From assembly GCF_011927695.1 (NCBI RefSeq), contig NZ_JAATJE010000001.1, positions 1,426,001 through 1,490,000 of the forward strand: DNA of 64,000 bases, in the 5' to 3' direction. This stretch comes from Sphingomonas jejuensis (GTDB taxonomy: Bacteria > Pseudomonadota > Alphaproteobacteria > Sphingomonadales > Sphingomonadaceae). Shown in pieces: positions 1-64,000 of the stretch; the first letter of the stretch is position 1; each line of letters starts with the position of its first letter. Under the pieces are notes generated by a model that searched no databases, was not told the DNA's origin, and saw nothing but the letters and a program-made list of their open reading frames with translations. The translations under genes and the position numbers were made by a program.

Positions 1-494
1 CCGGGGCGATCGTCGCCGATCTCCACAAGGCCGCGCAGGGCCGGGGCCGCCGCGACCGACAGCGGCCCGCCGTTCCACCGATCCAGCTCCGGAAAGATCG
101 CGCGGAGCATCGGCCGGTAATCGGTGAAGCGACGCGCATGGCCGCCGACGATGAGCAGCGACACGTCCGACTGCGGGATGACGTAGGCGAGATCGTCCGC
201 CCGGTAGCGCGCGTTCAAGAGCACAGCGGTCGCCCCGACGAGGTTGGCCGCATAATAGAGGATCACATAGTCCCAGCAGTTGGGCATGAGGATGCCGACA
301 TGGTCGCCCGGCCGCACGCCGAGGCCGATCAGCCCGCGCGCCCGCTCCACCACTTCATCGAACAGCTGGCTGTAGGTCGCGGAGCGGTCCCCGAAGCGGA
401 GCGCGCGCCGATCGGCGAAGCGATCCGCCGCCGACCGGAGGACGCCGCCCACGCTGAAGGGATCGAAGACGGCATCCACGGTCTTGATGATCAA
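1..494 (-). CDS. AMP-binding acyl-CoA synthetase, N-terminal part (cut by window edge)
   Basis: The reading frame from the TTG at 494 encodes about 165 residues of an ANL-superfamily ligase, which activates a carboxylic acid as acyl-AMP and then acyl-CoA. Visible family features are RFGDRSATYSQLFDEVVERA near the start, then GVRPGDHVGILMPNCWDYV and YYAANLVGATAVLLNARYR, the usual first subdomain. The P-loop and the C-terminal domain lie beyond the window edge. TTG is chosen because GAAAGGGG stands about eight bases upstream; a GTG at 479 is the alternative. The gene starts 13 bases after the receptor gene ends on the same strand, so the two are probably co-transcribed. Substrate unknown; the neighbours suggest a xenobiotic or terpenoid-like acid. 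Confidence 0.8.
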   Translation of the reverse strand, partial: MIIKTVDAVFDPFSVGGVLRSAADRFADRRALRFGDRSATYSQLFDEVVERARGLIGLGVRPGDHVGILMPNCWDYVILYYAANLVGATAVLLNARYRADDLAYVIPQSDVSLLIVGGHARRFTDYRPMLRAIFPELDRWNGGPLSVAAAPALRGLVEIGDDRP

Positions 495-507
495 ACAACG
501 ACCCCTT

Positions 508-3072
508 TCACATCCGCCACGTCAGCTGGAGCTGCACCGTGCGAGGCATGGCCAGGAAGCCGACCTGATCGGCGATGCGGCCGTTGACCGTCCCGGTGCC
601 GGAGCCCGAGCCGCTGGCATCGTTGACGCCGGTCACGATGAACTGGTTGGTGAGGTTCTTGCCGATCAGCGCGAGCTCAAGCCCGCTGACCTCCGACCGG
701 AGGCGGACGGACGCGTCGAGGTTGATGTAGGCATCCTGGCGCGACAGCGGCGAGCCGAACGACGAGACGAGGTAGCTGGCCGAATAACGGCTGTCGACGG
801 ACGCGCCGAGCACCAGATCCCCGTCAAGATCATGTTCGTAGCGTGTGCCGAGCGAAGCGGTCCACAGCGGCGCATCCGACGTCGGCACGCCGTCCAGGTT
901 CTGGCCGGGCGTGCCGGGCGCCAGCAGGTTGGGGAAGCAGCCTTCCGACGGCCGCTGCCCGCCATAGCAGGGCGCGATCGAGTCCCCGTAGCGGGCCCGG
1001 TTGTAGTTGACGCTGCCGTTGAGGTTGAAGCCCGGCAGCGCGCGCGGCTGGAATTCGAAGTCCGCCTCCACGCCGCGCGTGGTGACGCTGCCGGCGTTGA
1101 CCGAGTTGTAGGCGAGCAGGGCGCTGTCGAGATAGGTGACCTGAAGGTCGTCGAATTCGTAGCTGTAGAGGCCGATATTGAGGCTGAGCTGCCGGTCGAA
1201 CAGCAGCGCCTTCACGCCGCCTTCGAACCCCGCGGCCGATTCCGGCTCAAAGGTGAAGAAGTCGGTGGGCGTCACCGGCGTCTGGATGGAGCTGTTTGAG
1301 AAGCCGCCCGATTTGTAGGCGGTCTTGTAGGCGCCGTAGACCGTGATGTCGTCCGTCACCAGCCAGGTGACCGTCGCTTCGGGCGACCAGTTGGTGAAGG
1401 TCTGGTCGGCCGTCAGCGGCACATTGACGGCATAGTTGGTGCCCGCAAAGCGCGGGTTGGCATATGGCTGGACGAACAGGCTGTCCTTGGTTTCGTGGAT
1501 GTAGCGGACGCCGCCGGTCACCTCGATCGACGGAATGATCTTCCACAGGAGCTGGCCGTAGGCCGACAGCGTTTCGCCATCGGTGAAGCTTTCCTTGGCA
1601 TAGGTGACATAGCGGTAGCCGGCCGGCGCTGCGCTGTTTTCCGACCCGTTGTTCAGCACCAGCTGCGAGAAGTCCCGCCGCGTGTTCTGATAGTAGCCGC
1701 CGACCAGGAAGTTGACCGGGAAGTCGAAGTCGCTGGAGGCGCGCAGCTCAGACGAATAAGCGTGATACTTGCTGAGCTCGGTCCCCCAGATGTTGACGGT
1801 GGGTGACGACTGGTAATCCAGGTCATTGGACCACTTGTTGCGGTTCCAGTTGTAGTTGTTGACCGACACGATGGTGATGTCGTCCAGCGCATATTCCAGC
1901 GTGCCGGTGGCGCCCCAGCTTTCATATTCGTTGAAGTTGCGGCCGTCGGAGCGGGCGTAGCGGGTCTGCGCCGCGATGTCGGCCGGCAGGTTGTTGACGC
2001 GGGCGCCGAAGGTGCGGGTGCACGGCACGCCCGGCGACGTCGTGCTGAACCCGGTGCCGCAGGCGAAGACGGAGTAGTTCCAGGTGCCCGGCATGGTCTC
2101 GTTCCAGCCGTAGTTCGCCTTCACCGTGGCGGTCAGCCGGTCGGTCGGCTCCCACACCAGGGTGGCGCGCGTCAGGATCTCGCGTTCGTTGGGGCCATTG
2201 TCGGGCGACGCGCCGGCGATGTGGGGGGTGTTGGGCGCCACGGTGGCGCGGGTCGGCGTGTCGCGCGTGTTGTAGGTGATCGGCCCTGCCCGGTTGTCGA
2301 ACAGGCTGTCGAAATCCTTGGACGCGCGCACGGCCAGGCGGAAGCCGAGCGTGTCGGTGAGCGGACCGGAGACATAGCCTTCGCCCAGCAGCTTGCCGGC
2401 GTTGAACTCGTATGAGGTCCGCGCCATGCCTTCCCATGTATCGGTCGGGTTGGCGGTGGAGATGGAGATGACGCCGGCCGTCGCGTTCTTTCCGTAGAAC
2501 AGCGATTGCGGCCCTTTCAGGATCTCAACGCCGGCAAGGTCGAAGAAGCCTTCGTTGATGGTGCGGCCCTGACCGTAATAGACGCTGTCGACGATCACCG
2601 CGATCGACTGCTCCGTGCCGATCGACAGCGAGTTGGAGCCGATGCCGCGCAGCGTGAGCTGAGCACCCGATCCGGTGGCGTTGCGGCCGATGGCGAGCTG
2701 GGGCGTGGCGGCGGCGATCCGTTCCAGGCTGGTGATGTCGCGGGCGTCGATCTGTTCTGCGGTGATGGCGGTGAGGGACACGGGGATGTCCTGCGCCGTT
2801 TCGACCCGCCGGCGCGCGGTGACCACGATTTCGCCGAGGCCGCCGGCCGCGTCCGGTCCCTGCGGCGCGTCGGCATCCGCAATCGACGCGGGACTGGCGG
2901 GATCGGTCTGGAGGCCCTGTTCGGTCGGTGTCGGCGCGGGGCCGCTGGTGACCTGCGCGGCCGCAGCACCCGGCAGCGCCATCGCGATCAGCGCTCCGCC
3001 GGCAAGAAGAAGCGGACGGAGCCGGGCAGTATCCGGCCGGCTGGCACGGGTCGACGCCATGTCGATGCTCAT
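508..3072 (-). CDS. TonB-dependent outer-membrane receptor
   Basis: The 854-residue product is an outer-membrane beta-barrel receptor for energy-dependent uptake through TonB-ExbBD. A signal peptide ends near GAAAAQ (about residue 40), followed by a TonB-box-like stretch GEIVVTARRR, a plug domain (DIPVSLTAITAEQI to the GVEILKGPQSLFYGKNATAG region) and a long barrel with the usual Tyr/Asn-rich strands. It ends in QLQLTWRM rather than with a terminal Phe. An upstream in-frame ATG at 3144 exists, but ATG 3072 is preferred because GAGGGGA precedes it and it begins the signal peptide directly. Two AGGY-N4-GCCT palindromes lie upstream. Sphingomonads commonly put such receptors in catabolic clusters, so it probably imports the pathway substrate. 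Confidence 0.93.
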   Translation of the reverse strand: MSIDMASTRASRPDTARLRPLLLAGGALIAMALPGAAAAQVTSGPAPTPTEQGLQTDPASPASIADADAPQGPDAAGGLGEIVVTARRRVETAQDIPVSLTAITAEQIDARDITSLERIAAATPQLAIGRNATGSGAQLTLRGIGSNSLSIGTEQSIAVIVDSVYYGQGRTINEGFFDLAGVEILKGPQSLFYGKNATAGVISISTANPTDTWEGMARTSYEFNAGKLLGEGYVSGPLTDTLGFRLAVRASKDFDSLFDNRAGPITYNTRDTPTRATVAPNTPHIAGASPDNGPNEREILTRATLVWEPTDRLTATVKANYGWNETMPGTWNYSVFACGTGFSTTSPGVPCTRTFGARVNNLPADIAAQTRYARSDGRNFNEYESWGATGTLEYALDDITIVSVNNYNWNRNKWSNDLDYQSSPTVNIWGTELSKYHAYSSELRASSDFDFPVNFLVGGYYQNTRRDFSQLVLNNGSENSAAPAGYRYVTYAKESFTDGETLSAYGQLLWKIIPSIEVTGGVRYIHETKDSLFVQPYANPRFAGTNYAVNVPLTADQTFTNWSPEATVTWLVTDDITVYGAYKTAYKSGGFSNSSIQTPVTPTDFFTFEPESAAGFEGGVKALLFDRQLSLNIGLYSYEFDDLQVTYLDSALLAYNSVNAGSVTTRGVEADFEFQPRALPGFNLNGSVNYNRARYGDSIAPCYGGQRPSEGCFPNLLAPGTPGQNLDGVPTSDAPLWTASLGTRYEHDLDGDLVLGASVDSRYSASYLVSSFGSPLSRQDAYINLDASVRLRSEVSGLELALIGKNLTNQFIVTGVNDASGSGSGTGTVNGRIADQVGFLAMPRTVQLQLTWRM

Positions 3073-3136
3073 TTCAGTTCCCCTCGTCGCTGGCGGCTTT
3101 GCCGCTCTCGAACCATGCCCGGGCCAAACCGAACTC

Positions 3137-3184
3137 AGGTCCATGCCTGAAACTTAGCGCGCCTTACTTTTAAGGCAATCGCCT
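3137..3184. promoter_or_regulatory. Two AGGY-N4-GCCT palindromes upstream of the receptor gene
   Basis: AGGT-CCAT-GCCT spans 3137-3148 and AGGC-AATC-GCCT spans 3173-3184, exactly 36 bases apart. The same core followed by GAAAC recurs at 6672-6688 before the SDR gene that starts at 6602. The position upstream of the minus-strand receptor gene and the repetition suggest operators for one regulator. No promoter boxes were assigned with confidence. Confidence 0.45.
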
Positions 3185-3425
3185 TTTTATTGTGCGTTGC
3201 GGGATGAGAGCTGCCCAGTCGAACTGGTGATGTCGGAAGCCTAGTTATGCTGCGGATGCGGTCATTTTTTTGCCGTTTTCGTTGCAGTTGCGGACGTATG
3301 CGGCGACTCGTGCCCGCATGCCGAAGGCCAAGACGCTGCCTCATCAGGCTTGAAGTCCTAAGTCGTCTGGTCCACGTTGAGCAACGCTTCATAACAGTGA
3401 GGCACAGCAGACCACGGGAGAGGTC
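3185..3425. other. Intergenic region between receptor and P450 genes
   Basis: This non-coding stretch separates divergent genes and is less GC-rich than its surroundings, with runs such as TTTTTAT and ATTTTTTTGCCG. It should carry the promoters of both genes. CTGCCTCATCAGGC near 3337 is a short inverted repeat of opposite polarity to the AGGY-N4-GCCT sites. I see no RNA gene. Confidence 0.4.
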
Positions 3426-4691
3426 ATGGCCGACGCCGCCGCACCGAGCCTTGAGCAAATGAGCCTGCTCGACCCGCACACGCAGAGCGATCCGTTTCCC
3501 ATGTACGAGGCGATCCAGGCCGCGCCGGGCATCTACCGCATGCCGGAAACGGGCTTCTTCATCGTCACCCGCTATGCCGACCTGCGTGCCGTGCTGATGG
3601 ATGCGGAGACCTTTTCCAACGACGTCGATCGCGCGTCGCTGCAGGGGCCGGAGCTGTCGGCCGCCCACTCAGCCTATATGACGGAGCGCGGGTGGCCGCA
3701 CATCCAGACGCTGCAGCGGACGGATGCGCCCGTTCACTCCCGCTACCGCAAGCTGGTCGACCGGGTGTTCACGGTCGCGCGGGTGCGCGAGATGGTGCCG
3801 CGCATCGAGGCAAGGGCGCACCGGCTGATCGACGCCTTTGCGAACCGCGGCGAGTGCGACTTCGTGGCCGAGTTCGCCATGCTGCTGCCGGGCATGATCC
3901 TGGCCGAGGAAATGGGGCTGCCGCCGACGGAGGTGGCGACGTTCAAGCGCTGGGCGGACGCGATGCTGGCGCCGGCGTCCACCCGGATGACCGCCGAAGA
4001 GCTCCGCCGCGTCGCCGATACCGAGCTGGAGGCGCAGCACCATCTGGCGGGCCTGTTCGAGGCGCGACGGCGGGAGCCGACCGGGGACCTGATCTCCGGC
4101 CTGGTCCATGCCCATGGCGACACGGACGAGCCGCTCAGCATGGCCGAGCTGCAGAGCGTGATGAGCCAGCTGATCGGCGGCGGGTTCGAATCGACCATGA
4201 CCGCGCTTGGCCATGCGCTGCTGCAGCTGATCCGTCACCCGGACGAGATGGCGTTGCTGCGGGCCGACCCCAAGCGCATCCGCGGCGTGGTGGAGGAAAG
4301 CATCCGCATGGAAAGCCCGACGCAGGGCCTGCGCCGCCGCGCCACCCGCGACGTGGAGCTGAACGGGACGCTGATCCCCAAGGATGCGGTGGTGATCGTG
4401 CGGTACGGCGCGGCCAACCGCGACCCGGACAAGTTCGCCTGCCCGCACCGCTTCGACCCGACGCGCGCCAATGTCGGGCAGCATCTGGCATTTGGCGCGG
4501 GCGCGCATTTCTGCGTGGGCGCGGTGCTGGCGCGGCAGGAGATACAGACGGGGATCCTGGCGATGCTGGAACGGCTGGACGACATTCGCCTCGCCCGCCC
4601 GCTGGCGGAGCCGGTGCACCGCGCCAATTTCCTGACGCTGCCGCTTCGCGAGCTGCCGATCCGCTTCACCCGCAAGCAGCCGGGCGCCTGA
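3426..4691 (+). CDS. Cytochrome P450 monooxygenase
   Basis: This 421-residue soluble bacterial P450 inserts one oxygen atom from O2 into an organic substrate, with electrons from a ferredoxin and its reductase. The heme loop FGAGAHFCVG is at residues 356-365 with the axial Cys363, and the K-helix ExxR is E291-S-I-R294. The I-helix reads GGGFESTM, so the usual acid/Thr pair appears as Glu-Ser. GGGAGAGG lies just before the ATG. The next gene follows after one base, so P450 and the flavin reductase are co-transcribed. No ferredoxin or ferredoxin reductase gene is in the window, so electron partners must come from elsewhere. The substrate cannot be read from the sequence. Confidence 0.94.
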   Translation: MADAAAPSLEQMSLLDPHTQSDPFPMYEAIQAAPGIYRMPETGFFIVTRYADLRAVLMDAETFSNDVDRASLQGPELSAAHSAYMTERGWPHIQTLQRTDAPVHSRYRKLVDRVFTVARVREMVPRIEARAHRLIDAFANRGECDFVAEFAMLLPGMILAEEMGLPPTEVATFKRWADAMLAPASTRMTAEELRRVADTELEAQHHLAGLFEARRREPTGDLISGLVHAHGDTDEPLSMAELQSVMSQLIGGGFESTMTALGHALLQLIRHPDEMALLRADPKRIRGVVEESIRMESPTQGLRRRATRDVELNGTLIPKDAVVIVRYGAANRDPDKFACPHRFDPTRANVGQHLAFGAGAHFCVGAVLARQEIQTGILAMLERLDDIRLARPLAEPVHRANFLTLPLRELPIRFTRKQPGA

Positions 4692-4692
4692 C

Positions 4693-5835
4693 ATGCTGGC
4701 CGAGGAGCGGAGCGCCGCCGCCGTGCTGTTCGAGCCCGTGCGCATCGGGTCGATGCAGGTGCCGAACCGCATCGCGATGGCGCCGATGACGCGCGAGTTT
4801 TCGCCCAACGGCGTGCCGGGAGCGGACGTGGCCGCCTATTACCGGCGGCGCGCGGCCGGCGGCGCCGGGCTGATCATCACCGAAGGCATGGCGGTGAACG
4901 CCGCCGGCGCGCATGACGGGCCGATCCCCGTGCTCTTCCAGCCGGAGGCGGCCGCCGCCGCAGGCGCGATCGCCCGTGCGGTAAAGGCGGAGGGCGCGTG
5001 CGTGATCCCGCAGCTGTGGCATGTCGGCGTCCAGGACACGCCGACCACGGTCAATCCGGCAACGGTGAAGCAGCGCCCCCGCCGCGTCGGTCCGTCCGGT
5101 CTGTCGGGCGCCGGCGAGGCGAGCGGCGATGCGCTGGACGACGAGGGCATCGCGCAGACGATCGCCGACTTCGCGGCCGCGACCCGGGCGGCCATCGCGG
5201 CCGGGTTCGACGGCGTCGAGATCCACGGCGCGCACGGCTATCTGCCCGACCAGTTCCTGTGGCCCAAGACCAACCGCCGCGCGGATGGCTGGGGCGGCGA
5301 GGTGGGCGGACGGACGCGGTTCCTGGCGGAGCTGATCCGCGCCTGCAAGGCAGCGGCGGACGGCCGGCCCGTGATCCTCCGGATGTCGCAATGGAAAAGC
5401 TCCGACTATGCGGCGCGGCTGGCCGACAATCCGGGCGAGCTGGAGGCGATCCTGGCGCCGCTGGTGGCGGCAGGCGTCGATGCCATCCATTGTTCCACCC
5501 GCCGCTTCTTCGAACGCGGCTTTGCTGGCGATCCGCGCACGCTGGCGGGATGGGTCAAGGCGCTGACCGGGCTGCCGGTGATCGCGGTCGGATCGGTGAC
5601 GCTGGCGACCGAGTTCAAGGACGGAACGACGGAGGCGAGCGGCGGGATCGCGGAAAGCGGCGCGCGCAGCGCCGACGTGGACGATGTCGCCCGGCTGATC
5701 GATGCGGGCGAGTTCGACCTGATCGCGGTCGGGCGCGCGATGATCGCCAACCCGGACTGGGCCGCGCTCGTCCGCGCCGGGCGCGCGAACGAGCTGAAGC
5801 CTTTTTCAAAGGCGCTGCTGGCGACGCTCGAGTGA
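4693..5835 (+). CDS. NADH:flavin oxidoreductase, Old Yellow Enzyme family
   Basis: This 380-residue FMN-dependent TIM-barrel enzyme probably reduces an activated C=C bond (enone or enoyl) with NAD(P)H. The barrel opens with LFEPVRIGSMQVPNRIAMAP. The substrate-binding His pair is in EIHGAHGYL (H178 and H181), followed by DQFLWPKTNRRADGWGG, the family's N-R-x-D-x-(Y/W)-G-G segment. The C-terminal phosphate-binding strand is DLIAVGRAMIANPDW. It lacks the extra Fe-S and FAD domains of 2,4-dienoyl-CoA reductase FadH, so it is the short OYE form. It lies one base after the P450 gene, which suggests oxidation followed by reduction of the same ring or side chain. Confidence 0.9.
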   Translation: MLAEERSAAAVLFEPVRIGSMQVPNRIAMAPMTREFSPNGVPGADVAAYYRRRAAGGAGLIITEGMAVNAAGAHDGPIPVLFQPEAAAAAGAIARAVKAEGACVIPQLWHVGVQDTPTTVNPATVKQRPRRVGPSGLSGAGEASGDALDDEGIAQTIADFAAATRAAIAAGFDGVEIHGAHGYLPDQFLWPKTNRRADGWGGEVGGRTRFLAELIRACKAAADGRPVILRMSQWKSSDYAARLADNPGELEAILAPLVAAGVDAIHCSTRRFFERGFAGDPRTLAGWVKALTGLPVIAVGSVTLATEFKDGTTEASGGIAESGARSADVDDVARLIDAGEFDLIAVGRAMIANPDWAALVRAGRANELKPFSKALLATLE

Positions 5836-5840
5836 GCGGA

Positions 5841-6602
5841 TCAGCGCGGTGCCATGCGGATCGCGCCGTCCAGCCGGATCACCTCTCCGTTCAGCATCGG
5901 ATTGGCGATGATGGCGCGGACGAGCTCGGCATATTCGTCTGGCCGGCCGAGCCGGCTGGGGTGCGGCACCTGTGTGCCAAGCGAATCCTGCGCGGCCTGT
6001 GGCAAGCCCATCAGCATCGGCGTGAGGAAGATGCCGGGCGCCACGGTCATCACGCGGATGCGGTGCTGCGCGAGGTCGCGTGCCACCGGCAGCGTGAGGC
6101 CGACCACCCCGCCCTTCGATGCGGCATAGGCGGCCTGCCCGATCTGCCCGTCATAGGCGGCGACCGAGGCGGTGTTGATGATGACGCCGCGCTCCTCCCC
6201 GATCGGCTCGGCCGCCGCGAGGCGCGCGGCGAACTTCGCGATGAGGTTGAAGGTGCCGATCAGGTTGATCTCGATGGCCTTCCGGAAGCTGTCGAGCGGA
6301 TGCGGCACATTCTCCTTGCCGACGGTCTTGATGGCCGGTGCGATGCCGGCGCAGTTCACCAGGACGCGGGCGGTGCCATGCGCCGCCTCCGCCCGGTCGA
6401 GCGCGTCGGACACGCTGGCATCGTCGGTGACGTCGGCCTTGATGAACAGCCCATCCACCTCCGCCGCATGAGCGGTGCCGGCATCCTCGTTCAGGTCGAG
6501 GATCGCAATCCGCGCACCCGCCGCCGCCAGCATCGTCGCGGTCGCGCCGCCGAGCCCGGACGCGCCGCCGGTGACGATCGCCGCCACATTGCCCAGTTCC
6601 AT
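5841..6602 (-). CDS. SDR dehydrogenase, 3-hydroxyacyl-CoA dehydrogenase type II-like
   Basis: This 253-residue classical SDR has the Rossmann motif TGGASGLGG (residues 11-19), NCAG (83-86) and the catalytic Y159-x3-K163 in YAASK. The pattern from KENVPHPLDSFRKAIEINLIGTFNL to GVVGLTLPVARDLAQHRIRV is close to the HSD17B10/type II 3-hydroxyacyl-CoA dehydrogenase group, so NAD-linked oxidation of a 3-hydroxyacyl-CoA is the best guess. AAGGAGG sits eight bases before the ATG. It converges on the flavin reductase gene and is divergent from the ThuA-like gene, with an AGGC-N4-GCCT palindrome between. Confidence 0.9.
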   Translation of the reverse strand: MELGNVAAIVTGGASGLGGATATMLAAAGARIAILDLNEDAGTAHAAEVDGLFIKADVTDDASVSDALDRAEAAHGTARVLVNCAGIAPAIKTVGKENVPHPLDSFRKAIEINLIGTFNLIAKFAARLAAAEPIGEERGVIINTASVAAYDGQIGQAAYAASKGGVVGLTLPVARDLAQHRIRVMTVAPGIFLTPMLMGLPQAAQDSLGTQVPHPSRLGRPDEYAELVRAIIANPMLNGEVIRLDGAIRMAPR

Positions 6603-6671
6603 CCCATCCTCCTTCGTTTCTTTGGGTCCGCTCTGCCGATCCTGACCGGATCGGGCAACGTCCCTCACATA

Positions 6672-6683
6672 AGGCGTTTGCCT
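6672..6683. promoter_or_regulatory. AGGC-N4-GCCT palindrome between SDR and ThuA-like genes
   Basis: AGGC-GTTT-GCCT followed by GAAAC matches the two sites before the receptor gene; one of those is also followed by GAAAC. It lies 70 bases before the SDR start on the minus strand and 57 before the ThuA-like gene, so it could control either. Confidence 0.4.
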
Positions 6684-6739
6684 GAAACAGGTGACTGGCA
6701 TAGCCTTCCGGGAAAGCAAACGCGGAAAGGAGAGCCGGG

Positions 6740-7552
6740 TTGGCGGGCACCGAGAGGTTGAACCTGTTCGTGGCGGCGAAGGGCCATGCGTTCGAGCGCG
6801 ACCCGTTCGAGGCCATGCTGCGTGCCATCGGCATGGAGCCGACGATGGTGGACCAGCCTGCCGCCGCCCAGCTGATGAACCCGGATGCGTTGAAGCTCTA
6901 CGACGCGGTGCTGCTCTACGACATGCCGGGCATGGACTTTCGCGCGCCGCGCGAGGAGCGACCGGGGCTGACGCCGGCGCCCGACGCGCTGCAACGGGGT
7001 TTCGCGGCGCTCCTGGAAAGCGGCAAGGGGATCGTGGCCCTGCATCACGCCATCGCCGGCTGGCCGGCCTGGCCGGCCTATGCCGAGGCGCTTGGAGGCA
7101 CCTTCCTCTACAAGCCCGCCACCGTGCGCGGGGCGGAGCGGGCCGGATCGCGCTATGTGCCGCACGCCCGCTATGCCGTGCGCCGGATCGGCGACCATCC
7201 GGTGCTGGCCGGCGTGCCCGACAGCTTCGAACTGGACGACGAGCCTTATCGCTTCGAGACATTCGACGAGAGCTTTGTCCCCTTGCTGGAGCGCGCCGAG
7301 CCGCTGGACGGCGCGCTGTTCCAGTCGGCGACCGATGCGATCCGGCGAACAGGCGCCGAGACAGCGCCGGCGGTCGCGGACGACCGGCGCGTCATCGGCT
7401 GGGCGAAGGCCGCTGGAAACAGCCCGCTTGTGTACCTGCAACCGGGCGACGGGCCGCAGACCTATGCGCACCCGGTGTTCCGCACGATCCTGGGCAATGC
7501 GCTTCGCTGGGTGGCGTCGCCGGAGGCACGCGCCTGGGCCGCATCCGCATGA
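6740..7552 (+). CDS. ThuA-like domain protein
   Basis: The 270-residue product has the ThuA (class I glutamine-amidotransferase-like) fold seen in trehalose-utilisation proteins. Features are LFVAAKGHAFERDPFEAML at the start, KGIVALHHAIAGWPAWPAYAEALGG in the middle and QTYAHPVFRTILGNALRWVA at the end. The nucleophile-elbow Cys of true glutamine amidotransferases is replaced in this family; here the elbow reads ALHHA. The start is TTG with AAAGGAGAG just upstream. Members near catabolic genes are mostly uncharacterised, so the reaction is unknown. It is transcribed away from the SDR gene across a short regulatory gap. Confidence 0.8.
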   Translation: MAGTERLNLFVAAKGHAFERDPFEAMLRAIGMEPTMVDQPAAAQLMNPDALKLYDAVLLYDMPGMDFRAPREERPGLTPAPDALQRGFAALLESGKGIVALHHAIAGWPAWPAYAEALGGTFLYKPATVRGAERAGSRYVPHARYAVRRIGDHPVLAGVPDSFELDDEPYRFETFDESFVPLLERAEPLDGALFQSATDAIRRTGAETAPAVADDRRVIGWAKAAGNSPLVYLQPGDGPQTYAHPVFRTILGNALRWVASPEARAWAASA

Positions 7553-7575
7553 GGCGAACGGGCCACGTCGCCGCG

Positions 7576-8298
7576 TCAGTCCTCGCTGGTCTCGACCTCC
7601 GGAAGATCGAACAAGGGGCCGCGCCCGGCAGTGTAGGGCGCGGTCAGCGCGGCGGCCGCCTGATCCAGCGTGTCTTCCACCAGGATCTCGAGCGGGATGT
7701 TCTGGTCCGGCCGGGGAAAGCCGCCGTCGCGGCGCATCAGCATGTTGAGGAACATGAGCTTGGCAGAGGCGATGCGCAGCCGCAGCATGTCCGCCGGCAC
7801 ATGCGGCACGCGTTCCGCCAGGAGGCGGCGCACCCGGCGCAGCGCCGGCACCGGCACCTCCGGATCGTCATAAGGGTGCGAGATGCCGGCGATGCGCGCG
7901 CGCGTGAGGTAATGCGCCAGGAACGCCGAATAGGGATGGCCGCCGCCCGCATCCGCGATGCTGAGGTGCGGGAAGCACAGGATCTGCAACAGAACCTTGG
8001 CGTCCGACAGCCGATCGGCCGCCTCCGCCTCGTCCAGCATGCGCGCGCGCATCGGCTCGAACATCGCGGTGCGGTGGTCGAAGATGGCGTAGACGAGCTG
8101 TTCCTTGCTGCCGAAATGATATTGGACGGCGGTGTTGTTGCCCTGCCCGGCTTCAACCGCGATCTCGCGCAGGGCGACGCCGTCGATGCCGCGATCGGCG
8201 AAGAGCCGTTCGGCCGCTTCCATGATCTTGATCCGCGTGGCGCGCGAGACATCGGCGCGCTTCCTTCCCGTCCGGATCTCCGCCGCCGCGCTTGCCAT
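7576..8298 (-). CDS. TetR-family transcriptional regulator
   Basis: The 240-residue protein has an N-terminal helix-turn-helix (RLFADRGIDGVALREIAVEAG, then NTAVQYHFGSKEQLVYAIF), the standard TetR arrangement, followed by an unassigned ligand-binding helical domain. The ATG at 8298 places the domain about 20 residues from the start. Upstream in-frame codons run into the divergent gene and are less likely. It is divergent from the TIM-barrel gene at 8361, with only 62 bases between. As the only regulator gene seen in this island it is a candidate for binding one of the palindrome families, but neither palindrome occurs in its own promoter gap. Confidence 0.9.
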   Translation of the reverse strand: MASAAAEIRTGRKRADVSRATRIKIMEAAERLFADRGIDGVALREIAVEAGQGNNTAVQYHFGSKEQLVYAIFDHRTAMFEPMRARMLDEAEAADRLSDAKVLLQILCFPHLSIADAGGGHPYSAFLAHYLTRARIAGISHPYDDPEVPVPALRRVRRLLAERVPHVPADMLRLRIASAKLMFLNMLMRRDGGFPRPDQNIPLEILVEDTLDQAAAALTAPYTAGRGPLFDLPEVETSED

Positions 8299-8360
8299 GC
8301 CGACCCTTGCCCTTGTTGTCTCCCGGCACGATCCTATCGGCCGCTTCCGGTCGCGGCAAC

Positions 8361-9155
8361 GTGACAGGACGCCAGATCGGCCTTGCCGCACAATGTGTTC
8401 CGGGCCTGTCGCCCGAAGAAACGGTGCGGGTGGCGGCGGCCGCCGGCTTCGACCTGGTCGGCGTCACCATCGATCCGGACAGCTGGTCGGCCAAGCGCGC
8501 GGCCGAGGTCCGGCGGATCGCGGCGGGCGAAGGCATCCGCCTGCACGATGCGGAGGTGATCCGCCTCAGCCGGCCCGACGATCCGGCGCATGCCCGCCTG
8601 ATCGACCACGCGGCGGCGGCCGGCATCGCGCATGTGATCGTCATCGGCCTGATGGCGGATCGGGCGGCGCTGATCGATGCGGTCGCGCGGCTTGCTGCCC
8701 ATGCCCGGGACGCGGGCGTGCAAGCGGTGCTGGAGTTCGGGGCCTTCACCGATGTGCCGGGCCTGCCGGATGCGCTGGCCATCGCGGATGCGGTGCCGGG
8801 GTTGGCCGTGCTGGTCGATCCGCTGCACCTTGCCCGGTCCGGCGGGGTGCCGGACGACGTGGCGTCGGTGCCGGTCGAGCGCATGCCCTATGTGCAGTGG
8901 TGCGACGGCGGCGCCCCCCTGCCCGCGCCCGACCGCGCCGACCTGCTGGAGGAGGCGCGTGCGCGGCGGCTGGACGTCGGCGGCGGCACGCTGCCGCTCA
9001 GCGACCTGCTGACGGTGCTGCCGCCCGGCATGCCGTTGATGACGAAGGTCCGGTCGACTGCCATCGCGGCGCGCTTCCCCGATCCGGTTGCCCATGCGCG
9101 GCACCTGCACGCCAGCCTCGCGGGCTGGCTCCACGCTCAAGGAGGTCTGCCGTGA
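8361..9155 (+). CDS. TIM-barrel sugar phosphate isomerase/epimerase-like protein
   Basis: The 264-residue protein belongs to the xylose isomerase-like/AP endonuclease 2 TIM-barrel group. Strand segments such as GFDLVGVTIDPDSW, AHVIVIGLMADRAALI, VQAVLEFGAFTDVPG and LAVLVDPLHLARSGG supply the usual acidic and His metal ligands. The GTG at 8361 is chosen because the barrel begins a few residues later; no strong Shine-Dalgarno is seen and an ATG at 8292 would overlap the regulator gene. A paralogue with the same (D)LLHL(V)RSGG signature lies at 12692. The stop overlaps the next GTG by four bases. Reaction unknown. Confidence 0.78.
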   Translation: MTGRQIGLAAQCVPGLSPEETVRVAAAAGFDLVGVTIDPDSWSAKRAAEVRRIAAGEGIRLHDAEVIRLSRPDDPAHARLIDHAAAAGIAHVIVIGLMADRAALIDAVARLAAHARDAGVQAVLEFGAFTDVPGLPDALAIADAVPGLAVLVDPLHLARSGGVPDDVASVPVERMPYVQWCDGGAPLPAPDRADLLEEARARRLDVGGGTLPLSDLLTVLPPGMPLMTKVRSTAIAARFPDPVAHARHLHASLAGWLHAQGGLP

Positions 9156-9892
9156 CCGACCGTGTCGCGATCGTCACCGGTGCTGCCCAGGGGATCGGGC
9201 GCGGCATCGCGCACCGGCTCGACGCGCTCGGTCACCGGCTGGTCCTCCTCGACCGCGATGCCGGCGCGCTGACGGAAGCGGCGGCGACGCTGTCGCGCCC
9301 GGCCACCGCCATCGACCTCGACGTGGCCGACCCGGACGCCGTCTCCGAAGCGATCGGCCGGGTCGCGCGCGACCATGGCCGGATCGACATCCTCATCAAC
9401 AACGCCGGCATCTCCCCCGCGCATGGCGGCCGGTCGGTCGCCGTCGAGGACATCGCGCTGGACGAATGGGACCGCGTGATGGCGGTCAACCTGACCGGCA
9501 GCTTCCTGACCTGCCGCGCCGTGCTGCCGGTGATGAAAGCGGGTGGTTGGGGCCGGATCGTCAATTTCTCGTCGATGGGCGGGCGCATGCGGTCGCTGCT
9601 GTCGGGCGCGCATTATGCCGCCACCAAGGCGGGGATCATCGGCTTCACGCGCGTGCTTGCCGGGCAGGTCGCGCGCGACGGTATCACCGCCAACTGCATC
9701 GCGCCCGGCCGCATCGACACGCCGCAGAGCCGGTCCTTCGGCGGCGACGAGACGTTTCTGGCGCAGCTCCCCGCCGGGCGGCTCGGCGCGGTCGAGGACA
9801 TCGCCGGCGGGGTCGAATATCTGGTCAGCGATGCCGCCGCCTATGTCACGGGCACCGTCCTGGACATCAACGGCGGGCACTACATGCCGTGA
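9152..9892 (+). CDS. SDR-family oxidoreductase
   Basis: The 246-residue classical SDR has TGAAQGIGRG (residues 9-18), NNAG (83-86), catalytic Y155-x3-K159 in YAATK and the closing LDINGGHYMP. Asp at the end of beta-2 (LLDRD) predicts NAD(H) rather than NADP(H). AAGGAGG lies seven bases before the GTG start, which overlaps the preceding stop by four bases, so translation is coupled. It resembles FabG-type 3-oxoacyl reductases and alcohol dehydrogenases. The actual substrate is probably an intermediate of the local pathway. Confidence 0.9.
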   Translation: MTDRVAIVTGAAQGIGRGIAHRLDALGHRLVLLDRDAGALTEAAATLSRPATAIDLDVADPDAVSEAIGRVARDHGRIDILINNAGISPAHGGRSVAVEDIALDEWDRVMAVNLTGSFLTCRAVLPVMKAGGWGRIVNFSSMGGRMRSLLSGAHYAATKAGIIGFTRVLAGQVARDGITANCIAPGRIDTPQSRSFGGDETFLAQLPAGRLGAVEDIAGGVEYLVSDAAAYVTGTVLDINGGHYMP

Positions 9893-9902
9893 TCGGCACC
9901 GC

Positions 9903-10829
9903 TCAATATTTCGCCTCGTCGAGCAGGCGGATGAGGCCTTCCTGCACCACCGATGCGACCAGGGTGCCGTCTTGCCGGTAGACCAGGCCCCGCCCCACGG
10001 TGCGGGCGCCGCCGGCCCGCGGGCTGTCGAGCGCGTAGAGCAGCCAGTCGTCGACCCGGAAGCGGTCATGAAACCAGATCGCGTGATCCAGGCTCGCGTC
10101 CTGCAGCCGCCGGTCGGCCCAGCCGATGCCGAGCGGCAGGAGGCCGGTGTGCATGACGTAAAGGTCCGAGATGAAGGCGAACAATCGCTGATGTTCGGCC
10201 GGATCGTCGCCGATGCGGTCGCGCAGGCGGATCCAGAAATGGCGAACCGCCGGCTGGGCGGGCGGATCGAAGCTAACGAAGGGTTCAACCGCGCGCATGT
10301 CGAAGCCCGTATCGCGCAGCCAGAAGCTCTGGTGGCGCGGCGACAGGCGGTCGCCCAGCGCGTCCATGATCACGCGCTGGTCGACCAGCGTGTCCGGCGC
10401 GGGCACGTCCGGCATGGCGAACTGGTGCGCGCCGCCCGGCTCCAGATCGTGCATGGAGGCCGAAAGACTGAGGATCAGCCGGTCGCCCTGCATCGCTTCC
10501 ACCCGGCGCGCGGAAAAGCTGCGGCCGTCGCTGTCGCGGCGAACGACGAAGTCGATGTCGGCGTCGCGATCCCCCGGGCGGACGAAATAGGCGTGGCAGC
10601 TGTGCGCCACACGGCCCGTCGCAACCGTGCGCTGGGCGGCCGAGAGCGCCTGCGAGATGACCTGCCCGCCATAGAGGCGCGGCATGCTGCTGCGGTGCGC
10701 GCGGTAGCGGAAGCGGTCGGGCTCAACCTCGTCATAGACGAACAGCCGCTGCAGCCGTGCGCGGCCGTCCAGATCGTCATCGCCCCACACGCCCCATCTC
10801 CTTTTGAACGATCCTTCCATATCGGACAT
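9903..10829 (-). CDS. Acyl-CoA thioesterase II (TesB family)
   Basis: The 308-residue double-hotdog thioesterase hydrolyses acyl-CoA to free acid and CoA. Segments typical of TesB are RLYGGQVISQALSAAQRTV, HSCHAYFVRPGD, RDSDGRSFSARRVEAMQ and the C-terminal LQDASLDHAIWFHDRFR with the conserved Asp. The ATG at 10829 gives the normal family length; a longer reading from 10991 would overlap the divergent MaoC gene. It is convergent with the upstream SDR and divergent from MaoC. A thioesterase here fits release of a CoA-bound intermediate. Confidence 0.88.
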   Translation of the reverse strand: MSDMEGSFKRRWGVWGDDDLDGRARLQRLFVYDEVEPDRFRYRAHRSSMPRLYGGQVISQALSAAQRTVATGRVAHSCHAYFVRPGDRDADIDFVVRRDSDGRSFSARRVEAMQGDRLILSLSASMHDLEPGGAHQFAMPDVPAPDTLVDQRVIMDALGDRLSPRHQSFWLRDTGFDMRAVEPFVSFDPPAQPAVRHFWIRLRDRIGDDPAEHQRLFAFISDLYVMHTGLLPLGIGWADRRLQDASLDHAIWFHDRFRVDDWLLYALDSPRAGGARTVGRGLVYRQDGTLVASVVQEGLIRLLDEAKY

Positions 10830-10908
10830 GAGGCGTCCAGCCGCGACATGGCATCGGCCCGAATGATAGATGAGGATCACTGATGAAGCAGCAGGAGGGC
10901 CTGAGCCG

Positions 10909-11397
10909 ATGACCGCGTTCCAGCCGGTGAAACCGCACCGGACGTTCGAGGACCTGAGCGTGGGCGAGCAGCGCACGTCCCGCAGCATCACGGTGACGGA
11001 GGAGGAGATCGTCCGCTTCGCGCGGAGCTATGACCCGCAGTGGTTCCACAGCGATCCGGAAGCGGCGCGCCAGTCCGTGTTCGGGGAGGTGGTGGCGAGC
11101 GGCATCCACGTGCTCGCGCTCTGGCGGCAGCTGGACCACGAGATCAACGCGGACATCGATTTCGTCTGCGGGGTGGGGTGGGACGCGCTTCGCCTGAAGC
11201 GGGCGGTGCGGGCGGGCGACACGATCCATGTGACGTCCGAGATCGTCGAGCTGCGGCCCTCAGGCTCGACGCCCGACCGGGGCACGGCGATGACGCGCTA
11301 TGCCGTGGTGCGGGCGGACGGGACCGAGATGCTGACCTTCACCAGCATCAACCTTGTGTATACGCGGGCGGGGCGGACCCGGGCGGGCCGCGACTGA
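10909..11397 (+). CDS. MaoC-like hotdog dehydratase
   Basis: The 162-residue single hotdog domain of the MaoC/(R)-specific enoyl-CoA hydratase type probably hydrates an enoyl-CoA or does the reverse. The active-site stretch reads SYDPQWFHSDPEAA, matching the family's D-x-x-P-x-H-x-D theme with an extra residue, followed by VASGIHVLALWRQL. AGGAGG lies before the ATG; an ATG 39 bases upstream is less well placed. It is divergent from TesB and convergent with the Rieske gene. Confidence 0.85.
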   Translation: MTAFQPVKPHRTFEDLSVGEQRTSRSITVTEEEIVRFARSYDPQWFHSDPEAARQSVFGEVVASGIHVLALWRQLDHEINADIDFVCGVGWDALRLKRAVRAGDTIHVTSEIVELRPSGSTPDRGTAMTRYAVVRADGTEMLTFTSINLVYTRAGRTRAGRD

Positions 11398-11419
11398 GGC
11401 CGACGGCTCCCGGGGATGC

Positions 11420-12631
11420 TCAGTGCTGGACCCAGTCCTCCAGCACCTGCTCCACCCGCGCCTCGGGCGGAACCTGGTTCAGGCCGATGCGGCGGTCCAG
11501 CTCCTCGTGCCAGTGGTAGATGCGCCGCTCCTGATAGTTGAGCGGCATGCCGCGAAAGCCCGGGCTTTCCAGCGACTCCTGAATCTGCGGGCCGAATTGC
11601 AGATCCTCGTAGAGGATGCGTTCCCAGTTGCGGATCCGCTTCTCCCACAAGGGATCGGGGTTGGCGGCGTCGTAGTCCGGCGCGATCCAGGACGAGACGA
11701 TCCGGCAGCTGCGGTCGGACGTCGGCCAGAACTGCAGCAGCGGGATACCGCTGTCGGACGGCGGCATCACGAAATTGGGGTAGATGTGGTAGCTGACGTT
11801 GTTGTTGGCCGGCACGTCGGTGACGGTCGGGATCTTGGGCATGCCGATGGTGCCGGGATCGACCCAGTCGGGTCGCCGGTTGGGCGTGCACATGCGGCTG
11901 TGTCCGCGCGGCCAGAGCGTCACGATCATGCCGCGGTGATCAAGGAAGCGGTCCACCGTCGACTGGTGGATCGACTTGATGTGATAGACCTCAAGAAAGG
12001 CGTCCAGCATCACCTTGACGTTGCAGCCGACATCGTAGGAGCGGCTGTCCACCAGCCGCAGCGTGTCGAGCGAGAACTGGTCGAGCTCGTCCGCCATGGG
12101 GCCGAGATGGTCGAGCAGCGGCTCCGCCTCCGGATCCTCGTTGACGAATATGAGGTTGCCCAGCCGCTCGCAGCGGACGGCGACCAGCGAGCGGCAGGAA
12201 AAGTCCAGGTCGACGAAGTCGCGCTTGTCGCGCACCGCCGTCAGCTTGCCGTCGAGCGTGTAGCTCCACCCGTGATAGGCGCACACGAAGCCGCGCGAGA
12301 CGCCCGCATCATCGCTGACCAGCGGGGCGCCGCGATGCTGGCAGGTGTTGTAGAAGGCACGCACCTCCCCCTGCAGATCCTTCAGCACGATGATCGGCGA
12401 TCCCGTGGAGCGGGTCAGGAACCACTGGCCGGGCTTTTCGACCTGGTCGACATGCCCGGCATAGAGCCAGGCGCGCTTCCACATCCGCTCCTTCTCAAGG
12501 CGCAGGAACTCGGCATCGGTGTACCGGACGCCGGGGATGTCGGGCAGGTTCGGAAAGCCCTCCGGCGGGCTCTTCCGGTCGCGCTCGAACGCCATGCGGT
12601 CGTGATCGCTGATCGGTGCCTGAACGTTCAT
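11420..12631 (-). CDS. Rieske non-heme iron oxygenase, alpha subunit
   Basis: The 403-residue product is the catalytic subunit of an aromatic-ring-hydroxylating (or demethylating) oxygenase. The Rieske [2Fe-2S] ligands are C97-x-H99 and C117-x2-H120 (CQHRG and CAYHGWSYTLDG). The mononuclear iron His pair is H217 and H222 in VYHIKSIH. The ATG at 12631 is preferred over an in-frame GTG at 12661. No beta subunit, ferredoxin or reductase gene is adjacent, so it is probably an alpha-only enzyme using distant electron carriers. Its promoter region holds the AAAACAATCA palindrome shared with the divergent gene. Confidence 0.92.
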   Translation of the reverse strand: MNVQAPISDHDRMAFERDRKSPPEGFPNLPDIPGVRYTDAEFLRLEKERMWKRAWLYAGHVDQVEKPGQWFLTRSTGSPIIVLKDLQGEVRAFYNTCQHRGAPLVSDDAGVSRGFVCAYHGWSYTLDGKLTAVRDKRDFVDLDFSCRSLVAVRCERLGNLIFVNEDPEAEPLLDHLGPMADELDQFSLDTLRLVDSRSYDVGCNVKVMLDAFLEVYHIKSIHQSTVDRFLDHRGMIVTLWPRGHSRMCTPNRRPDWVDPGTIGMPKIPTVTDVPANNNVSYHIYPNFVMPPSDSGIPLLQFWPTSDRSCRIVSSWIAPDYDAANPDPLWEKRIRNWERILYEDLQFGPQIQESLESPGFRGMPLNYQERRIYHWHEELDRRIGLNQVPPEARVEQVLEDWVQH

Positions 12632-12682
12632 GGGGGAGCCATCCTGAATGTCGATTGACACAGCCTAGCACGGCTTCCGATA

Positions 12683-12706
12683 AAAACAATCATGAATGAC
12701 TTTTTT
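12683..12706. promoter_or_regulatory. Imperfect palindrome between the Rieske and isomerase genes
   Basis: AAAACAATCA (12683-12692), four bases (TGAA), then TGACTTTTTT (12697-12706) matches eight of ten positions of the perfect right arm at 15457-15466, with identical spacing. It covers the ATG of the plus-strand gene and lies 51 bases before the Rieske start. This is a probable shared operator. Confidence 0.55.
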
Positions 12707-13522
12707 GCAGGATCAGCCCCGCGCCTCTCAGTGCATCAGCTGACGGCACTGGATGCCCCGCCCCGCATGCTGACGGACGCCGCGGCTGCCCTCGGCTGCG
12801 CAGGCGTGTGCCTGTTCACCCATGTGCCCGACGCGGCGCGCGGCAAGTTCCCGGCCGTGACGCACGACGATGTGCAACCGCTTCGGTCCGCACTGGCGGC
12901 GGCGGGGATGGTGGTCGCCAATGTCGAGGTGTTCCCGCTCGACGGCGCACCGATTGAAGGGTTCGCCACCGGCCTCGACCTTGCCGCGCTGCTGGGGGCG
13001 GTGCGTGCGACCGCGCATGTCCACGGCGCCAGCGGGCAGGAAGCGATCGATCGCTTCGCCGCATTCGCCCGGCTGTGCCGGACGCACGGCATCGTCGCCG
13101 GCTTGGAGTTCAACCGCTTTTCCGCCGTGCCTGACCTGCCCACCGCCGCCGCCATCGTGCGCGCGGTGCGGCCGGAACCGGCGGACATGGTGCTCGACCT
13201 GCTCCATCTGGTGCGGTCCGGGGGCACGCCGGCAGAGGTCGCGGCTGCGGCGGACCTGGTCAGCTATGCGCAGGTGAGCGACGGCCCGGCGGCGATCGAT
13301 GATGGGGGGCGCTGGCACGAGGCGGTGAGCGAGCGCATGCTTCCTGGTGAGGGCGCCTTCCCAATATCCCGGTTGCTGTCTCCCCTACGATCTGGCACGA
13401 TCATCAGTGTGGAAGTGCCTCGCAAATCAGCCCGCCTCGCTGGCGCCGGCCCGGTCGACCGGATCGGGGCTGCGGTGGCGGCGACCCGGGCGATCCTGCA
13501 CGCCGGCGGTCCGCCACGATGA
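12692..13522 (+). CDS. TIM-barrel sugar phosphate isomerase/epimerase-like protein
   Basis: The 276-residue AP2Ec/xylose isomerase-like TIM barrel is a paralogue of the 8361 gene. It shares MVLDLLHLVRSGGTPAEV and the following YAQVSDG segment. LSVHQLTALDAPPRML begins the barrel, so translation must start upstream of it. The ATG at 12692 fits but sits inside the palindrome and has no Shine-Dalgarno, which could mean a leaderless message. The stop overlaps the next ATG by four bases (VOC protein). A TIM barrel coupled to a VOC protein recalls two-domain 3-dehydroshikimate dehydratases, but no direct identity is claimed. Confidence 0.8.
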   Translation: MNDFFAGSAPRLSVHQLTALDAPPRMLTDAAAALGCAGVCLFTHVPDAARGKFPAVTHDDVQPLRSALAAAGMVVANVEVFPLDGAPIEGFATGLDLAALLGAVRATAHVHGASGQEAIDRFAAFARLCRTHGIVAGLEFNRFSAVPDLPTAAAIVRAVRPEPADMVLDLLHLVRSGGTPAEVAAAADLVSYAQVSDGPAAIDDGGRWHEAVSERMLPGEGAFPISRLLSPLRSGTIISVEVPRKSARLAGAGPVDRIGAAVAATRAILHAGGPPR

Positions 13523-14043
13523 TCGCGCATCCGCCGGTCGAGCAGATGGCGTGGGTGGTGCCCGACCTGACAGATGCCTGCCGCGCGTGGCACGCCGCGC
13601 TGGGCATCGGCCCGTTCCTCGTCAGCCGCAATTTGCCGATCGCCGATGCGCTGCACCGCGGCCGACCAAGCGCAACGCGCTTCTCAACGGCGGTCGCGCA
13701 GTCTGGATCGGTGCAGATCGAGCTGATCGAGCAGCATGACGCCGAACCCTCCGTCTATCGCGACACGGTGCCGGCGGGCGCGACCGGGTTCCACCATGTC
13801 GCGGTCGTCGCCGCCGACTTCGATGCCGAATGCGCGCGGCAGAGATCGCTGGGCCATGCCGTGGCGAGCGAAGGGCGCGTCGGCGACATGCGCTTCGCCT
13901 ATTTCGATGCCACCGCCACCATCGGCCACATGATCGAGGTGGTGGAGGAAAAGGACGGCATCCGCCGATTCTTCAACGCGGTGCGGCGAGCGGCCGACGG
14001 CTGGGACCAGGATCCGGCCACCCTGATGCGGGAGCTCGGCTGA
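13519..14043 (+). CDS. VOC-family (glyoxalase/epimerase-like) protein
   Basis: The 174-residue protein has two beta-alpha-beta3 VOC modules: VEQMAWVVPDLTDACRAWHAALGIGPF at the start and GFHHVAVVAADFDAECARQRSLG later, ending with GHMIEVVEE, where the Glu is a metal ligand in the family. The layout resembles methylmalonyl-CoA epimerase-like and glyoxalase_4 proteins. It is translationally coupled to the TIM-barrel gene by an ATGA overlap. Possible roles are epimerisation, isomerisation or ring cleavage of a pathway intermediate; the sequence does not decide. Confidence 0.82.
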   Translation: MIAHPPVEQMAWVVPDLTDACRAWHAALGIGPFLVSRNLPIADALHRGRPSATRFSTAVAQSGSVQIELIEQHDAEPSVYRDTVPAGATGFHHVAVVAADFDAECARQRSLGHAVASEGRVGDMRFAYFDATATIGHMIEVVEEKDGIRRFFNAVRRAADGWDQDPATLMRELG

Positions 14044-14052
14044 CCTGCGGCC

Positions 14053-14529
14053 TCAGCCGGCGCCCTGTCCGCGAAGCGCCTCGAACCGGAAGGCGCAATC
14101 CGGATCGACGATCTGAAGCAGTTCCACGACATTGCCGTCGCAGTCCCGGCCATAGGTGGCGCGGGTGGCGGCGGCACCGCCGGGCGGGCAGTGAAACTCC
14201 ATTCCCAGCGCGCTCAACCGGGCATGTTCTGCCACCACGTCGTCACAGTAGAGGCAGAGATGCGTGATGCCCTTGTCACTCATCCGCGGGCGCACGGCCA
14301 CGCCATCCGGAGCCGCAAACTCGAACACCTCGATGTAGAGATTGCCCAGCCGGAGAAAGGCATAGCGTGCGGCGCTGCCATCAAGCTGGAGCATGCGATC
14401 GACACGGTCGTTGCCGCGGTCCCAGCCGCCGCCGCCCGCCCGCTCGAACCCGAACCAGCCCGTGTAGCAGTCGACGAGCCGGTCGAGATCGGGCGTCGAA
14501 ATGGCGAGGTGGTGGACGCCGCGGATCAT
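14053..14529 (-). CDS. VOC-family protein
   Basis: This 158-residue VOC fold starts MIRGVHHLAISTPDLDRLVD and carries the metal-ligand positions His (VHHLAI), Glu (YIEVFEF), His (ITHLCLYCDD) and Glu (GNVVELLQ). That full set suggests an active metal-dependent enzyme of the glyoxalase, dioxygenase or epimerase type. Its ATG overlaps the stop of the upstream SDR by four bases, so the two are co-translated. The convergent VOC gene ends ten bases away but is only distantly similar. Confidence 0.84.
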   Translation of the reverse strand: MIRGVHHLAISTPDLDRLVDCYTGWFGFERAGGGGWDRGNDRVDRMLQLDGSAARYAFLRLGNLYIEVFEFAAPDGVAVRPRMSDKGITHLCLYCDDVVAEHARLSALGMEFHCPPGGAAATRATYGRDCDGNVVELLQIVDPDCAFRFEALRGQGAG

Positions 14530-15323
14530 GCCACCGAACTGGCCCGCGCCGCCTGCACGGCACCTGCGATCTCCGCATTGCGTGGGTTGCGGCGAAGCGT
14601 GAGCCCGCCGTTCACCTGCAGCACCTGACCGGTCATGAAGCACTGGTCCGAGGCGAGCCAGACCGCGGCGTCGGCCACATCCTCGATCGTGCCGACGCGG
14701 CCCAGCGGGTATTCGCGCGCGAAGGCATCGATGATCGCCTGGTTCCTGGACGCCCGCGCCGTCATCGGCGTGGGCGTGAAGCCGGGCGCGATCGAATTGG
14801 CGCGAATGCCGCGGTGGCCGAATTCGTTCGCGACGCAACGGATGACGTGATCGGCACCGGCCTTGGTGCCCATATAGGCGGCGTGATCCTCCAGCATGAT
14901 GGAGGCGGTGGCGGACGAGATCTGGAGGATCGATCCGCCATCGCGCATGCGCCGCAGCATCGCCTGATAGAACAGGATGGCGCCCGTGAACTGCAGCGCG
15001 GTGACGCGCTCGATCTCCGCCTTGCTGGTCTCGAGAAAGGGTTTGAGCAGGCCCCAGCCGGTCGCATTGAGCGCGATGTCGATGCCGCCGAAGCGATCAA
15101 CCGCCAGATCGGCCAACGCTGCAAGTTGCACCTCGTCCGTGATGTCGCAGCCGATCCAGGCGGCGCCGACCTCATCGGCGAAGGCGGCAAGCGCGTCTTC
15201 GTTGCGGCCGGCGACCACCAGCTGCGCCCCTTCGGCCAGGAACCGCCGCCCGATCCCCTGCCCCATGTTGTCGCGCCCGGCCGCGCCGATGATCACGGCG
15301 ACCTTGCCGTCGAGCATACCCAT
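14526..15323 (-). CDS. SDR-family oxidoreductase
   Basis: The 265-residue SDR has a stretched cofactor motif GAAGRDNMGQGIG near residues 13-25, as in enoyl-ACP-reductase-like and related atypical SDRs. NATG replaces NNAG, and the catalytic pair is Y150-x3-K154 in YMGTK. The C-terminal MTGQVLQVNGGLT is standard. GGGAGAG precedes the ATG. It is the first gene of a two-gene unit with the VOC gene and is divergent from the next SDR, with a perfect 10+10 palindrome in the gap. Substrate unknown. Confidence 0.88.
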   Translation of the reverse strand: MGMLDGKVAVIIGAAGRDNMGQGIGRRFLAEGAQLVVAGRNEDALAAFADEVGAAWIGCDITDEVQLAALADLAVDRFGGIDIALNATGWGLLKPFLETSKAEIERVTALQFTGAILFYQAMLRRMRDGGSILQISSATASIMLEDHAAYMGTKAGADHVIRCVANEFGHRGIRANSIAPGFTPTPMTARASRNQAIIDAFAREYPLGRVGTIEDVADAAVWLASDQCFMTGQVLQVNGGLTLRRNPRNAEIAGAVQAARASSVA

Positions 15324-15442
15324 CGCGTCTCTCCCTCTCGCCTGTTCCGGCCCGATCGAAGACAGCCGTGCCGGTTTGTGGCCACCGTCTCGCCGAGCTT
15401 TTCCGGGGTGAAGGCTGCCCCGCGCCGGACGCCATGTCCACC

Positions 15443-15466
15443 AAAACAATCAGCGATGATTGTTTT
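15443..15466. promoter_or_regulatory. Perfect palindrome between two divergent SDR genes
   Basis: The arms AAAACAATCA and TGATTGTTTT are perfect reverse complements around GCGA. The site lies 120 bases before the minus-strand SDR start and 76 before the plus-strand one. A second copy with two mismatches is at 12683-12706 in the same kind of divergent gap, which makes a specific regulator site likely. Confidence 0.65.
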
Positions 15467-15541
15467 TCGCTTTGGCCTCGACTAGCCTGCTGCAACAACA
15501 AGGCGAGGATGGGCGATGGTCGGATCAGCGGGATCGAAGCG

Positions 15542-16453
15542 ATGAGCAGCGCGCCTGCCGGGACGCGGCCGGACCCCAATGACCCCAGTCGCCCGAAGCG
15601 CGGGCTGCAGCCCGACGACCTGGCCGCGCGCGACACCATCTATCGCCCGGACCTGCTTGCCGGCCAGGTGCTGCTGATCAGCGGCGGCGGCAGCGGCATG
15701 GGACGCGCGGCCGCCACGCTTGCCGCGCGGCTGGGCGCCGACGTCGCAATCTGCGGCCGGAACGAGGAGAAGCTTGCCGCGACGCGCGACCATATCGCGG
15801 CGGTCACCGGCCGCGACATCCTGGTGCAGCCGATGAGCATCCGTGACCCCGAGGCGGTCGACGGGCTGATGGATGCGGTCTGGTCGCGGTTCGGGCGCAT
15901 CGACACGCTGGTGAACAACGCCGGCGGGCAGTTCCCGCAGGACGCGATCGACTTCAGCCGCAAGGGCTGGCTGGCGGTGATCGACACCAATCTGAACGGC
16001 AGCTGGTGGATGATGCAGGCGGCCGCCACCCGCTGGCGCGACGCGGACGCCCCCGGCAACATCGTCAACATCGTCGCCAACGTGGAGCGCGGGATGCCGC
16101 AGGCGGCGCATACCTGCGCGGCGCGGGCGGGCGTGATCTATCTGTCGAAGACGCTGGCGACCGAATGGGCGCCGCACCGAATCCGCGTCAATTGCATCGG
16201 GCCGGGGGTGATCGAGACCGAAGGCTTCGGCGTCTATCCGGAGGAAGCGCTGAAGCGCTTCCACAAGGCCAACCCGATGAAGAGCCGCGGCGATGCCTGG
16301 GACGTGGCGGAGATGATCGCCTATCTCGCCTCGCCGGCCGCGCGCTTCATCACCGGCGACCTGTTGGTGATCGACGGCGGCCAGGCGCAGTGGGGCGTGG
16401 TGTGGCCGGGCGGCATGCCCGATTATTTCGACGAGGGCGGCGCCTTCGCCTAG
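15542..16453 (+). CDS. SDR protein of the 2,4-dienoyl-CoA reductase-like subgroup
   Basis: The 303-residue protein has a 40-residue N-terminal extension, the NADP-type motif SGGGSGMGRA (48-57), CGRNEEKL and NNAGGQF (126-132). The usual catalytic YxxxK is absent; the equivalent stretch is HTCAARAGV (190-198), with Thr191 and Arg195 in the Tyr and Lys positions. Peroxisomal-type 2,4-dienoyl-CoA reductases also lack the Tyr, so NADPH-linked dienoyl-CoA reduction is the best guess. ATG 15542 has GGGA upstream; an ATG at 15509 is possible. The stop codon shares the palindrome CTAG with the convergent gor stop. Confidence 0.8.
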   Translation: MSSAPAGTRPDPNDPSRPKRGLQPDDLAARDTIYRPDLLAGQVLLISGGGSGMGRAAATLAARLGADVAICGRNEEKLAATRDHIAAVTGRDILVQPMSIRDPEAVDGLMDAVWSRFGRIDTLVNNAGGQFPQDAIDFSRKGWLAVIDTNLNGSWWMMQAAATRWRDADAPGNIVNIVANVERGMPQAAHTCAARAGVIYLSKTLATEWAPHRIRVNCIGPGVIETEGFGVYPEEALKRFHKANPMKSRGDAWDVAEMIAYLASPAARFITGDLLVIDGGQAQWGVVWPGGMPDYFDEGGAFA

Positions 16454-17790
16454 CGCATCAGCACCAGTTCCTCCGCCATCGACGGGTGAAGCGCGATCGT
16501 ATCGTCGAACGCCTGCTTGGTCAGCCCCGCCTTCACGGCGATCGCCGCCGCCTGCAGGATCTCCGGCGCGTCCGGGCCGATCATGTGAATGCCGACGACC
16601 TTGTTCGTCACCTCGTCGGTGATGATCTTGTAGAGCGCGCGTTCGGTGCGGCCGGCGAGCACGTTCTTCATCGGGCGGAAGTCGGAGGTGTAGACGCGCA
16701 CGGAACCGAGCTTCTGCTTGGCCTCGCTCTCCGTCATGCCGACCGCGCCGATCGGCGGGTGGCTGAACACCGCCGACGGGATGCAGCCATAATCGACCCG
16801 CGTGGGCTTGTCGCCGAACTGGGTGTCGGCGAATGCCTGCCCCTCGCGGATGGCGACGGGGGTGAGCTGGACGCGGTTGGTGACGTCGCCGACGGCGAAG
16901 ATGCTGGCGCAGCTCGACCGGCTGTCCTCGTCGACCTTGATCGCGCCCTTGTCGTCCAGCTCGACGCCTGCGCTGTCGAGGCCGAGATCCTCCGTGTTGG
17001 GAACGCGGCCGGTGGCGAACAGGACGAGATCGGCGTCGACGGGATCGTGCGCGCTCATCGACACGCGCAGGCCGTCGGCCGTCTTCTCGATGCCCTCGAA
17101 ATCGGCGTGGAAGCGGAAATCGATGCCCTTCATGGTGGCGATCTGGAGCAGCCGGTCGCGGATCTGCTCGTCATAGCCGCGCAGGATCACGTCCGTGCGG
17201 TTGATGAGCGTCACATGCGCGCCGAACTGGTGGAAGATGCCGGCGAATTCGTTGGCGATGTAGCCCGCGCCGGCGATCAGCACGCGCTTCGGCACCGCAT
17301 CCAGGTGGAACACCTCGTTCGATGTGATGCCATGTTCGTGCCCCGGGCAGGACGGCACGTGCGGGCGCGCGCCCACGGCCACCAGGATCTTGCCCGCGGT
17401 GACCTCGCGCTCGCCGACCCTGACGCTGTTGGGGCCGGTGATGGTCGCGCGTTCGTGGAAGATCTCCACGTCATGGTTGGAGAGGGTTTCGGTATAGGCG
17501 GTGCTGATGCGGTCGACCTCGCGCAGCACATTGTCGCGTAGGCGCTGCCAGTCGAACGTCGTCTCGCCCACGTCCCAGCCGAAATGCCGCGCGTCGGCCA
17601 GGTCCTCGGCAAAGTGCGCGCCGTAGACGAGCAACTTCTTGGGCACGCAGCCGCGGATGACGCAGGTTCCGCCGACCCGGTATTCTTCCGCCACCGCAAC
17701 CCGGGCACCGTGCGCCGCCGACACGCGCGCGGCGCGGGTGCCGCCGGAGCCGGCGCCGATGACGAACAGATCATAGTCGAAGTCGGGCAC
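16450..17790 (-). CDS. gor: Glutathione-disulfide reductase
   Basis: The 446-residue FAD enzyme reduces GSSG to 2 GSH with NADPH in the cytoplasm. FAD binding is by FVIGAGSGGTRAARVSA, the redox pair is C43 and C48 in GTCVIRGCVPKK, and a GAGYIANEFA Rossmann motif is followed by NR and LRGYD arginines that indicate NADPH. The C-terminal HPSMAEE (His435, Glu440) is the acid/base pair supplied to the partner subunit. GAGGA precedes the ATG. It converges on the SDR gene, with both stop codons inside one CTAG. Confidence 0.95.
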   Translation of the reverse strand: MPDFDYDLFVIGAGSGGTRAARVSAAHGARVAVAEEYRVGGTCVIRGCVPKKLLVYGAHFAEDLADARHFGWDVGETTFDWQRLRDNVLREVDRISTAYTETLSNHDVEIFHERATITGPNSVRVGEREVTAGKILVAVGARPHVPSCPGHEHGITSNEVFHLDAVPKRVLIAGAGYIANEFAGIFHQFGAHVTLINRTDVILRGYDEQIRDRLLQIATMKGIDFRFHADFEGIEKTADGLRVSMSAHDPVDADLVLFATGRVPNTEDLGLDSAGVELDDKGAIKVDEDSRSSCASIFAVGDVTNRVQLTPVAIREGQAFADTQFGDKPTRVDYGCIPSAVFSHPPIGAVGMTESEAKQKLGSVRVYTSDFRPMKNVLAGRTERALYKIITDEVTNKVVGIHMIGPDAPEILQAAAIAVKAGLTKQAFDDTIALHPSMAEELVLMR

Positions 17791-17918
17791 GGCTGATCCT
17801 CGGATGAGACAAAGATGACGATGGTAACGCGCGACCGGCGACGGTGTTCGGAAACGCCTGTCACCTCGCTCCGTCGTGGCGCCGACAGGGTGTGGCCGCG
17901 CCCGCGTCCGGCACCCGC

Positions 17919-19415
17919 CTAGCCAAAGGCGCGGCGCAGGAGCTCCGTCGTGGAGGGGTCGAACTCGCCCCCCTTTTCCACCGCCTTCGCCATCTCCTTG
18001 CCCAGCTCCACGCCGAACTGGTCAAAGGGATTGATGTCGAGCAGCACCGCGCCGGCGAACACGCGCGCCTCGTAAAAGGCAATGAGCGCGCCCAGCGTGC
18101 GGGGCTCGACCTGGTCGAGCAGGATGGTCGCCGACGGGCGGTCGCCCGGATAGCTGCGGGCGGGATCCTCCGCCGTCCTGCCCGTCATCAGCGCCGCCCC
18201 TTGTGCAAAGCAGTTGCCGAGCAGCTGGCGGTGATGAGCGTCGTCGAACCCGTGATCGACCTCGACCGACGCCACGAACTCGACCGGCACGAGGTGCGTG
18301 CCCTGATGGAGGAGCTGGAACACCGCATGCTGCGCATCGGTGCCGACGCCGCCCCAGGTGATCGGCGCGCTGTGGCCCGACAGCGGATCGCCCGCGAGCG
18401 TCACGCCCTTGCCGTTCGATTCCATCTCCAGCTGCTGAAGATAGGACGGCAGCAGCCGCAAGCGCTCGTCATAGGCGAACACCGCGCGCGTTTCTGCGCC
18501 GCGCACATGGCCGTAATAATGGTCGGCGAAGGCGGCGAGCAGCGGCAGGTTGGCGGCCGGCTCGCTGAAGCGGAAGTGGCGGTCCATCTCGGCTGCGCCC
18601 TCCAGCAGCTCCTCGAAGGCCGACCAGCCGAGCGCCAGAGCGGCCGGAAAGCCGATCGACGACCACAGCGAGTAACGACCCCCGACGCTTTCGGCGAACG
18701 GCAGCACGCGGGTCTCGTCCACGCCCCACTCGACTGCCTTGTCCGGCGCGGCGGTCAGCGCGATGACGCGCCCATAGGGATCATCGACGCCGTGTTCGGT
18801 CATCCAGCCGAGCGCGCTGGCGGCGTTGAGCAGCGTCTCCGTGGTGGTGAAGGTCTTGGATGCGACCACCACCAGCGTCGCCGCCGGGTCGAAGCGCCGG
18901 GTGGCTTCCTCCAGCGCGGCGCCGTCGACGTTCGAGACGACGGCCACCTCGTAGCGCCCCGAATCGCGGCCAAGCGCGTCGACCAGCAGGTCCGGCCCCA
19001 GCGCGGACCCGCCGATGCCGATGTGCAGGATGTGCGCGACCGGGCCGAATGCCTCCGCCTCGATCGCGTCGATCAGCGCGCGCATGCGCCCGTGGAAGGT
19101 GCGGGCGGCAGCCACATCGTCGGGGCTCCCCTCCCCGCGCTCCGCGACATGGGTGGCGGCGCGCCCCTCCGTCACGTTCACCACCGCGCCGCCGTAGAGC
19201 GCGTCGCGCCGGCCGGCGAAATCGCGCGCGGCGGCAAAGGCGATGTACCGGTCCACGAGCGCGGGCGTCAGGTGGGTCTTGGACCAGTCGAGATAGAGGC
19301 CCGCGACCTCGCCGGAGAACCGCCCCAGCCGCCCGGCATCCGCATCGAACAGCGCCGTCAGCGTGTCGCGCGGTTCCGCCTCGATCGCCTGCCAGATCCC
19401 GTTTGCGTCCGTCAT
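17919..19415 (-). CDS. pgi: Glucose-6-phosphate isomerase
   Basis: The 498-residue enzyme interconverts glucose-6-phosphate and fructose-6-phosphate. Recognisable segments are HIGIGGSALGPDLLVDALG, SKTFTTTETLLNA, the family signature GGRYSLWSSIGFPAALALGW, and GTHLVPVEFVASVE towards the C-terminus. It is slightly shorter than the common 540-550-residue forms but complete at both ends. GGAGGAGA precedes the ATG. It is divergent from lepB and stands alone in its orientation. Confidence 0.95.
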   Translation of the reverse strand: MTDANGIWQAIEAEPRDTLTALFDADAGRLGRFSGEVAGLYLDWSKTHLTPALVDRYIAFAAARDFAGRRDALYGGAVVNVTEGRAATHVAERGEGSPDDVAAARTFHGRMRALIDAIEAEAFGPVAHILHIGIGGSALGPDLLVDALGRDSGRYEVAVVSNVDGAALEEATRRFDPAATLVVVASKTFTTTETLLNAASALGWMTEHGVDDPYGRVIALTAAPDKAVEWGVDETRVLPFAESVGGRYSLWSSIGFPAALALGWSAFEELLEGAAEMDRHFRFSEPAANLPLLAAFADHYYGHVRGAETRAVFAYDERLRLLPSYLQQLEMESNGKGVTLAGDPLSGHSAPITWGGVGTDAQHAVFQLLHQGTHLVPVEFVASVEVDHGFDDAHHRQLLGNCFAQGAALMTGRTAEDPARSYPGDRPSATILLDQVEPRTLGALIAFYEARVFAGAVLLDINPFDQFGVELGKEMAKAVEKGGEFDPSTTELLRRAFG

Positions 19416-19525
19416 CGCCCGTCTCCTCCGCCACGCAGCCGCCCGCTTCTCTATGCGCAGGACGCGGCCGCGTCACCCGTGTCTGCGCTTGACCTCACCC
19501 GGTTGCCGCCGCAAGGCGCGACACC

Positions 19526-20344
19526 ATGACGACCGCCGCCAGGCCTGCCCCGCGCGCGGCCAAGCGCTCGGAAGGGCGCGATTTCACCCTGTTCCTGGTC
19601 AAGCTGCTGCTGGTCACGCTGATCGTGCGCAGCTTCCTGGTGACCCTGTTCTTCATTCCATCGGAATCGATGCAGCCGCGGCTGCTGGTCGGCGACTTCC
19701 TGATCGCGGCGAAATGGCCCTACGGCTATTCGAGGTGGAGCCTGCCTTATGGCATCCCGCTGTTCCAGGGCCGGATCTTCGGAGCGGTACCGGACCGGGG
19801 CGACGTGGTGATCTTTCGCGCGCCGCCCGACCAGTCGCAGGACTATATCAAGCGCGTGATCGGCCTGCCCGGCGACCGCGTGCAGATGCGGGCGGGCATC
19901 GTCTGGCTGAACGGCGAGCCGATCGCCCGGCAGCGCGTCGCCGATTTCGTCGAGCGCCCGGGGGTGGACGAGCGTTGCGCCGCGCCCGAGTTCGTTGAGG
20001 CGGGGCCGGCGGGCGAGCGCCTGTGCCGCTACCCGCGCTATCGCGAGACGCTGCCGGGCGGGCGCAGCTTCGAAACGCTCGACATCGGTGCGACGCAGGC
20101 GGACGACACCCAGGTCTACACCGTGCCCGCCGGGCACCTGTTCCTGATGGGCGACAATCGCGACCGGTCGGCCGACAGCCGGTTCGAGCCGCGCCCCGGC
20201 GGCGGCATCGGCTTCGTGCCCTTGGACAATCTGGTGGGCGAGGCGATGCTGACCGTGTTCTCGACCGACGGGTCCGCGGAATGGTACAACCCGGTTAGCT
20301 GGTTTCGCGCGGCCCGGCCGGAGCGGATCGGAGAGCGGTTCTGA
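19526..20344 (+). CDS. lepB: Signal peptidase I
   Basis: The 272-residue inner-membrane serine protease removes signal peptides of Sec and Tat substrates. One N-terminal membrane segment (FLVKLLLVTLIVRSFLVTLFF) precedes the catalytic Ser48 in PSESM; Lys109 in DYIKRVIGLPGDRV is the general base. GHLFLMGDNRDRSADSRF is the conserved box near the end. The stop TGA overlaps the likely CTG start of rnc by three bases. The order lepB-rnc-era is a conserved proteobacterial arrangement. Confidence 0.95.
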   Translation: MTTAARPAPRAAKRSEGRDFTLFLVKLLLVTLIVRSFLVTLFFIPSESMQPRLLVGDFLIAAKWPYGYSRWSLPYGIPLFQGRIFGAVPDRGDVVIFRAPPDQSQDYIKRVIGLPGDRVQMRAGIVWLNGEPIARQRVADFVERPGVDERCAAPEFVEAGPAGERLCRYPRYRETLPGGRSFETLDIGATQADDTQVYTVPAGHLFLMGDNRDRSADSRFEPRPGGGIGFVPLDNLVGEAMLTVFSTDGSAEWYNPVSWFRAARPERIGERF

Positions 20345-21015
20345 CCGCGCCGCTGGCCGACTGGATCGCCGACGCGCTCGGCCACCGCCCCGCCGACCTG
20401 AGCCTGTTCGAGCGCGCGCTGACCCATGGCAGCGTCGACAAGGGCGAGGATTATCAGCGGCTCGAGTTTCTCGGTGACCGCGTGCTGGGCCTGGCGGTCG
20501 CCACCATGCTCTACGAGGCCGTACCGCAGGAGCCGGAAGGGTCCCTGTCGAAGCGGCTGGCGATGCTCGTGTCGGGTGCATCCTGCGCGGAGGTGGCCCG
20601 CGCGATCGGCGCCGGCCCGCATATCCGCATGGGCAAGCAGGCCCGCGACGACGGCGCGCGCGACAGCGTGAACGTGCTGGGCGACGTGGTGGAGGCGCTG
20701 ATCGGCGCTCTGTACCTGGACGGCGGCCTGGACGCCGCGACCGCCTTCGTCCGCCGGGCCTGGGAGCCGCGGATGCGCGGAACGCCGCCGGCGCCGCAGC
20801 ATCCGAAATCGGCGCTGCAGGAGTGGGCCGCCGCCAACCGCCGCCGACCCCCCGTCTACCTGGTCGTGGACCGGTCCGGTCCGGGGCATGCGCCCAAGTT
20901 CGTGGTGCAGGTGGAGATCGGCGCGGCGGGCAGCGCGCGTGGCGAGGGCAGCAGCAAACAGGACGCCGAGACGGCGGCGGCGGCGGCCCTGCTGCGACAG
21001 CTGCGCGGCGGATAA
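20341..21015 (+). CDS. rnc: Ribonuclease III, apparent CTG start
   Basis: The 224-residue product cleaves double-stranded RNA in rRNA and mRNA processing. The signature is QRLEFLGDRVLG (Glu42, Asp46), the second catalytic box is NVLGDVVEALIGALYLDGG, and a dsRNA-binding domain ends the protein (HPKSALQEWAAANRR to QDAETAAAAALLRQL). No ATG, GTG or TTG exists in frame between a stop at 20296 and a GTG at 20482, and that GTG would delete the signature. CTG 20341 has GGAG seven bases upstream and overlaps the lepB stop (CTGA), so it is the likely start. Confidence 0.88.
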   Translation: MTAPLADWIADALGHRPADLSLFERALTHGSVDKGEDYQRLEFLGDRVLGLAVATMLYEAVPQEPEGSLSKRLAMLVSGASCAEVARAIGAGPHIRMGKQARDDGARDSVNVLGDVVEALIGALYLDGGLDAATAFVRRAWEPRMRGTPPAPQHPKSALQEWAAANRRRPPVYLVVDRSGPGHAPKFVVQVEIGAAGSARGEGSSKQDAETAAAAALLRQLRGG

Positions 21016-21226
21016 GGGCCCGGCATCAGCCCGGCAGGCGCCGACACAAGCGCCAGTCGACAGGCCGATGGGACGATCCTGATCCAGCGCCTGCCTGCGA
21101 CAAGCGCAGTGCTCCCCGATCTTTGGCGAACGTGACGACCGTTGCCGGGTTGCGCCCGCTTCACAAGCGGTCAAGGCTGCGGCGAGCCGCCTCGACTTTG
21201 CTGAGGGCGGGCGGCAAGGAAGGCGG

Positions 21227-22147
21227 ATGACCGATATCCCTCCCCTGCCCAAACCGACCCAACGCTGCGGCGTGGTGGCCATTGTCGGCGCGCCCAATGC
21301 GGGCAAGTCGACGCTGGTGAACGGCCTTGTCGGGCAGAAGGTGGCGATCGTCAGCCCCAAGGCGCAGACCACGCGCACCCGGCTGATGGGCATCGCGATT
21401 GAGGATGAGGCGCAGCTGCTGCTGGTCGACACGCCCGGCATCTTCGCACCCAAGCGGCGGCTGGACCGGGCGATGGTGGCGGCGGCATGGGGCGGCGCGA
21501 CCGATGCCGACCTGATCGCGCTGGTGGTGGACGCCAAGGCCGGGCTTGGCCCCAAGGTCATGACCATTGTCGAGCGGCTGGTCGACCGGCCGGAGCCCAA
21601 GCTGCTGGTGCTCAACAAGGTTGACCTGGCCGACAAGGGCAAGCTGCTCGTCCACGCGGACCGGCTGAACGCGGCGGTTGCGTTCGAGGAGACCTTCATG
21701 ATCTCCGCAGAGACGGGCGACGGCGTTGCCGACCTGAAGCGGACGCTGGGCGACCGCATGCCCGCCGGCCCCTGGCACTTCCCGCCGGACCAGGTGTCGG
21801 ACGCGTCCGAACGGTTGCTGGCCGCGGAGGTGACGCGCGAGCAGCTCTACCTCCAGCTCCACGAGGAGCTTCCCTATGCAAGCGCGGTCGAGACGGAGCT
21901 GTTCAAGGAACGGCCGGACGGGTCAGCGGAGATCCACCAGCAGATCCTGGTGGATCGGCCGACCCAGCGTGCCATCGTGCTCGGCAAGGGCGGGCAGCGG
22001 ATCAAGGAGATCGGCGCGCGGGCGCGCAGCGAGCTGGCCGTGCTGCTCGACCGCAAGGTCCACCTCTATCTTCACGTCAAGGTGAAGCCGGGCTGGGACG
22101 AGGACCGCAGCGTGTACCGCGACATCGGGCTGGACTGGGTGGAATGA
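21227..22147 (+). CDS. era: GTPase Era
   Basis: The 306-residue GTPase binds 16S rRNA near its 3' end and aids 30S subunit maturation. G-motifs are GAPNAGKST (21-29), DTPG and NKVD. The C-terminal KH domain includes GKGGQRIKEIGARARSEL, followed by HLYLHVKVKPGWDED, as in all Era proteins. AAGGAAGG precedes the ATG. About 210 bases separate it from rnc; I see no gene in that gap. The next gene overlaps its stop by four bases. Confidence 0.95.
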   Translation: MTDIPPLPKPTQRCGVVAIVGAPNAGKSTLVNGLVGQKVAIVSPKAQTTRTRLMGIAIEDEAQLLLVDTPGIFAPKRRLDRAMVAAAWGGATDADLIALVVDAKAGLGPKVMTIVERLVDRPEPKLLVLNKVDLADKGKLLVHADRLNAAVAFEETFMISAETGDGVADLKRTLGDRMPAGPWHFPPDQVSDASERLLAAEVTREQLYLQLHEELPYASAVETELFKERPDGSAEIHQQILVDRPTQRAIVLGKGGQRIKEIGARARSELAVLLDRKVHLYLHVKVKPGWDEDRSVYRDIGLDWVE

Positions 22148-22605
22148 TCGCGCTGGTCGTGCTCGCCGCCCTGCAGACGGGCGCGACGCCGGCGGCCGAG
22201 CCGCGGGTGAAAGTGACCGGCCACGACTTCATCGTGCAGGCGACGGACGGCAGCGGCCGGCGGGCGGAGCTCCGCACCGATCGCGTGCCCAACCGCGCGG
22301 GCATCTGTTACCGCTGGAGCCTACGGGTGAAGCCGGAGGCGCGGATCGCGACGATCGAGGAACGCTTGCAACTGCCGGCGGGTGCGCCCGCCTGGAACGT
22401 GCAGGCTGGCAGCACCACGGTGGTGGCGCCCGACGGACGCAGCGCGCTGACCACGCTGCGGCTTCCGCTCGCGCTGGGCGAGATCTCCAACAGCTGGTGC
22501 GTGGCTGACGGGGACCCGGACGGGCACCACAGCATCACCGTGTCGGCCGGTGGCCGGGTGCTGCACCGGTTCGACTTCGTCGTGGGCGAAGAACCGACGA
22601 CGTGA
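22144..22605 (+). CDS. Hypothetical protein, probably exported
   Basis: The 153-residue protein was not recognised. It starts with a short hydrophobic segment (MIALVVLAALQTGATPAA) that could be a brief signal peptide, followed by a beta-rich region with two Cys residues (GICYRWSLRV and SNSWCVADGD) that may form a disulfide after export. The ATGA overlap with era and correct coding frame support a real gene. Function unknown. Confidence 0.65.
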   Translation: MIALVVLAALQTGATPAAEPRVKVTGHDFIVQATDGSGRRAELRTDRVPNRAGICYRWSLRVKPEARIATIEERLQLPAGAPAWNVQAGSTTVVAPDGRSALTTLRLPLALGEISNSWCVADGDPDGHHSITVSAGGRVLHRFDFVVGEEPTT

Positions 22606-22609
22606 CCGG

Positions 22610-23323
22610 CTAGTCGGCCTCTTCCAGCAGGTCGTCCACCCATTGCGGCACCAGGCGCGTCGCTGGCCCCAGGCGGCTCTGGTCGAACAGGCGGCTGCCG
22701 GCGGATGGGTCCAGGTTCAGCTCCAGCGTTTGGGCGCCGTGGGCGGCGGCCAATTGCACGAAGCCGGCAGCCGGGTAGACCGCACCCGACGTGCCGATCG
22801 ACACGAACAGGTCGGCCGTCGACAGTGCCCGTTCTATCCGCTCCATCTGGTACGGCATCTCTCCGAAGAACACGATGTCCGGGCGCAGCGCGTCGGCGTC
22901 GCAGACGCTGCAGCGGCCGCCCGCGCCGGCCGCCATCGCCCCGGCGAAGGGCTCGCGCGCGCCGCAAGCCCGGCAGAGCGCGGACAGCAGTTCCCCATGC
23001 ATGTGGAGCAGGCGGCGCGCACCCGCACGCTCGTGCAGGTCATCGACGTTCTGCGTGACGAGGAGGAGTTCGCCCGGCCACCGCGCGTCCAGCCGTGCAA
23101 GCGCCCGGTGGGCCGCGTTCGGCTCCACCCGGGCGAGCTCCGCGCGGCGACCATCGTAGAAGACGAACACGCGCTCCGCGTCGCGGCTCAGTGCGTCGGG
23201 CGTACAGACGTCCTCGACCCGGTGGCCGGCCCAAAGGCCATCGTCCGCGCGAAACGTCGCCAGGCCGCTTTCCGCCGAGATGCCGGCACCGGTGAGGATC
23301 ACGATGTTGCACAGGCGGTTCAT
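22610..23323 (-). CDS. NAD-dependent protein deacylase (sirtuin)
   Basis: The 237-residue sirtuin removes acyl groups from lysines using NAD+. It shows GAGISAESG (residues 12-20), FRADDGLW, QNVDDLHERAG and the catalytic HMHGEL. Zinc Cys pairs are CRAC and CSVC. Y56-x2-R59 (FYDGR) matches the Tyr/Arg pair that recognises acidic acyl groups in SIRT5/CobB class III enzymes, so desuccinylase activity is plausible. It converges on the 22144 gene, with four bases between. Confidence 0.9.
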   Translation of the reverse strand: MNRLCNIVILTGAGISAESGLATFRADDGLWAGHRVEDVCTPDALSRDAERVFVFYDGRRAELARVEPNAAHRALARLDARWPGELLLVTQNVDDLHERAGARRLLHMHGELLSALCRACGAREPFAGAMAAGAGGRCSVCDADALRPDIVFFGEMPYQMERIERALSTADLFVSIGTSGAVYPAAGFVQLAAAHGAQTLELNLDPSAGSRLFDQSRLGPATRLVPQWVDDLLEEAD

Positions 23324-23411
23324 GGCGCCACGCTACGGGGTCGGCGCGCGACGCGCCAGCGTGCACGGGGGTGCTGTTCACCCTGCCCGCCCTGTGCGAT
23401 GACCGCCGCCC

Positions 23412-24716
23412 ATGACGACGGCGCAGCTCAGCATCCTGTTCTTTCTTCAGCTGTTCACCATCGTGGCGGCATGCCGCGCCGTGGGGTGGCTGGCGAAGCG
23501 CTTCCTGGGGCAGCCGCAGGTGGTGGGCGAGATGATCGCGGGCGTGGTGCTCGGCCCGTCGCTCTTCGGGCTGATCGCGCCCGACTGGCAGGCGGCGCTG
23601 TTCCCGACGGAGACGCGCGGCATCCTCTATGTGGGTGCGCAGCTTGGGGTCGGCCTTTACATGTTCCTGGTCGGGCTGCGCTTCCAGTCCGACCATTTCC
23701 GCAGCCATGCGCGAAGCGCGGCGGCCGTTTCCATCTCCGGCATGGCTGCGCCCTTCCTGGTGGCGATCGCGATCACGCCGTGGCTGATGGGCGTGCCCGG
23801 GCTGTTCTCGCCCGAACTGACGAAGGGTGAGGCGACGCTGTTCATGGGCGCGTGCATCGCCATCACGGCGTTTCCGATGCTCGCCCGCATCATCCATGAG
23901 CGCGGGCTGTCGGGCACGCCGCTCGGCACGCTGTCGCTGTCGGCCGGTGCGATCGACGATGCGGGCGCCTGGACGGTGCTGGCGATCGTGCTGGCGTCCT
24001 TCGGCGACGGACCCGGCGTGGCCGTGAAGGCGATCACCTGCGGCGTTCTGTTCGCGCTGTTCATGCTGTTCGCGGCGCCCCGGCTGCTTGCGCCGCTCGG
24101 CCGGCTGGTGGAGCGGGCCGGCACCGTCAGCCACGGCGTGCTCGCGTCCGTGCTGATGATGTTCCTCCTTTCCGCGTTCCTGATGGACTGGGCGGGCATC
24201 CATGCGGTGTTCGGCGGCTTCCTGCTGGGCACCGCCATGCCGCGCGGCCGCCTGACGGAGGAGCTCGCCCGGCAGCTGGAGCCGTTCACGGTGGTGCTGC
24301 TCCTGCCGATGTTCTTCACCTTTTCGGGCCTCAACACGCAACTGACGCTGGTGGGCGATCCCGGGCTGCTCAGCATTGCGCTCGCCATCCTCGTCGCATC
24401 GGTGCTGGCGAAGGGCGGCGCGTGCTGGGCGGCGGCCCGGCTGACCGGACAGACCAACGCGACCGCGCTCGGCATCGGCGCGCTGATGAACGCGCGCGGG
24501 CTGATGGAGCTGATCATCATCAACATCGGGCTTCAGCGCGGCATCATCGGCCCCACGCTGTTCTCGATGCTCGTCCTCATGGCGATCCTGACCACCTTGA
24601 TGGCGTCGCCGCTGTTCGAGTTCGTTTACGGCCGGAAGGCCCGCGCCGACGGCAGCATGGGCGACCTTGGCGACCAGCCGGTCATCCCCGACACGCCCGG
24701 CCATGCCGCCGGCTGA
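23412..24716 (+). CDS. Cation:proton antiporter (CPA2 family)
   Basis: The 434-residue integral membrane protein has about twelve hydrophobic segments and the Na+/H+ exchanger domain. Typical pieces are FLGQPQVVGEMIAGVVLGPSLFG in the first helices, the AITAFPMLARIIHERG loop, SAGAIDDAGAWTVLA with the paired Asp of the ion-binding site, and NARGLMELIIINIGL. There is no C-terminal TrkA/NAD-binding domain, unlike KefB/C. Its end overlaps dapB by 14 bases. Likely role is Na+ or K+ export and pH homeostasis. Confidence 0.88.
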   Translation: MTTAQLSILFFLQLFTIVAACRAVGWLAKRFLGQPQVVGEMIAGVVLGPSLFGLIAPDWQAALFPTETRGILYVGAQLGVGLYMFLVGLRFQSDHFRSHARSAAAVSISGMAAPFLVAIAITPWLMGVPGLFSPELTKGEATLFMGACIAITAFPMLARIIHERGLSGTPLGTLSLSAGAIDDAGAWTVLAIVLASFGDGPGVAVKAITCGVLFALFMLFAAPRLLAPLGRLVERAGTVSHGVLASVLMMFLLSAFLMDWAGIHAVFGGFLLGTAMPRGRLTEELARQLEPFTVVLLLPMFFTFSGLNTQLTLVGDPGLLSIALAILVASVLAKGGACWAAARLTGQTNATALGIGALMNARGLMELIIINIGLQRGIIGPTLFSMLVLMAILTTLMASPLFEFVYGRKARADGSMGDLGDQPVIPDTPGHAAG

Positions 24717-25434
24717 GGTGGCGCCGCGCATCGGCCTGATCGGCGCGGGCGGGCGGATGGGGCAGGCCATCCGGGCAGCCGCGCCCGCACTGGTGACGGC
24801 GACGGCCGGCCGGGGCGACGACCTGGCCGCGATCGCGCACGAAGTGGACGTGCTGATCGATTTCTCGCGCCCGGACGCCCTGCCCGCCAGCCTTGCGGCG
24901 GCGATCGGGGCGGGCTGCGCGCTGCTGATCGGCACGACCGGGCTGTCGGACGCCGATCACGATGCGATCGACGATGCCGCGCTGCGCATCGCCGTCCTGC
25001 AGACGGGGAACACCTCGCTTGGCATTACGCTCCTGTCCGCGCTCGTGGCGGAGGCGGCCAAGCGGCTCGGCGCGGGCTGGGACATCGAGATCGTGGAGGC
25101 GCATCACCGCGCAAAGGTGGATGCACCGTCCGGCACCGCGCTGCTGCTCGGCGAGGCTGCGGCCGGCGCCCGCGGGGTGGCGCTGAACAGCGTGCGGCGC
25201 GACGATCCCGGCGGCGCACGGCCGGACGGCGCGATCGGCTTTGCTGCCGTGCGTGGCGGCACGATCGCCGGTGATCACGAGGTGCTGTTCCTGGGCGCGG
25301 GCGAACAGGTGCGGCTGGCGCACCGGGCGGAGCATCGAGGCATCTTCGCCGACGGCGCCGTCGCGGCGGCACGGTGGCTCGCGGGGCGGCCGCCCGGGCG
25401 CTACCGGATGCAGGACGTGCTCGACCTGCCATGA
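24703..25434 (+). CDS. dapB: 4-hydroxy-tetrahydrodipicolinate reductase
   Basis: The 243-residue enzyme reduces dihydrodipicolinate in lysine and diaminopimelate synthesis. GLIGAGGRMGQ is the NAD(P)-binding loop, DFSRPDALPASL and GTTGLSDADHD follow, and the catalytic segment is VEAHHRAKVDAPSGTA (His-His and Lys). The C-terminal half includes GTIAGDHEVLFLGAGEQV. ATG 24703 gives a 14-base overlap with the antiporter gene; an in-frame GTG at 24718 is an alternative. The stop overlaps the nth start by four bases. Confidence 0.94.
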   Translation: MPPAEVAPRIGLIGAGGRMGQAIRAAAPALVTATAGRGDDLAAIAHEVDVLIDFSRPDALPASLAAAIGAGCALLIGTTGLSDADHDAIDDAALRIAVLQTGNTSLGITLLSALVAEAAKRLGAGWDIEIVEAHHRAKVDAPSGTALLLGEAAAGARGVALNSVRRDDPGGARPDGAIGFAAVRGGTIAGDHEVLFLGAGEQVRLAHRAEHRGIFADGAVAAARWLAGRPPGRYRMQDVLDLP

Positions 25435-26084
25435 CGCCCGACCAGGTCGTCGACCTTTTCTCGCGGCTGGCGGCGGACGATCCCGCGCCGGAGACGGAGC
25501 TGCAGTCGGTCAACACATACACGCTGCTGGTGGCGGTGGTGCTGTCGGCGCAGGCGACCGACGCGGGCGTGAACAAGGCCACCCGCGATCTGTTCGCCGA
25601 TGTCCGCACGCCCGCGCAGATGGTCGCGCTGGGCGAGGACGGGCTGAAGCGGCACATCCGGACGATCGGGCTGTTCAACACCAAGGCCAAGAACGTCATC
25701 GCACTCAGCCAGGCGCTCATCGACGAGCATGGCGGCGAGGTGCCGGCCGACCGCGATGCGCTCGAACGGCTGCCCGGCGTCGGGCGCAAGACGGCGAACG
25801 TGGTGATGAATGTGGCGTTCGGGGCCGAGACCTTCGCCGTGGACACGCACATCTTCCGTGTCTGCAATCGCACAGGACTCGCCCCGGGGAAGACGCCCGC
25901 CAAGGTGGAGGCTGGGCTGGAGGCGGTGGTGCCCGGCCCGTTCAGGCTGCACGCCCATCACTGGCTGATCCTGCACGGCCGTTATGTCTGCAAGGCGCGG
26001 CGCCCGGACTGCTGGCGTTGTTCCATCGCCGATCTTTGCCGGTTCGAACCCAAGACGCCGGCTCCTGCGTTGAAGACAGCATGA
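25431..26084 (+). CDS. nth: Endonuclease III
   Basis: The 217-residue DNA glycosylase/AP lyase excises oxidised pyrimidines. The helix-hairpin-helix LPGVGRKTANVV contains the catalytic Lys, the catalytic Asp is in AVDTHIFRVCNR, and a [4Fe-4S] loop has the spacing C-x6-C-x2-C-x5-C (CKARRPDCWRCSIADLC). ATG 25431 overlaps the dapB stop (ATGA), which fixes the start despite a longer open frame upstream. The dapB-nth pair is common in sphingomonads. Confidence 0.95.
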   Translation: MTPDQVVDLFSRLAADDPAPETELQSVNTYTLLVAVVLSAQATDAGVNKATRDLFADVRTPAQMVALGEDGLKRHIRTIGLFNTKAKNVIALSQALIDEHGGEVPADRDALERLPGVGRKTANVVMNVAFGAETFAVDTHIFRVCNRTGLAPGKTPAKVEAGLEAVVPGPFRLHAHHWLILHGRYVCKARRPDCWRCSIADLCRFEPKTPAPALKTA

Positions 26085-26530
26085 CCAGGCTTGCCGCATC
26101 CGCCACCATCCTGTGCGCCGCCATGGCGCTTGCCGGTTGCCAGACCGCAACGGAGCGCGCGGAAGCGGAGGCGAAGCGGGAGGCGGCCGGAACGCTGCTC
26201 GCCGACGGGCAGACCTATGGCGACGGCGCCCGCAAGACCGGTGAGCCGGAGCGGTGCATCAACACGTCCCTGCTGACCAACACCCGGGTGCAGAGCGACC
26301 GGGTGATCGATTTCGATGCGGGCACCCGGATCTACAGGAACGTCCTCCCCCGTGCCTGCCCGCGGCTGGGGTTCGAGCGGCGGATCGCCTACCGGGTCTA
26401 TGGCGGCAACCTGTGCTCTCCCGACATCATCCAGGTAGTGGACGCGAGCCCCGGCATCCCCGGGCCGACCTGCATCCTGGGCGAGTTCCAGCCGATCGAC
26501 CGCCCGCCCCGCACCCGTCTTCGCCATTGA
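26081..26530 (+). CDS. Putative lipoprotein
   Basis: The 149-residue protein begins with a type II signal peptide ending LAGC, with the lipid-carrying Cys20. The mature part starts with a charged Glu/Ala-rich stretch ([15 protein letters not shown]) and then a compact domain with three Cys residues. Not recognised as a named family. It overlaps the nth stop by four bases (ATGA), so it is the last gene of the dapB-nth unit before tRNA-Arg. Confidence 0.78.
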
Positions 26531-26582
26531 CGCTTCGGGCTGGCGGAGCGCGTTCCGCTTTGCTAACGCCCGTGACGCGCCG

Positions 26583-26659
<77 letters not shown>

Positions 26660-26696
26660 GTTTCCATCTTGATCCGACTTTCGGCGCGGTGCTGCA

Positions 26697-26972
26697 TCAT
26701 GTCCGGCGCGACGCGCCCGTCGACGGCGCCTTTTCGCCGCGTCGCCGGACACGCGCGGCGTGCACGACGCCGGTGGTATGGCTGTGCCCCCGCCGCTCCG
26801 CCCGGAGCATCTGCCCGACCCGCTTGCCGTGCACGATCAGCGGAAGCGCGCACAGCGCCAGTGCGAGGACAGGCAGCAACAGCACCGACCCATCGAGCAG
26901 AAACCCCATCCCGCAGGACGCGACCAGCAGCGCTGCGCCGGCTGCGCGCCACTGCATGTCCCGCCGGCTCAT
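26697..26972 (-). CDS. Small membrane protein of unknown function
   Basis: The 91-residue product has two probable membrane helices (WRAAGAALLVASCGMGFLLD and VLLLPVLALALCALPLIV) and a basic, His- and Arg-rich tail. Not recognised. Its ATG overlaps the stop of the upstream methyltransferase-like gene by four bases, making it the third gene of a coupled operon between two tRNA genes. Confidence 0.6.
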   Translation of the reverse strand: MSRRDMQWRAAGAALLVASCGMGFLLDGSVLLLPVLALALCALPLIVHGKRVGQMLRAERRGHSHTTGVVHAARVRRRGEKAPSTGASRRT

Positions 26973-27478
26973 GCCGCCCGCCGCGCGACATGCCCGAACG
27001 GGGTGTCGCCGATGACCTGGCGCGCAGCGGCGGCGATCGCGGACTGGAGCGGACCGCCGCCGCCACCGTGCCAGAGCAGGATGTCCGCCGGGAATGCCGC
27101 CTCCTCCGCCAGGGCGGCGGCGATCTCGCCACCCTCGAACGACAGGCCAATCGCAGGGTCACGGTGCCGCATCGCCGCGACGCGCGCGCGGCCGATCATC
27201 GCCGGCGACGTGCCGATGCCGCGCCCTTCAACGGCGGTGAAGCCCAGCGCGCGCGCAAGCCGCGCCACCTCGATCAGCATGGTGCCGCACGAACAATCGG
27301 CATCGACGATCCGCACGGCGTGGCGACCCTGCCGGCGAAGCGAAACCAGCGCCCTCTCCACCGCCGCCCAGCGCGGATCGAGCTGGGCGGAGCGACAGAT
27401 CCGGACCACCACTTCGGCGCCCTTTGTCGCGAAGGGGCCGTCCGGAACCTCCACGGCGACCTTGATCTGGCTGCTCAT
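26969..27478 (-). CDS. SAM-dependent methyltransferase-like protein
   Basis: The 169-residue protein contains VRIVDADCSCGTMLIEVARLAR, which looks like motif I (the SAM-binding strand and glycine turn) of a class I methyltransferase. It has an acidic stretch after beta-2 (GFTAVEGRGIG) and a later ADILLWHGGGGG strand. The motif I glycines are reduced to one, so binding could be altered. Start fixed by an ATGA overlap with the preceding gene. Substrate unknown. Confidence 0.65.
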   Translation of the reverse strand: MSSQIKVAVEVPDGPFATKGAEVVVRICRSAQLDPRWAAVERALVSLRRQGRHAVRIVDADCSCGTMLIEVARLARALGFTAVEGRGIGTSPAMIGRARVAAMRHRDPAIGLSFEGGEIAAALAEEAAFPADILLWHGGGGGPLQSAIAAAARQVIGDTPFGHVARRAA

Positions 27479-27741
27479 GACAGGGCACCCGCGTGGTGGG
27501 ACGGGTCGCCCGGCTCGAGCGCTCCGAGCGCGATCACCGGGACGAGCGGCGCCGCGCAGATCTCGATTCTCGCATGGTAGATCTGCCGCTCGGCCTCCGC
27601 GAAGCTGAGCGCCGCGGTGCGCGAGATGAAGCAGCCTTCGAGCTTTCGGCCGCTGTCCTGCACGAGCCAGTGGCCCGCCCGGTCCTGACCAACAAGAATA
27701 ACGGTTCCGCACATGGCGGACGGGGAGACGGGTTCGGACAT
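27475..27741 (-). CDS. Small hypothetical protein
   Basis: The 88-residue product reads like a compact beta-alpha domain: CGTVILVGQDRAGHWLVQDS, then FISRTAALSFAEAERQIYH. The pattern resembles DUF2188-like proteins (aromatic strand followed by a helix with Ala-Phe-Ala), but this is from memory and weak. First gene of the three-gene overlapping unit. ATG 27741 is preferred over upstream in-frame codons because the conserved-looking part begins ten residues later. Confidence 0.6.
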   Translation of the reverse strand: MSEPVSPSAMCGTVILVGQDRAGHWLVQDSGRKLEGCFISRTAALSFAEAERQIYHARIEICAAPLVPVIALGALEPGDPSHHAGALS

Positions 27742-27932
27742 GCCGCCGCTACTGCCTTTGTAAAAGCGAGCGTCGGGCGCCCGCCTCGACGATCTACGAA
27801 CCGCGCCGTAGCGATTCGAGATCGATTGCCGGGAAGCGCATAGGGTTGGCGTAGCGCGGCGCCGCACACCGAGGATGGATCAGGCGGCCGCGCGGAGCTG
27901 GCTGGACCCACGCCGGCGCGATGCTGTCGGTT

Positions 27933-28008
27933 TGGTGACCCCTACGGGACTCGAACCCGTGTTTTCGCCGTGAGAGGGCGACGTCCTAGACCGCTAGACG
28001 AAGGGGCC
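27933..28008 (-). tRNA. tRNA-Glu (anticodon CTC)
   Basis: On the minus strand GGCCCCT pairs with AGGGGTC (one G-U), the anticodon stem TCGCC/GGCGA holds CTCTCAC with anticodon CTC, and the T-arm is CGGG-TTCGAGT-CCCG. A CCA is encoded after discriminator A. The 76-base layout matches bacterial tRNA-Glu. Confidence 0.96.
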
Positions 28009-28052
28009 AAGCCTCGGCGGAGGCGTGCTGGTAGAGCCGGCGGCGCGATGCG

Positions 28053-29219
28053 TCAAGCCGCCCTGCCCCGCGCATCCGCGCCGGCCGGGTCCTCGCCGTC
28101 CACCGGTTCCAGCGGGCGCAGCACGGCGCGGCCGCGGCCGGTGCGCTTGGCGGCGATCATCGCCGCATCCGCCGCCGCGATCGCCGCGGCGGCATCGTCA
28201 TGGGCGCGGTCGACCACGATGCTGCCGACGCTGGCGCCCATCGGCACTTCCTTGCCGTTCCACCAGCAGGCCGTGCCGATCAGGTCGACAAGCGTGATTC
28301 CCAGCCGCTCGACCTCCTCCAGCCGCGTGACCGGGGCCTGCACCACCACGAACTCGTCGCCGCCATAGCGCGCGGCGAAGGCAACGGGATGGCCGATGGC
28401 GCGCAGACGCTCCCCCACCACGCGCAGCACGGCATCACCGGCGGCATGACCGTGCGTGTCGTTGGCCAGCTTGAAGTGGTCGAGGTCGATGAAGTGGACG
28501 CCCACCCCGCTCCGCCCGCTGGCAAGCAGCGCCGCCAGCCGCTCCTCCAGCATCGTGCGGTTGGCGAGCCCGGTTAGCCCGTCGAACGCGGCCTGCCGGG
28601 CGAAGGCGCGGCGGGTCACGATCTGGTCGACGGTGATGGCATAGGTGTTCTTGACCGTGTCCAGGCTGACGACGATCAGCGCGGCGAGCGCGACCGCGAT
28701 CCCGATCCGCTCCGGCGTGAGACCCGCGCCCGCCACGATGGTGAGCGGAACGGCGGCGGCGATCACCGCCCGCACCGCTAGCTGCGGCCGGACGGACGCG
28801 CGCGTGACGATGCCGGCGCAGTAACCGACCACCATCACCACGGCCATCACCCGCGCATTGCCGTTGCCCATCGCGAAGGCATAAATGCTGAAGCTGGCCA
28901 GCACGGCGGAAAACAGCGTGGTGCCAAGCGCATAGCGTCGTTCCCACAGTCGGGAGCGTTTCGGCTGCGCTTCACGCCGGTAGCCGATGAAGCAGCCGAT
29001 GCGAAAGGCGGTGACGAGCCCGGCGGCGCACGCGATCAGCAATGCCTGCCAGTGGCCGGTGCGCAGCCCGACAAGCAGGCTCAGCCCGATGGTCATCCCG
29101 CCCACCGTCAGCAAGGGCGTCATCGTGTGGAACATGAGCGCGACGAGTTCTGCGTGGACGTCGTCGTCCACGTGCGGCGGCGCGCCGTCCACGGCTGTCT
29201 GCTTCGACCCTGATGTCAT
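28053..29219 (-). CDS. Membrane-bound diguanylate cyclase (GGDEF)
   Basis: The 388-residue protein has about six membrane helices in residues 30-185 and a C-terminal GGDEF domain, with FDGLTGLANR at 212-221 and the active site GGDEF at 286-290. It should make cyclic di-GMP from two GTP. The inhibitory RxxD site normally found five residues before GGDEF is absent (HPVAFAARY), so product inhibition through that site is not expected. GGGGAA precedes the ATG. It stands alone, with no EAL partner. Confidence 0.92.
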   Translation of the reverse strand: MTSGSKQTAVDGAPPHVDDDVHAELVALMFHTMTPLLTVGGMTIGLSLLVGLRTGHWQALLIACAAGLVTAFRIGCFIGYRREAQPKRSRLWERRYALGTTLFSAVLASFSIYAFAMGNGNARVMAVVMVVGYCAGIVTRASVRPQLAVRAVIAAAVPLTIVAGAGLTPERIGIAVALAALIVVSLDTVKNTYAITVDQIVTRRAFARQAAFDGLTGLANRTMLEERLAALLASGRSGVGVHFIDLDHFKLANDTHGHAAGDAVLRVVGERLRAIGHPVAFAARYGGDEFVVVQAPVTRLEEVERLGITLVDLIGTACWWNGKEVPMGASVGSIVVDRAHDDAAAAIAAADAAMIAAKRTGRGRAVLRPLEPVDGEDPAGADARGRAA

Positions 29220-29317
29220 GAAATTCCCCGACCGCCCGGTCAGGCCGCAGCATCATGATGTCAAGTAAAGAAGGACCAATCCGGTCTTTTTCATCAGCTT
29301 GGGCGCAAGAAACAGCC

Positions 29318-30094
29318 TCAACAAACCTTGCCGAGCGCATCAGACAGAATGTCGCACCAGGATGCGACGCCGGCGGCATCGGCGATCAGGTCCTGTCTCA
29401 CCTCCAGCTCCAGATAGGGCAGGCCGGCGGGAAAGGCATGGCGCGGCACGGTGTAGTCGATCACGTCCATGCGGTAGGGTTCGTTGTCGCCGACCACGAG
29501 GTCGCCGCGTGCCGCCAGGGTGGCCAGCATCGCGCGCGAGACCCGATCCTCCCGGCCGTCATGGAGGATGCCGACGTGCCACGGGCGCGCCTGCCCGGCC
29601 ATCTCGGGCGTGAAGCTGTGAAGCGACACCAGGGTGATCGGGCGCCCGGCAGCGCGGCGGGCGGCGATCTCGGCCGCGATCGCCTGCTGGTAGGGTGCGT
29701 GGATCTCGGCCGCACGGGCATCCCGCTCAGCTTCGGTCAGGCCGACATTGCCCGGGATCGCCGTGCCGTCGCTGACTGGCGGGATCGACGTCGGGGCGCC
29801 CGGCGCCCGGTTGCAGTCGATCACCAGCCGTGAATAGCGCTGCCAGAGAAACACGGCGTCGAGCCGGTCGGCCATCGCCTCCCCCAGCGACCGGATGCCG
29901 ATGTCGACCGCGATGTGCCGGCGCATGTCCGCCGCGGACACGCCGAGGTCGAGGGCGGCGGGCACCGCATCGCCGCCATGATCGCCGATCAGCAGAATGT
30001 CCGACCCGCCCCCGCACCCATTCCTGCCATTGACACGTTGCACTGCAGCAGGGTCCGATGGCGACAGCAGAGGGCGAGTCGAAGCGATGGTCAC
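29318..30094 (-). CDS. N-formylglutamate amidohydrolase-like protein
   Basis: The 258-residue zinc-hydrolase-like protein matches the HutG/FGase family: DILLIGDHGGDAVPAAL, the HIAVDIGIRSLGEAMADRL helix, VIDCNRAPG and VSLHSFTPEMAGQARPWHVGIL. GTG 30094 is chosen because the N-terminal proline-rich lead (PLLSPSDPAAVQRVN) is typical; GTG 30043 would remove it. The genes for histidine degradation are absent, and it is divergent from the transglutaminase/ATP-grasp cluster 21 bases away. It may instead cleave an N-acyl or peptide amide made by that cluster. Confidence 0.86.
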   Translation of the reverse strand: MTIASTRPLLSPSDPAAVQRVNGRNGCGGGSDILLIGDHGGDAVPAALDLGVSAADMRRHIAVDIGIRSLGEAMADRLDAVFLWQRYSRLVIDCNRAPGAPTSIPPVSDGTAIPGNVGLTEAERDARAAEIHAPYQQAIAAEIAARRAAGRPITLVSLHSFTPEMAGQARPWHVGILHDGREDRVSRAMLATLAARGDLVVGDNEPYRMDVIDYTVPRHAFPAGLPYLELEVRQDLIADAAGVASWCDILSDALGKVC

Positions 30095-30115
30095 GGGTGG
30101 AAGGTCTCCGGTGCG

Positions 30116-31027
30116 ATGCCGATCCTGACGATCGACCACGTCACCACCTATCGTTATTCGAAGCCCGTGTCGTTCGGCGAACACCGCATCATGATGCGGC
30201 CGCGGGCAGCCCACGACCAACGGATCTTGGAAGCCGATCTCGACATCGATCCCGCACCGCAGCGGGTGCGCTGGGTTCACGACGTGTTCGGCAACTCGGT
30301 CGCGCTGGCGACTTTCTCGCGCCGCGCCCGGGCTCTCCGGGTTGCGAGCCGGGTGCGGCTGGAGCACGAACCGCTGGACGGCGGAGGTATCGAGGTGGAG
30401 GATTACGCCCGCCGCTATCCGTTCAGCTATGCGGCCGAGGACATGGCCGACCTGCTCCGCACGATCGAGCGGCAGCACCCCGATCCCGCCCGGCTGGTGG
30501 ACCGCTGGGCGCGCGGGTTCGTGCGGATGGATCGCCCGACGGAGACGCTGGCGCTGCTCGCGGCGATGACGGCGGCGATCCGGCGTGACTTCACCTATGT
30601 TCCGCGCCATGCGGAAGGAACCCAGACCCCGGTCGAAACGCTTGGGGTGAGGCAGGGAACCTGCCGCGACTTTGCCATGTTGATGATCGAGGCGGCGCGG
30701 TCTCTCGGCCTGGCCGCACATTTTGTGTCCGGTTATGTCTATAGCCCGCGGGGTGCGGGTGTGGTTGGCGGCGGCAACACCCATGCCTGGGTGCGCATCT
30801 TCCTGCCGGGGTCGGGGTGGATCGAATATGATCCCACCAACGGCATCGTCGGCGGAAACGGGCTTGTGCGGGTGGCGGTGGCACGCGACCCGCGGCAGGC
30901 AGTGCCGCTGTCCGGCAGTTTCATCGGGTTTCCCGGCAGCAATGCCGGCATGGACGTGTCCGTCGACATCAGGATGGACGGGGATCAACGGTACGGATCC
31001 GGCGCCGCGGCAGCCGGGGCGGCGTGA
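30116..31027 (+). CDS. Transglutaminase-like cysteine protease/amidase
   Basis: The 303-residue protein has an N-terminal beta domain (ILTIDHVTTYRYSKPVSFGEH) typical of bacterial transglutaminase-like proteins and a papain-like core with Cys183 (GTCRDFAML), His223 (NTHAWVRI) and Asp239 (WIEYDPTNG), a complete triad. Such proteins hydrolyse or transfer amide bonds. GGAAGG lies about eleven bases before the ATG. First gene of a five-gene unit. Confidence 0.9.
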   Translation: MPILTIDHVTTYRYSKPVSFGEHRIMMRPRAAHDQRILEADLDIDPAPQRVRWVHDVFGNSVALATFSRRARALRVASRVRLEHEPLDGGGIEVEDYARRYPFSYAAEDMADLLRTIERQHPDPARLVDRWARGFVRMDRPTETLALLAAMTAAIRRDFTYVPRHAEGTQTPVETLGVRQGTCRDFAMLMIEAARSLGLAAHFVSGYVYSPRGAGVVGGGNTHAWVRIFLPGSGWIEYDPTNGIVGGNGLVRVAVARDPRQAVPLSGSFIGFPGSNAGMDVSVDIRMDGDQRYGSGAAAAGAA

Positions 31028-31041
31028 GGGAGAGTGGGCGT

Positions 31042-31866
31042 ATGTTGATCCGGGCGGGCTACAACATCAGGCTGGAGACCGCTCAGCCGACACCCCTGCT
31101 GGCGCTGTTGAGCGTGCACCCGTCCCGCAACAAGGACTTGGTGACCCTCCACCGCATCACCGCCACGCCCGACGTGCCGATGTACAATTACGTCGATGGC
31201 TTCGGAAACATCTGCACGCGCCTGACCGTGCCGGAGGGCGGCGTGACGCTGGACTGCGATTTCGTGATCCGCGACACCGGTGCGGCCGACATCTACGCGC
31301 CGGACGCGCCGCAGCTGCCGATCGAGCAGCTGCCGGACGACGTGCTCGTGTACCTGCTCGGCAGCCGATATTGCGAAACGGACCGCCTGTCGGAAACCGC
31401 CTGGGGGCTGTTCGGTCACATCCGGCCGGGCTGGGACCGCGTGCAGGCAATCGTCGACTTCACCCACGATCATATCGAGTTCGGATATCATCACGCGCGG
31501 CACACCAAGACCGCGTGGGACGCGCATCAGGAGCAGACGGGCGTGTGCCGCGACTTCGCGCACCTGGCGATCGCGCTGTGCCGCTGCATGAACATTCCGG
31601 CGCGGTACTGCACCGGTTATCTGGGCGAGATCCGCGAGCCGCGCAGCGAAGCGGCAATGGACTTCTCCGCCTGGTTCGACGTCTATCTGGGCGGCAACTG
31701 GTACACGTTCGATGCCCGGCACAACCGGCCGCGGATCGGGCGCATCCTGATGGCGCGCGGCCGCGATGCCACCGATGCCGCGCTCACCACCAGCTTCGGG
31801 CCGGCCGCGCTCACCCGCTTCGACGTGATCACCGAAGAGGTGTCCGAGGCGGGGGCCGTGGTCTAG
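31042..31866 (+). CDS. Transglutaminase-like protein with altered triad
   Basis: The 274-residue protein has the transglutaminase core with Cys169 (TGVCRDFAHLA) and Asp224 (WYTFDARHN), but the position of the catalytic His is Ser209 (AMDFSAWFDVYL instead of xxHAW). The C-terminal RIGRILMARGRDATDAALTT segment is a hallmark of the subgroup found next to CP-ATP-grasp genes. GGGAGAG precedes the ATG at 31042. Whether the Ser variant is subgroup-wide or a loss is undecided here; a His nearby, such as H227, might substitute. Confidence 0.85.
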   Translation: MLIRAGYNIRLETAQPTPLLALLSVHPSRNKDLVTLHRITATPDVPMYNYVDGFGNICTRLTVPEGGVTLDCDFVIRDTGAADIYAPDAPQLPIEQLPDDVLVYLLGSRYCETDRLSETAWGLFGHIRPGWDRVQAIVDFTHDHIEFGYHHARHTKTAWDAHQEQTGVCRDFAHLAIALCRCMNIPARYCTGYLGEIREPRSEAAMDFSAWFDVYLGGNWYTFDARHNRPRIGRILMARGRDATDAALTTSFGPAALTRFDVITEEVSEAGAVV

Positions 31867-33294
31867 GTGGCGCGCCAGCCCATCTTCGATGAAATGCGCG
31901 GCTTTCCCGGTGACGACCCGCGCCCGAGCTATGCGCGCGTCGATCGCTGGCTGAGCGAGACGGACGACGCGCTGCTGCAGACCCGGCGGGCGCAGGCGGA
32001 AGGCTTCTTCCGCCGCATCGGCATCACCTTTGCCGTCTACGGCGATGATCGTGCGGACGAACGGCTGATCCCGTTCGACATCGTGCCGCGCATCATTACC
32101 CGAACCGAATGGCAGCGGCTGGAGCGAGGGCTGATCCAGCGGGTGACGGCGCTGAACGCCTTCCTGGCCGACATCTACGGCAAGCGGGAGATCCTGGCGG
32201 CCGGCGTGATCCCGGAGGAGCTTGTGCTCCTCAACCCGCAATATCAGCTCGGGATGATCGGCTTCCGCCCGCCCGGCGGCGTGTACACGCACATCTCCGG
32301 CATCGACATCGTGCGCACGGGTCCCGACGACTTCTATGTCCTGGAGGACAACGTCCGAACGCCGTCTGGCGTCAGCTACATGCTCGAAAACCGCGAGGTC
32401 ATGTTCCGCCTGCACCCGGAGCTGTTCGCGCGCCACCGCGTCGCCCCGGTCGAGGATTATCCGGACCTGTTGGCCGACACGCTGCGATCGGTCGCGCCGG
32501 ACGGGCGGCAGCGCGCGCCCACCATCGCCGTGCTGACGCCGGGCTACCACAACTCCGCCTTCTACGAACACAGCTTCCTGGCCGACAAGATGGGCGTGGA
32601 GCTGGTGGAAGGCGACGACCTCTTCGTGCGCGACGACATCGTCTACATGCGCACGACTGCCGGACCGCGTCAGGTGGACGTGATCTACCGCCGGATCGAC
32701 GACGCCTTCATCGATCCCCTCGCCTTCCGGCCGGATTCAGTGCTGGGCGTGCCGGGCCTGATGAGCGCCTATCATGCCGGCAACGTCACGCTGGCGAACG
32801 CCGCCGGCACCGGCATCGCCGACGACAAGGCGGTCTACAGCTACCTGCCCGAGATCATCCGCTTCTACACCGGCGAGGATGCGCTGTTGCCAAACGTGCC
32901 GACCTATCGCTGCCGGGAACCGGATGCGCTTGCCTACACGCTCGACAACCTCGCCGACCTTGTCGTGAAGGAAGTCGACGGATCCGGCGGATATGGCATG
33001 CTCGTCGGGCCGCATGCGACCGCCGCGCAGATCGATGCCTTTGCCGGCAAGCTGCGGGCCGACCCTGCCAAGTTCATCGCGCAGCCGACGCTGGCGCTGT
33101 CCACCTGCCCGACGCTGGGCGACGACGGCATCGGCGCGCGGCACGTCGACCTTCGCCCTTATGTGCTGATGGGTGCGGACGGCATCACCGTGGTGCCCGG
33201 CGGCCTGACGCGCGTCGCGCTGACCGAAGGGTCGCTGGTCGTCAACTCGAGCCAGGGCGGCGGCACAAAGGACACATGGGTGATCGATGGTTGA
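31867..33294 (+). CDS. Circularly permuted type 2 ATP-grasp protein
   Basis: The 475-residue protein is of the CP_ATPgrasp group predicted to be an ATP-dependent amide (peptide) ligase. Seen segments are FDIVPRIITRTEWQRLERGL, VLEDNVRTPSGVSYMLENR, GVELVEGDDLFVRDD, NAAGTGIADDKAVYSYLPEI and LVVKEVDGSGGYGMLVGP, the last being the nucleotide-binding loop. The start is GTG immediately after the preceding stop. Neighbouring transglutaminases and the alpha-E gene are its regular partners. Confidence 0.9.
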   Translation: MARQPIFDEMRGFPGDDPRPSYARVDRWLSETDDALLQTRRAQAEGFFRRIGITFAVYGDDRADERLIPFDIVPRIITRTEWQRLERGLIQRVTALNAFLADIYGKREILAAGVIPEELVLLNPQYQLGMIGFRPPGGVYTHISGIDIVRTGPDDFYVLEDNVRTPSGVSYMLENREVMFRLHPELFARHRVAPVEDYPDLLADTLRSVAPDGRQRAPTIAVLTPGYHNSAFYEHSFLADKMGVELVEGDDLFVRDDIVYMRTTAGPRQVDVIYRRIDDAFIDPLAFRPDSVLGVPGLMSAYHAGNVTLANAAGTGIADDKAVYSYLPEIIRFYTGEDALLPNVPTYRCREPDALAYTLDNLADLVVKEVDGSGGYGMLVGPHATAAQIDAFAGKLRADPAKFIAQPTLALSTCPTLGDDGIGARHVDLRPYVLMGADGITVVPGGLTRVALTEGSLVVNSSQGGGTKDTWVIDG

Positions 33295-33345
33295 GCGCGT
33301 GCCCTTCCTGCGGCGTCTCGCCCTTCGCCTGCGCGGTTTAGCCTG

Positions 33346-34284
33346 ATGCTGTCGCGCGCCGCCTCCAACCTGTTCTGGCTTGGCCGGTACATGGAGCGTG
33401 CGGACTTCGTCGTCCGCCTGCTCGACGCCACGCTGCGCCTGGCCGCGCTCCCTTCCAGCCATGACGATGCCGCCGAGGTCTGGACGAGCGCGCTGAAGGC
33501 TGCCGGGGCGGACGGCTGGAAGACCGCCGACGGTGAGCTGGACGAGGACGCGACGCTTCAGCACATGGCGCTGGCCGGCGACAATCCGTCGTCGATCCGC
33601 AGCTGTCTGGAGCGGGCGCGCGCCAACGCGCGGGCGGTGCGCACCGCGCTGACCATCGATGCCTGGGAAGCGATCAACGCGGCCTATCACGATGTGCAGA
33701 AGCTTCGCGACCAGCCGGCCACCCGCGCGAGCGCGGGCGCGATCCTGGATATGGTGAAGCGATCGCTCCACGCCCTCGACGGTGCGCTTCACCGGTCGAT
33801 GCTGCGGTCGGACTCCTTGTGGTTCATCCGGCTGGGCGCCGCGATCGAGCGCGCTGACAACACCGCCCGGATCCTCGAGGTTAAATATCACCTGCTGCTG
33901 CCGAGCGACGAGCGGGTCGGCGGCGGGCTCGACCACTTTCAATGGGCGACCATCCTGCGCACCGTGTCCGCGCTGACCGCCTATCGATGGATCTACCGGC
34001 AGAGCGTGAAGCCGTGGCTGGTCGCCGATCTGCTGATCATGCAGCGCCAGGCACCGCGATCATTGATCGCGAGCTACGGCGATGCCGTGCGCCACCTCGA
34101 CCTGCTGGCTGCCGAGAGCGGGCGGCGCGGCCCGGCCGACCGCATCGGCCATGCGACGCTCGATTGGCTGGAATCGAGCAAGACCGAGCGGATCTTCGCC
34201 GACGGTCTTCACGAATTCCTTCAACGCTTCCTGGCCGAGAACCACCGGCTGGGCCGGGCGGTCGCCGAGCAGTATCTGTTCTGA
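33346..34284 (+). CDS. Alpha-E domain protein (DUF403)
   Basis: The 312-residue, almost entirely helical protein starts MLSRAASNLFWLGRYMERADF, the classic alpha-E opening. ARANARAVRTALT, DSLWFIRLGAAIERADNTARIL and a C-terminal FLQRFLAENHRLG follow. The family has no known biochemistry but occurs with CP-ATP-grasp and transglutaminase genes, and was proposed by comparative genomics to act with them in peptide or metabolite synthesis. The 51-base gap before it is the largest in the unit. Confidence 0.9.
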   Translation: MLSRAASNLFWLGRYMERADFVVRLLDATLRLAALPSSHDDAAEVWTSALKAAGADGWKTADGELDEDATLQHMALAGDNPSSIRSCLERARANARAVRTALTIDAWEAINAAYHDVQKLRDQPATRASAGAILDMVKRSLHALDGALHRSMLRSDSLWFIRLGAAIERADNTARILEVKYHLLLPSDERVGGGLDHFQWATILRTVSALTAYRWIYRQSVKPWLVADLLIMQRQAPRSLIASYGDAVRHLDLLAAESGRRGPADRIGHATLDWLESSKTERIFADGLHEFLQRFLAENHRLGRAVAEQYLF

Positions 34285-34288
34285 TCCC

Positions 34289-35113
34289 ATGCGCATCACC
34301 ATCGAATACGCCACCACCTATCGCTACGATGCCCCGTCGAGCGGCATCATCCAGGCGCTGCGCGTCAAGCCGCGCAAGAGCCATGCACAGCATATCGACA
34401 GCTGGCGCGTGGTGACGGACGTAGGCGGCGCCATCCGCGAATCCCGCGACGCCTTCGGCAACGTCGTGCAGATGTTCTACGCCGATGCGCCGTCCTCCAC
34501 GCTCACGCTCCGGGTGCAGGGCCGCGTCACCACCACCGAAACCGCAGGCGTGCAATCCGGGCTCGCCGAGCCGCTGCCCGCACCGGTGTTCCTGCGCCGC
34601 ACGCGGCTGACCGAACCCGATGCCGAGCTGATCGACCTGGCCTATGCCGCGTCGCGCGGATCCACGCTCGACACGCTCCACGGCCTGATGGGCGCGATCA
34701 GAAGCGTGATGCGGTTCGATCCCGGGCTGACCGACGCGGCGACCACCGCGACGGAGGCGCTCGCCCGCCGACACGGCGTTTGCCAGGATTACGCGCACAT
34801 CTTCATCGCCGCCGCCCGCCAGCTCGGCATTCCTGCGCGCTATGTGTCGGGGCATCTCGCCCGCTCGGACCAGCCGCGGCAGGAGGCCGCGCATGCGTGG
34901 GCCGAGGCGCTCGTGCCCGATCTCGGCTGGGTCGCGTTCGATCCGACCAACGGCATCTCGGCCGACGAGCGCTATGTGCGGGTGGCGACGGGGCTCGATT
35001 ATCTGGACGCCGCCCCCGTCCGCGGCGCGCGGCGCGGCGGCGGTCGGGAGCGGCTGGAAGTGTCAGTCCACGCCGTCGACAGCGCGCAGACCCAGACGCA
35101 AAGCCAGGGCTAA
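34289..35113 (+). CDS. Transglutaminase-like cysteine protease/amidase
   Basis: The 274-residue protein has an N-terminal beta domain (MRITIEYATTYRYDAPSSG) and a complete triad: Cys165 in HGVCQDYAHI, His202 in AAHAWAEAL and Asp218 in WVAFDPTNG. It is the usual last partner of the ATP-grasp/alpha-E pair and starts five bases after the alpha-E gene. It is related to the protein at 30116 in overall layout but not a recent duplicate. Probably hydrolyses or transfers the bond made by the ATP-grasp enzyme. Confidence 0.9.
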   Translation: MRITIEYATTYRYDAPSSGIIQALRVKPRKSHAQHIDSWRVVTDVGGAIRESRDAFGNVVQMFYADAPSSTLTLRVQGRVTTTETAGVQSGLAEPLPAPVFLRRTRLTEPDAELIDLAYAASRGSTLDTLHGLMGAIRSVMRFDPGLTDAATTATEALARRHGVCQDYAHIFIAAARQLGIPARYVSGHLARSDQPRQEAAHAWAEALVPDLGWVAFDPTNGISADERYVRVATGLDYLDAAPVRGARRGGGRERLEVSVHAVDSAQTQTQSQG

Positions 35114-35127
35114 CCCCCTCCCGGCGT

Positions 35128-36036
35128 TCAGGCGGCGGCGCGCTGCTCCGGCCGGACATAGCGTTCCACCATCGCCTGGCAGAACTCCGCATATTCGTCG
35201 GCCACCTGCGGCGCGCTCGAATGGTGCGGCTGGATGCCGCGATGCTCCGGCGTGAAGCAGAAGGTGATCGTGGTGTCGAAGTCGGCCAGCGCTTCCATCT
35301 GGCGGTCGAACCAGTCGGTCGCGCCATCGCGAAAGCTGTCTGCCCAGCTGAGGCCGGTGCGCAGCTTGGTGACGCCCAGCTCCTTCAGCCAGCGCACCGC
35401 ATCGTCCAGCCGCGGATCATGATAATGGAACCACTGGCAGATGCCCATCTGCCCATCCAGGGCGCGGAACGCCTCCACCGCCGGCTTCGGGCTGCCGTCG
35501 GCGCGCAGCAGGCCCATGTGGAAGTGCCGGTAATAGGAGGATCCCTCCGCCTCCTTGTGGCGCGTGGTGGCGCCCCATTCCATCGGCAGATCGTAAAGGC
35601 TGTACCAGTGCACGCGCGGTGCCTGCCCCTTCAGCAGGCCGGCCGTCTTGGTGACGCCCCAGGCCTGCACCTCTTCGGAGCCGAAGGAGGACACGCCGAC
35701 CTCCGTTACCCACACCGGCTTGTCCGTGGCTGCGCGGATCTCGGCGATCTTGGCCGGCCACTCGTCGATCGCCCACAGGTTCCAGTCGAGTGGGAAGCCG
35801 TGCACCGCCACCGCATCCACCATGTCGAGCGCGCCTGCACGCTCAAGCCGCGCCAGGAAGGACGGATCGATCGGCGACATGCCGCCCAGGACACGCGTCA
35901 GCCCCGGTGCCGCCCGCCCGATCGCGGAGCCCGCGCGCCGCACCATGTCGGCGAACAGCAGCCATTCCGGGTCCACGTCCGGGTCCCAGTGCGACTTGTT
36001 GTTGGGCTCGTTCCAGATCTTGACGGCTTCGATCAT
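35128..36036 (-). CDS. Clan GH-A glycosidase-like protein with circularly permuted TIM barrel
   Basis: The 302-residue protein begins almost at the acid/base strand: VKIWNEPNN with Glu10. Strands 5-8 follow (VLGGMSPID, VDAVAVHGFPLDW, PVWVTEVGVSS with nucleophile Glu112, RVHWYSLYD). Only then come the segments that normally open such a barrel: RLDDAVRWLKELGVTKLRTG, DWFDRQMEALADFD, TTITFCFTPEHRG and ADEYAEFCQAMVERY, which in GH39/GH5 proteins directly precede the NEP strand. It looks like a circular permutant of a beta-xylosidase-type fold. No signal peptide, so cytoplasmic. ATG overlaps the upstream methyltransferase stop by four bases. Confidence 0.82.
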   Translation of the reverse strand: MIEAVKIWNEPNNKSHWDPDVDPEWLLFADMVRRAGSAIGRAAPGLTRVLGGMSPIDPSFLARLERAGALDMVDAVAVHGFPLDWNLWAIDEWPAKIAEIRAATDKPVWVTEVGVSSFGSEEVQAWGVTKTAGLLKGQAPRVHWYSLYDLPMEWGATTRHKEAEGSSYYRHFHMGLLRADGSPKPAVEAFRALDGQMGICQWFHYHDPRLDDAVRWLKELGVTKLRTGLSWADSFRDGATDWFDRQMEALADFDTTITFCFTPEHRGIQPHHSSAPQVADEYAEFCQAMVERYVRPEQRAAA

Positions 36037-36800
36037 CGCGTGGCGGTCTCCGGTGGCGATGCGGGATGGATGGGTTCGCCCGCGCCATAGGGGAGCGGCG
36101 CCGCCTTCGCCAGAAACACCTCCGTTTCGGGATGTGCGACGATCTCGAACCCTGCGGCGCGGAGCATGGCGGCGCTCGCCGCTTCGTTCGGTGCCCACCA
36201 GTTGGTCGGATCGCCGGAGTAGCGCTTCTCGATGAAATGCATCTTCGGATAGTCGGGCGCGTCGAAATGATCGGCGTCGAAGAAGTCATAGTCGTCGGCG
36301 ACGTTCGCCGCGCCCTTCGCGCCGCGTTGCATCGACTGGTACAGCATCAGGTCGTCGGCGACGTAGCTGCGGATCAGGTCGAGCGCGAGCAGCGGATGCC
36401 GCAGATGGTAGAGCACGCCCATGAAGATCACGAGGTCGAACCGCTCGCCCAGAAGCGCCAGGTCGTAGACCGACAGATTGCGATATTCGATGTCGAAGCC
36501 GCGGTGATCCGCCACGAACCGTGCCTGCGACAGATAGTGGTCGTCGCTGTCGATGCCGAGGACACGATCCGCCCCCCGCTTCTTCATTTCCACCGAATAG
36601 AAGCCGGCGTTGCACCCGATGTCGAGCACGCTCTTCCCGGTCAGATCCTCCGGCAGGACATGGGCGAAGCGCCTGAACTTGCTGTTGGGATAATCGTAGA
36701 GGAAGTGATCGGGCGCGGTCATCACGCCGCCCAGGTCCAGATTGTGGAACCAGGGGCCAAGCGCGCGCACGCGTTCTGCCAGATCCATGTCGTTGCTCAT
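36033..36800 (-). CDS. Class I SAM-dependent methyltransferase
   Basis: The 255-residue methyltransferase has motif I VLDIGCNAGFYSVEMKKRGA and acidic residues in GIDSDDHYL. FDLVIFMGVLYHLRHPLLALDLI resembles the CmoB/DUF1698-like group, and I recall a named subfamily (TIGR04290) with this pattern near sugar genes. AAGGTG lies before the ATG. It sits between glycosidase and phosphatase genes with four-base overlaps on both sides, so it probably methylates a sugar or cyclitol of the locus product rather than tRNA. Confidence 0.85.
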   Translation of the reverse strand: MSNDMDLAERVRALGPWFHNLDLGGVMTAPDHFLYDYPNSKFRRFAHVLPEDLTGKSVLDIGCNAGFYSVEMKKRGADRVLGIDSDDHYLSQARFVADHRGFDIEYRNLSVYDLALLGERFDLVIFMGVLYHLRHPLLALDLIRSYVADDLMLYQSMQRGAKGAANVADDYDFFDADHFDAPDYPKMHFIEKRYSGDPTNWWAPNEAASAAMLRAAGFEIVAHPETEVFLAKAAPLPYGAGEPIHPASPPETATR

Positions 36801-37366
36801 CGATCACCTTCGTTCAAGGACAGGAGCCGCGTGCGGCCGGGCTCGACCATGATCCGCGTGACGGAGCCACAGTCGACATCGAAACGCCACCAATCGTCCG
36901 CCGACAGGCCGAGGATGCGGCAGACAAAGGCGCGGATCACGTCACAGTGCGTCACCAGCACGGCCGCATGATGGCCCCCGATCTGTCGTAGCAGACCGTC
37001 CAGCCGGTCGGCCACCTCTGCAAATTTCTCGCCCCCCGGCGGGCGGGCGGACGCCCGGGCCGCGTTCCATCGCCGCCAGGCGGGATCGGGCGCAAGCTCA
37101 TCGAAGGACCGGCCCGACCAATCGCCGAAATCGATCTCGTCGAGCGCGGGGGCAATCGCCACCGCACGCCCGTCCGCGATCAGCGCCGCCGTCTCCCGCG
37201 TGCGCGCCCGCGGGCTCGTCCAGATCGGGCCCGCATCGTTCAGGCGGTCCGCGGCACGTCGTGCCTGGGCGCGACCGTTCTCGTCCAGCGACGGATCGAC
37301 GCTTCGACCGCACAAGATCTTGGCGACCAAAGATGTCGAACCATGTCTGACCAGATTAACCTGCAT
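36797..37366 (-). CDS. Histidine phosphatase family protein
   Basis: The 189-residue protein belongs to the phosphoglycerate mutase-like superfamily. RHG (residues 7-9) carries the phosphorylated His; TSPRARTRETA and VTHCDVIRAF supply the second Arg and His. Likely a small-molecule phosphatase, for example acting on a sugar or inositol phosphate in the pathway. First gene of the minus-strand unit; its 5' gap to the divergent epimerase operon is shared promoter space. Confidence 0.85.
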   Translation of the reverse strand: MQVNLVRHGSTSLVAKILCGRSVDPSLDENGRAQARRAADRLNDAGPIWTSPRARTRETAALIADGRAVAIAPALDEIDFGDWSGRSFDELAPDPAWRRWNAARASARPPGGEKFAEVADRLDGLLRQIGGHHAAVLVTHCDVIRAFVCRILGLSADDWWRFDVDCGSVTRIMVEPGRTRLLSLNEGDR

Positions 37367-37546
37367 CAGTCTCTGGCTGATGTTTGTTGTTTTTCCCTTG
37401 ATGCCGCATCAAAGCTGAAACAAATCCGTCGCCGTCGCGTTCCGCGATCTAAGAACAAGAAGATGCTGCTTGCCGGCATCGTTCCATCGCGGGGGGGAAC
37501 AGGCGATGATTTCCATATTGACTTTCAAGAATACGGTATTTCGGGT
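37367..37546. promoter_or_regulatory. AT-richer divergent promoter region of the glycoconjugate locus
   Basis: This 180-base gap separates the two divergent units and has more A+T than its surroundings (TGTTTGTTGTTTTTCCC, GATTTCCATATTGAC). An open frame runs through it into the epimerase gene, but the conserved Rossmann start is at 37547 and the translated gap looks non-coding. No operator or exact promoter box could be fixed. Confidence 0.45.
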
Positions 37547-38653
37547 ATGAATGATACGGTGCTGATCACCGGCGGCGCCGGTTTTATCGGTCGCGCGCTG
37601 GCGAACGAACTCGGGCAGCGTGGGCACCGGGTGCGTATCCTGGACGCCCTGATCGACCAGGTTCACGGCGCCGATCCCGTGCCGCCGCCCTTCCCGGAAG
37701 GGACCGTCTTCATCCGCGGCGACGTGCGCGACCGCGCGGCCGTTGAGGACGCGCTGACCGGTGCGACCGCCGTTGTGCACCTTGCCGCAGAGGTCGGTGT
37801 CGGTCAGTCGATGTACGCGATCGAGCGCTACACCAGTGTCAACGACACCGGCACCGCCGTGCTGTTCGAAGCCATGATCGACAAGCCGATCCGCCGCGTC
37901 GTCACCGCGTCGTCGATGAGCATCTATGGCGAGGGGCTTTACGAGGACGCGGACGGCAACCCGGTCCACGACGTGAAGCGGGATCGGGCAGCCGGCGGCA
38001 GCTGGGACCCGACGGACGATCAGGGCCGTTCGCTGCGCCCCGTGCCGACGCCGGAAAGCAAGCGCCCCGCCCTCGCCTCCGTCTACGCGATCGGGAAATA
38101 TGTGCAGGAGCGTCTGACGCTCACGCTGGCCGAGGCTTATGGCTATGAAGGCGTCGCGCTGAGGCTGTGGAACGTCTACGGCCCCGGCCAGGCGCTTTCC
38201 AACCCGTACACCGGCGTGCTTGCCATCTTCGCGTCGCGGATCGCGAATGGTCAGAGCCCGATGATCTTCGAGGATGGGGAGCAGCGCCGCGATTTCGTGC
38301 ACGTGCGCGATGTCGCCCGCGCCTTCGCCGACGCGCTGGAAATGCCCGGCATCTCGGGCAAGGTGTTCAACATCGCCAGCGGCACCGATCGCAGCGTCAG
38401 CGACGTGGCGACCGCGCTTGCCCGCGCGATGGGGTCCGACCTCACCGCGCGCGTGACGGGTGAAGGGCGCACGGGCGACATCCGCCACTGCATCGCCGAC
38501 ATCTCCGCCGCACGGAGCGCGATCGGGTTCGAGGCGCGCGAGGATTTCGATGCCGGCTTGGCCGAGCTGGCCGAATGGGTGGCGCAGCAGGAGGCGCAGG
38601 ACCGGGTCGATGCCGCGCGTGACGAGCTGAAGGCCCGGGGCCTGGTGTCGTGA
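37547..38653 (+). CDS. NAD-dependent sugar epimerase/dehydratase
   Basis: The 368-residue extended SDR has TGGAGFIG close to the start, the active-site segment SSMSIYGEG and YAIGKYVQE (Tyr-x3-Lys), then LRLWNVYGPGQALSNPYTG and RRDFVHVRDVARAF. The pattern is nearest to nucleotide-sugar 4-epimerases such as dTDP-rhamnose 4-epimerase-like proteins; substrate not decided. It starts the eight-gene operon and overlaps the next gene by four bases (GTGA). Confidence 0.88.
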   Translation: MNDTVLITGGAGFIGRALANELGQRGHRVRILDALIDQVHGADPVPPPFPEGTVFIRGDVRDRAAVEDALTGATAVVHLAAEVGVGQSMYAIERYTSVNDTGTAVLFEAMIDKPIRRVVTASSMSIYGEGLYEDADGNPVHDVKRDRAAGGSWDPTDDQGRSLRPVPTPESKRPALASVYAIGKYVQERLTLTLAEAYGYEGVALRLWNVYGPGQALSNPYTGVLAIFASRIANGQSPMIFEDGEQRRDFVHVRDVARAFADALEMPGISGKVFNIASGTDRSVSDVATALARAMGSDLTARVTGEGRTGDIRHCIADISAARSAIGFEAREDFDAGLAELAEWVAQQEAQDRVDAARDELKARGLVS

Positions 38654-39705
38654 GCGCCGGGCGCCCCCTTCTCGTCACCGGCGGCGCAGGCTTCATCGGC
38701 TCCAACCTCGCCGACCGGCTGGCCCGCGACGGTCGCGACGTCATCGTCTACGACGCGATGCTGCGGTCCGGTGTCGAGGCGAACGCCCGCTGGCTGGCCG
38801 ATCGCCACCCCGATCGCATCCGCATCACCCAGGCCGATCTGCGCGACACCGACCGGTTGAAGGCAGCGGTGGCGGAGGCGGGTGCGGTGTTCCACCTCGC
38901 TGCGCAGGTGGCGGTCACCACCAGCCTGGTCGATCCCGTCGAGGACTTTCAGGTCAACCTGGCGTCGACCTTCGCCCTGCTGGAGGCAGCGCGGGCGGAG
39001 GCCACGCCGGTGCCGGTGATCTTCGCCAGCACCAACAAGGTGTATGGCGACCTCGCCGACGTCGAGCTCGAGGCCGATGCGGAGCGCTGGTCGCCCGTCG
39101 ATCCGGGCATCGCGCGGTCGGGCGTGGACGAGAACCGCCCGCTCGACTTCCACACGCCCTATGGCTGCTCCAAGGGCGCGGCCGACCAGTATGTGCTCGA
39201 CTATGGCCGCAGCTACGGTGTGCCGTCCTGCGTGTTCCGGATGAGCTGCATCTACGGTCCGCGCCAGATGGGCAACGAGGAGCAGGGCTGGGTCGCGCAC
39301 TTCCTTCGCGAAGCGATCGCCAGGCGCCCGATCACGCTGTTCGGCGACGGCAAGCAGGTGCGCGACGTGATGCATGTCGACAATGCGGTCGCCGCCTATG
39401 TGTCCGCGCTGTCGCGGATCGAAGGCATCAAGGGCCGCGCGTTCAACCTGGGCGGCGGGCGCGCCAATGCGGTCAGCCTGCGCCAGGTGATCGACGAAAT
39501 CGGCCGTCTGGTTGGGCAAGCGCCGGAGATCCGGTTCGATGGCTGGCGGCAGGGCGACCAGCGCTGGTTCGTCGCCGATGCCCGCCGTGCCCGGCTGGCG
39601 CTCGACCTGCCGCAGCCGATGGACTGGCGACAGGGGCTTGCCGACCTTCACCGCTGGCTCGGCTCGCTGGATGCCGATGCGGGCCGCGTGGAGGTCGCCG
39701 CTTGA
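38650..39705 (+). CDS. NAD-dependent epimerase, CDP-paratose 2-epimerase-like
   Basis: The 351-residue extended SDR has TGGAGFIGS (10-18), FASTNKVYGDL, YGCSKGAADQYVLDY with the catalytic Tyr and Lys, and FRMSCIYGPRQMGNEEQGW, which strongly recalls the CDP-paratose/CDP-tyvelose 2-epimerase branch. The product is probably a modified nucleotide sugar for the glycosyltransferases downstream. GTG start and a TTGA overlap with the next gene. Confidence 0.85.
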   Translation: MSAGRPLLVTGGAGFIGSNLADRLARDGRDVIVYDAMLRSGVEANARWLADRHPDRIRITQADLRDTDRLKAAVAEAGAVFHLAAQVAVTTSLVDPVEDFQVNLASTFALLEAARAEATPVPVIFASTNKVYGDLADVELEADAERWSPVDPGIARSGVDENRPLDFHTPYGCSKGAADQYVLDYGRSYGVPSCVFRMSCIYGPRQMGNEEQGWVAHFLREAIARRPITLFGDGKQVRDVMHVDNAVAAYVSALSRIEGIKGRAFNLGGGRANAVSLRQVIDEIGRLVGQAPEIRFDGWRQGDQRWFVADARRARLALDLPQPMDWRQGLADLHRWLGSLDADAGRVEVAA

Positions 39706-40814
39706 GCCTGGCCCGTCCGGTGCTGCGTGTGGTGATGACGGCGGATGCGGTCGGCGGGGTGTGGAGCTACGCGCTCGACCTTGCGGCCGGCCTGCGCGCT
39801 CATGGCACGGAGGTGCTGATCGCCGTGGCCGGGCCGGCGCCCTGCACGGATCAACAGTCAGCGGCGGAGCAGGCGGGCATCGCCCTGGTCACGCTGCCCG
39901 GGCCGCTCGATTGGCTCGACGCCACGCCGGCCACGCTGGAGCGCCAGGCTGCCGCCCTGGAGCGGATCGCGCGCGGCTGGAAGGCCGACCTCATCCAGCT
40001 GAACAGTCCGATTCTGGCGGCCTTCGGCACGTTCGACCGGCCGGTGCTCGGCATCTGCCATTCCGATCTGGCGACCTGGTGGTCGGCAGTGCGCGGCGAC
40101 ACGCCGCCGGCTGATTTCCGATGGCGGATCGACCTCACCGCGCGCGGATATCGGGCGTGCGACATGCTGGTCGCGCCGACCCACGCCTTTGCCGCCGCCA
40201 CCGGCGATGCTTACGGCATCCGGCCGCAGGTCGTGCTGAACGGACGCACGGCGCGCCGGTCACTTTCGGTCGCGCGGCGCCCGGGTTCGATCCTTGCCGC
40301 CGGGCGGCTGTGGGATGCGGGCAAGGGCATGGCCGTGCTCGATGCCGCGGCCGCCAGCATGTCGGCGCCGGTCGCGGCTGCCGGCCCGGTGAAGGGCCCG
40401 GGCGGCGACGGCGTGGTGCTGTCCCATGTGCAGGCGCTCGGCCGGCTCGCCGGGGACGATCTTGCCGCCCGCATGGCCGAAACCGACATCTTCGTGTCCC
40501 CGGCGCTCTACGAGCCGTTCGGCCTCGCCGTGCTTGAGTCCGCGCAGTGCGGTGCCGCGCTGGTGCTGTCGGGGATCGAGGGGCACCGCGAGTTGTGGAT
40601 GGATGCGGCGCTGTTCGTGCCGCCGGGCGACGCCGCTGCGCTGGCAGAGGCGCTCGACGCCCTCGCCGCCGATCCGGCCGAGGCGCGTGCGCTCGGGCAG
40701 CGAGCGCAGGCGCGCGCGGCCCGCTATTCGGCCGACCGGATGTCGGCGGGCATGGACGCGATCCAGCGACGGATGCTGTCCGCAGCCGCGCCGCGACTGG
40801 CGGTGGGCGCATGA
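39702..40814 (+). CDS. Glycosyltransferase family 4
   Basis: The 370-residue GT-B glycosyltransferase has an N-terminal acceptor domain (TADAVGGVWSYALDLAAGLRAHG) and a C-terminal donor domain with SPALYEPFGLAVLESAQCGAALV, the E-x7-E motif of retaining GT4 enzymes. Start is TTG within a four-base overlap. No membrane segment, so it acts on the cytoplasmic side. Donor and acceptor unknown. Confidence 0.88.
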   Translation: MSLARPVLRVVMTADAVGGVWSYALDLAAGLRAHGTEVLIAVAGPAPCTDQQSAAEQAGIALVTLPGPLDWLDATPATLERQAAALERIARGWKADLIQLNSPILAAFGTFDRPVLGICHSDLATWWSAVRGDTPPADFRWRIDLTARGYRACDMLVAPTHAFAAATGDAYGIRPQVVLNGRTARRSLSVARRPGSILAAGRLWDAGKGMAVLDAAAASMSAPVAAAGPVKGPGGDGVVLSHVQALGRLAGDDLAARMAETDIFVSPALYEPFGLAVLESAQCGAALVLSGIEGHRELWMDAALFVPPGDAAALAEALDALAADPAEARALGQRAQARAARYSADRMSAGMDAIQRRMLSAAAPRLAVGA

Positions 40815-41926
40815 GGATCCGTTACTTCACGCATTCGCTCCGCTCCTGTTGGAACCATGGCAACGCGCATTTTCTGCGCGGGCTGCTCGCCGACCTGCAG
40901 CGGCGCGGCCATGATGTCGCCGCGATTGAGCCGGCGGACAACTGGAGCCTCGCCAACCTCGCCGCCGATGCCGGCCCGGAAGGTCAGGCGGCTTTCCGCG
41001 CCGCCTATCCCGACCTCGGCACCGCCACCTATGATGTCCGGTCCTTCGACGCCGACCAAGCGATAGACGGCGCCGACCTCGTGATCGTGCACGAATGGAC
41101 CGACCCGGCGGTCGTCGCCGCCATCGGCGCGGCGCGGCGGCGGGGCGGCCGGTTCCAGCTGTTCTTCCACGACACGCATCACCGCGCGGTGAGCGATCCG
41201 GACGCGATCCGCGCGTTCGACCTCGACGGATATGACGCGGTGCTCGCCTTCGGTGAAACGCTGTCGGAGGTCTATCGCCGCTGGGGCTGGGGCGACCGGG
41301 TGTTCACCTGGCACGAAGCGGCCGACACGTTCCTGTTCCGCCCGCCGCTGGCCGATGTGGCGCGCGACGGCACCATCTGGATCGGCAACTGGGGCGATGG
41401 GGAGCGCACGGCCGAGCTCGAGGAGTTCCTGCTGGCCCCGACTCGGGACGTCGGCATCCCGCTCGACATCCACGGCGTGCGCTATCCCGCAGAAGCGCTG
41501 CTGCTGCTCGATCGGTATGACGCCCGGTATCGCGGCTGGATCGCGAATGCGGCGGCACCGGCGGCCTATGCCCGCCACCTTCTGACCGTGCATGTGCCGC
41601 GCCGCTTCTACACGCAGCTGCTGCCGGGCATCCCCACCATCCGCGTGTTCGAGGCCTTGGCCTGCGGCATCCCGCTCGTCTCCGCGCCGTGGGATGACGC
41701 CGAAGGGCTGTTCCGCCCCGGCGATTATCTGAAGGCGACGGACGGGGACGCGATGCGCGGCCACCTGCGCGACCTCGTCGCCGACCCAGCGCTCGCCGCC
41801 GATCTCGCCCGGCGTGGGCGGGAGACGATCGAGGCGCGTCACAGCTGCGCCCACCGTGCCGACGAGCTGCTCGCCATCTCGCGCCAGATCGACGCCACCC
41901 GTTCGACGAAGAGGACCGCGGCGTGA
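40811..41926 (+). CDS. CgeB-like glycosyltransferase (first of three)
   Basis: The 371-residue protein is of the CgeB/glycosyltransferase-1-like group, GT-B fold. YFTHSLRSCWNHGNAHFLRGLLADLQRRGHDV opens the first domain, DGTIWIGNWGDGERTAEL begins the second, and PTIRVFEALACGIPLVSAPWDDAEGLF is the donor-binding box. It shares the box with the two following genes but differs elsewhere, indicating old duplication with separate acceptors. ATGA overlap upstream, GTGA overlap downstream. Confidence 0.85.
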   Translation: MRIRYFTHSLRSCWNHGNAHFLRGLLADLQRRGHDVAAIEPADNWSLANLAADAGPEGQAAFRAAYPDLGTATYDVRSFDADQAIDGADLVIVHEWTDPAVVAAIGAARRRGGRFQLFFHDTHHRAVSDPDAIRAFDLDGYDAVLAFGETLSEVYRRWGWGDRVFTWHEAADTFLFRPPLADVARDGTIWIGNWGDGERTAELEEFLLAPTRDVGIPLDIHGVRYPAEALLLLDRYDARYRGWIANAAAPAAYARHLLTVHVPRRFYTQLLPGIPTIRVFEALACGIPLVSAPWDDAEGLFRPGDYLKATDGDAMRGHLRDLVADPALAADLARRGRETIEARHSCAHRADELLAISRQIDATRSTKRTAA

Positions 41927-43011
41927 GGATCGCCTTTTACGGATCGAGCCTGCTGTCCGCCTATTGGAACGGCGCGGCCACCTATTATCGCGGCATCCTG
42001 AGCGCGCTCGCCGCGCACGGCCACGATGTGGCGTTCTACGAGCCGGACGCATTCGACCGGCAGCAGAACCGCGACATCGATCCACCCGAATGGGCGCGGG
42101 TCGTCGTCTACGACGCCACGCCATCGGCACTGGCCGCGGTGATCGAGGAAGCCGCACGCGCGGACGTCGTGGTGAAGGCAAGCGGGGTCGGCGTGTTCGA
42201 CACCGAGCTGCTTGCCGTGTGGGATCACGCGCCCGACCACGCGCTTCGCATCTTCTGGGACGTCGATGCGCCCGCCACGCTGGCGGAGCTTGCGGCGGAC
42301 CCGGGTCATCCGCTCCGCCGCCGCCTCCCCTCGCTCGACCATGTGCTGACCTATGGCGGGGGGCCGCCGGTCGTGTCGCAGTACGAGGCGATGGGCGCAC
42401 GCTCGTGCATCCCGATCTACAACGGGCTGGATCCCGCCACCCACCACCCGGCCGTTGCAGATGCCCGCTTTGCGGTCGACCTCGGCTTCCTCGCCAATCG
42501 CCTGCCCGACCGGGAAGCGCGCGTGGACGAGTTCTTCCTGCGCCCGGCGGCGCTCTTGCCCGAACGCCGCTTCGGCATCGGCGGGTCTGGCTGGCACGAC
42601 AAGGCGATGCCGGCAAACGTCACCCGCGTCGGCCATGTCGGCACGGCGGACCACAACGCGTTCAACTGTTCGGCGCTCGCCGTCCTCAACGTGGCGCGCG
42701 AGGACATGGCCGCGCTCGGCTTCTCTCCGGCGACCCGCGTGTTCGAGGCCGCCGGCGCGGGCGCGTGCCTGATCAGCGATGCGTGGGAAGGCATCGATCA
42801 GTTCCTGGCGCCCTACACGGAGATCCTGGTGGCGCGTGACGGGCAGGACGTCGCCGACCATCTGGCCGCGCTGACGCCGGAGCGCGCGCGGGCCATCGGA
42901 GACGCGGCGCGCGCCCGCGTGCTCCGCGACCATTGCTACAGCGACCGTGCGGTCACCGTCGACGCGCTGTTCCGCGAGGGGCTGGCGATCAAGCGGGCGC
43001 GCGCGGCATGA
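41923..43011 (+). CDS. CgeB-like glycosyltransferase (second of three)
   Basis: The 362-residue GT-B protein starts with GTG. IAFYGSSLLSAYWNGAATYYRGILSALAAHGHDVAFYEPD begins the first domain; VDLGFLANRLPDREARVDEFFLRPA and SPATRVFEAAGAGACLISDAWEGIDQFL mark the second. Close in layout to the third copy. Four-base overlaps at both ends make it part of a translationally coupled series. Confidence 0.85.
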   Translation: MRIAFYGSSLLSAYWNGAATYYRGILSALAAHGHDVAFYEPDAFDRQQNRDIDPPEWARVVVYDATPSALAAVIEEAARADVVVKASGVGVFDTELLAVWDHAPDHALRIFWDVDAPATLAELAADPGHPLRRRLPSLDHVLTYGGGPPVVSQYEAMGARSCIPIYNGLDPATHHPAVADARFAVDLGFLANRLPDREARVDEFFLRPAALLPERRFGIGGSGWHDKAMPANVTRVGHVGTADHNAFNCSALAVLNVAREDMAALGFSPATRVFEAAGAGACLISDAWEGIDQFLAPYTEILVARDGQDVADHLAALTPERARAIGDAARARVLRDHCYSDRAVTVDALFREGLAIKRARAA

Positions 43012-44093
43012 AGCTGGTGGTGATCGGCCTCAGCCTGTCCTCGTCCTGGGGAAACGGGCATGCGACCACCTGGCGTGCGCTGCTTCAAGCCTTTGCCGCG
43101 CGCGGGCATGATGTGGTGTTCCTGGAACGGGACGTGCCCTGGTATTCGGGCGCGAACCGCGATCTGGCCGATCCGGATTTCTGCCGCCTCGCCTTTTATC
43201 AGAGCCTCGACGATCTGGAGCGGTTTCGGGACGAGGTGAGCGGAGCGGACGCGGTGATCGTCGGCTCCTATGTGCCGGACGGCATCGAAGTCGGCCGCCT
43301 GGCGCAGCAATGGGCGGCAGGAGCCGTCAGCTTCTACGATATCGACACGCCCATCACGCTGGCTGCGCTTGATCGCGGCGATTGCGCCTATCTGTCGCGC
43401 GATCAGGTGCCCGGATATGCCAACTACTTCTCCTTTTCCGGCGGACCGACGCTGCAGCGGATCGAGGAGCAGTTCGGCTCCCCCAACGCGGCTGCGCTTT
43501 ATTGTTCGGTCGACACCGACAGCTACCGTCCCGTGGACGTGCCGAGCCGCTGGGATCTCGGCTATCTCGGCACCTACAGCCCGGATCGGCAGCCGACGCT
43601 CGATGCGCTCCTGATCGAACCTGCCCGCGCCGCGCCGGAGCTGCGGTTCGTCGTGGCGGGGCCGCAATACCCCGACGACATCGACTGGCCCGAAAATGTC
43701 GAACGCATCGACCATCTGGCGCCGGCCGATCATCCCGAATTCTACTCGTCATGCCGGTTCCAGCTGAACGTGACCCGTGCCGACATGATCGCCGCCGGCT
43801 ACAGTCCCAGCGTCCGGTTGTTCGAAGCCGCGGCCTGCGGGGCGGCGCTTCTGTCCGACCGCTGGCTCGGCCTCGACACGCTGCTTGCCACGGACGACGA
43901 AATCATCCTGCCGGACGACGGTGCTGCGGTGCTCGACCTGTTGAGGACCATGCCGGAGGAGCGGCGACACGCGCTTGGTGCGGCTGCGCGCCGCCGCATC
44001 CTCGCCGAACACACCGCCGCCCATCGTGCCGAAAGCCTGGAACAGGCGCTCGTCACGGCGGGACCGGCAACGCGGAACAGCAGGGCCGCATGA
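43008..44093 (+). CDS. CgeB-like glycosyltransferase (third of three)
   Basis: The 361-residue GT-B protein has LSSSWGNGHATTWRALLQAFAARGHDVVFLERD in the first domain, DLGYLGTYSPDRQPTLDALL at the domain boundary and SPSVRLFEAAACGAALLSDRWLGLDTLL in the donor site. SFYDIDTPITLAAL and the SGGPTL segment parallel copy two. ATGA overlap upstream and downstream. Likely adds a further residue to the same glycan. Confidence 0.85.
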   Translation: MKLVVIGLSLSSSWGNGHATTWRALLQAFAARGHDVVFLERDVPWYSGANRDLADPDFCRLAFYQSLDDLERFRDEVSGADAVIVGSYVPDGIEVGRLAQQWAAGAVSFYDIDTPITLAALDRGDCAYLSRDQVPGYANYFSFSGGPTLQRIEEQFGSPNAAALYCSVDTDSYRPVDVPSRWDLGYLGTYSPDRQPTLDALLIEPARAAPELRFVVAGPQYPDDIDWPENVERIDHLAPADHPEFYSSCRFQLNVTRADMIAAGYSPSVRLFEAAACGAALLSDRWLGLDTLLATDDEIILPDDGAAVLDLLRTMPEERRHALGAAARRRILAEHTAAHRAESLEQALVTAGPATRNSRAA

Positions 44094-45112
44094 GCAAGAC
44101 GATTGGAGACGGATCGATGACGGGTGGCGGCAAGCGGGTACTGGTGGCCGGGGGCGCCGGCTTCATCGGGTCGCACCTGACGGAAGCGCTGCTGGCCGAG
44201 GGGTGTGAGGTGGTCGTTCTCGACAATCTCCAGACCGGCTCCATGGACAATCTGCGAACGGCAATCGGCCATCCGCGATGCACGTTCGTGGAGGCCGACA
44301 TCGTGCAGCCGCTGCCGTCATCGCTCTCCGCCGGGCGGTTCGACGAGATCTACAATCTGGCCTGCGCCGCCTCTCCGCCGGCCTATCAGGCGGACCCCGA
44401 ACACACGATGATGACCAGCGTGGTCGGCACCGCGCACCTGCTGCGCCTGGCCGCGCGAACAGGCGCACGTTTCCTGCTGACCTCCACCAGCGAGATCTAC
44501 GGCGACCCGGAAGTCCATCCGCAGCACGAGGATTACCGCGGCAACGTCAATCCGATCGGCCCGCGTGCCTGCTATGACGAAGGCAAGCGCGCGGCCGAGA
44601 CGCTGGCGTTCGATTATGACCGGGCCGGGCGGGCGACCGTACGCGTGGCGCGCATCTTCAACACCTATGGCCCGCGCCTGTCGCCGGACGACGGCCGGGT
44701 CGTGTCCAACTTCGTCGCGCAGGCGCTCTCGGGCGCGTCCATCACCGTATATGGCGATGGTTCGCAGACGCGGTCCTTCTGTTATGTGAGTGACATGGTG
44801 ACAGGCCTTCTGACGTTGATGCGGCATGACGGGCCGCAACCCGGCCCCATCAACCTCGGCAACCCGCGCGAGCTTCGCATCCTCGACCTGGTGGAGGAGA
44901 TCGGCCGCATCGTGCCCAGCACCGCGCCGGTGGTCGGGCGTCCGCTCCCGATCGACGATCCGCGCCGCCGCCGCCCGGACATCGCCAAGGCCAAGCAGAT
45001 CCTGGGCTGGGAGCCCCGTGTCTCGCTGGAGGAAGGCTTGCGGCAGACGGTTGCCTGGTTCTCCGCCCGGCCCGCGGCGGCAGCCATGCCGCGCCTGGCG
45101 GTGGCATCATGA
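44090..45112 (+). CDS. UDP-glucuronate decarboxylase (UDP-xylose synthase)
   Basis: The 340-residue extended SDR is of the UXS type, converting UDP-glucuronate to UDP-xylose. GGAGFIGSHL (21-30), YNLACAASPPAYQADPEHTM, TSTSEIYGDP, the catalytic YDEGKRAAETL and RIFNTYGPRLSPDDGRVVSNF are diagnostic. Another ATG at 44117 is possible. It supplies a pentose donor for the glycosyltransferases upstream in the same operon and overlaps the inositol synthase start by four bases. Confidence 0.92.
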   Translation: MSKTIGDGSMTGGGKRVLVAGGAGFIGSHLTEALLAEGCEVVVLDNLQTGSMDNLRTAIGHPRCTFVEADIVQPLPSSLSAGRFDEIYNLACAASPPAYQADPEHTMMTSVVGTAHLLRLAARTGARFLLTSTSEIYGDPEVHPQHEDYRGNVNPIGPRACYDEGKRAAETLAFDYDRAGRATVRVARIFNTYGPRLSPDDGRVVSNFVAQALSGASITVYGDGSQTRSFCYVSDMVTGLLTLMRHDGPQPGPINLGNPRELRILDLVEEIGRIVPSTAPVVGRPLPIDDPRRRRPDIAKAKQILGWEPRVSLEEGLRQTVAWFSARPAAAAMPRLAVAS

Positions 45113-46209
45113 GCGCATCCACCATCGATGTCGGGATCGTCGGGATCGGCAACTGCGCCAGTTCTCTGGTGCAGGGCCTGACCTATTACGGCGAGGATCT
45201 CGCGAACGAGCCGATCGGCCTCGGTCATGTCGAAATGGGCGGATGGCGCGCCGAACAGATCCGCGTGGTGTCCGCCTGGGACGTCGACACCCGCAAGGTC
45301 GGGCGCGACGTGGCGGACGCCATCTTCGCGGCACCCAACTGCACCGCCCGCTTCGCCGATCATGTACCGGCGACCGGCACCGCCGTGGAGATGGGCGCCG
45401 TCCTTGATGGATGGTCCGACCATATGGCGACGGCACCCGTCGACCGCCGCTTCGACGTCGCCGACCTGCCGCAGCCGAGCGCCGACGATGTCGTCCGCAC
45501 GCTGGAGACCACCGGCACGGAAGTGCTGATCAATTACCTGCCTGTCGGCAGCCAGCGCGCGACCGAGTTCTACGCGGAGGCCGCACTCCGCGCCGGTACC
45601 GCGTTCGTCAACGCCATGCCGGTCTTCATCGCCAGCGATCCGGCCTGGGCCGGTCGCTTCCGCGATGCCGGCGTGCCGATCATCGGCGACGACATCAAGG
45701 CGCAGCTTGGCGCCACTGTCGTTCACCGCGTACTGACCGACATCTTTGCCAAGCGCGGCGTTGCGCTCGACCGGACCTATCAGCTGAACACCGGCGGCAA
45801 CACCGACTTCCTCAACATGCTCAACCGCGATCGGCTGGCGTCGAAAAAGCTGTCGAAGACGGAAGCGGTGCAGTCGGTCGCGCATCAGCGTCTGGATGCG
45901 GAGAACATCCACATCGGCCCGTCGGACTACGTCCCGTGGCAGAACGACAACAAGATCGCCTATCTGCGGATGGAAGGGCGCCTGTTCGGCGGCGTGCCGA
46001 TGAACCTGGAACTGCGCCTGTCGGTGGAAGACAGCCCCAACAGCGCCGGCGTGGCCATCGACATGATCCGCGCGGCCCGCATCGCGCGCGATCGCGGTCT
46101 CGGCGGCCCCGTGCTCGCGCCGGCTGCCGCCTTCTGCAAGCATCCGCCTGAGCAGATGTCCGACAGCGATGCGCATGCTGCGCTGGAGCGCTTCATCGCC
46201 GGCGCATAG
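45109..46209 (+). CDS. ino1: Inositol-3-phosphate synthase
   Basis: The 366-residue enzyme makes 1D-myo-inositol 3-phosphate from glucose-6-phosphate with NAD. It has GIGNCASSL (12-20), NYLPVGSQRATEFYAEAAL, DDIKAQLGATVVHR, LNTGGNTDFLNM and SKKLSKTEAVQS, as in the short prokaryotic synthases (about 360 residues). Last gene of the eight-gene operon; a strong hairpin follows. Its place here implies that inositol or inositol phosphate is part of, or the acceptor for, the glycoconjugate. Confidence 0.93.
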   Translation: MSASTIDVGIVGIGNCASSLVQGLTYYGEDLANEPIGLGHVEMGGWRAEQIRVVSAWDVDTRKVGRDVADAIFAAPNCTARFADHVPATGTAVEMGAVLDGWSDHMATAPVDRRFDVADLPQPSADDVVRTLETTGTEVLINYLPVGSQRATEFYAEAALRAGTAFVNAMPVFIASDPAWAGRFRDAGVPIIGDDIKAQLGATVVHRVLTDIFAKRGVALDRTYQLNTGGNTDFLNMLNRDRLASKKLSKTEAVQSVAHQRLDAENIHIGPSDYVPWQNDNKIAYLRMEGRLFGGVPMNLELRLSVEDSPNSAGVAIDMIRAARIARDRGLGGPVLAPAAAFCKHPPEQMSDSDAHAALERFIAGA

Positions 46210-46332
46210 GGGGAACTGGTGCTGCAGCCCTGCTGAGCGTTGCCAACGGCTGGCCACCGACTCGAGTAACGCCCGCCGCCGAAATCCCCGGGGTTGCCGG
46301 CGACGAGTCGGGCCGACCAAGCTGACCAGATC

Positions 46333-46365
46333 GTTGCGGGTTCAGCGACTTATCAGGACCCGCAA
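46333..46365. repeat. Inverted repeat downstream of ino1
   Basis: TTGCGGGT and ACCCGCAA flank a 17-base loop, just before the stronger terminator hairpin. It could add to termination of either convergent unit. Confidence 0.4.
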
Positions 46366-46369
46366 TAAC

Positions 46370-46410
46370 AAAGGGGCGCTGCCGGTCTTCCGACCAGCAG
46401 CGCCCCCTTT
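46370..46410. terminator. Bidirectional-looking terminator hairpin
   Basis: AAAGGGGCGCTGC pairs with GCAGCGCCCC(C)TTT, with an inner GGTC/GACC stem around TTCC. On the minus strand the stem is followed by TTTGTTATT, so it best terminates the PEPxxWA-CTERM gene. It also lies 160 bases after ino1. Confidence 0.75.
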
Positions 46411-46427
46411 GACGATCAGAAGATCGC

Positions 46428-47051
46428 TTAGGCGGTGACGACCGTCTGGCGACGGCGACGCAGGCTGGCGCCCACGATGCCGAAGCCGGCAATCATCATG
46501 CCCCAGGTCGCCGGCTCGGGGACCGAGACCGCGATGTTGTCGACTTCCAGCGAGTTCTGGCTCGACGCGAAGCTGATGCTCTGGATCAGCTGACCCTGAC
46601 CGTTGAACGCGAAGCGCGCGTTCAGGATCGGGCTGCTCTGGCTGCCGTTCGCCGGGTTGGCGATCTGCGAGCCGGTGAACGACTGCGACCCACCGCCCAC
46701 GAAGTTGAGGGTGATCGTGTTGTACGTGTCGACCGAACCGATATCGAGGTAGACGATACCGGTGCCCTGGCCCAGGCTGAGCGTCGAAACGTTGGCAGAC
46801 CCGTTGGTCAGCACGGACAGGTAGGTGGTGCCGTCACCGCCGAAGATCGCGCCGCCGTTCGAGTTGCTGCCCGACTGGAAGATGAAGCCGCCACCGGTCA
46901 CCTGAGCCTGCGCGCCCGCGGTGTTGAAGTCGTTGATCAGCTGCTGGCCCAAGCCGAGCGCGCCCGGCGTGCCGACAGGGTACACGACGGCGGCATTGGC
47001 CGACGTCGCGGCGCCGAGCGCGAGCGCACCGGCGAGAATGATGTTACGCAT
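46428..47051 (-). CDS. PEPxxWA-CTERM sorting-domain protein
   Basis: The 207-residue secreted protein has a signal peptide (MRNIILAGALALGAATSANA), a Ser/Asn/Gly-rich beta domain without Cys, and the C-terminal sorting signal VPEPATWGMMIAGFGIVGASLRRRR: motif, membrane helix and basic tail. Such proteins are processed by an exosortase and linked to exopolysaccharide production. AAGGGGAA precedes ATG 47051. Low-complexity composition prevents a functional call. Confidence 0.9.
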   Translation of the reverse strand: MRNIILAGALALGAATSANAAVVYPVGTPGALGLGQQLINDFNTAGAQAQVTGGGFIFQSGSNSNGGAIFGGDGTTYLSVLTNGSANVSTLSLGQGTGIVYLDIGSVDTYNTITLNFVGGGSQSFTGSQIANPANGSQSSPILNARFAFNGQGQLIQSISFASSQNSLEVDNIAVSVPEPATWGMMIAGFGIVGASLRRRRQTVVTA

Positions 47052-47243
47052 GAAATTTCCCCTTGCTCGCGAATTCCAGCGTGACCCTGAGCAAGGCCAA
47101 GCCAGCCGTCCCCCAAAAGACGTAGCCATCTTCTACCAGAGTCGGGGGTCGAAGGAATTGCAGGTTTTTACCCTTTCTTAACCTTAATGAGCAGCCAGGG
47201 TCCCAAAACCGAACAACACCCTGCGCAAGTGAATCCATCGAAA

Positions 47244-49832
47244 TCAGTCGATGCTGCGGAACACCTGCTCATAAAGATCGCGCGACAGGCCCGGGGTGCG
47301 CAACATTCGTTCGAGCTGCGCGCGCATGGCGGCAGCACGTGCTTCTCCGAAGCGGCGCCAGCGGCCAAGTGGCGGAACCAGCCGAGCCGCCGTTTGCGGG
47401 TTCAAGCGGTCGAGCTGGAGGATCTGGTCCGCGAGGAACCGGTATCCGGCTCCCCCGTCATCATGCAGCGCCAGCTGATTCGCGCCGAAGCCGCCGATCA
47501 GCGCCCGCGCCCGATTCGGATTGGCCAGCGTGAAGTCCGGATCCCGGCTGAGTCGCACAACCGTCTCGAGCGTGTCCGATCGCGACGATCCGGCCTGCAC
47601 GCCGAACCACTTGTCGAGGACCAGCGGCGATCCGCCATGCCGCACGCGGAACGCGTCCAGCGCCGTCTCCCGCTCCGCAGCGTCGCTGCCGACCAGTGCC
47701 GACAGGGCGGAGAAGCGATCCGTCATGTTGTCCGCACGCTGGAACTGATCGAGCGCGCGCGCGGCCGCATCCGTGTCTCTGGCTGCCAGCAGATAGGCGA
47801 GCGCAACCCCGCGCAGCCGTCGTCTGCCCTTGGCCTCTGGCGTGTAGGCGAAGGGCTGATTCGCCCCCCGCTCCTGCCGCTCCCGCCAAGCGGCCAGGTG
47901 CGCGCGGCCGATGCGGGCGCGCAGCCATTCGCGCGCGTCGTGGATCGCAAGCGGCTCCACCACCAGCATCTGGTCGCCGATGAAGCTCTCGCTCGGCAGC
48001 AGCGCGGCTTCCGCCACGAAGGCGTCGTCCAGGGCCGGATCGGCAAGCATGGCGCCGACCGCATCGACCGCGGCGTCGGCCGCCCCGCCAGCGTCGCCGC
48101 TCGCCACCCGGTCCACGAGCGCTTCCAGCATCAGGCCCTGCACGGCTTCGTACCGCGCAAACGGATCGTCGTCGTGCGCCGCCAGGAAGGCGAGCTCGTC
48201 CGTCGCGCGATCGGCGACCAGGACGATGGGGGCGCTGAAGCCGCGGTTGATGGAAAGCGCGACGTCGCCGGGTGCGCGGCCCAGCGCGACCGTTGCCTCC
48301 GCATCCTCCAGCAGAACGAGCTGCTCCGCCAATCGTGCGCCGCTCGCACGATCGAACAGGGCGGTCCGGAGCGGGATCGGCACCGGGCTCTTGTCCGGCT
48401 GCCCCGGCGTCGGCGGCGTGCTCTGCCGAAGCGCGAGCGAGACGGTCCCATCCTCAACCCGCGCGATCCGGGCTTCCACCCGCGGCGTTCCCGCCTGCCC
48501 GTACCAGCGGCGGAAGGCGGTGAGGTCGACCTGTGCCCCGACCTCCATGGCGACTACGAAGTCTTCGCAGGTGGCGGCCTCGCCATCATGCCGTTCGAAG
48601 TAAAGGTCGCTGCCCTGCCGGAAGCGTCCCGGACCCACCAGGGTGTGGATCATGCGGATCAGCTCGGCGCCCTTGTTGTAGATCGTCGCCGTGTAGAAGT
48701 TCGAGATCTCCATGTAGCTTTCGGGCCGCACGGGGTGCGCGAGCGGTCCCGCGTCTTCCGGAAACTGCGTGGCGCGGAGCGCCCGCACATCCTCGATCCG
48801 GCGCACCGCAGGCGAGCCGAGATCGGCGGAGAAGCCCTGGTCGCGAAAGACGGTGAAGCCTTCCTTCAGCGACAGCTGGAACCAGTCGCGGCAGGTGACG
48901 CGATTGCCCGACCAGTTGTGGAAATATTCGTGCGCCACAACCGCTGCGATGCCGTCATAATCGCTGTCGGTGGCTTCATCCGGATCGGCAAGGATGTAGC
49001 GCGTGTTGAAGATGTTTAGCCCCTTGTTCTCCATCGCGCCGAAATTGAAATCGTTGACGGCGACGATGTTGAAGATGCCGAGGTCATATTCGCGCCCGTA
49101 CACCCGCTCGTCCCACGCCATCGACAGCTTCAGCGACTCCATCGCGTGCGCCGTGCGGGGACGATCCTCGGCCCGTGTCCAGATGCCCAGCTGGACGGTC
49201 CGGCCGGATGCGGTGGTGAAGCTGTCGCGCCGTTCGGCAAGGTCTCCGGCAACCGCCGCGAAGAGGTAGCTCGGCTTCGGAAAGGGATCGTGCCACTCGG
49301 CAAAGTGGCGGCCGTCGTCCAGGTCGCCCGACCCGACAAGATCGCCGTTGGACAGCAGCACGGGGTAGCGCGCCTTGTCCGCCACCAGCCGCACGCGGTA
49401 GCGGGACAGCACGTCCGGCCGGTCGGGGAAGAACGTGATGCGGCGAAAGCCTTCGGCCTCACACTGCGTGCAGAGCAGCCCGCCCGACGCATACAGGCCC
49501 ATCAGCTGCGTGTTCGTCTGCGGCGACAGCGCGACTTCGGTCTCGACCACATGCGCGTCGCCGGGCAGATCGAGGACAAGCGCCCCGCCATCCAGCCGCC
49601 ACGCCTCCGTCGCCTGTCCGTCGACCCGGACGGCAACCGGCACCAGGCCGTCGCCGTCCAGCACCAGCGGCGCCGGGGCCTGCCGCCGCACCTCCAGCCG
49701 CGCCCGCACGACCGTCCGCTCGGCACCAAGGTCGAAGTCGAGTGCAACGTCGGGCACGATCCAGTCGGGCTGGCGATAATCCTCCCGCCGGATGGTCTTG
49801 GGCGGGGCGGCGGGGCTGGTGCGGGTGTCCAT
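47244..49832 (-). CDS. pepN: Aminopeptidase N (M1 family)
   Basis: The 862-residue zinc aminopeptidase removes N-terminal residues from peptides. The GAMENKGLNIFN substrate motif and the zinc site VVAHEYFHNWSGNRVT followed by LKEGFTVFRDQGFS are intact. Length and the C-terminal helical domain match the E. coli PepN type rather than the shorter M1 enzymes. No signal peptide, so cytoplasmic. About 190 bases of non-coding DNA separate it from the PEPxxWA-CTERM gene. Confidence 0.96.
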   Translation of the reverse strand: MDTRTSPAAPPKTIRREDYRQPDWIVPDVALDFDLGAERTVVRARLEVRRQAPAPLVLDGDGLVPVAVRVDGQATEAWRLDGGALVLDLPGDAHVVETEVALSPQTNTQLMGLYASGGLLCTQCEAEGFRRITFFPDRPDVLSRYRVRLVADKARYPVLLSNGDLVGSGDLDDGRHFAEWHDPFPKPSYLFAAVAGDLAERRDSFTTASGRTVQLGIWTRAEDRPRTAHAMESLKLSMAWDERVYGREYDLGIFNIVAVNDFNFGAMENKGLNIFNTRYILADPDEATDSDYDGIAAVVAHEYFHNWSGNRVTCRDWFQLSLKEGFTVFRDQGFSADLGSPAVRRIEDVRALRATQFPEDAGPLAHPVRPESYMEISNFYTATIYNKGAELIRMIHTLVGPGRFRQGSDLYFERHDGEAATCEDFVVAMEVGAQVDLTAFRRWYGQAGTPRVEARIARVEDGTVSLALRQSTPPTPGQPDKSPVPIPLRTALFDRASGARLAEQLVLLEDAEATVALGRAPGDVALSINRGFSAPIVLVADRATDELAFLAAHDDDPFARYEAVQGLMLEALVDRVASGDAGGAADAAVDAVGAMLADPALDDAFVAEAALLPSESFIGDQMLVVEPLAIHDAREWLRARIGRAHLAAWRERQERGANQPFAYTPEAKGRRRLRGVALAYLLAARDTDAAARALDQFQRADNMTDRFSALSALVGSDAAERETALDAFRVRHGGSPLVLDKWFGVQAGSSRSDTLETVVRLSRDPDFTLANPNRARALIGGFGANQLALHDDGGAGYRFLADQILQLDRLNPQTAARLVPPLGRWRRFGEARAAAMRAQLERMLRTPGLSRDLYEQVFRSID

Positions 49833-49897
49833 CCACCTGCTCTATGCGGCGGCGACGCAGCCCACAACGCCGACATACCGATCCCGCGCGACGCGTC

Positions 49898-50812
49898 TCA
49901 TCGCCGGGCGAGCGCGACCAGCAATCCTCCCAGGGCAAGCGCGCACCCCGCCGCCGCGGTGGGTGTCCAGCGATAGCCTTCGAAGATCGTGGAGAGGGCC
50001 ATCGCGATGACCGGCACCAGCACGCTCGAATAGGCCGCGCGCGCGGGCCCGAGCTGCCGCAACAGGCCATAGTAGAGGACGAAGGCCAGGGCCGAGGCTG
50101 CCACGGCAAGGTACAAGAGCCCTGCCACATAGCCCAGCCGCGGCTCGACAACGGGCGGTCCGTGAAGGATCGCCGCCATCACGATGTTGACGATCGCGCC
50201 CGATCCCATGGCGAAGGCGAGCAGTGTCGAGGCCGGGATCCGGCGGGCGCGCTCGGTCGCCTGCATGACATTTGCAGCCGATGCGGACAGCACCCCTGCC
50301 ATCGTCAGGCCGATGCCGATGGCGACCTGCCCGGCGCCCTCCCCCGCCTCCCCCAGTTCATGCGCGAACAACAAGGCGATGCCGCAGATCGCCAGCGCCG
50401 ATCCGAGCAGGAAGGGGCGCGAGAGCCGCTGGCCCAGGAAGGTTCGTGCCAGCACCGCGTTGGGGACGAGCAGCAGCGCGAACACGACCGCCACCAGCCC
50501 GGACGTGACATGATGTTCGGCCGCATAGACGAAGTGGAAGTTCATCACGAACTGGAACACGCCGACCGCGGCGACGAAGGGCATGTCGTGGCGGGCGATC
50601 TTCAGCGACTTGCCGGTGATCAGCGACCAGGCGAACAGCGCCGCCGAGGCAAGCGCGAAGCGGTAGGCGATCGACCAGGCCGGCGGCACCACGCTCAGCT
50701 GGTCGCGGATGACGATCCAGGTCGACCCCCAGATCAGCGTCACCAGCGCAAACGGCACCAGCACCCGCCACCGGGCGGCCGGCGGAACGGTTTCGGTCCC
50801 CGGCGGCGTCAC
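49898..50812 (-). CDS. EamA/DMT-family transporter
   Basis: The 304-residue protein with ten hydrophobic segments has two EamA repeats (LVTLIWGSTWIVIRDQL at the start and AAYSSVLVPVIAMALSTIFEGYRW at the end). Drug/metabolite exporters of this family export amino acids or small metabolites. Its start overlaps the stop of the threonine aldolase gene by four bases, which suggests a linked role in amino acid metabolism or export. Confidence 0.88.
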   Translation of the reverse strand: MTPPGTETVPPAARWRVLVPFALVTLIWGSTWIVIRDQLSVVPPAWSIAYRFALASAALFAWSLITGKSLKIARHDMPFVAAVGVFQFVMNFHFVYAAEHHVTSGLVAVVFALLLVPNAVLARTFLGQRLSRPFLLGSALAICGIALLFAHELGEAGEGAGQVAIGIGLTMAGVLSASAANVMQATERARRIPASTLLAFAMGSGAIVNIVMAAILHGPPVVEPRLGYVAGLLYLAVAASALAFVLYYGLLRQLGPARAAYSSVLVPVIAMALSTIFEGYRWTPTAAAGCALALGGLLVALARR

Positions 50813-51810
50813 AGCCGCGCCAGTGCGCCTGCGAGTGCTGCAACCTCCGCGTCCGGCTGATCCCAGCTGGTGACGAAGCGCACCTCGCCCTCCGCCCAGT
50901 CATAGAAGTCAAAGCCCTGGGCGCGCAGCGTCTCGGCCTCCGCCGGCGTCATCCGCAGGAACAGCTCGTTGGCCTCCACCGCATGAATGAGGCGCGCCGG
51001 GGCCGCGTCGGCGATGCGGCGGGCGGCTCCGTTGGCGGCGCGGGCCGCGTCCAACCAGCGATCTTCCGCCAGCATCGCGATGATCTGTGCGGCCATGAAA
51101 CGCCCCTTGGACAGCAGGTGCCCGGCACGCTTCCTCCGCTCCGGCACCCCGGCGACCAGCTCGGGCCGGAAGAACACAAGCGCCTCGGCAGACAAGCCGC
51201 CATTCTTCACGAAGCCGAAGCTCAACACGTCGACGCCGCCATCGCAGCTGATGGCCGCGGGCGAACAGCCAAGGTGGGCGACCGCGTTGGCGAAGCGCGC
51301 ACCATCCATGTGGAAGCCGAGGCCCCGTTCGCGCGCGAGCGCGCCGAGCGCCGCCACCTCGTCGGGCGTGTAGACGCGGCCATATTCGGTGGCGTTGGTG
51401 ATGGACAGCGCGCGCGGCTGCACGCGGTGGACGTCGTTGGCGATTGCATCGAGCACGCGGGAGACGCCTGCCGGGGTCAGCTTCGCACCGTCGCCGTCGC
51501 CCAGGTGGAGCTTGGCACCGTGCGTGAAGAACTCGGGCGCGCCGCATTCGTCGTTCTGGATATGCGCGTCGCGGTGACAGACGGTGCCGGCATAAGGCGG
51601 CACCAGCGCCGCCAGCGCGAGCGCGTTCGCCGCGGTTCCCGTCGCCACCCAGAGCACCCGGCACTCCCGCCCGAACAGATCGGAGAAGCGCGCGTCGAGC
51701 GAGCGGCTGAGCGCGTCGCCGTCATAGGCGGTGTCAACCCGGTTGGCCGCGGCAAGCGCCTCCAGCACGGCCGGGTGAACGGAGGCGGCATTGTCTGAAA
51801 AGAAGCGCAT
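50809..51810 (-). CDS. Threonine aldolase / beta-eliminating lyase
   Basis: The 333-residue PLP enzyme of the low-specificity L-threonine aldolase group cleaves threonine to glycine and acetaldehyde. [17 protein letters not shown] opens it, [15 protein letters not shown] binds cofactor, [15 protein letters not shown] gives the Asp that contacts the pyridine nitrogen, and [10 protein letters not shown] carries the PLP lysine. It heads a two-gene unit with the DMT exporter. Confidence 0.9.
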
Positions 51811-51843
51811 GGTCAGGCCCCTTGGACGGCACCTGACGGGGCG

Positions 51844-52005
51844 TCAACGGCGTGCGGGAACGGCCTTGGCGGCATCGGCCCGCGGCGCTTCCGGGTTGAC
51901 CCGTTCGCGGCCCCAGAAGCCATCTCCGAAGACAGCGCTTGCGGCGTCCCTCAGCGCGGCAGGCTGCGGCGCCGCGGCCGGGGCCCGGTTGTCGTTGTCG
52001 AACAT
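51844..52005 (-). CDS. Small ORF, 53 residues
   Basis: A 53-codon frame starting ATG at 52005 with GGTGAGAG just upstream encodes an Ala/Pro/Arg-rich peptide with a central [16 protein letters not shown] segment. Nothing recognised. Good initiation signals and a clean stop support translation. It fills part of an otherwise empty gap between threonine aldolase and atpH. Confidence 0.45.
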
Positions 52006-52341
52006 CGTGGAACTCTCACCCTGTGCGTCGCGCCCGGCGCGACAGCATTGAACCGGAACGTCTCGTCAGCCGCGACAGCGGCCTACGGTAAGTCGCCACA
52101 TTCGGCGTACCGGCATCGCCGGCATCGGGTGGATGGGTTTGGTCACGCACGATCCTCTACACCAACATGCGGGCTTCGTCGCCCGGCTTCTGTCTTTGCC
52201 AAACGAAAGCCCTGCTTTCCCGTTCCGGCACGCGCTTGCATCGGCGGGGGGCCGATGCTAACCGGCCGGCACCTGACGCGGGGTGCCCCAAGGGCGCCCC
52301 TTTCTCGCGTCATCATGACCTGTCTGGAGGACATTGGGCGC
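52006..52341. promoter_or_regulatory. Upstream region of the atp operon
   Basis: The gap contains a perfect hairpin GCATCGGC/GCCGATGC around GGGGG (52238-52258) and a GC-rich palindromic stretch GGGGTGCCCC near 52280. The operon promoter must lie here; TTGCAT at 52237 could be a -35 element, but no clear -10 follows. An upstream in-frame ATG at 52315 is not favoured as the atpH start. Confidence 0.45.
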
Positions 52342-52896
52342 GTGGAGATTTCCGGCGGCATCGAGGCAAGCCTTGGCGGCCGCTACGCGTCCGCTCTTTT
52401 CCAGCTGGCACGCGACGATCGCCAGCTCCAATCCGTCGAGGACAGCCTTGCCCGCGTGGCGGACACGCTGGCGAACTCGCCCGAGTTCCGGCAGCTGACC
52501 GCCAATCCGGTGCTGTCGCGCAAGGACGCGTCGGCCGGCATCGCCGCCGTTGCCGGATCGCTGGGGCTCGACCCGCTCACCACCCGCTTCCTGGGCGTGC
52601 TCGCCGCCAACCGGCGCCTCAACCAGCTTCCGCAGGTGATCCGCGCCTTCCGGACGCTGGCCGCCAACCACCGCGGCGAGACCACGGCGGAAGTCACCTC
52701 CGCTCACCCGCTCGACGACGGGCAGGTCGCCGCGCTGAAGCAGCAGCTGCGCCAGCGGGTCGGCCGCGACGTTGCGCTTCATACCCATGTTGACCCGTCG
52801 ATCCTGGGCGGCCTCGTCGTCCGGATCGGATCGCAGATGATCGACTCGTCGATCCGCACCCGATTGAACTCTCTCGCGCACGCGATGAAAGGCTAA
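52342..52896 (+). CDS. atpH: F1F0-ATP synthase delta subunit
   Basis: The 184-residue delta subunit (OSCP-like) links F1 to the peripheral stalk. [23 protein letters not shown] begins it, [20 protein letters not shown] lies mid-protein, and [21 protein letters not shown] is the hallmark C-terminal motif. GTG 52342 is chosen because GGAGGA lies ten bases upstream and the length equals the family norm. First gene of atpHAGDC; the Fo genes are elsewhere. Confidence 0.93.
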
Positions 52897-52907
52897 GGCA
52901 GAAGAAG

Positions 52908-54437
<1,530 letters not shown>

Positions 54438-54460
54438 TCGCCGCTGATGCGCTCCCTTCC

Positions 54461-54516
54461 CCGTTCGCACCGCGCACCGTCGAGCATCGCGTCTCGACGG
54501 CGTCCGGCGCGAACGG
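54461..54516 (+). promoter_or_regulatory. Long hairpin between atpA and atpG
   Basis: CCGTTCGC (54461-54468) pairs with GCGAACGG (54509-54516), and inside it CCGTCGAG (54477-54484) pairs with CTCGACGG (54493-54500) around an eight-base loop. It ends just before the atpG ribosome-binding region. It could stabilise message ends or tune subunit ratio; no U-tract follows, so termination is unlikely. Confidence 0.55.
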
Positions 54517-54535
54517 AGGGCTAGAACGGTAAGAC

Positions 54536-56912
<2,377 letters not shown>

Positions 56913-56939
56913 TCGCCGTCCCCTGACACGACCACCCTG

Positions 56940-56961
56940 CCCCTCCCGTCCGCGGGAGGGG
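56940..56961 (+). promoter_or_regulatory. Hairpin covering the atpC ribosome-binding site
   Basis: CCCCTCCCG (56940-56948) and CGGGAGGGG (56953-56961) form a perfect nine-base-pair stem with loop TCCG. The right arm contains GGGAGG, the best Shine-Dalgarno match for atpC, so pairing would hide it and reduce epsilon synthesis. Confidence 0.6.
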
Positions 56962-56974
56962 GGAGAAGATGCAG

Positions 56975-57235
56975 ATGCCGCTCCATTTCGAACTCGTCAC
57001 GCCCGAGAAGCTCTACCGCTCGGCCGACGTCCACATGGTCGTCGTGCCGGGGTCGGAGGGCGAGTTCGGCGTGCTGGAGGGTCATGCCCCCTTCATGTCG
57101 ACCGTCAAGGACGGCGACCTGTCGATCTATCCGACCGCGGGTGCCGCGCCGGAGCGCATCCGCATCGAGGGCGGCTTCGCCGAGGTCAACGAGCGCGGCC
57201 TGACCGTCTTGGCCGAGCGCGTCATCGAAGCCTGA
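56975..57235 (+). CDS. atpC: F1F0-ATP synthase epsilon subunit (short form)
   Basis: The 86-residue protein comprises only the N-terminal beta-sandwich ([20 protein letters not shown] to [21 protein letters not shown]) and lacks the C-terminal two-helix inhibitory domain of E. coli epsilon, as in many alphaproteobacteria. ATG 56975 has GGGGAG nine bases upstream; an in-frame ATG at 56969 is also possible. Last gene of the operon. Confidence 0.93.
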
Positions 57236-57275
57236 CACGGCTGGACGTCCGCTGACGCCCGGTTATGTTCGGGCG

Positions 57276-58163
57276 ATGTTGAGAACGTTCCTTCTGGCCA
57301 CCGCCCTCCTCGCCGCGCCGGCGGCGGCGCAGTCCCTCGCCGACGAAAGCGCGCGTGGCGCGATCGACGAGCCGCTGGTCCGCCCGGCCGATTACCGCGC
57401 CGTCTGGGCCGACGAGTTCGACCGGCCCGGCCTGCCCGACCCGGCCCGGTGGCGGCACGACACGTCCATGAACCGCACCGGCTGGGCCAATGCCGAGCTG
57501 CAATATTACGCCGATCGCCGGCCGGACAACGCGCGGGTCGAGGACGGCAAGCTCATCATAACCGCGCGGCGCGAGCCGACCCGGCAATTCGCCGACAGCA
57601 ACGGCCAGCGCTACACCTCCGCCCGGCTGGTCACGCAGGGGCTGGCGGTCTGGCGCTATGGCTTTTTCGAGATCCGCGCGAAGCTGCCCTGCGGGCGCGG
57701 AAGCTGGCCGGCGATCTGGATGCTGGGGGACGAGGATGGCGGCCCCCGCTGGCCCGCGATCGGCGAGATCGACATCATGGAGCATGTCGGCTTCGACGAG
57801 GGGCGCGTCCACGGCACCATCCACAGCCAGGCGTTCAATCATGTCGACGGTACGCAGCGCGGCGCCAGCATCCAGGTCGCGGATGTCTGCGGCAGCTTCC
57901 ACGATTATCAGCTGCACTGGACGCCGGAGGCGATCACCATCGGCGTCGACGGGCGCGGCTTCTTCCGCTTCGCCAATGACGGGCGCGGCGACAACGCCAG
58001 CTGGCCCTTCTCGCGCCCCCATTACCTGATCCTCAACATCGCGGTCGGCGGCGGATGGGGCGGGCAGCAGGGCGTGGACGACGCCGCCTTCCCCTACGCG
58101 ATGGAGGTGGAGCATGTCCGCGTGTGGCAGGCCCCGGCTCCGTCTCCGTCCCCGTCCCGCTAA
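57276..58163 (+). CDS. Secreted family 16 glycoside hydrolase
   Basis: The 295-residue beta-glucanase-like protein (laminarinase type) has a signal peptide (MLRTFLLATALLAAPAAAQS) and the GH16 active site GEIDIMEH with nucleophile Glu164, Asp166 and acid/base Glu169. WADEFDRPGLPDPARW and NAELQYYADRRPDN are conserved substrate-cleft segments. A Pro/Ser-rich tail ends it. A 6-bp-stem hairpin abuts the ATG and no Shine-Dalgarno is seen. Exported to the periplasm or medium. Confidence 0.93.
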   Translation: MLRTFLLATALLAAPAAAQSLADESARGAIDEPLVRPADYRAVWADEFDRPGLPDPARWRHDTSMNRTGWANAELQYYADRRPDNARVEDGKLIITARREPTRQFADSNGQRYTSARLVTQGLAVWRYGFFEIRAKLPCGRGSWPAIWMLGDEDGGPRWPAIGEIDIMEHVGFDEGRVHGTIHSQAFNHVDGTQRGASIQVADVCGSFHDYQLHWTPEAITIGVDGRGFFRFANDGRGDNASWPFSRPHYLILNIAVGGGWGGQQGVDDAAFPYAMEVEHVRVWQAPAPSPSPSR

Positions 58164-58242
58164 GGGGCAGTATCCACGCTTGCCAGCCTTTGGTTAATGG
58201 TGGTCAACTCCTCGCCTAAAAACAATGATCGAGGGGTTGACC

Positions 58243-59211
58243 ATGAACAGCGTCCGTATCGCCGCCACGGCGGCATTCGCCTCCATTCTCTCCATCGCGG
58301 CACCGGCCGCCGCGCAGACCGCCCCGCGCGATTTCAGCACCATGTACGTGTTCGGCGACAGCCTGGTGGATGCCGGAAACGTCAAGCTGTCCACGGGCGG
58401 CGCCCAGCCGAACGAGGCGCTGGGATATTTCCAGGGCCGGTTCACCAACGGGTTCGACTATACCGACCTGGTCAGCATCTCGCTGTTTGGGCAGGCGACC
58501 CGGCCGTCGCTGGCGGGCGGCAACAACTTCGCATTTGGCGGCGCTCGCGTCGTCACCGACAATGTCGGCGGGCTCGACCTGGCGCAGCAGCTTGCCCTCT
58601 ACCAGCAGCGGATCGGCGCAGGCGGCGTGGCTGACCCGAACGCGCTTTATGTCCTGAACTTCAGCGGCAACGACCTGTTCGCGCTCGCCAGCAACGACAT
58701 CGGCGGGCGGACTGCCACGCAATATACCGGTCTCCTGATCAGCGGTTATGCGGGCGCGGTGCAGACGCTGAACGACCTGGGTGCGCGCAACATCCTGATC
58801 ACCGGCATCCCGAACGCGGACAATCCGGCCGCGCTGGCGATCGACCAGGCGCTCAACCTGGCGCTGAACGGCCTCAGCCTCAACAGCGCGACACGGCTCG
58901 ACCGATTCAGCTACATCAACTTCTTCACCACGCTGCAGACCAACCCGGCTGCCCTTGGGCTGCCGCCGCAGCAGCTTGGCGTGAACTGCATCAACTCGCC
59001 GGCCGCAGTGGCGAACGGGTGCCGGGGCATCTTCTCGTTCGACGGCGTCCATCCCACCGCGCCCATCCACGGCGCGATCGCCCAGGAGCTGCGCGCCCAG
59101 TTCGGCATCGGCGCGGTGCCGGAACCCGCCACCTGGGCGATGATGATTGCCGGGTTCGGGCTGGTGGGCGTGGCGATGCGCCGCCGGACGGCCGTTCCGA
59201 CCGCCGCCTGA
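58243..59211 (+). CDS. SGNH/GDSL hydrolase with PEPxxWA-CTERM signal
   Basis: The 322-residue exported esterase/lipase has a signal peptide ending AAPAAAQ, the nucleophile block FGDSLVDAGN (Ser40), the GND block (NFSGNDLFAL) and the DGVHPT block with catalytic Asp and His. The C-terminus is VPEPATWAMMIAGFGLVGVAMRRR, the exosortase sorting signal. GAGGGG stands seven bases before ATG 58243. Acts at or outside the cell surface, perhaps on acylated exopolysaccharide. Confidence 0.93.
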   Translation: MNSVRIAATAAFASILSIAAPAAAQTAPRDFSTMYVFGDSLVDAGNVKLSTGGAQPNEALGYFQGRFTNGFDYTDLVSISLFGQATRPSLAGGNNFAFGGARVVTDNVGGLDLAQQLALYQQRIGAGGVADPNALYVLNFSGNDLFALASNDIGGRTATQYTGLLISGYAGAVQTLNDLGARNILITGIPNADNPAALAIDQALNLALNGLSLNSATRLDRFSYINFFTTLQTNPAALGLPPQQLGVNCINSPAAVANGCRGIFSFDGVHPTAPIHGAIAQELRAQFGIGAVPEPATWAMMIAGFGLVGVAMRRRTAVPTAA

Positions 59212-59214
59212 GCC

Positions 59215-60132
59215 TCAGACCGCGTCCGCCTCCTCGGGGCGGACGCGGTTGCCCGGCACCGACCGGCGCGCGCTCCACAGCCACAGGCCCGCCGTCACGA
59301 TCAGCGCGGCACCCCCCAGCGTCGCAAGCGTGGGCAGGTCGCCGAACGCAACCGCGCCGATCGACAGCGCGACCAGCAGCTGAACATAGGTGGTCGGCGC
59401 GACGATGGCCGCCGATGCGCGCTCCGTCGCCATGAAGATCAGCATGTGCGCAGTGGTCGCCGTCACCGCCACGACCGCACAGCGGAGCACGACGTCCAGG
59501 CGCGGCACCGGCATCGCAAAGGCATCGGCACCGCTTGCCGCGCCCAGCGCCGCAAAGCCCAGCAGCACCGGCGTCGCCGCGCCCGCCACCAGCAGCTGCA
59601 GGACCAGCGCGGGGGCGGAGCCGGCGGCGCGCCGGTTGAGGATCATCAGCGTCGCCATGCCGGCGGCGGAGCAGCACGGCCATAGCGCGGCCGCGCCCAG
59701 GCGTGTCACCTCCGGCTGCAGGATCACCAGCACCCCGACGAAGGCGAGCGCGATGGCGCCGATCGCTGCGGTCGGCGGCCGCTCCTTCAGGAACAGCGTG
59801 GACAGGATCACCGTCAGCATCGGGCTGGTGAAGGTGATCGCGGTGGCATCCGCCAGCGGCATCCGATGCACCGACAGGAAGAAGCCGATGGTGGCCACGG
59901 CGACCGCGATCCCGCGACCGGCCTGCACCAGCGGCCGGGGGCAGACGAAACCGGCGCGGCCATGGACCAGCGCAACCGCCACGACCAGGCCGAGCGTGCC
60001 GAAGCCGTAGCGCAGCGCCGCGATCGCCGTGCCGGGCCACTCGCCCGCCATGGTCTTCACGATCGCATCCCCGACGGACAGGAGCACAAAGCCCGCCACC
60101 GCGAGCAAGATCCCCCGCCCCGCCTCACCCAT
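59215..60132 (-). CDS. EamA/DMT-family transporter
   Basis: The 305-residue protein with about ten membrane helices and two EamA repeats ([23 protein letters not shown] at the start; [28 protein letters not shown] near the end). ATG 60132 has GGAGG six bases upstream; the ATG at 60138 touches it and is less likely. Only moderately similar to the exporter at 49898. Substrate unknown. Confidence 0.87.
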
Positions 60133-60216
60133 GGTCATCCTCCGGCTCGCTCCATCGAAGTCGGTTAGCGGATTGTCAAAACATGATCGCTACCGCCGGT
60201 CGCAACGGGAGGCGTT

Positions 60217-61725
60217 ATGACGATGAGTGCATTCGGACGGCGGAGCGGCGGCAACAGCGGTCAGGGCGGCGGACGGCCGACCTTCGGGGTCGCGCGCCCG
60301 ATGCACGGCAGCCCCGCGCCCCGGCCCGGCGAGATCGAAGGCGGCGACCAGTTCCCGCCGATCGCACCGGCCGAGGCCGACGCCGGCGTGCCGCAGGACG
60401 CGATGGCCCGGCTGGCCAGCCGCGAGACCGCGCTGGACGCCGGCCCGAACAAGGTCGAGGGCTTCGAGGCGTCGATCCACAAGATCAAGGAACAGGTGCT
60501 GCCGCGCCTCCTGGAGCGCGTCGATCCGGAAGCCGCCGCCTCGCTCACCAAGACCGAGCTGGCGGAGGAATTCCGGCCGATCATCGGCGAGGTGCTGACC
60601 GAGCTGAAGCTGACGCTCAACCGGCGCGAGCAGTTCGCGCTCGAAAAGGTGCTGGTCGACGAGCTGCTGGGCCTCGGACCGCTCGAGGAGCTGCTCGCCG
60701 ACCAGAGCATCTCCGACATCATGGTGAACGGCCCGGAACAGACCTACATCGAGCGCAAGGGCCGGCTGGAGATCGCGCCCATCCAGTTCCGCGACGAGGA
60801 GCACCTGTTCCAGATCGCGCAGCGCATCGTGAACCAAGTCGGCCGCCGCGTCGACCAGACCACCCCGCTCGCCGACGCCCGCCTGAAGGACGGCAGCCGC
60901 GTCAACGTGATCGTCCCGCCCTTGTCGCTGCGCGGCACCGCGATCTCGATTCGTAAGTTCTCGGCCAAGCCCATCACCATCGACATGATGGCCAAGGGCG
61001 GGTCGATGTCCGAACAGATGGCCACCGCGCTGAAGATCGCCGGCGCCTGCCGCTTCAACGTCGTCATCTCGGGCGGCACGGGTTCCGGCAAGACCACGAT
61101 GCTGAATGCGCTGTCGAAGATGATCGATCCGGGCGAGCGCGTGCTGACCATCGAGGACGCGGCCGAGCTCCGCCTGCAGCAGCCGCACTGGCTGCCGCTG
61201 GAAACGCGGCCCGCGAACCTGGAAGGCAACGGCGCGATCACGATCCGCGATCTCGTCATCAACGCGCTGCGCATGCGCCCGGACCGCATCATCCTGGGCG
61301 AGATCCGCGGGTCGGAATGTTTCGACCTGCTCGCCGCGATGAACACGGGCCACGACGGATCGATGGCGACGCTCCACTCCAACAGCCCCCGCGAGGCGCT
61401 GGCGCGTATGGAGAACATGGTGATGATGTCCGACATCAAGGTGCCGAAGGAGGCCATCAGCCGCCAGATCGCGGATTCGGTCGACCTCATCATCCAGGTC
61501 AAGCGCCTGCGCGACGGCAGCCGCCGCGTCACCAACATCACGGAGGTGATCGGCATGGAAGGCCCGGTGATCGTCACCCAGGAGCTGTTCAAGTTCGAGT
61601 ATCTGGACGAGACGGCGGACGGCAAGATCGTCGGCGAGTATCGCTCGATGGGCCTTCGCCCCTACACGCTGGAAAAGGCCAAGCAGTACGGCTTCGACCA
61701 GCCCTATCTGGAAGCCTGCCTGTAA
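60217..61725 (+). CDS. cpaF: CpaF-type secretion ATPase
   Basis: The 502-residue hexameric ATPase of the Tad/type IVc pilus or type II/IV secretion group. A glycine-rich N-terminus is followed by LLADQSISDIMVNGPEQTYIERKGRL, the Walker A GGTGSGKT starting near residue 286, LTIEDAAELRLQQPHW, and the His box MNTGHDGSMATLHSNSP. GGGAGG precedes the ATG. No other tad/cpa gene is adjacent, so it is either a separated member of a pilus system or a stand-alone copy. Confidence 0.92.
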   Translation: MTMSAFGRRSGGNSGQGGGRPTFGVARPMHGSPAPRPGEIEGGDQFPPIAPAEADAGVPQDAMARLASRETALDAGPNKVEGFEASIHKIKEQVLPRLLERVDPEAAASLTKTELAEEFRPIIGEVLTELKLTLNRREQFALEKVLVDELLGLGPLEELLADQSISDIMVNGPEQTYIERKGRLEIAPIQFRDEEHLFQIAQRIVNQVGRRVDQTTPLADARLKDGSRVNVIVPPLSLRGTAISIRKFSAKPITIDMMAKGGSMSEQMATALKIAGACRFNVVISGGTGSGKTTMLNALSKMIDPGERVLTIEDAAELRLQQPHWLPLETRPANLEGNGAITIRDLVINALRMRPDRIILGEIRGSECFDLLAAMNTGHDGSMATLHSNSPREALARMENMVMMSDIKVPKEAISRQIADSVDLIIQVKRLRDGSRRVTNITEVIGMEGPVIVTQELFKFEYLDETADGKIVGEYRSMGLRPYTLEKAKQYGFDQPYLEACL

Positions 61726-61798
61726 GGTCCCCCGGCCGCCCTGCCCGGGCGGCCACCGCTTCCCTCAGCCCGCCCTTCCCGGGGCGGCACCACGGCTG

Positions 61799-61987
61799 TC
61801 AGCCCGCCCGCACCGCGAGCGCCGCCAGCAGGATCGCCACGAACAGGGCGGCCGCCTGCACGCCCGTCCACGGCACCATGCCGACGGCATCGACATGGGC
61901 GCGGCGGCGGCGGCGGTGATCCAGCGCCGCGGCGCCCGCTGCCATCACGGCCGCCACGCCGGCGCCGACCAGCAAATCGCTTCTCAT
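61799..61987 (-). CDS. Small two-helix membrane protein
   Basis: The 62-residue product has two membrane segments (LLVGAGVAAVMAAGAAAL and VQAAALFVAILLAALAV) separated by a basic loop DHRRRRRAHVDAVGMVPW. AAGGGA lies eight bases before the ATG. I recall similar short proteins in sphingomonads but no function. Divergent from the methyltransferase-like gene. Confidence 0.6.
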   Translation of the reverse strand: MRSDLLVGAGVAAVMAAGAAALDHRRRRRAHVDAVGMVPWTGVQAAALFVAILLAALAVRAG

Positions 61988-62080
61988 CGGTGCGGTCCCT
62001 TGCACTCCGGCTGAAGGCCTGATTGAATCGCGCGCGCGGAACGGCGCGATCAGGCGCCCGTCGTGAAACAAGGAAGCGTC

Positions 62081-62887
62081 ATGCGCCAGGGCTTTGCGAT
62101 CATCGGGCTGATGGCCCTCTCGCCGTCGATCCTCCTGGCGCAGCCGCAGGCGCAGCAGGCCGCTCCGGCGTCGCGCACTGCGCTGGAGGCGGCGGTGAAC
62201 AGCCCGACGCGAACGGCCGCGAACCGTGCCCGCGATGCCGCGCGACACCCGGCCGAAACCCTTGCCTTCTTCGGCATCCAGCCGGGCCAGACGGTGGTCG
62301 AACTGATCCCCGGCGGCGGCTGGTACACGGAGATCCTGGCGCCCTATCTGGGGCCGCAGGGCCGCCTCCTGCTGGCGCAGCCGGCGGGCCGTGGTGCCGA
62401 GGCGCTGCAGGCCAAGATCGCCGCCGACCCCGTTTACGCGCGCACCGCGCTGACCGCGATGCCGCCCACGGCAGAGCAGGTGCCGGACGGCAGCGTCGAT
62501 GCCGTCATCACCTTTCGGAACATGCACAACCTCATCATGCGCGGCGACGGCGGCGAGCGGGCCGTACTTGCGCGCGCCTTTGCCATGCTGAAGCCGGGCG
62601 GCACGCTCGGCATCGTCGATCACCGTCTGCCGGAGGATCGCCCGGCCGAGCAGGAGCGGACCAGCGGCTATCTGAAGACATCCACCGTGCGCCAGGCGGC
62701 GGAAGCCGCCGGGTTCGAGTTCGTGGCCGCGTCCGAGGTGAACGCCAACAGCCGCGACACGGCCGACCATCCGAATGGCGTCTGGAGCCTGCCGCCCACC
62801 TTGCGCGGCGGCGACACCGATCGTGCGCGTTTCCAGGCGATCGGCGAAAGCGACCGCATGACGCTGAAGTTCAGAAAACCGCTGTGA
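62081..62887 (+). CDS. Exported class I methyltransferase-like protein
   Basis: The 268-residue protein has a signal peptide (GFAIIGLMALSPSILLAQ) before a methyltransferase-like fold: TVVELIPGGGWYTEILAPYL as motif I, LLLAQPAG after beta-2, VDAVITFRNMHNLI as motif IV, and LKPGGTLGIVDHRLP. It matches COG4798-type predicted methyltransferases. SAM is not normally available in the periplasm, so the role is puzzling. AAGGAAG precedes ATG 62081. Confidence 0.83.
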   Translation: MRQGFAIIGLMALSPSILLAQPQAQQAAPASRTALEAAVNSPTRTAANRARDAARHPAETLAFFGIQPGQTVVELIPGGGWYTEILAPYLGPQGRLLLAQPAGRGAEALQAKIAADPVYARTALTAMPPTAEQVPDGSVDAVITFRNMHNLIMRGDGGERAVLARAFAMLKPGGTLGIVDHRLPEDRPAEQERTSGYLKTSTVRQAAEAAGFEFVAASEVNANSRDTADHPNGVWSLPPTLRGGDTDRARFQAIGESDRMTLKFRKPL

Positions 62888-62921
62888 CCTGACGCACGTC
62901 GATCTTGGGGGGAGAACAAGG

Positions 62922-63167
62922 ATGACTGCACCGGACCTGACGAACTGGCTCGCACCGCTCGCCGCGCTGTTCATGCCGCCGGCGGCCGAATGGCGGATGC
63001 CCGACTTCCTCGTGCAGGAAGCGCAGCCGCAGGAGCCGGCAGCTGCGGCGCCGCGGCCACGGGCGCAGCGTCCGCGGGCGAACACGCGCCCCGCCACGCC
63101 CGCGCGCCGCAACCGCTGGAGCGATGTCGCCCCCTTCACGCCGGCCAACTACACGCCCGCACACTGA
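62922..63167 (+). CDS. Hypothetical Pro/Ala/Arg-rich protein
   Basis: The 81-residue product starts MTAPDLTNWLAPLAALFMPPAAEW, then has a low-complexity Pro/Ala/Arg middle and ends NRWSDVAPFTPANYTPAH. Not recognised. A strong GGGGGGAGAACAAGG leader suggests it is translated. The sequence bias could in part reflect the local GC content. Confidence 0.5.
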   Translation: MTAPDLTNWLAPLAALFMPPAAEWRMPDFLVQEAQPQEPAAAAPRPRAQRPRANTRPATPARRNRWSDVAPFTPANYTPAH

Positions 63168-63209
63168 CGCGCGGCGCGGAACGATGACGGCCGGGTGACC
63201 CTCCGCGGG

Positions 63210-63794
63210 TCAGCCCAGCTTGTCGATCTTGGCCTGCAGCGCGGCCAGCTGGGCCTTCAGCGCGGCCACCTCGTCGGGCCCGCCGTCGGTGGACTTGCCG
63301 GCCTGATCGGCGGATGCGGCATCCTTGTCGGCGGACCGGCCCGTCTGCGGCGCGAAGGCGCTGGTCGCAGCCTCGAACATGGCCATGTTGCGCCGCGCAA
63401 GATCCGCGAACGGCCCGCCTGAAAACGCGCCTTTCATGGCATCGTGGAACTGCGCCTGGTTGCGGCGAAAGGCGTCCATCGACGCTTCCAGATATTGCGG
63501 CACCATCGACTGCATGTTGTCGCCGTACATGGCGATCAGCTGCCGCAGGAAGTTGACCGGGAGCATGGTTTCTCCCCGCGCTTCCTCGTCCATGATGATC
63601 TGTGTCAGGATGCTGTGCGTGATATCCTCGTCGGTCCGGGCATCCAGCACCTTGAAGTCCCGTCCGTCCCGCGTCATCGCGGCAAGATGTTCGAGCGTGA
63701 TGTAGCTTGAACTCTCGGTGTTGTAGAGCCGCCGATTGGCGTATTTCTTGATGATGACGGTGTCGCCGTCATTCGAAACGCGGGACTTCGGCAT
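63210..63794 (-). CDS. phaR: Polyhydroxyalkanoate synthesis regulator
   Basis: The 194-residue regulator has the N-terminal PHA-accumulation DNA-binding domain: IIKKYANRRLYNTESSSYITLEHLAAM, then FKVLDARTDEDITHSILTQI, and the PHB regulatory segment MLPVNFLRQLIAMYGDNMQSMVPQYLEASM. A C-terminal predicted coiled coil ends it (DEVAALKAQLAALQAKIDKLG). PhaR represses phasin and PHA genes when polymer is absent. GGAGAG lies eight bases before ATG 63794. Confidence 0.93.
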   Translation of the reverse strand: MPKSRVSNDGDTVIIKKYANRRLYNTESSSYITLEHLAAMTRDGRDFKVLDARTDEDITHSILTQIIMDEEARGETMLPVNFLRQLIAMYGDNMQSMVPQYLEASMDAFRRNQAQFHDAMKGAFSGGPFADLARRNMAMFEAATSAFAPQTGRSADKDAASADQAGKSTDGGPDEVAALKAQLAALQAKIDKLG

Positions 63795-64000
63795 GGACGG
63801 ACTCTCCAACGATCTTTTCTTGGAGCTATCATCGCCGGCTGCTGCTGCGCAATATGGGCCGCGCCCGCTTCCCCTGTTCCTGCAGCTGCTGCAGCGCGAA
63901 ACCGCTCCGGACCCCGATCGTCGCAGCGCAGCAATGGCGGGGCTGCGGCGCCTCCAGACGCACGCCCGCCCCGCGCCCATGGTGCCGGCGGCAACCATCG
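63793..64000 (+). CDS. 5' part of an unidentified gene (cut by window edge)
   Basis: An open frame from ATG 63793 (overlapping the phaR start codon on the other strand) or TTG 63820 runs to the edge. It encodes AQYGPRPLPLFLQLLQRETA and later AAMAGLRRLQTHARPAPM, a pattern I associate with alpha/beta hydrolases next to phaR in sphingomonads, but this rests on memory. Divergent from phaR with almost no spacing. Confidence 0.4.
   Translation, partial: MDGLSNDLFLELSSPAAAAQYGPRPLPLFLQLLQRETAPDPDRRSAAMAGLRRLQTHARPAPMVPAATI

Follow-up and report, generated by a model that had tools for sequence, protein, structure and literature searches.

Sequence and model evidence for a natural circular permutant of a GH39/PslG-like glycosidase barrel in a conserved gene cluster of Sphingomonas jejuensis

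Background

Among glycosidases, a barrel that is circularly permuted by nature is known from the GH70 glucansucrases, when these are compared with GH13. Such a rearrangement usually comes about when a gene is duplicated in tandem and then trimmed at either end. To our knowledge, only a small number of (beta/alpha)8 enzymes are natural permutants, and both their origin and their functional effect are still open. Within clan GH-A no natural circular permutation was found in the literature searched, whose coverage leaves out most subscription papers; the same search, with the same restriction, returned no mention of TIGR04290 or TIGR04295. The solved protein that comes closest to the one studied here is PslG, a GH39 endoglycosidase of the Psl cluster (PDB 4zn2, 5bx9 and 9g17), in which Glu165 acts as acid/base and Glu276 as nucleophile (PMC11912335).

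We analysed a stretch of 64,000 nucleotides from Sphingomonas jejuensis (contig NZ_JAATJE010000001.1, positions 1,426,001 to 1,490,000), hereafter called the window. A first-pass annotation, made from the letters alone, had proposed that one of its genes encodes a glycosidase-like protein whose barrel starts at strand 4, as would result from circular permutation. The gene, the parts of its product and the neighbouring genes are listed in Table 1.

Table 1. Features of the permuted glycosidase gene and its surroundings. Positions are those of the window, except in the last line, which gives loci in other genomes.
Feature	Position	Strand	Remarks
Permuted glycosidase gene, whole	35128..36036	-	302 aa and stop; ORF read from 36036 down to 35128
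Residues 1-191, predicted barrel strands 4-8 with helices (old C-terminal part)	35464..36036	-	Ordinary-homolog profile 112-295; PslG 156-356, rmsd 2.2 A
Codon of E10, predicted acid/base, strand 4 (WNEPN)	36007..36009	-	Invariant 96/96; aligns with PslG Glu165
Codon of E112, predicted nucleophile, strand 7 (TEVG)	35701..35703	-	Invariant 96/96; aligns with PslG Glu276
Residues 192-197, predicted new junction, linking the old C-terminus behind helix 8 with the old N-terminus ahead of strand 1	35446..35463	-	Rotation-score peak, cuts 184-197
Residues 198-295, predicted barrel strands 1-3 with helices (old N-terminal part)	35152..35445	-	Ordinary-homolog profile 7-109; PslG chain positions 25-130
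Residues 296-302, C-terminal tail after helix 3	35131..35151	-	Variable length, low model confidence
TIGR04290 methyltransferase	36033..36800	-	Upstream in operon; 361.8 bits against cut-off 300; stop overlaps glycosidase start by 4 bp
Histidine phosphatase (branch 1)	36797..37366	-	First gene of minus-strand operon
NAD-dependent epimerase/dehydratase Epi1	37547..38653	+	Divergent
NAD-dependent epimerase/dehydratase Epi2	38650..39705	+	Counterpart fused to ordinary-order glycosidase in other genomes
Four glycosyltransferases	39702..44093	+	GTa 39702-40814, GTb about 40829-41926, GTc 41923-43011, GTd 43008-44093
Third NAD-dependent epimerase/dehydratase Epi3	44120..45112	+	Start approximate
Inositol-3-phosphate synthase	45109..46209	+	PF01658; TIGR03450 433 bits, under its cut-off 638
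Microvirga loci with EcfG-type motif	L027, L030-L034, L037, L038, L040, L045, L047, L049, L051, L056, L062, L075		

Results

The protein starts with MIEAVKIWNEPN and ends with MVERYVRPEQRAAA, and its gene is present as a single copy in the genome. Permuted relatives were taken from the best 80 of 476 confirmed stretches, with 113 collected in all from public genomes; the 113 sampled are 62-79% identical to the window protein. Each of them has a start codon at the common residue 1 (ATG in 79, GTG in 32 and TTG in 2). At 56 of the 74 loci with a TIGR04290 methyltransferase gene, the stop of this gene overlaps the glycosidase start by 4 bp (ATGA), and at 7 of the 74 the overlap measures 8 bp. Together, the common start and the overlap indicate that no hidden upstream part carries strands 1-3. 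A chance ORF is excluded by the hundreds of relatives, the common start and the conserved motif residues. The motifs on which the initial proposal was based are indeed found: WNEPN occupies residues 8-12, close to the N-terminus, and RLDDAVRWLKELGV, KLRTGLSWADS, TTITFCFTPEHRG and EYAEFCQAMVERY all lie downstream of WNEPN and TEVG in the chain. The TEVG nucleophile strand is present too, though at residues 111-114 and not at 110.

Seven homologs with the ordinary strand order (L090 and L109-L114) were found in other Alphaproteobacteria. They are approximately 31-37% identical to the window protein in the best-matching part, and in them the glycosidase domain is N-terminal, with an NAD-dependent epimerase following in the same fusion protein (roughly 650-700 aa). 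In one uninterrupted ORF, these homologs have the equivalent of query residues ~197-295 first and that of ~5-186 second. A rotation scan of the window protein (BLOSUM62) against six ordinary-order sequences, five of them intact and the sixth the decayed fused copy L117, scores best when the cut lies within residues 184-197. For the five intact homologs the rotation gains 77-103 score units over the native order, against at most 25 when C-terminal tails are shuffled (300 shuffles); L117, with a gain of 7, is uninformative here. Thus the alignment check suggested at the outset, on a rotated or duplicated copy of the protein, comes out in favour of the permutation.

Profile comparisons give the same picture. 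When a profile built from the ordinary homologs only is run against the permuted genomes, its match breaks into two segments of exchanged order; for the genome of the window these are model positions 115-296 (E 3.7e-33), followed by 8-114 (E 8.8e-13). In native order, hhalign likewise yields two swapped matches (3-188 to 112-295 and 195-295 to 7-109). After rotation at 192 they merge into a single match of 278 columns with E 1.2e-42, as anticipated by the claim that joining the C-terminus to the N-terminus restores a canonical barrel order, whereas rotation at 60, 120, 240 or 270 splits the match again. Two properties expected of a circular permutant are hence met: both parts of the chain match one homolog in swapped order, and an end-to-end alignment is obtained for the rotated sequence but not for other rotations. 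Among sequence matches of the permuted-family profile PslG comes out best (E 2.9e-6); as a single sequence the window protein reaches E 0.95. Aligned with solved PslG, the profile again falls into two pieces, 3-152 to 132-300 (E 0.00079) and 200-295 to 25-130, the second being weak by itself.

An AlphaFold2 model of the window family, based on an alignment of 96 sequences, has a pLDDT of 89.3 and a pTM of 0.89. Its predicted strands are located at residues 2-7, 47-53, 75-80, 108-113, 142-145, 198-200, 224-230 and 254-260, the last long helix at 279-293 and a low-confidence loop at 155-167. In a sequential structural alignment with PslG only residues 1-195 are matched, to PslG 156-356 (rmsd 2.2 A, 175 aligned, 24% identity, Z 12.1). 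The model of the ordinary homolog L109 (pLDDT 84.1, pTM 0.87), for which the alignment also included PslG-like rows, matches PslG over the whole length (4-302 to 39-356, Z 25.1, 277 aligned); PslG is ranked first in both lists of matches, with a Foldseek E of 4e-15. From the models and this contrast in PslG matches we infer that helix 279-293 is helix 3 and that the chain opens with strand 4, as the first-pass annotation had it. A further property of a circular permutant, the same three-dimensional fold with relocated ends, is met for predicted models only, and without a permutation-aware superposition of coordinates. In the structural search with the permuted model, the top and whole-model matches are unrelated barrels in shifted register (Z up to 13.8); these were rejected as relatives, being an effect of the internal symmetry of the barrel. 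Overall, the comparisons and predicted models support the view that the window protein arose by natural circular permutation of a GH39/PslG-like barrel of clan GH-A, with strands 4-8 preceding strands 1-3.

No ready-made family describes the protein: NCBIfam and PHROGs have none, and Pfam offers only a marginal match to PF11790 (Glyco_hydro_cc; 21.3 bits against a cut-off of 21, over only about 60 residues). Two permuted relatives score 20.4 and 13.7 bits against this cut-off, and the ordinary homologs have no match to PF11790. Rotation of the single window sequence raises the score from 21.3 to 22.4 bits only, since PF11790 is remote; a profile made from the homologs themselves was required for the rotation test. 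Permuted proteins are named beta-xylosidase, glycosyl hydrolase or hypothetical protein in databases, while the ordinary-order fusions go only by NAD-dependent epimerase or SDR oxidoreductase. The earlier statement that the family lacks a description consequently holds for the permutation, of which no account within clan GH-A was found, but not for annotation as such, given the database names beta-xylosidase and glycosyl hydrolase. Of the two comparison folds named initially, GH39 and GH5, it is GH39 that contains the closest solved relative.

Residues W8, N9, E10, P11, N12 and E112 show no exception in 96 aligned permuted sequences, and H79, W144, Y145, R226 and W231 are equally invariant (96/96). 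The offset between chain index and residue number in PslG is 26, equal for both glutamates. Spacing between the catalytic glutamates amounts to 102 residues in the permuted form and 107 in the ordinary-order homologs. In clan GH-A the (beta/alpha)8 barrel has its acid/base Glu, preceded by Asn, where strand 4 ends, and its nucleophile Glu where strand 7 ends; the protein appears to possess all of these features. As for the PslG branch of GH39, similarity to characterised members is there, whereas the ordinary strand order is not.

The surrounding genes are conserved as well. Among 80 permuted loci the methyltransferase is encountered at 74, inositol-phosphate synthase at 67, the phosphatase at 59, Epi1 at 55 and Epi2 at 35; flanks of 6 kb were fetched for these counts, so the cluster is cut off. 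Ordinary-order clusters comprise Epi1, the GH-Epi2 fusion, GTa, GTb, GTc, GTd and Epi3, mostly the methyltransferase and usually a TIGR04295-like radical SAM gene. In a survey of about 370 sampled Alphaproteobacteria, TIGR04290 scored above its cut-off in 16 genomes, 14 of which contain one of the layouts (8 permuted, 6 ordinary only); the two without either are incomplete assemblies (82-83% complete). Conversely, all 14 genomes in this sample with either layout carry the TIGR04290 methyltransferase. Both layouts thus seem to serve one oligosaccharide-type cluster, and judging from their co-occurrence the permuted free-standing and the ordinary epimerase-fused forms seem to fill the same pathway slot. 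That their function is equal is inferred from context, as the two are only ~31-37% identical. The literature searched yielded no paper on the product, which is probably an inositol-containing or related oligosaccharide.

Two genomes, G484 and G619, contain both layouts, so replacement of one by the other is not strict. The fused copy of G484 is cut by a contig end and has an intact nucleophile motif. In G619 the fused ordinary copy (L117:1177-1935; L178) lacks the catalytic glutamates and stands beside an intact permuted enzyme (L177). Outside the Alphaproteobacteria, the permuted gene and its cluster occur in Ramlibacter (Betaproteobacteria, L052) with 73% identity to that of the window, suggesting transfer between classes. 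In Sinorhizobium medicae (L183) the permuted gene directly follows the phosphatase, without a methyltransferase in between.

A few other features of the region were recorded. At 39702-39705 the window is without the TIGR04295-like B12-binding radical SAM gene that several other clusters have between Epi2 and the first glycosyltransferase. Beside the cluster, at 31867-33294, lies a circularly permuted ATP-grasp protein (PF14403), a known and unrelated kind of permutation, accompanied by an Alpha-E protein and two transglutaminase-like proteins. Exact EcfG-type promoter motifs of the general stress response (GGAAC-N16/17-CGTT) are present at all 16 Microvirga loci in which the Epi1 and inositol-phosphate synthase genes diverge, in the spacer between the two and mostly on both strands, against an overall density of 0.04 per kb in the loci. 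None was seen at the 27 loci of other genera with this divergent arrangement. No exact stress-sigma promoter site was found near the window cluster; one exact EcfG-type motif is located at 52202-52226 of the window, on the minus strand.

Discussion

According to the sequence comparisons and the predicted structure, a short linker (about residues 192-197) connects the old ends, and the chain has been opened anew just before strand 4. In the mechanism that we propose, the barrel would close as usual, so that E10 on strand 4 and E112 on strand 7 come together. With both glutamates united in a closed barrel, retaining beta-glycosidase or transglycosidase chemistry is most likely; this is deduced from the conserved residues and from PslG, and activity and substrate are themselves inferred. 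Given the conserved cluster, the enzyme would most likely be cytoplasmic and trim or transfer a sugar on an oligosaccharide intermediate, which the neighbouring glycosyltransferases, epimerases, inositol-phosphate synthase and TIGR04290 methyltransferase would produce. A cytoplasmic location is most likely because the protein has no signal-peptide-like start and its ordinary counterpart is fused to an NAD-dependent epimerase. Depending on the genome, either the permuted or the ordinary form would occupy the one slot in this pathway.

Could the apparent permutation stem from a wrongly placed start, with a normal GH-A barrel having its strands 1-3 upstream and the C-terminal segments as an added domain? 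The frame is open upstream as far as a GTG at 36198, but that stretch falls inside the methyltransferase gene (36033-36800), the start at residue 1 is common to every relative, and in alignments the C-terminal third has its counterpart in the first third of the ordinary homologs and of PslG. Neither of the two findings that would have refuted the initial proposal, a far-upstream start with normal strands 1-3 or a model with beta-1 as first strand and an added C-terminal domain, is present, and with the methyltransferase overlap and the common start we regard this reading as ruled out for all practical purposes. The direction of the rearrangement is less settled. All PslG-like outgroup proteins have the ordinary order, from which we infer that the permuted order is derived within the superfamily; tandem duplication followed by trimming is assumed as its origin. 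A second NEP motif occurs in no permuted protein, nor was a tandem-duplicated intermediate seen in the gene neighbourhoods. The ordinary fused form might instead have arisen within the permuted family by a second rearrangement, or have come from a separate GH39 lineage. Indeed, in one tree the ordinary clade is nested among the permuted sequences, where its branch is very long. That nesting, however, has the look of a long-branch effect: once long rows are removed, the permuted set makes up one side of a branch, albeit weakly supported (64/52), and the order in the outgroup also argues against a second rearrangement. We consider such a course improbable without dismissing it; whether the permuted sequences form a single clade is unresolved, as the trees disagree.

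If the permutation is accepted, the protein could still be devoid of glycosidase activity, whether as a pseudoenzyme, as a binding protein or as a scaffold for the cluster. The fused copy of G619, having lost both catalytic glutamates, implies that a non-catalytic barrel can persist in this family. Across 96 permuted proteins, however, E10, E112, N9 and the strand-2 arginine are invariant, and loss of activity in the window protein seems unlikely to us. Similarly doubtful is an action outside the cytoplasm, on a finished polysaccharide and not on a biosynthetic intermediate. It would agree with the fact that PslG, the closest solved relative, belongs to a polysaccharide cluster (PMC11912335), but strand 4 of the window protein begins as early as residue 2, so that a signal peptide could not be accommodated, the maximum 19-residue hydropathy is 0.94, and the ordinary form is attached to an NAD-dependent epimerase. 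Taken together, we are fairly confident in the account of a GH39/PslG-like permutant that acts as a retaining glycosidase or transglycosidase in the cytoplasm and shares one slot with the ordinary form, even though it rests on a predicted structure and on inferences as to activity, substrate and location, without experimental support.

Conclusions

The permuted enzyme is carried by hundreds of genomes; in others a cluster of this kind includes the ordinary enzyme, and a few genomes possess both. The automatic names (beta-xylosidase, hypothetical protein, epimerase) concealed that the two layouts are apparently the same enzyme. As a matched pair, they are suited for testing how well a barrel tolerates new ends beside a catalytic strand. 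We think it somewhat probable that this is the first natural permutation described in clan GH-A, in a pathway that uses either an epimerase-fused ordinary or a free permuted barrel, the permuted form having spread through many Alphaproteobacteria and Ramlibacter and standing in one genome beside a decayed fused copy.

Among known systems, a close counterpart is the ordinary-order GH-epimerase fusion, which is homologous to the window protein over the whole length after rotation and has the same cluster partners; it differs in having strands 1-8 in order within an N-terminal fusion domain, whereas the window protein is free-standing. PslG, the best structural match of the ordinary homolog, shares the aligned acid/base and nucleophile glutamates and, like the window protein, is encoded in a glycan cluster. 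Unlike the window protein, it is larger and has the ordinary strand order, so that it is matched in two swapped pieces, with ~24% identity in strands 4-8. The GH70 enzymes are alike in that a catalytic glycosidase barrel is circularly permuted relative to its relatives in GH13. They belong, however, to clan GH-H, act on alpha-glycans and have another breakpoint, whereas the window protein belongs to clan GH-A, where the two layouts share one kind of gene cluster.
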